In this document: positions 1 through 14,943 of the stretch, piece by piece
Position numbering within the stretch: the stretch's first letter is position 1
Layout: the number at the start of each line of letters is the position of its first letter
Origin: an archaeon UBA55
GTDB taxonomy: Archaea; Undinarchaeota; Undinarchaeia; Undinarchaeales; Undinarchaeaceae
Assembly: GCA_002495465.1 (NCBI GenBank)
Contig: DAFN01000002.1
Location: 525 to 15,467, forward strand
Reading direction: 5' to 3'
Length of the DNA: 14,943 nt
Program-made: the position numbers and the translations under genes
The notes under the pieces: model-generated
The model's input: only the letters and a program-made list of their open reading frames with translations
What the model was told of the DNA's origin: nothing
Databases searched by the model: none

Positions 1-1
1 G

Positions 2-61
2 AAAGTTACTAACAGGCCGGGACAGGAAGGCTACATCAACGCCATTCTGCTTGAGAAATAA
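2..61 (+). CDS. C-terminal end of an unidentified upstream gene (partial)
   Basis: The frame beginning at base 2 is open from the window edge and stops at TAA 59-61. The visible 19 residues end in GYINAILLEK, a plausible soluble C-terminus with a balanced composition. The next gene's promoter lies immediately downstream, which fits the end of a transcription unit. The fragment is too short to name a family, and the frame could be open by chance. Confidence 0.45.
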   Translation, partial: KVTNRPGQEGYINAILLEK

Positions 62-90
62 TATTTGTAACTCACCTCAGTTAATTAAAA

Positions 91-98
91 TTATATAT
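91..98 (+). promoter_or_regulatory. TATA box of the Cas4-like gene
   Basis: TTATATAT is centred about 28 bases before ATG 123, in an A/T-rich stretch (TTAATTAAAA lies directly upstream). In archaea transcription starts about 25-27 bases after the TATA centre, which places the 5' end of the mRNA at or next to ATG 123 and makes the message leaderless. This decides against the earlier in-frame ATG at 51, which lies upstream of the box. Confidence 0.6.
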
Positions 99-122
99 CC
101 TAGCTCGGCTAATAATATTTCG

Positions 123-809
123 ATGATTGATTTTGACGAACTTGTGGACAATTACCTCAAGCGCGAAAGTAAGAAGAAAACAATTGGGCGTTACTACCCT
201 TCTGAGATTGGAGGCTGTCTCCGAAAAATTTGGTACAGTTACAAGTTCCCCGGCGAAGAAAAGGACAAAGACTTGATAAAGATTTTTGCTCTTGGAGATA
301 TGATTCACGACTTTGTTGTCAAGGTTCTGGAAAGCGACAAAAACGCACATATAGATTCAATCGGCGTTGAAATTCCTTTCACTAGAGAAGTGGAAGACTT
401 CATAATCTCAGGCAGAATTGACAATCTAATCATTTTGAAGGAAGATAGCAAGAAGCTCTTAATTGAGGTCAAGTCAATCAAGAATCTCAATGGTCTCGAT
501 GATGCGAAGCCCGAGCACAAAATGCAACTCCAGCTTTACATGAATTCCTTGGACATAAAGAATGGCGTCGTTTTGTATATCGACAAGCAAAATCTAAAGT
601 CAAAGGTTTTCCCACTAGCTTATGATGAAGAAATGGCGAATAAAATTATTGATCGTTTCAAAGCTCTTCATACAAGTCTAGTAAATGATATAATTCCAAT
701 TCCTGAAGCGCGCATTGAGGACAAAACTTACATCTGCAGGTTCTGCGAGTACGAGGACCGATGTTACGCCGAGACTCCGAAGCTGGAAGCTCAGAAGAAG
801 CTGAAATAA
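123..809 (+). CDS. Cas4/RecB-like PD-(D/E)XK nuclease with probable Fe-S cluster
   Basis: This 228-residue protein has the layout of Cas4/Dna2/AddB-type exonucleases. An N-terminal Cys32 (GGCLRKIWYSY) and a C-terminal trio C205, C208, C214 (CRFC...C) form the four-Cys set that holds a 4Fe-4S cluster in this family. The nuclease core shows His62 (MIHDF), Asp100 (GRID), Glu115-x-Lys117 (IEVK) and the QLQLY motif near 135-139. All metal-binding positions are present, so it should be an active DNA exonuclease, probably in DNA repair or end processing. No CRISPR array or cas gene is visible, so I do not call it a CRISPR adaptation protein. The start at 123 is chosen because a TATA box lies 28 bases before it; ATG 51 would add 24 residues unlike the family. 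The family call is solid, the cellular role is open. Confidence 0.85.
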   Translation: MIDFDELVDNYLKRESKKKTIGRYYPSEIGGCLRKIWYSYKFPGEEKDKDLIKIFALGDMIHDFVVKVLESDKNAHIDSIGVEIPFTREVEDFIISGRIDNLIILKEDSKKLLIEVKSIKNLNGLDDAKPEHKMQLQLYMNSLDIKNGVVLYIDKQNLKSKVFPLAYDEEMANKIIDRFKALHTSLVNDIIPIPEARIEDKTYICRFCEYEDRCYAETPKLEAQKKLK

Positions 810-827
810 TCACCCTTTCAAAAAAAC

Positions 828-834
828 TTTATAT
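828..834 (+). promoter_or_regulatory. TATA box of the papain/transglutaminase-like gene
   Basis: TTTATAT is centred 25 bases before ATG 856, giving a leaderless mRNA. The GTG at 835 in the same frame touches the box and would lie upstream of the transcription start, so it cannot be the start codon. Confidence 0.65.
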
Positions 835-855
835 GTGGTTCTTCTATGTGGTTCT

Positions 856-1599
856 ATGTCTCACCCAAAGTTCCAAACTCTTGTTATACCTGATAGATCA
901 GTTGTCCGTCAATATCCGGGGTCTCCTGAGCAAATGGTCACTATTTTTTATGATGCACTAGAACAATTTATTGAGCCTACAAGATCCTATACAAAGCGAA
1001 AAATTATCATCAAGCTCGCGAAATACGTGTCAGAGCTTTTGACACTTCCTTATACTGAGACGAAGGCGAATAAAATGGTGGCCGATTGGGAACAATACGT
1101 ATCTAAAGGTATTCCTGTTCCTCTGTCATACTGCATCAAGGAAGACCTAATTACATGCTTTCATCGTTCAGTTTTTCTTCAAATATTGTTCCAAGAGCAC
1201 GAAATAGAAAGTTGCATACAAACCGGATTTACATCGGATATTGTGGATTCAGAAAAGAGTCCAGTTCCTATTGAGGATTACATGAAATACAGCATAGGCG
1301 TGCCCTCGTGGGAGTTACATGTCTGGAATATAGCTTATGACGGTAGGGTTCCATTATATGTTGACTCTTCGTTGTTGCTTGATAAGAAGCCGTCAATTAG
1401 CTCTCTTGAGAATTTTGAGTATAAGTCCGCGCGTACTTATTTCCGAGCCAATCTTGGAGATGGATATTATATCCACAACCTTGGTGACTTTCCAGATTTC
1501 GAGAGTAGGAATACTCGCGGAATAAATGTCGAAGCTTTGACAGAAAAATCTTCCAGGTCCCTTAGGACCGTCTTGAAGAAAGAAGCTTTATTAGATTAA
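856..1599 (+). CDS. Papain/transglutaminase-like fold protein (EDR1-type Cys-His-Asp), 247 aa
   Basis: The protein carries a Cys-His-Asp series in the order and context of transglutaminase-like and EDR1/CTR1-type papain-fold domains: Cys101 in TCFHRSVFLQILFQEHEIES (family pattern: Cys, then His-Arg-Ala and a helix), His155 in ELHVWNIA, and Asp170 in PLYVDSS. The first 90 residues are mainly helical with no motif I recognise. The C-terminal 60 residues are polar. No signal peptide or membrane segment is visible, so it is probably cytoplasmic. It may be a peptidase, an amidase or an inactive relative; the substrate cannot be inferred. ATG 856 is supported by a TATA box 25 bases upstream. It is a separate unit from the nuclease gene, 46 bases away. 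The fold assignment is by motif spacing only. Confidence 0.6.
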   Translation: MSHPKFQTLVIPDRSVVRQYPGSPEQMVTIFYDALEQFIEPTRSYTKRKIIIKLAKYVSELLTLPYTETKANKMVADWEQYVSKGIPVPLSYCIKEDLITCFHRSVFLQILFQEHEIESCIQTGFTSDIVDSEKSPVPIEDYMKYSIGVPSWELHVWNIAYDGRVPLYVDSSLLLDKKPSISSLENFEYKSARTYFRANLGDGYYIHNLGDFPDFESRNTRGINVEALTEKSSRSLRTVLKKEALLD

Positions 1600-1626
1600 A
1601 TATCCTTATTTTTCCGAGAAATATTA

Positions 1627-1633
1627 TTATATA
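1627..1633 (+). promoter_or_regulatory. TATA box of the 57-aa membrane protein gene
   Basis: TTATATA is centred 26 bases before ATG 1656, so the transcript should be leaderless. A T-rich stretch just upstream (around 1608-1614) may serve as the terminator of the preceding gene. Confidence 0.6.
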
Positions 1634-1655
1634 GTACTTTTTCCTATCGCATACC

Positions 1656-1829
1656 ATGGCAAAAGAATCACAGACATCGAATTATCTGTTCTGGATTGGA
1701 GTAGTCGCAGTTATAGGGATGCACATCTTTACTCTGCTAAAGGGACTGCCACAAGACCAGGTGCAGATGCATTCGATAATCCAAATAATCGCCGGTGGCC
1801 TAATAGTCGCCAGCTATTATATGAAGTAA
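1656..1829 (+). CDS. Small two-helix membrane protein, 57 aa
   Basis: ATG 1656 to TAA 1827-1829 encodes 57 residues: a short polar N-terminus (MAKESQTSNY), a first hydrophobic helix at about 10-28 (LFWIGVVAVIGMHIFTLL), a short polar loop (KGLPQDQVQMHS) and a second helix at about 41-55 (IIQIIAGGLIVASYY). No family is recognised. The gene is credible because it has a TATA box exactly 26 bases before its ATG and fills the space between two other promoter-led genes. The function is unknown; it could be a subunit or regulator of a larger membrane complex. Confidence 0.65.
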   Translation: MAKESQTSNYLFWIGVVAVIGMHIFTLLKGLPQDQVQMHSIIQIIAGGLIVASYYMK

Positions 1830-1845
1830 ATTTAGTCTGGATATA

Positions 1846-1853
1846 TTTATATA
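1846..1853 (+). promoter_or_regulatory. TATA box of the EF-Tu-domain-like gene
   Basis: TTTATATA is centred 25-26 bases before ATG 1875. It is one of the clearest TATA boxes in the window and predicts a leaderless mRNA. Confidence 0.7.
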
Positions 1854-1874
1854 GAGATTTCGCTAGAGTAGGCT

Positions 1875-2132
1875 ATGGCAGAAGCTAAAAAGACGCAGGT
1901 CGGAACAGTGATCCACTACTATGGCAATGCTAGTGTTGCAGTGGTAGATCTTACAAAAGTTCTGAAGGTGGGCGACAAGATCTCCATAGTTGGGGAGAAC
2001 ACAGATGTCCAGCAAACAGTAGAATCCATGCAGCTAGAGCACACGCAAATTGAAAAAGCAAAGAAAGGAGATTCTGTCGGCCTGAAAGTAGATGGAAGAG
2101 TGGGGAAAAATAGCAAAGTCTTCAAGGTCTAA
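1875..2132 (+). CDS. Translation elongation factor-like protein (EF-Tu domain II-type beta barrel), 85 aa
   Basis: The whole protein is one small beta-barrel domain like domain II of EF-Tu/EF-1A: VGTVIHYYGNASVAVVDL, then LKVGDKISIVGENTD, then a QTVESMQLEH strand and AKKGDSVGLKVDGRV. The 'VG.V.HYY....VAVVDL....KVGD' and 'QTVESMQ.EH' patterns match the short stand-alone elongation-factor-like proteins found in many archaea and bacteria. There is no GTPase domain, so it is not a translation factor in itself; the domain usually binds RNA or a partner protein. It is convergent with the acyltransferase gene, whose stop is 6 bases away. The family call is strong, the role unknown. Confidence 0.85.
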   Translation: MAEAKKTQVGTVIHYYGNASVAVVDLTKVLKVGDKISIVGENTDVQQTVESMQLEHTQIEKAKKGDSVGLKVDGRVGKNSKVFKV

Positions 2133-2138
2133 GTAAAG

Positions 2139-3317
2139 TCAGATTAGGCCCATGGCCTTTCCGACTTTCGCGAACTTTTCGACACACTCATCCAAATCTT
2201 CCTTTGTATGACCTGCTGTAACATTTGCTCTGATTCTTGACATGTCCTTAGCAACTAAAGGAAATACTATTGGTTTAACGAAGACTCCTTCGTCCCACAT
2301 TCTCTTCGAAAGTTCCTGCGCCTTCGAGGCCTCTCCAACTATTACAGGAGTAATTGGTGTCTGAGTTCTTCCTGTGTTGAAGCCAAGGTCCTTCATCTGC
2401 TCCTGGAAATGCTTAGTGTTATCCCACAGCCGCTTGTGATGCTCTGGCTCATCCTGAATAATCTTAATCGCTTCTCTGCAGGCCTGTACAATCGCCGGAG
2501 GGTGAGCTGTTGTGAAAATGAAGGAGCGGGCTCTGTTTGTCAGATAATCTCTAAGTTCCTGATCGCCTGCTATATAACCTCCAACACATCCGAAAGCTTT
2601 CGAGAGAGTTCCCATGTCAATATCTACGCGGCCGTGAAGCCCGAAGTGGTCAACAATTCCGCGACCTTCTCTCCCGAGAACGCCGTCTCCGTGGGCGTCG
2701 TCAACCATTACCATCGCATCAAATTCCTCTGCAAGCTCTACAATCTGGTCCAGAGGAGAAATATCTCCGTCCATTGAGAATACTCCGTCTGCAACTATAA
2801 GCCGCCTTCGTGCGTCTTTCGTTTCCTGAAGTGCCTTTCTCAGACCCTCCATATCATTGTGAGGGAAAATCTTTCTATCTGACTTCGTCAGTCGGACTCC
2901 GTCTATAATACTTCCATGGTTCAGTTCGTCAGATATAATCGCATCTTCAGGTCCCATAAGGGCCTGTATTGTCCCGCGATTTGCGGCAATTCCTGCGACG
3001 AAAACTAGTGAAGATTCAGTTCCCTTGTACTCAGCAAGCTCTTTCTCGAGCTCGTTGTGTATTGGCATTGTCCCGTTTATCTGCCTTACAGCTCCTGTTC
3101 CGAATCCCCAGTCATCTATTGCCTTCTTTGCAGCGGCAATAACTCTCGGATGATTTGTAAAATTAAGATAATTATTTGAGGAAAGCGTTATTACATCCTT
3201 TCCATTGATTCTTATCCTTGGACCTGCTGGTGTTTCCATTACAGGGAGCTCCCCAAAAAGATTCTGGTCTTTCAGACTTTGCACCTCTTCTTTGAGCCAG
3301 TTTGTCCTCTCAGTCAT
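2139..3317 (-). CDS. KBL/BioF-family PLP-dependent acyltransferase (glycine C-acetyltransferase type), 392 aa
   Basis: This is an alpha-oxoamine synthase of normal family length. Such enzymes condense an acyl-CoA with an amino acid: glycine and acetyl-CoA for 2-amino-3-ketobutyrate ligase (threonine breakdown), alanine and pimeloyl-CoA for biotin synthesis. PLP residues are visible: His134 (LNHGSIIDG), Asp206 and His209 in VDDAHGDG, and the Schiff-base Lys240 in TLSKAFGCVGGY. The N-terminal SSNNYLNFTNHP and GFGTGAVRQINGT are the family's substrate-site motifs. No biotin or threonine dehydrogenase gene is nearby, so the acyl donor cannot be settled; the glycine acetyltransferase type is my preference. 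On its strand an ATATATAAA box is centred about 31 bases upstream, giving a leader of a few bases. Confidence 0.88.
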   Translation of the reverse strand: MTERTNWLKEEVQSLKDQNLFGELPVMETPAGPRIRINGKDVITLSSNNYLNFTNHPRVIAAAKKAIDDWGFGTGAVRQINGTMPIHNELEKELAEYKGTESSLVFVAGIAANRGTIQALMGPEDAIISDELNHGSIIDGVRLTKSDRKIFPHNDMEGLRKALQETKDARRRLIVADGVFSMDGDISPLDQIVELAEEFDAMVMVDDAHGDGVLGREGRGIVDHFGLHGRVDIDMGTLSKAFGCVGGYIAGDQELRDYLTNRARSFIFTTAHPPAIVQACREAIKIIQDEPEHHKRLWDNTKHFQEQMKDLGFNTGRTQTPITPVIVGEASKAQELSKRMWDEGVFVKPIVFPLVAKDMSRIRANVTAGHTKEDLDECVEKFAKVGKAMGLI

Positions 3318-3343
3318 AGCTGGCTTTGATGATAATAGTCCTT

Positions 3344-3352
3344 TTTATATAT
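3344..3352 (-). promoter_or_regulatory. TATA box of the KBL/BioF-family gene
   Basis: On the minus strand this reads ATATATAAA, centred about 31 bases before the start codon at 3317. It implies a very short 5' leader of about five bases. It lies in the 57-base gap after the TrmB-like gene on the same strand, so the acyltransferase is probably its own transcription unit. Confidence 0.6.
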
Positions 3353-3374
3353 TGTTAAAAGATTGTCTAACAGC

Positions 3375-4259
3375 TTACTCTTCCAGAGCCTTTCCTAAAA
3401 TCTGAAGAGCTTTGAGTCCGAGTGGTTCAGCCTCTTCAAAGATTAGGTCGTACATCTTGTCAAGAGAATCGACCATTTCCTTTGACTCTATATACAGTCC
3501 GTTTTCCACAGAACCGGTTTTTGGGGAAACCATTCCGAGAAGCGCTCTGTCCTTTACAATAAGCATGCTCTCGATTCCCGTTCCTTTTACATATCTGCAT
3601 CTCAGGTTTTCATTTTCAAGAGCTCCCTTTAGACTTTTTATTACTTCATCAGCGTTCTCACTTTCTGATGCAACTTTTCTTACGTTTTCAAGGGAGAAGA
3701 TATATTTCAGGTCGAGGCGCTTAGACTCCGTCATATCTATCATAATTTCATAAGTTCTCCTTCTCCAGGTTGAGTTCCTTTCCGTGGACAGAAAGAGAAG
3801 TGGAGTCCTTTCTGATATTTTTGCGGTCGTGCTATCCATTAGCATTTCCCTGGCCTTTATGTAAAATTCCTCGGGGCTGCTTATTATTGTAATGCTCCCT
3901 GTTTTTTCTCCGAGCTCTGTCCGCCAAGCCTTTTCTATTTTGTTAGCTACTTCTAGAGTTTTTTTCTCAGTCTGAGTTAATTTCCGTTCTTTCCTGCTTA
4001 TCGCATTCTGCAGAGCTTCTTTCAGGTTTCGTATAGAGTATGTCTTCGGTTTTTTGTATTCAACATCAAGGAAACCCCAATCAACAAGGTCATTCAAAAA
4101 TTCGTAAATCCTCCCTTTTGGAACTTCAGTCTCTATCCAAAGAGTTTCTGCAGAAAGTTTCTTTCCCTTGTTTGACATAAAGTGGCTCAGCAAAATTAAA
4201 TGATTTTCTCTAAAATCATATTCTTCTTTGAGTAGTATTCTGAATTCAGGGTCTAGCAT
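3375..4259 (-). CDS. TrmB-like transcriptional regulator, 294 aa
   Basis: The N-terminus (about 20-75) is a winged helix-turn-helix: ENHLILLSHFMSNKGKKLSA, then a recognition region VPKGRIYEFLNDLVDWGFLD and a wing ending in KPKTYSI. A charged, probably coiled-coil linker follows (about 75-110: NAISRKERKLTQTEKKTLE). The rest (about 115-294) resembles the alpha/beta effector domain of TrmB-family regulators, which often sense sugars or other small molecules. It is divergent from the RNR cluster, with only 103 bases between the starts, and the two promoters share an A/T box. Control of itself and of the RNR genes is therefore likely, an inference from position. ATG 4259 is chosen because AGGTG (4266-4270) sits six bases ahead of it; the in-frame GTG 4268 lies inside that Shine-Dalgarno. 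Confidence 0.8.
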   Translation of the reverse strand: MLDPEFRILLKEEYDFRENHLILLSHFMSNKGKKLSAETLWIETEVPKGRIYEFLNDLVDWGFLDVEYKKPKTYSIRNLKEALQNAISRKERKLTQTEKKTLEVANKIEKAWRTELGEKTGSITIISSPEEFYIKAREMLMDSTTAKISERTPLLFLSTERNSTWRRRTYEIMIDMTESKRLDLKYIFSLENVRKVASESENADEVIKSLKGALENENLRCRYVKGTGIESMLIVKDRALLGMVSPKTGSVENGLYIESKEMVDSLDKMYDLIFEEAEPLGLKALQILGKALEE

Positions 4260-4265
4260 ATTTCC

Positions 4266-4270
4266 CACCT
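4266..4270 (-). promoter_or_regulatory. Shine-Dalgarno site fixing the TrmB-like start
   Basis: AGGTG on the minus strand is followed by six bases and then ATG 4259. It overlaps the alternative GTG start at 4268 and so argues for the ATG. This gene has a leader, unlike most others here. Confidence 0.55.
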
Positions 4271-4294
4271 TTAATCGGTTTAATGTGTGTATAG

Positions 4295-4312
4295 TTTAAA
4301 AACGTATTTAAA
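4295..4312. promoter_or_regulatory. Shared divergent promoter region between the regulator and the RNR cluster
   Basis: Two TTTAAA palindromes at 4295-4300 and 4307-4312 lie in the 103-base gap. The second is part of TATTTAAA (4305-4312), which reads as a TATA-like box in both directions. On the plus strand it predicts a start near 4334 and a leader of about 29 bases to ATG 4363. On the minus strand it predicts a start near 4282 and a leader of about 23 bases to ATG 4259. Both genes have Shine-Dalgarno sites, consistent with real leaders. The 12-base spacing of the repeats could also suit an operator. Confidence 0.5.
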
Positions 4313-4350
4313 GCTTTTTGAATTATCGCAAAATACACAAGGAAAGTTTT

Positions 4351-4356
4351 AAGGTG
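4351..4356 (+). promoter_or_regulatory. Shine-Dalgarno site of the NrdD-like gene
   Basis: AAGGTG is followed by six bases and then ATG 4363. It decides for this start over the in-frame TTG at 4318, which lies only a few bases past the TATA box and upstream of any likely transcription start. Confidence 0.65.
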
Positions 4357-4362
4357 TTTAAA

Positions 4363-6195
4363 ATGACTGCACAAATCCCCTCTTCTCTAGAAAAACCAGA
4401 GCCCGTTCGAGTAAGGACGTCTCAGAATCTTCTAGTTCCTTTCAGTAAAGAGAAGATTGTAGTCTCTCTGGTGGCGGAGACAAACATAGATGAGGCAATT
4501 GCCAAGTCAATTGCCCAGGAAGTTGAGCACGACGTCTCCAGGATGCACTTAAGATATCTAACTGCACCTCTAATAAGAGAAATCGTTAACGTGAAGCTCC
4601 TTGAGCACGGCTATGAGTCTGCCAGAATGAGATACACACGTCTTGGTATGCCTGTTTATGACGCTCGTGAGCTAATATTCACAGGTCCGTCTGAAAGAGA
4701 GGAAATTCCACACAATCCTGAGACAGTTCACAAGATGATGGCTGATGTTGTTTCAAGAGAATATGCCTATGTGAATATACTTCCTCCAACTAGAGTGGAT
4801 GATCATATGAGCGGAAACCTGCACATTCACCGGCTAAATTATTTTGCAACTCGGCCTTATTGTTTCTCTCACGACCTGAGGCCATTTTTGAGAAGTGGTC
4901 TTAAGGTGGATGGTCTTGGAAGATTTGCACCGGTTGCAGGTCCTGCAAAAGCTCCTGATGTTGCCTTTCTGCAGGCCTCAAGAGTTCTCTCTGCCGCTCA
5001 GACAAACTGTTCAGGAAGTCAGGGTCTCATAGCTTTAAACGTTCTTCTTTCTCCCTATGTCACAGGTCTTGATTATACTCAAATAAAGCAGCTGGTTCAG
5101 ATGTTTGTTTTTGAAATGAGCCACATGTACGTAACTCGAGGCGGTCAGACTATGACTTCCACAATAGATTTGCATTTTAACATTCCAAAAAATCTGGCAT
5201 CTTGTGAGGCTGTTTCATCAGGAGGTTCTGTAAAAGGTGTCTACTCTGATTATTCCACAGAATCAGAATCTATTTTGGAGGCATTTCTGGACATTTATCT
5301 GCAAGGAGACTACGCCGGGAATCCATTTAAATATCCTCAACTTAATCTCTTCCTCGGTAAGTCTCCATCTGAGAAACTTCTTACAAAAGCTCTAGAGCTT
5401 ACAGAGAAATTCCAGACTCCTTACTTTGTACTGGGGGATCAGGAAGGACTAACATACCAAAACTCATCTTACATTTTCAAGTGCCCGGAGGGTGAGCCTT
5501 CTCGGGGTGGAGTTCTTCAAACGGTTACTATCAATCTTCCAAAAATTGCCTACGATTCCAATACTGACGAGGACAGGTTTTTTACTATTCTTGACCAAAG
5601 AATGAGTGCTGCAAAGGATGTACTTTTCCTCAAAAGAGAGGTCGTCCACCGCAGTATGGAAGGTAATCTTATTCCATTTCTCCAGCAAAAAATACCTGCT
5701 GATGAGTCCTATCTCATTCCCGACATCCAGCCATTATCAATTGGAGTGACTGGCATGAACGAGCTTCTTGAAATCATGACAGGTGTTTCACTTTCTGATA
5801 AAACTGGTCAGGAGTTTGGGCGCAAAGTACTTGGACGTATGAAGGAAAATTCAGAAGAGTACAGGAAGCAGAGCGGTCTTAATTTTCAGATAGCAGGCTG
5901 CCCAGCCACGAAAGTTCGGGACAGATTTTTTAAAATAGACTCAATAAATTATAGTGCTGCGCCAAAAATTGGAACTTATACTCCTTCCTTTGAAGCTTCC
6001 CCGAAGCTTGATTCATCCCATAAGCTTTTATCTGAGTCCAGCCTACTCCCATTTCTGGATGGCGGAGCTCTTCAGTCACTTACAGTTCCTGAACCTGGAA
6101 AGCTTCGAGAGCTTCTCAATGAGGCAGTAAAGTCTGGTTCGAAATATATTAAGTTTGAGGGGAGGAGAAAAAATGCAAAAAACAGAAACACTTAA
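4363..6195 (+). CDS. NrdD-like (class III RNR) protein lacking zinc and glycyl-radical C-terminus, 610 aa
   Basis: An ATP cone occupies about residues 15-105 (VPFSKEKIVVSL ... YESARMRYTRLGM). The class III RNR barrel follows, closely like archaeal NrdD: GNLHIHRLNYF, HDLRPFLRSGLKVDG, IKQLVQMFVFEMSHMYVTRGG, QTVTINLPKIAYDS and DIQPLSIGVTGMNEL. An active NrdD has a radical-carrying Cys in a finger loop (typically MGCR); here the equivalent stretch reads TYQNSSYIFKC (from residue 364), with no MGCR. The protein ends in SGSKYIKFEGRR, where family members continue into a CxxC...CxxC zinc site and the RVxGY glycyl-radical loop; both are absent. No nrdG activase is in the window. It cannot work as a normal glycyl-radical enzyme, so I infer a nucleotide-sensing or structural partner of the downstream RNR. 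It overlaps NrdJ-A by 23 bases. Confidence 0.85.
   Translation: MTAQIPSSLEKPEPVRVRTSQNLLVPFSKEKIVVSLVAETNIDEAIAKSIAQEVEHDVSRMHLRYLTAPLIREIVNVKLLEHGYESARMRYTRLGMPVYDARELIFTGPSEREEIPHNPETVHKMMADVVSREYAYVNILPPTRVDDHMSGNLHIHRLNYFATRPYCFSHDLRPFLRSGLKVDGLGRFAPVAGPAKAPDVAFLQASRVLSAAQTNCSGSQGLIALNVLLSPYVTGLDYTQIKQLVQMFVFEMSHMYVTRGGQTMTSTIDLHFNIPKNLASCEAVSSGGSVKGVYSDYSTESESILEAFLDIYLQGDYAGNPFKYPQLNLFLGKSPSEKLLTKALELTEKFQTPYFVLGDQEGLTYQNSSYIFKCPEGEPSRGGVLQTVTINLPKIAYDSNTDEDRFFTILDQRMSAAKDVLFLKREVVHRSMEGNLIPFLQQKIPADESYLIPDIQPLSIGVTGMNELLEIMTGVSLSDKTGQEFGRKVLGRMKENSEEYRKQSGLNFQIAGCPATKVRDRFFKIDSINYSAAPKIGTYTPSFEASPKLDSSHKLLSESSLLPFLDGGALQSLTVPEPGKLRELLNEAVKSGSKYIKFEGRRKNAKNRNT
6158..6166 (+). promoter_or_regulatory. 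Strong Shine-Dalgarno site of NrdJ-A
   Basis: GGGGAGGAG is followed by six A residues and ATG 6173. It lies inside the last codons of the NrdD-like gene, so the two are probably translationally coupled. It rules out the in-frame TTG at 6155. Confidence 0.75.
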
Positions 6196-8683
6196 CGGCT
6201 ATGCCAATATGTTCGAGTACGACAGCAGTCTCACAAAAAAAGTCGGTATCGAGCCAGTCAATAAATACAAGGATCTTCTTTCTTATATTAAGGAAAGACA
6301 GGCCGATGGAAGTTTGCCAGTCCATCCTGAAGATTATCTATGTGGTAATGAGCTCGCCAAAAACATATTCGAGAAAAAATATTACCTCAAAGATTTAGAA
6401 ACAAATCTTATTGATCGGAAACCTGAGGATGTCTACGCCAGACTTTCTGCTTTCATAGCTTCACTCGAAGATTCTGATGAGAAGAGAAAAAAATGGGCAT
6501 CAGAATTTTACAAGGATTTGTATGAGGGCTACTATGTTCCTGGTGGAAGAGTTATTGCAGGTGCTGGAGATCTTTATCGATTGAAAACTCTTGCCAATTG
6601 TTTTGTTGCCTTAATTAAAAAGGACAGCATAGAGTCGATATATGATGCAGCCTATCAGTGTGCAAGGACTGAGTCATACGGAGGCGGAATCGGCATTGAT
6701 GTATCTACATTGCGACCAAAAGGGGCCGTAGTTCATAATGCTGCTGACACCTCTACTGGCGCTGTCTCTTTTATGGATATTTATTCTCTTACGACAGGTC
6801 TAATAGGTCAGTCTGGGAGAAGGGGCGCTCTTATGCTTACCTTGGACGTCAAGCACCCAGATATTCTTGATTTCTTAAAAGTCAAGAAGGTTTCTAACTG
6901 GGTCACCAAACAAATTGTTGAGCAGTGCAATTGGTCCGGAAAGTTCAATGATTCTCAGCTGGAGATAATTGAGAAGCAAGTCCGGGAGAACACACAAATC
7001 CGCTTTGCTAATATCAGTATAAAGGTATCTGATGAGTTTATGCAGGCCGTTGACGAGCAGATAAACCACGGTCCAGATAAGTTATTGCTTTACAAGAAGC
7101 CTAAGGGAACTGTTATGAGAGCTCCGCAGACACTTTCTGTGAATTATTCCTACGGAATGCCGTCAAAAGATATTTCGGAATATGAGCTTCTAGGCAATTT
7201 TGATTCTTTAGATTCTCTCAATGAAAAGCTGAAAAGTGATTATAATCAGCAGGTTAAACTCTCAGATCTTGAAGATGTCAAGAAAAGAGATTTATATGGA
7301 GATTATCCTCTTGAGTTGGACCAGGATTACGACCTGTCTGTAAAATATGCCGGGGATTTTCTTCTGTACTTTGCGTCAGAAGATTCAGGAGATATAAAAA
7401 ACTTGGTCAAGGCTCGTGATGTTTGGGATCTTTTCATAGAAGGAAATTACCAGACTGCTGAGCCTGGACTTATTTTCTGGTCCTCAATGACAAAGTATTC
7501 TCCTTCAAATTATGTCGGGCGTCCTATAAGTTCCACAAATCCCTGTGGAGAGGTTCCCCTTGAGGATGGGGGGGCGTGCAATCTTGGGTCTATAAATCTG
7601 TCCCGAATGGTAGACGAGGGATATACAGATAATGCCTCCATTAATTGGGAGCGTCTAGACAGCGCAGCCAGCAACATTACAAGATTCCTTGATAACGTTG
7701 TCACATGGAATGAGAGTCTAAACGCGCTTGAGAGTCAGAGAATTGCCGCCGGAGAAACCCGCCGTCTTGGTATAGGAGTTATGGGTATTGCAGATCTTCT
7801 AAACCAGCTAGGTCTTGGATACGATTCTGATGATGGAGTTAAAATCATAGAAAAAGTCATGAGCCGAATAGCTAATACAATATATCGGACTTCTGCACAT
7901 CTTGCGGAGGAGAAGGGAAGCTCTCCAATTTATGACTACGAAAAATATTCACAAAACCCATTTTTCAAGGAGAGCCTGGAGGATGAGACACGGGAACTTA
8001 TTAAGGAAAAAGGTCTCAGGAATATCGCTCTCCTGTCTATAGCGCCTACTGGGTCAATTTCAAACATAGTTCTGGGATTTAAAGACGGAGATAAAAATTA
8101 TATTGGCATAAGTGGTGGGGTTGAACCAATTTTTGCTCTGTATTATACAAGGCGTTCAGAGTCATTTGGTAATAAGCTCTTTAAAGTATTCCACGGGACA
8201 GTCCAGGCTTATCTGGATGTGAAAGGGCTTTCGGATAAGGCAGAGAATATAGGGTCAGATAGTGATTTAAAAAATATACTTCCTGAGCATTTTTTCAGGA
8301 CTGCTCATAATATTGATCCGCAACAAAGAATAGTGGCCCAGTCAATTTGCCAGAAATATATAGACCACAGCATATCATCAACATGTAATCTTGCTGAGGA
8401 TATAGAGCCTGAAGTTATTTCAAGCATGTATATTGAAGCATGGAAAAAAGGTCTCAAGGGAATTACAATATACCGGGAAGGAAGCCGTTATCCAATACTT
8501 AGTGTTGATACTAAGGATAGTGAGTTCCAGAAGTTCAAGGACAAGAAGTTCAAAATACCTGGTGATGACGGTGAGGAGCAAACTCTCAAAGGGGATAGTG
8601 TTATATCCCTGGCCGATGGCCGCTTGACAACAGTCTACCACGCAATAAAATCAGGAAAGATAGACTTAGGGGGTGGTAGTTAA
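6173..8683 (+). CDS. nrdJ: Class II ribonucleotide reductase catalytic subunit without ATP cone or C-terminal tail ('NrdJ-A'), 836 aa
   Basis: It reduces ribonucleotides to deoxyribonucleotides by a B12-type thiyl-radical mechanism. Active-site residues are complete: Cys143 (LANCFV), Asn456/Cys458/Glu460 in TNPCGEVPL, and Cys469 in [10 protein letters not shown]. Cys143 and Cys469 form the pair oxidised in each cycle, and Cys458 carries the radical. SIAPTGSISN and SGGVEPIFALYY form the phosphate site and C-terminal barrel, and LKGITIYREGSRY marks the end of the core. The N-terminus has no ATP cone; it starts directly in the helical RNR domain (YLKDLETN, RVIAGAG). The C-terminus stops at DLGGGS without the usual Cys tail, which is encoded by the next gene. 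Thermoplasma-type class II enzymes seem the nearest relatives. No intein motifs are seen. No NrdB radical subunit is present, and the cobA in the cluster supports class II. Confidence 0.88.
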   Translation: MQKTETLNGYANMFEYDSSLTKKVGIEPVNKYKDLLSYIKERQADGSLPVHPEDYLCGNELAKNIFEKKYYLKDLETNLIDRKPEDVYARLSAFIASLEDSDEKRKKWASEFYKDLYEGYYVPGGRVIAGAGDLYRLKTLANCFVALIKKDSIESIYDAAYQCARTESYGGGIGIDVSTLRPKGAVVHNAADTSTGAVSFMDIYSLTTGLIGQSGRRGALMLTLDVKHPDILDFLKVKKVSNWVTKQIVEQCNWSGKFNDSQLEIIEKQVRENTQIRFANISIKVSDEFMQAVDEQINHGPDKLLLYKKPKGTVMRAPQTLSVNYSYGMPSKDISEYELLGNFDSLDSLNEKLKSDYNQQVKLSDLEDVKKRDLYGDYPLELDQDYDLSVKYAGDFLLYFASEDSGDIKNLVKARDVWDLFIEGNYQTAEPGLIFWSSMTKYSPSNYVGRPISSTNPCGEVPLEDGGACNLGSINLSRMVDEGYTDNASINWERLDSAASNITRFLDNVVTWNESLNALESQRIAAGETRRLGIGVMGIADLLNQLGLGYDSDDGVKIIEKVMSRIANTIYRTSAHLAEEKGSSPIYDYEKYSQNPFFKESLEDETRELIKEKGLRNIALLSIAPTGSISNIVLGFKDGDKNYIGISGGVEPIFALYYTRRSESFGNKLFKVFHGTVQAYLDVKGLSDKAENIGSDSDLKNILPEHFFRTAHNIDPQQRIVAQSICQKYIDHSISSTCNLAEDIEPEVISSMYIEAWKKGLKGITIYREGSRYPILSVDTKDSEFQKFKDKKFKIPGDDGEEQTLKGDSVISLADGRLTTVYHAIKSGKIDLGGGS
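8669..8676 (+). promoter_or_regulatory. Shine-Dalgarno site of the RNR tail protein
   Basis: GGGGGTGG lies in the last codons of NrdJ-A, six bases before ATG 8683. The NrdJ-A stop TAA (8681-8683) shares its last A with this ATG. The arrangement points to coupled re-initiation, which would set a fixed ratio of tail to catalytic subunit. Confidence 0.65.
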
Positions 8684-8907
8684 TGGTGATAAAATTCGGA
8701 CAATCAACAATTTCTTTACAGGAAGTAGGGACTTCTTCCGAAAACGAGGAAACACTCACTGAGTCCTCGTCTGAGGAAGCCGAGGAATCTACTGAAGAAG
8801 GAACGCTTGCCAAATGTCCAAATTGTGAGCAAAATACCCTGAAAATAGAACAGGGATGCTCCTCCTGTACAAATCCTGAGTGCGGAATGAGCAAGTGCGA
8901 CTCTTAG
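8683..8907 (+). CDS. Stand-alone RNR C-terminal zinc-ribbon/redox tail protein, 74 aa
   Basis: This is the domain normally fused to the end of class II RNRs, here as its own gene. Residues 1-17 are a short strand-forming segment. Residues 18-43 are an acidic Ser/Glu/Thr-rich flexible linker (SSENEETLTESSSEEAEEST). Residues 45-72 are the Cys tail: C45-x2-C48, C59-x2-C62, then C67-x4-C72 (ECGMSKC). In the family the first four Cys bind zinc, and the last C-x4-C pair matches the C-terminal dithiol that re-reduces the active-site disulfide (E. coli NrdA has the same C-x4-C spacing). It follows NrdJ-A with a TAATG overlap and precedes NrdJ-B, both of which lack a tail. It may therefore serve one or both in trans, and itself be reduced by thioredoxin or glutaredoxin. 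Confidence 0.85.
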   Translation: MVIKFGQSTISLQEVGTSSENEETLTESSSEEAEESTEEGTLAKCPNCEQNTLKIEQGCSSCTNPECGMSKCDS

Positions 8908-8915
8908 TTTAAATA
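8908..8915 (+). promoter_or_regulatory. TATA box of the nrdJ-B-cobA unit
   Basis: TTTAAATA begins at the base after the tail-protein stop codon and is centred 26 bases before ATG 8938. NrdJ-B therefore probably has its own leaderless transcript, although read-through from upstream is possible. Confidence 0.6.
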
Positions 8916-8937
8916 TTAATGTTGCCTATATAATATT

Positions 8938-10989
8938 ATGGCAAAAATTTCTAAACTTTCCAGAGTAAAGAAGAGAGGTGGAGAGCTTGTTCCATTTAGT
9001 CCTAGAAAAATCAAAGAGGCTATCTGGAATGCCGCACAGTCTGTCGCTGGCAAAGATAAGGATCTTGCCTATTCAATAGGGCAGGAAGTTGTCAAGTCTC
9101 TTCAAAGTAAATATCCTGGGGCAGTTCCAAGTGTTGAGGATATACAGGATGTTGTGGAGAAGTCCCTCGTTGAGGGCGGTCATTACAGAACTGCGAAAGC
9201 GTATATACTTTTCAGGCACGAGAGAGAAAAAGAAAGGACAGAGCAAGAGTTCGTTCTTGGAGAGAGTTTTAAGGAAAGCAACCTTAATTTTTCTACTTAT
9301 GCTCTTGAGGTTTTGAAGGGCAGATGCCTCCTAAAAGATCACAGCGGAACTGTTATAGAGACTCCCCAGAAGCTTCTTAAGCGTGTTTCAAAGGCAGTAG
9401 CCGGAGCCGAGAAGGAGTATGGCTCAAAATCAACAAGGAAAACAGAAGCAGAATTTTATGATATGATGAAAAATCTTCAGTTTTTACCAGGAAGCCCATT
9501 GCTTTCAAATGCAGGAACTCAGATGAACCAATTGTCTTCCTGCCTGGTTCTTCCAATAGAAGATTCAATCTCCGGAATATTCGGAACTCTCCAGACTGCC
9601 GCTCTTGTAAACAAAAATGGAGGAGGTACAGGGTTTTCCTTTACTCGACTTCGCGGAAAGCGCGGTGTGGTTGCCGGGGGTGCTGATACTGCAGCAGGTC
9701 CTCTGGCTTTCATGGACGTTTTTGACAGTTCTGCAAATGCTATAAAACAAGGTGGCAGAAGAAAAGGGGCCAATATGGGAATTCTCCGAATTGACCATCC
9801 TGATATTTTTGATTTTATCAGTTCCAAAAATCGTCCTGGGCGGCTTAGTAACTTCAACATATCGGTTGCTATAACTGATGCCTTTATGAAAGCTGTTTTG
9901 AAGGATGGAAAATTCAATCTCCTTGATCCTAATACAAAAAAGAAGCTTAGAGAGGTTCGGGCAAAAGATTTATTTGATCTCATAGTTCATAGTGCCTGGC
10001 TCACAGGGGACCCTGGTATTGTCTTCATAGATCAGATAAACAACAAACACCCTTGCAAACATCTTGGAGAGCTTGAAGCAACCAGCCCATGTGGTGAGGT
10101 TCCTCTACTTCCAAATGAAAGCTGTAATCTTGGCTCAATAAATTTGGTTTCGATGGTGAAAGCGGATTGGAGCGATCTTGACTGGAGTCTTCTCCGTCAG
10201 ACAGTCCAAAAAGCTGTCAGGTTCCTGGACAATTCTCTTGATTCTGCCAGTTACGCGAGTCATGACATAGAGTTTGCAACAAAGAGTACAAGAAAGATAG
10301 GACTTGGTATATTTGGTTTCGCTGACATGCTCTATATGCTCGGAATAAAGTACGATTCAAAAAAAGGTCTTGCAATGGCTGAGAAGCTTATGAAATATAT
10401 TAAGGACACAGCTTACAATACATCAGAAATACTGGCGAAGGAGCGAGGGACTTTTCCAGCTTGGGAAGGCTCTTTACATCATAAGAATAAGAGGCGCATG
10501 AGGAACGCCACATGTATTGCAATTGCTCCTACAGGAACAATCAGCATACTCGCTGATGTGTCTTCTGGTTGTGAGCCAAATTTTGCAATTTCCTATGTCA
10601 TGACGGTTCTTGATAATAGCCGCTTTGTTTACACAAATCCCATTTTCGAAAAGATTGCCATGGATCAGGGCTTTTATTCTCCAAGTCTGATGGCGGAGAT
10701 TGCGAAAATTGGATCAATTCAAAATTTCAAAGATATTCCAAAGAATATAAAGAATGTTTTCGTGACTTCTCTTGATATTTCTCCTGAATGGCATATCAAG
10801 GTTCAGGCAGCCCTCCAAAAATACGTTGATAATTCAGTTTCAAAGACAGCGAACCTCGCAAACACAGCAACTCTGAAGCAAATCAGTGATACTCTGATTC
10901 TTGCATGGAAGAGTGGCTGCAAGGGAATCACAGTATATAGGGAGGGAAGCCACCCACACCAGGTTATATCCACTGGCGAAAGAAGATGA
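8938..10989 (+). CDS. nrdJ: Class II ribonucleotide reductase catalytic subunit with ATP cone, without C-terminal tail ('NrdJ-B'), 683 aa
   Basis: Residues about 10-100 form an ATP cone ([20 protein letters not shown] ... [14 protein letters not shown]), the usual allosteric activity site. The catalytic barrel shows Cys202 (LSSCLVLP), the PCGE loop with radical Cys385 and Glu387, and Cys396 in [31 protein letters not shown] and [12 protein letters not shown] are also typical. The chain ends at [12 protein letters not shown], just after the core; the zinc/Cys tail of normal NrdJ is missing, so an outside reductant is needed, most simply the 74-residue tail protein. The residue at the conserved Asn of N-x-C-x-E (Asn437 in E. 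coli NrdA) is Ser383 here, while NrdJ-A keeps Asn. It overlaps cobA by ATGA (10986-10989), tying it to B12 cofactor supply. It may be the main RNR, a second isoform or an inactive partner. Confidence 0.87.
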
Positions 10990-11588
10990 GACTAGGGGAT
11001 ACACCTAATTCGCGAACTGGTCTTGGACTAGTTCATGTGTACACTGGTGATGGAAAAGGGAAGACAACTGCGGCTCTTGGTCTGGCCATGCGTGCAATTG
11101 GGCATGGAATAAAAGTTTACATGATACAATTTCTAAAAGGAGGCACATATGTCGGGGAATATCTTGCCTCTGAATCCTTTATGCCTAATTTCACAATAAA
11201 ACAATTTGGTAAAAAATGCACCTACTCTGACATGTACAAACAAGATAGAGACTACTCTTGTGGAAGTTGCAGGGATTGTTTCATGACAAGTTCTGAGATG
11301 ATTAGCAGTTCTAAGGAGGCTCTTGAGCTTTCCAAGGAAATTACCTCATCCGGAGATTATGGCCTAGTTATTTTAGATGAGATAAATATTGCTCTCAGTT
11401 TCAAGTACATCAAAATAGAGGATGTTTTGGAAATGCTCACGAATAAGAGTGAGTCAACAGAGCTGGTTCTAACAGGGAGGGGGGCACCTGAGGAAATCCG
11501 GGAAGTGGCAGATTACGTTACAGTTCTTCAAAGAGAGAAGCATCCATTTGACCGCGGGATTATGGGGCGTTGGGGTGTAGAATACTGA
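10986..11588 (+). CDS. cobA: Cob(I)alamin adenosyltransferase, CobA/CobO type, 200 aa
   Basis: This enzyme transfers the adenosyl group of ATP to reduced corrinoid, making adenosylcobalamin, the radical cofactor of class II RNR. A P-loop GDGKGKTT is at 21-28, GHGIKVYMIQFLKGG follows at 39-53, Walker B-like VILDEINIAL at 128-137, LTGRGAPEEI near 162-171, and the family-end KHPFDRGIMGRWGVEY closes the chain. Length is normal for CobO/BtuR. A Cys cluster at 78-98 (C78, C92, C95, C98; SCGSCRDCF) sits between the P-loop and Walker B and could bind a metal. The start codon overlaps the NrdJ-B stop (ATGA), so the two are almost certainly co-translated, which supports B12 dependence. No other cobalamin genes are in the window; it may act in salvage. 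Confidence 0.9.
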   Translation: MRLGDTPNSRTGLGLVHVYTGDGKGKTTAALGLAMRAIGHGIKVYMIQFLKGGTYVGEYLASESFMPNFTIKQFGKKCTYSDMYKQDRDYSCGSCRDCFMTSSEMISSSKEALELSKEITSSGDYGLVILDEINIALSFKYIKIEDVLEMLTNKSESTELVLTGRGAPEEIREVADYVTVLQREKHPFDRGIMGRWGVEY

Positions 11589-11600
11589 ATTACCAAGATA

Positions 11601-11607
11601 TTTATAT
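11601..11607 (+). promoter_or_regulatory. TATA box of the 74-aa membrane protein gene
   Basis: TTTATAT is centred 25 bases before ATG 11629, giving a leaderless mRNA. It lies in the short gap after cobA and marks the end of the RNR locus. Confidence 0.65.
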
Positions 11608-11628
11608 CTGACAATTCACCATTCATCT

Positions 11629-11853
11629 ATGTCAAAATATTCACCCGCTTCGAAAGAGAGGTTCGCAAAACTTTTTCTGAGTGCAACAGCACTTTCATTG
11701 CTTCTGTTTATGTTCGTTTATACAGGAAATTCCACGAGCGGTCTCTCGATTTCAGAGTCTTTGGGTCCGGCTGGCGGATTGTACGCAATTGTTCTCGCGT
11801 CTGTAACAGTTCTACTTGGAGCCCTTATATGGTTAGTTTACTATCGGAATTAG
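11629..11853 (+). CDS. Small two-helix membrane protein, 74 aa
   Basis: A basic N-terminus (MSKYSPASKERFAK) is followed by a first membrane helix at about 15-31 (LFLSATALSLLLFMFVY), a polar glycine/serine-rich loop (TGNSTSGLSISESLGPAGG) and a second helix at about 51-71 (YAIVLASVTVLLGALIWLVYY), ending in Arg-Asn. By the positive-inside rule both ends should face the cytoplasm. No family is recognised. It is promoter-led and lies upstream of gar1-tfb, but gar1 has its own TATA box, so the neighbours do not reveal its role. Confidence 0.7.
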   Translation: MSKYSPASKERFAKLFLSATALSLLLFMFVYTGNSTSGLSISESLGPAGGLYAIVLASVTVLLGALIWLVYYRN

Positions 11854-11863
11854 TTAGCAAAAC

Positions 11864-11871
11864 TTTATATA
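11864..11871 (+). promoter_or_regulatory. TATA box of the gar1-tfb operon
   Basis: TTTATATA is centred about 31 bases before ATG 11899, giving a leader of about five bases. The in-frame ATG at 11881 and TTG at 11878 lie upstream of the predicted transcription start, so they are rejected as starts. Confidence 0.6.
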
Positions 11872-11898
11872 CTGCCTTTGATGCTACTATTTAAGTCT

Positions 11899-12126
11899 AT
11901 GGGATTACTTGGAAAGGTTCTTCACTTGTCAAAAAGTGGAAATATAATTGTCAGCTCTTCAAAATTGAGGAACTTGCCCAGAACTGGTGTAAAGGCTTTT
12001 GATTCTGATAGGAGTCTTGTCGGAAAGGTTTCAGAAGTTTTTGGTCCGGTTTCAAGTCCATATGTCTCTGTGAAACCCCTCAATAAAGATAACGAGGCTT
12101 TGATTGGTAAAATGGTGTATGTATAA
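11899..12126 (+). CDS. gar1: H/ACA RNP protein Gar1, 75 aa
   Basis: Gar1 is a subunit of the archaeal H/ACA box C/D-independent guide-RNA particle that makes pseudouridine in rRNA, together with Cbf5, Nop10 and L7Ae. The small beta-barrel is complete: [15 protein letters not shown] at the start, [10 protein letters not shown] in the middle and the strongly conserved [20 protein letters not shown]. Length fits archaeal Gar1. The last A of its stop (12124-12126) is the first base of the tfb start (TAATG), an arrangement consistent with the gar1-tfb pairing seen in other archaea. Start ATG 11899 follows from the TATA position and the family N-terminus. Confidence 0.88.
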
Positions 12127-13046
12127 TGGCAGAAAAATGTCCTGAATGCAATTCAGAAAGTGTGTCTTTTGACTCAAAGAGAGCGGAGACTGTGTGCAAT
12201 AAGTGCGGAATTGTTATAGATGAGAGGCAGATTGATACTACACAGGAGTGGCGTGCCTTTGACTATGAACAGAGAAAGAAGCGCGACAGAACGGGCTCCT
12301 TTCTTACGTATACAAGGCACGATAAAGGACTTTCCACCTCTATCGGAGATCAGGGATACAGCGACCTATACAAACTATCTCCTTCAAAGAGGGCATCATT
12401 CTACAGGCTTAAGCGATGGCACAAACAAGTTTCAACTGCTACTGAAAGAAACCTTCGATTCGCTCTTAGTGAGTTAGACAGAATTTCAAGTACTCTGAGC
12501 TTACCAAAAAACATCAGGGAAACTACAGCACTTATTTACAGAAAAGCAGTTACAAAGGGTCTCGTCCGTGGCCGCTCAATGGAAAGCGTTGTTGCCGCCG
12601 CTCTCTACGCTGCATGCAGGAAACACAATGTTCCAAGGACTCTCGATGAAATTGCAGAAGCTTCCAATGTTAAGAAGAGGGAAATAGGAAGGACTTATAG
12701 ATTCATAACAAGAGAACTGAAGATAAAACTTCTTCCGACTTCGCCTATTGATTACATTTCAAGGTTTTCATCTTCCCTGAAACTTTCCCCACTTGTTCAG
12801 GAAGAGGCAATTAAAATACTCAAACTGGCCCAGGAGCACGATCTTGTTTCTGGTCGCGGGCCAACAGGTGTTGCCGCAGCGGCCATATACGTTTCCTCAA
12901 CATTGTCAAATGAAAAGAGGACTCAGCGAGAGGTAGCAGAGGTTGCAGGTGTTACTGAAGTTACAATAAGAAACCGCTATAAGGAGCTCATAGATGAGCT
13001 CGGAATCGCGGACAAAATGAGTGAAGCTTCAGCGAAAGAAGACTAA
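12126..13046 (+). CDS. tfb: Transcription initiation factor B (TFB, TFIIB homologue), 306 aa
   Basis: TFB binds the TBP-TATA complex and recruits RNA polymerase. The N-terminal zinc ribbon has C5, C8, C24 and C27 (CPEC...CNKC). The B-reader/linker region follows ([17 protein letters not shown], then HDKGLSTSI). Two cyclin-fold repeats make up about 105-200 and 205-300, with the typical [20 protein letters not shown] and [17 protein letters not shown] helices and a C-terminal helix-turn-helix ([20 protein letters not shown]) that contacts the BRE. Length is normal and no part is missing. It starts inside the gar1 stop codon and so is co-transcribed with it. This gene alone establishes that the DNA is archaeal. 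Confidence 0.95.
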
Positions 13047-13048
13047 GC

Positions 13049-14122
13049 TCATTTACTAAATTTTTCTGACCTAATTGACGTCGGGCTGAAATGCGTTCTC
13101 GTGGCTTTTATTCCCTTTTCATTTAATTTTTCTATAGCCTCAGCAATTCTTGGAACATTTCCTTTGTAGCGTTTATGGAGGTCGTAATAAAATGCAGGTC
13201 CGCTGGCTTCTTCTTTCATCAATTCTAAAGTTTTTATCAGTCTTTTCTGTGTTCCAAAGTCCTGAGTTTCCACGCTTTTCAAGCCACTTTTTATAAATTT
13301 CTCGTCAAAGATTGGGCCACTCCATATTGGTCCAAATTCTGATAGCTTTTTCTTACACTTGCATTTTTTCTCGAAACCGTGTTCACCACAGTCAAAACAG
13401 TGGTAGGCCGGTTCTATCTTCTCCAAGGATTTGTTTGCATCTTCTGCGCCTTCCGTCGCTCTTAGTGTTATTCTAAGGTAGTGGTCAGCATTTAGAACCG
13501 AGAGAACTTGTATTCCTTTTTCAAATCTTGCAGCGGCTCTGGCAGCGGCGGCTATAACAAGTCTGGCTCCAGCCTCATGACAGTATTCTGTTCTAAGAGA
13601 AGTTCCTCCATAATTTCGCTTTGCCACTTTTGGATAGATTCCACAGAGTGCTGTCATATCAGTCGCCGTTATTCCAACAATTCCTTTGTTTCTAATGCTC
13701 CTGAACGCAGGTTCAAGGAAGGGTGCAGGACTTCCAAATGGGTCGAGGTCAATAAAATCAAATTTTCTTTCATTCATAAGGGCTGCAGCGTCTCGCTTAA
13801 GAATTTCGGCGACTATTTTGTTTCTTTTCACATTCTTTTTTATAAGACTTATTGCTCCCTGACTTAGGTCATTTATTGTAACTTCAAGACCGTCAATTTC
13901 CTTGCAGAATCGTATTCCCCGTATTCCTGAGGCTCCGAATGCGTCAAGTGCTTTCCACCCATTTTTGCGTACAGCGGCAAGAGTCGCTATAGTAAAGTCC
14001 CTATTGAATTCCATTCGTGGGTTGTAAAAGCCTACAGTCTTTTCAGGCTTATGCTCTCCCCCTTGTACCAGGATTTTTACCTTCCCTTCTAATATTTCCG
14101 TGCTACTCACTCCCATAAACAT
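13049..14122 (-). CDS. trm1: tRNA (guanine26-N2)-dimethyltransferase Trm1, 357 aa
   Basis: Trm1 uses S-adenosylmethionine to form dimethylguanosine at position 26 of tRNAs. Family features in order: YNPRMEFNRDFTIATL near the N-terminus; the SAM-site LDAFGASGIRGIRF; the catalytic DLDPFGSPAPFLEPA; TATDMTALCGIYPKVAKRNYGG; and a Cys-rich zinc element (CFDCGEHGFEKKCKCKK) before the winged-helix C-terminal domain ending in THFSPTSIRSEK. It is complete and of usual archaeal length. ATG 14122 and ATG 14116 are both possible; a TTTATTA box (14142-14148 on this strand) slightly favours 14116 for a near-leaderless transcript. Its stop lies two bases from that of tfb, with which it converges. Confidence 0.93.
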   Translation of the reverse strand: MFMGVSSTEILEGKVKILVQGGEHKPEKTVGFYNPRMEFNRDFTIATLAAVRKNGWKALDAFGASGIRGIRFCKEIDGLEVTINDLSQGAISLIKKNVKRNKIVAEILKRDAAALMNERKFDFIDLDPFGSPAPFLEPAFRSIRNKGIVGITATDMTALCGIYPKVAKRNYGGTSLRTEYCHEAGARLVIAAAARAAARFEKGIQVLSVLNADHYLRITLRATEGAEDANKSLEKIEPAYHCFDCGEHGFEKKCKCKKKLSEFGPIWSGPIFDEKFIKSGLKSVETQDFGTQKRLIKTLELMKEEASGPAFYYDLHKRYKGNVPRIAEAIEKLNEKGIKATRTHFSPTSIRSEKFSK

Positions 14123-14141
14123 TATATATCTAACAAGTTAG

Positions 14142-14148
14142 TAATAAA
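14142..14148 (-). promoter_or_regulatory. Possible TATA box of trm1
   Basis: On the minus strand TTTATTA is centred 23 bases before ATG 14122 and 29 before ATG 14116. A second A/T stretch (GATATATAA, 14123-14130) is too close to the start to act as the TATA box unless translation begins further inside. The box lies in the short divergent gap shared with the Mrr-like gene. Confidence 0.35.
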
Positions 14149-14164
14149 TGCAATGAATTCTGTT

Positions 14165-14170
14165 GGTGAT
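14165..14170 (+). promoter_or_regulatory. Shine-Dalgarno site of the Mrr-like gene
   Basis: GGTGAT, a direct match to the archaeal anti-Shine-Dalgarno, ends eight bases before ATG 14179 and supports that start. The A/T-rich stretch around 14140-14150 could be its promoter. Confidence 0.5.
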
Positions 14171-14178
14171 GCCCGTTT

Positions 14179-14943
14179 ATGGATGTAAACACACTTCTTG
14201 ACTTTTCAGACGAACTTCTTAGTATGTATGGCTACGTTACTCGCAGGAATGTCGGAGTCCGCGGGGGGAAAATTTTAACGGCCGAGCTGGCAAAAGAAAC
14301 TGGGAAGGAGGGAGAAATAATTCCTTCAAAGGAAGAAGCAGGAGTTCTCTATAAGGTAGATATACTTGCAGAAAAAAAGGACATCGAGAGGCCCTTCGGT
14401 CGAGTGGTTGTTCGCTATAAGCGTGGAACTGATCCTGCTGACGCAGGAGATGTCAATCATATAAGTGCTGTGATGAATGCAGCGCAAGGATATTCTGCAA
14501 TACTTCTTTCAACAACAGGTTTCACAGAGTCTGCAAAAAAGACGGCCGATTCCCTTGGAACAGTTACTCTCATGGGTCCAAAGAAGCTACAACAACTTCT
14601 TGGAAAAGCTATGGTGAAGGAACAGTGGTGGCAAAACGCCCCTGCTTTCCCTGTACTCTGGGATTATGAGAAAGTAAGGTGGAAGCTCAAATGGTTCTTC
14701 GAGAAGATGCTGTTCATAAACTTCAATACTATCTGGTTCATGACTAAGATGCTGGTTTATGAGCCATACTGGAAGTTCTCTTATTCTGTGTCTGACCATG
14801 GCAAGATAAAAGAAGGAACCTTTGCTATAAATGCTGTTACTGGGGAGCTAGATATTTGGAGAGATATTGATCCAGAACTCTGGGCAGAGATTAAGGGTAG
14901 CAAGAAAGAGGCGATTTTCGAGCAGGAAATAATCTACCAGATT
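14179..14943 (+). CDS. Mrr-like (PD-(D/E)XK fold) restriction-endonuclease-family protein, C-terminus outside window
   Basis: The frame is open for 255 codons to the window edge with no stop. Residues about 1-150 resemble the Mrr/type IV restriction nuclease fold: a VDILAE strand with the first acidic residue, then GRVVVRYKRG in place of the usual '(E/Q)xK' strand, and the later VNHISAVMNAAQGYSAILLS plus TTGFTESAKKTADSLG, matching the Mrr 'ttg.ft..A...A' end. The acid/Gln of the motif appears to be Arg here, so activity is uncertain. After about 160 comes a Trp/Phe-rich stretch (VRWKLKWFFEKMLFINFNTI), then YEPYWKFSYSV and AINAVTGELDIW, resembling small domains that follow such nuclease-like modules in archaeal proteins. 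It may be a DNA-defence or repair protein or a membrane-associated regulator. Confidence 0.65.
   Translation, partial: MDVNTLLDFSDELLSMYGYVTRRNVGVRGGKILTAELAKETGKEGEIIPSKEEAGVLYKVDILAEKKDIERPFGRVVVRYKRGTDPADAGDVNHISAVMNAAQGYSAILLSTTGFTESAKKTADSLGTVTLMGPKKLQQLLGKAMVKEQWWQNAPAFPVLWDYEKVRWKLKWFFEKMLFINFNTIWFMTKMLVYEPYWKFSYSVSDHGKIKEGTFAINAVTGELDIWRDIDPELWAEIKGSKKEAIFEQEIIYQI

What the first reader, a model, noticed from the sequence alone, without database searches (positions are those of the whole stretch)
4363..11588. A modular ribonucleotide reductase locus: cone, barrel, redox tail and cofactor enzyme spread over five genes
Five consecutive genes encode an NrdD-like ATP-cone protein, a class II catalytic subunit without cone or tail, a free redox tail, a second class II subunit with cone but no tail, and cobalamin adenosyltransferase. 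Normal class II RNRs carry catalytic core and tail on one chain. Here the pieces appear to complement one another, suggesting a multi-subunit B12-dependent RNR with allosteric and reducing modules supplied in trans. The module content is read from the sequence; the shared complex is inference.
Basis: partly seen in the sequence, partly recalled or inferred. Interest (0 to 1): 0.85.

Follow-up and report, generated by a model that had tools for sequence, protein, structure and literature searches.

The report
Modular B12 ribonucleotide reductase in archaea
A tiny archaeon appears to build its DNA-precursor enzyme from several separate proteins: a working B12-dependent enzyme, its detached redox tail, and look-alike partners with damaged active sites that still carry the on/off sensor domain, an arrangement whose core recurs in other archaea.

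Summary
Five co-directional genes in an Undinarchaeota genome encode a glycyl-radical-less NrdD with ATP-cone, a class II NrdJ without cone or tail (NrdJ-A), a free six-Cys tail, a second NrdJ with cone but no tail (NrdJ-B), and CobA. Order and purifying selection hold in all three genomes of the genus. NrdJ-A plus free tail is a split class II RNR; six of the nine other archaeal NrdJ-A genomes also have a separate tail gene and no second complete NrdJ, so this pair can suffice. NrdJ-B breaks the NxCxE finger-loop motif (SPCGE). In 158 NrdJ-B-type archaeal ORFs, tailed ones keep NPCE (118 of 121), tailless ones mostly do not (31 of 35 changed); 32 of 33 genomes with a tailless copy have a second NrdJ. 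In 24 of 30 such pairs exactly one member has the ATP-cone. Hence NrdJ-B is most likely a cone-bearing regulatory pseudo-subunit of NrdJ-A. The NrdD-like protein is very unlikely to be a class III RNR (no Gly domain, no finger-loop Cys, no NrdG found); its role is open. Binding between the proteins is inferred, not shown.

The parts
4363..6195 (+). NrdD-like pseudoenzyme, 610 aa: ATP-cone plus class III barrel, no glycyl-radical domain (in-frame GTG at 4354 is an alternative start)
4411..4635 (+). ATP-cone of the NrdD-like protein (residues 17-91)
   Evidence: PF03477 29.3 bits, cut-off 25.8
5461..5466 (+). finger-loop positions N367-S368 of the NrdD-like protein, where most glycyl-bearing relatives have Cys-Cys
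   Evidence: alignment of the 120 listed proteins
6173..8683 (+). NrdJ-A, 836 aa class II catalytic subunit without cone or tail
   Evidence: TIGR02504 491 bits, cut-off 400; PF02867
7538..7552 (+). NrdJ-A finger loop N456-P-C-G-E460, canonical
   Evidence: aligned with T. maritima NrdJ 1xje
8683..8907 (+). free redox tail, 74 aa
8815..8898 (+). six-cysteine array of the free tail (CxxC-x10-CxxC-x4-C-x4-C)
   Evidence: read from the sequence; aligned with fused and free tails of relatives
8938..10989 (+). NrdJ-B, 683 aa: cone plus class II barrel, no tail, altered finger loop
8962..9228 (+). ATP-cone of NrdJ-B (residues 9-97)
   Evidence: PF03477 72.4 bits
10084..10098 (+). NrdJ-B finger loop S383-P-C-G-E387 in place of N-P-C-G-E
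10986..11588 (+). CobA/BtuR cob(I)alamin adenosyltransferase, 200 aa, overlapping NrdJ-B by ATGA
   Evidence: PF02572 1.1e-55

Best explanation
The locus encodes a heteromeric, adenosylcobalamin-dependent (class II) ribonucleotide reductase. NrdJ-A carries the intact radical and redox cysteines and does the chemistry; the free six-Cys tail re-reduces its active site in trans, as NrdJb does for P. aeruginosa NrdJa; CobA makes the cofactor. NrdJ-B is a paralogue that has lost its tail and the Asn of the NxCxE finger loop but keeps its ATP-cone: it most likely no longer turns over and acts as a regulatory pseudo-subunit that brings ATP/dATP activity control to the coneless NrdJ-A. The NrdD-like protein is a class III-derived pseudoenzyme, also cone-bearing, with an undetermined, probably regulatory, role. 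Shown: module content, residue changes, conservation, purifying selection, recurrence of the NrdJ pair. Inferred: binding between subunits, loss of NrdJ-B activity, cone control in trans.
For: Catalytic residues kept in NrdJ-A; free tail homologous to fused tails of NrdJ-A relatives; separate tail genes in six other archaea, two of five tested with a TSCPD domain. NrdJ-B has SPCGE; of the 120 closest proteins listed 86 are NPC and all tailed, 31 NQC and all tailless, 3 SPC. In 158 archaeal ORFs, 120 of 121 tailed keep five catalytic residues, 14 of 35 tailless do; tail state changes at least 7 times on a tree of them. 29 of 29 genomes chosen for a tailless, degenerate or truncated copy have a second barrel (one, G469, was chosen because two were in view), 3 of 20 canonical controls do. 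ATP-cone in 19 of 19 members of alignment A1. Exactly one cone per pair in 24 of 30. dN/dS 0.03-0.16.
Against: No interaction data; only single chains were folded. In the window NrdJ-B keeps the C225, C439, E441 and C462 equivalents and lacks only the Asn, so activity is not excluded. NrdJ-A with a tail gene but no NrdJ-B is found in six other archaea. Both members have a cone in G564, G576, G634, G702 (weakly in G473 and G672), and in G646 and G669 the pseudo-subunit has none. Two tailed, canonical NrdJ in one genome also occur (G051, G071, G086, G091, G233, G306, G423, G462), so a second copy need not degenerate. Counts are not corrected for kinship: 13 of the 22 'partner coneless' pairs come from one family. 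Five genomes have the pair unlinked. The NrdD-like gene has no recurrent place in the module.
Confidence: 0.55

Rival explanations
1. NrdJ-A and NrdJ-B are two separate working class II reductases (for instance for different substrates or conditions) that share one free tail and one adenosyltransferase.
Against: The NxCxE Asn is gone in all three genomes; tailless kin lose the Asn, C225, C462 or Glu in 21 of 35 cases; tailless copies occur beside a second NrdJ in 32 of 33 genomes.
Confidence: 0.22
2. NrdJ-B and the NrdD-like protein are relics of older RNRs that were displaced by an acquired NrdJ-A and now have no role in nucleotide reduction, or another role altogether.
For: The sister lineages G001 and G002 have a different, complete NrdJ, and G003 a true NrdD with NrdG; named close kin of NrdJ-A are in Woesearchaeota and in bacteria such as Caldithrix, which fits acquisition.
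Against: Both genes are under purifying selection (dN/dS 0.08-0.15 and 0.055-0.088), overlap their operon neighbours, and keep their cones.
Confidence: 0.12
3. The NrdD-like protein is a working class III reductase whose glycyl-radical domain is encoded elsewhere, as in G003, G108 and G206 where it is a separate small ORF.
For: Detached glycyl-radical ORFs directly downstream of NrdD exist in G003, G108 and G206.
Against: Both finger-loop Cys are lost (NS); the next gene is NrdJ-A, not a glycyl ORF; no other PF13597 match in the genome; no TIGR02495 (NrdG) match in the three genus members, whereas G003 has one next to NrdD (TIGR02491 was not tried, assemblies 76-86% complete).
Confidence: 0.03
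4. NrdJ-A plus tail, NrdJ-B and NrdD-like all join one obligate complex in which each supplies a missing module.
For: Gene order conserved in three genomes; modules are complementary.
Against: NrdJ-A plus tail gene occurs without NrdJ-B in other archaea; no NrdD-like gene was seen beside the NrdJ pairs read elsewhere.
Confidence: 0.08

Closest known systems
Split class II RNR NrdJa/NrdJb of Pseudomonas aeruginosa (PMC4520616; abstract and passages seen)
   Same: Catalytic barrel and Cys-rich reducing domain are separate polypeptides of one operon.
   Different: The tail here is 74 aa with no Pfam TSCPD match; archaeal; two further RNR-like proteins are in the operon. The 2015 paper calls the proteobacterial split the only one in a non-viral organism.
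Cys-rich C-terminal zinc-finger domain of NrdJd (PMC5704485; abstract, passages and section 5 seen)
   Same: Six-Cys array at the very C-terminus that reduces the active site, also between subunits; some Frankia and a few Alphaproteobacteria have two NrdJd of which only one has the domain.
   Different: There both copies are NrdJd; no altered finger loop or cone complementarity is mentioned in the parts seen.
Class I RNRs with the ATP-cone on the radical-generating subunit (PMC5794259; search listing only)
   Same: Catalytic subunit lacks the cone; a partner subunit carries it.
   Different: There the partner is NrdB; here it is a paralogue of the catalytic subunit, in a class without a beta subunit.
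Trypanosomatid prozymes (AdoMetDC, PMC5201418; deoxyhypusine synthase, PMC3663545; search listing only)
   Same: Catalytically dead paralogue pairs with and controls the live enzyme.
   Different: Other enzyme families; binding shown there, only inferred here.
Class III RNR NrdD (T4, T. maritima, P. copri, S. thermophilus structures)
   Different: Ends at the last barrel strand; no zinc/glycyl-radical domain, no finger-loop Cys, no activase found.

Membership tests
Class II RNR catalytic subunit (NrdJ) - NrdJ-A | NrdJ family model over curated cut-off | tested here: met
   TIGR02504 491.4 bits vs 399.95
Class II RNR catalytic subunit (NrdJ) - NrdJ-A | NxCxE finger loop and both redox Cys | tested here: met
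   N456-P-C-G-E460, C225 and C462 equivalents aligned to 1xje
Class II RNR catalytic subunit (NrdJ) - NrdJ-A | AdoCbl-dependent nucleotide reduction | not testable with these tools
   CobA gene in the operon is only circumstantial
Class II RNR catalytic subunit (NrdJ) - NrdJ-B | NrdJ family model over cut-off and class II fold | tested here: met
Class II RNR catalytic subunit (NrdJ) - NrdJ-B | NxCxE finger loop (shared by class O, I, II RNRs, PMC9669993 section 2.5) | tested here: not met
   SPCGE in all three genomes
Class II RNR catalytic subunit (NrdJ) - NrdJ-B | own C-terminal Cys pair | tested here: not met
   ends [12 protein letters not shown] after the barrel
Split class II RNR (NrdJa+b type) | Cys-rich reducing domain on a separate gene next to a tailless catalytic gene | tested here: met
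   genes 2 and 3; six other archaea
Split class II RNR (NrdJa+b type) | membership of the NrdJa+b phylogenetic subclass | not tested
   no P. aeruginosa NrdJa was put in a tree
Class III RNR (NrdD) | C-terminal glycyl-radical domain | tested here: not met
   profile match ends at 492 of 562; no Gly motif
Class III RNR (NrdD) | finger-loop Cys | tested here: not met
   YQNSSY vs two Cys in 78 of 88 glycyl-bearing relatives
Class III RNR (NrdD) | NrdG activase in the genome | tested here: inconclusive
   TIGR02495: 0 matches in G000, G004, G005, but assemblies are 76-86% complete and only this model was tried
Class III RNR (NrdD) | class III barrel fold | tested here: met
Pseudo-subunit / prozyme of an RNR | binds and changes activity of the live paralogue | not testable with these tools
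   no complex prediction or assay available

The most novel reading that the evidence does not exclude
Many archaea of the kinds searched here (DPANN-type) run a two-chain class II RNR not yet described: a live, often coneless NrdJ plus a dead, tailless, mostly cone-bearing NrdJ paralogue that is its allosteric subunit, encoded with cobalamin adenosyltransferase; in Undinarchaeota the redox tail has also become a free protein and a dead class III NrdD has been added as a second sensor subunit.
Probability: 0.45. Interest if true: 0.86.

Novelty: new variant of a known kind. Interest (0 to 1): 0.72.

Why it matters
Class II RNRs are generally treated as enzymes of one kind of chain that holds its own regulation. 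A recurrent pair of live and dead NrdJ, with the ATP-cone on the dead one, would be a new route to overall activity control, parallel to the cone on NrdB in some class I RNRs, and would make cone action testable as a separate protein added in trans. It also warns that NrdJ and NrdD annotations in archaeal genomes include proteins that probably cannot reduce nucleotides, which matters for counting RNR classes per genome.

Tried and rejected
Considered and dropped: (1) gene 1 as a bare ATP-cone protein: the whole class III barrel is there. (2) A sequencing error separating genes 2 and 3: three genomes keep the split with overlapping stop/start and different stop codons; programmed recoding was not tested. 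(3) Decay: dN/dS speaks against it. (4) NrdD-like as the cone donor for NrdJ-A across archaea: not seen beside NrdJ pairs elsewhere; in G002 it lies about 5 kb upstream of a complete NrdJ with its own cone. (5) The swapped cone in G646 and G669 as proof of complementarity: only two genomes of one family, so it is told, not leaned on. (6) A single origin of all tailless copies: on the larger tree they fall into several groups, at least 7 changes of tail state; the window groups with the NQC proteins and P0316 (97, 93; the inner join with the NQC group alone has only 54).

Literature: Undinarchaeota plus ribonucleotide reductase gave one paper, on nanohaloarchaea; (RNR pseudoenzymes) gave no RNR case that I could see in its listing, only the prozyme papers cited from it; (Woesearchaeota, class II) gave 0 papers; some searches gave the RNR papers. 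PMC4390871 and PMC3019208 were seen in passages. That the pair is not in print rests on these searches of an open-licence library only. Co-occurrence of P0124 and P0316 on one contig rests on equal contig length and sources, not on the contig itself.

Rows dropped: one search counts ORFs over 500 aa, not cut at the 5' end, best-matching the NrdJ-B-type references with over 300 bits; two ORFs cut at the 3' end (G469, G564) have no tail call. They come from the 75 genomes (G181 is cut and not counted) and 72 of the 77 (G427, G455, G490, G507, G521, ORFs of 840-855 aa, were not read), plus G001 and G002. G137, the 33rd tailless genome, was not searched with PF02867. Of the 30 cone pairs: the genus is counted once; G336 (three copies), G137 (no partner seen), G539 (partner cut) and G469 (second copy canonical and cut) are left out; G504 (degenerate but tailed) and G564 (degenerate, tail unknown) are in.
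Full report
WHAT IS THERE. The window lies on a 27-kb contig of a 613.5-kb, 75.6% complete assembly. The closest named record is a 'Candidatus Undinarchaeales' MAG, 95% identical in gene 1. Five genes on the + strand follow each other: NrdD-like (4363-6195), NrdJ-A (6173-8683), tail (8683-8907), NrdJ-B (8938-10989), CobA (10986-11588). Three of the four junctions overlap; the fourth gap is 30 bases. The same order stands in both other genomes of the genus, L013 and L014, and in no other locus read. dN/dS against them is 0.03-0.16 for the five genes, with dS up to 1.9 against L014, so all five are maintained.

GENES 2 AND 3: A SPLIT CLASS II REDUCTASE. NrdJ-A is over the NrdJ cut-off and aligns with T. 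maritima NrdJ with the active-site residues, including NPCGE. It has no cone and no Cys tail. Its nearest full-length relative outside the genus (P0124, 65% identical) has cone, barrel and a six-Cys tail on one chain, and the 74-aa gene 3 is that tail. A search of 394 archaeal genomes (E at most 1e-150) found NrdJ-A in the genus and in nine others. In six of the nine a separate tail gene follows (G062, 44 aa; G136, G142, G165, G178, G338); two have a fused Cys pair (G159, G354) and one contig ends too early (G172). Four more NrdJ-A-type genes seen later (G454, G576, G634, G702) have a fused Cys pair. Two of five separate tails tested carry a TSCPD domain (G136, G165). In the six split cases no second complete NrdJ was found (G165 shows a barrel fragment of 102 positions, and G136 is 85% complete); G062 and G178 have a cone on NrdJ-A, the other four do not. 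G142 and G338 have a weak match to the NrdD-like protein (E 7.5e-15 and 2.4e-18), the other four none listed. So the pair can stand alone, and is of the kind known from Pseudomonas NrdJa/NrdJb (PMC4520616), which that paper calls the only split in a non-viral organism.

GENE 4: NOT AN ORDINARY NrdJ. NrdJ-B has a strong cone and a class II barrel but SPCGE where class O, I and II RNRs share NxCxE (PMC9669993, section 2.5, read), and no tail. Among the 120 closest proteins listed (its own included), 86 have NPC and a Cys tail, 31 have NQC and none has a tail, 3 have SPC (two from this genus, tailless; P0316, tailed). In a tree of 157 proteins the genus, P0316 and the NQC group form one clade (97, FastTree local support).

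THE PATTERN IN OTHER ARCHAEA. I read 158 NrdJ-B-type ORFs, nearly all from the genomes listed. Of 121 with a Cys tail, 118 keep NPCE and 120 keep the five catalytic residues (C225, N437, C439, E441, C462 in E. coli NrdA numbering, recalled). Of 35 tailless, 4 keep NPCE and 14 keep the five (Fisher p 6e-25 and 8e-16, not corrected for kinship). On a tree of these ORFs the tail state changes at least 7 times, so tail loss with finger-loop change has either happened repeatedly or is an old trait on a poorly resolved backbone. 32 of the 33 genomes with a tailless copy have a second class II gene (in G539 the second is a fragment at a contig start); the 33rd, G137, was not searched for one. In one search, 29 genomes chosen for a tailless, degenerate or truncated copy all have a second barrel (G469 was chosen because two were in view), against 3 of 20 controls with a canonical tailed copy (a fourth, G011, has a fragment). 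Eight genomes hold two tailed canonical copies (G051, G071, G086, G091, G233, G306, G423, G462), so a second copy need not degenerate. A frequent order is complete NrdJ, then tailless NrdJ-B, then CobA, as in the window (G667, G631, G539); in G634, G646, G669 and G702 CobA lies between the two NrdJ; in the NQC family the NrdJ-B follows a complete NrdJ directly in several genomes (e.g. G248, G582, G585). In G354, G473, G537, G576 and G672 the two genes are not linked; in G569, G625 and G657 they lie on different contigs but at contig ends.

CONE AND CATALYSIS ON DIFFERENT CHAINS. For 30 pairs in which both N-termini could be read (ten proteins checked with Pfam), the degenerate member alone has the cone in 22 (13 of them one family), the live member alone in 2 (G646, G669), both in 4 (G564, G576, G634, G702), the live member only weakly in 2 (G473, G672), and no pair lacks it. 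Background: 96 of 121 tailed copies have a cone, so the live partners lack it more often than usual, though partner types differ. Cones in the degenerate group are well kept: 32 of 35 tailless copies have one, and 19 of 19 members of alignment A1 match PF03477.

GENE 1: A DEAD NrdD. The model (pLDDT 86) is a full class III barrel that ends at its last strand. The glycyl-radical domain is absent and both finger-loop positions have lost Cys (NS). Of the 120 proteins listed (its own included), 32 lack the glycyl motif; five of these still have Cys-Cys and look truncated, the other 27 have at most one. TIGR02495 (NrdG) has no match in the three genus members, while G003, with a true though split NrdD, has it next door; TIGR02491 was not tried. 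G002 has a similar glycyl-less gene, cut by its contig end, about 5 kb upstream of a complete, coned NrdJ. The gene is maintained (dN/dS 0.08-0.15), so a regulatory or scaffold role is likely, but nothing here says which.

HOW IT MOST LIKELY WORKS. Shown: module content, residue losses, conservation, recurrence. Inferred: NrdJ-A with the free tail reduces nucleotides with AdoCbl supplied by CobA; NrdJ-B pairs with NrdJ-A, probably through the dimer helices of dimeric RNRs (PMC9669993, passages), and passes ATP/dATP binding at its cone to the live subunit, in the way a cone on NrdB serves some class I RNRs (PMC5794259, listing only). Against it: NrdJ-B of the window lacks only one of the five residues, NrdJ-A does without such a partner elsewhere, and no binding was tested.

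VERDICT. The split tail is a new archaeal member of a known kind; the recurrent live-plus-dead NrdJ pair is, as far as could tell, undescribed. New variant of a known kind; interest 0.72.

Noticed in passing
window 2143-3359; L014 4771-5987: The glycine C-acetyltransferase block is 94.5% identical to G004 while 3375-14943 is 81% (dS 0.25 against 1.0-1.9 for the other genes measured), and lies about 3 kb further from the next gene in L013 and L014: recent recombination or transfer, and a 3-kb insertion/deletion.
   Followed up: partly
L020 1177-3315 (G003); L110 3592-5698 (G108); L193 5512-7822 (G206): True class III NrdD with the glycyl-radical domain on a separate small downstream ORF; in G003 NrdG follows.
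   Followed up: partly
L107 334-6740 (G336): Three consecutive overlapping NrdJ genes (finger loops NLC, NPC, NPC), none with a Cys tail and no tail ORF found in the 12 kb read, then CobA.
   Followed up: partly
L196, L198 (G169, G188): A glycyl-less NrdD paralogue sits next to an NrdD whose ORF stops just before the glycyl region; could be another split or a recoded stop.
   Followed up: no
L276 1517-3779 (G678): The NrdJ upstream of a degenerate NrdJ-B is in two overlapping ORFs (426 and 335 aa); the genome search reports TGA inside.
   Followed up: no
P0090, P0096, P0100, P0105, P0115, P0116: NrdD relatives (some named Altiarchaeota) with a glycyl motif of the form RDTGH or RDSGH but no Cys-Cys in the aligned finger loop.
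   Followed up: no
window 1875-2132: 85-aa protein resembling elongation factor Tu domain 2 / peptidase U32 C-terminal domain (below Pfam cut-offs), present in L013 but not found in L014.
   Followed up: no
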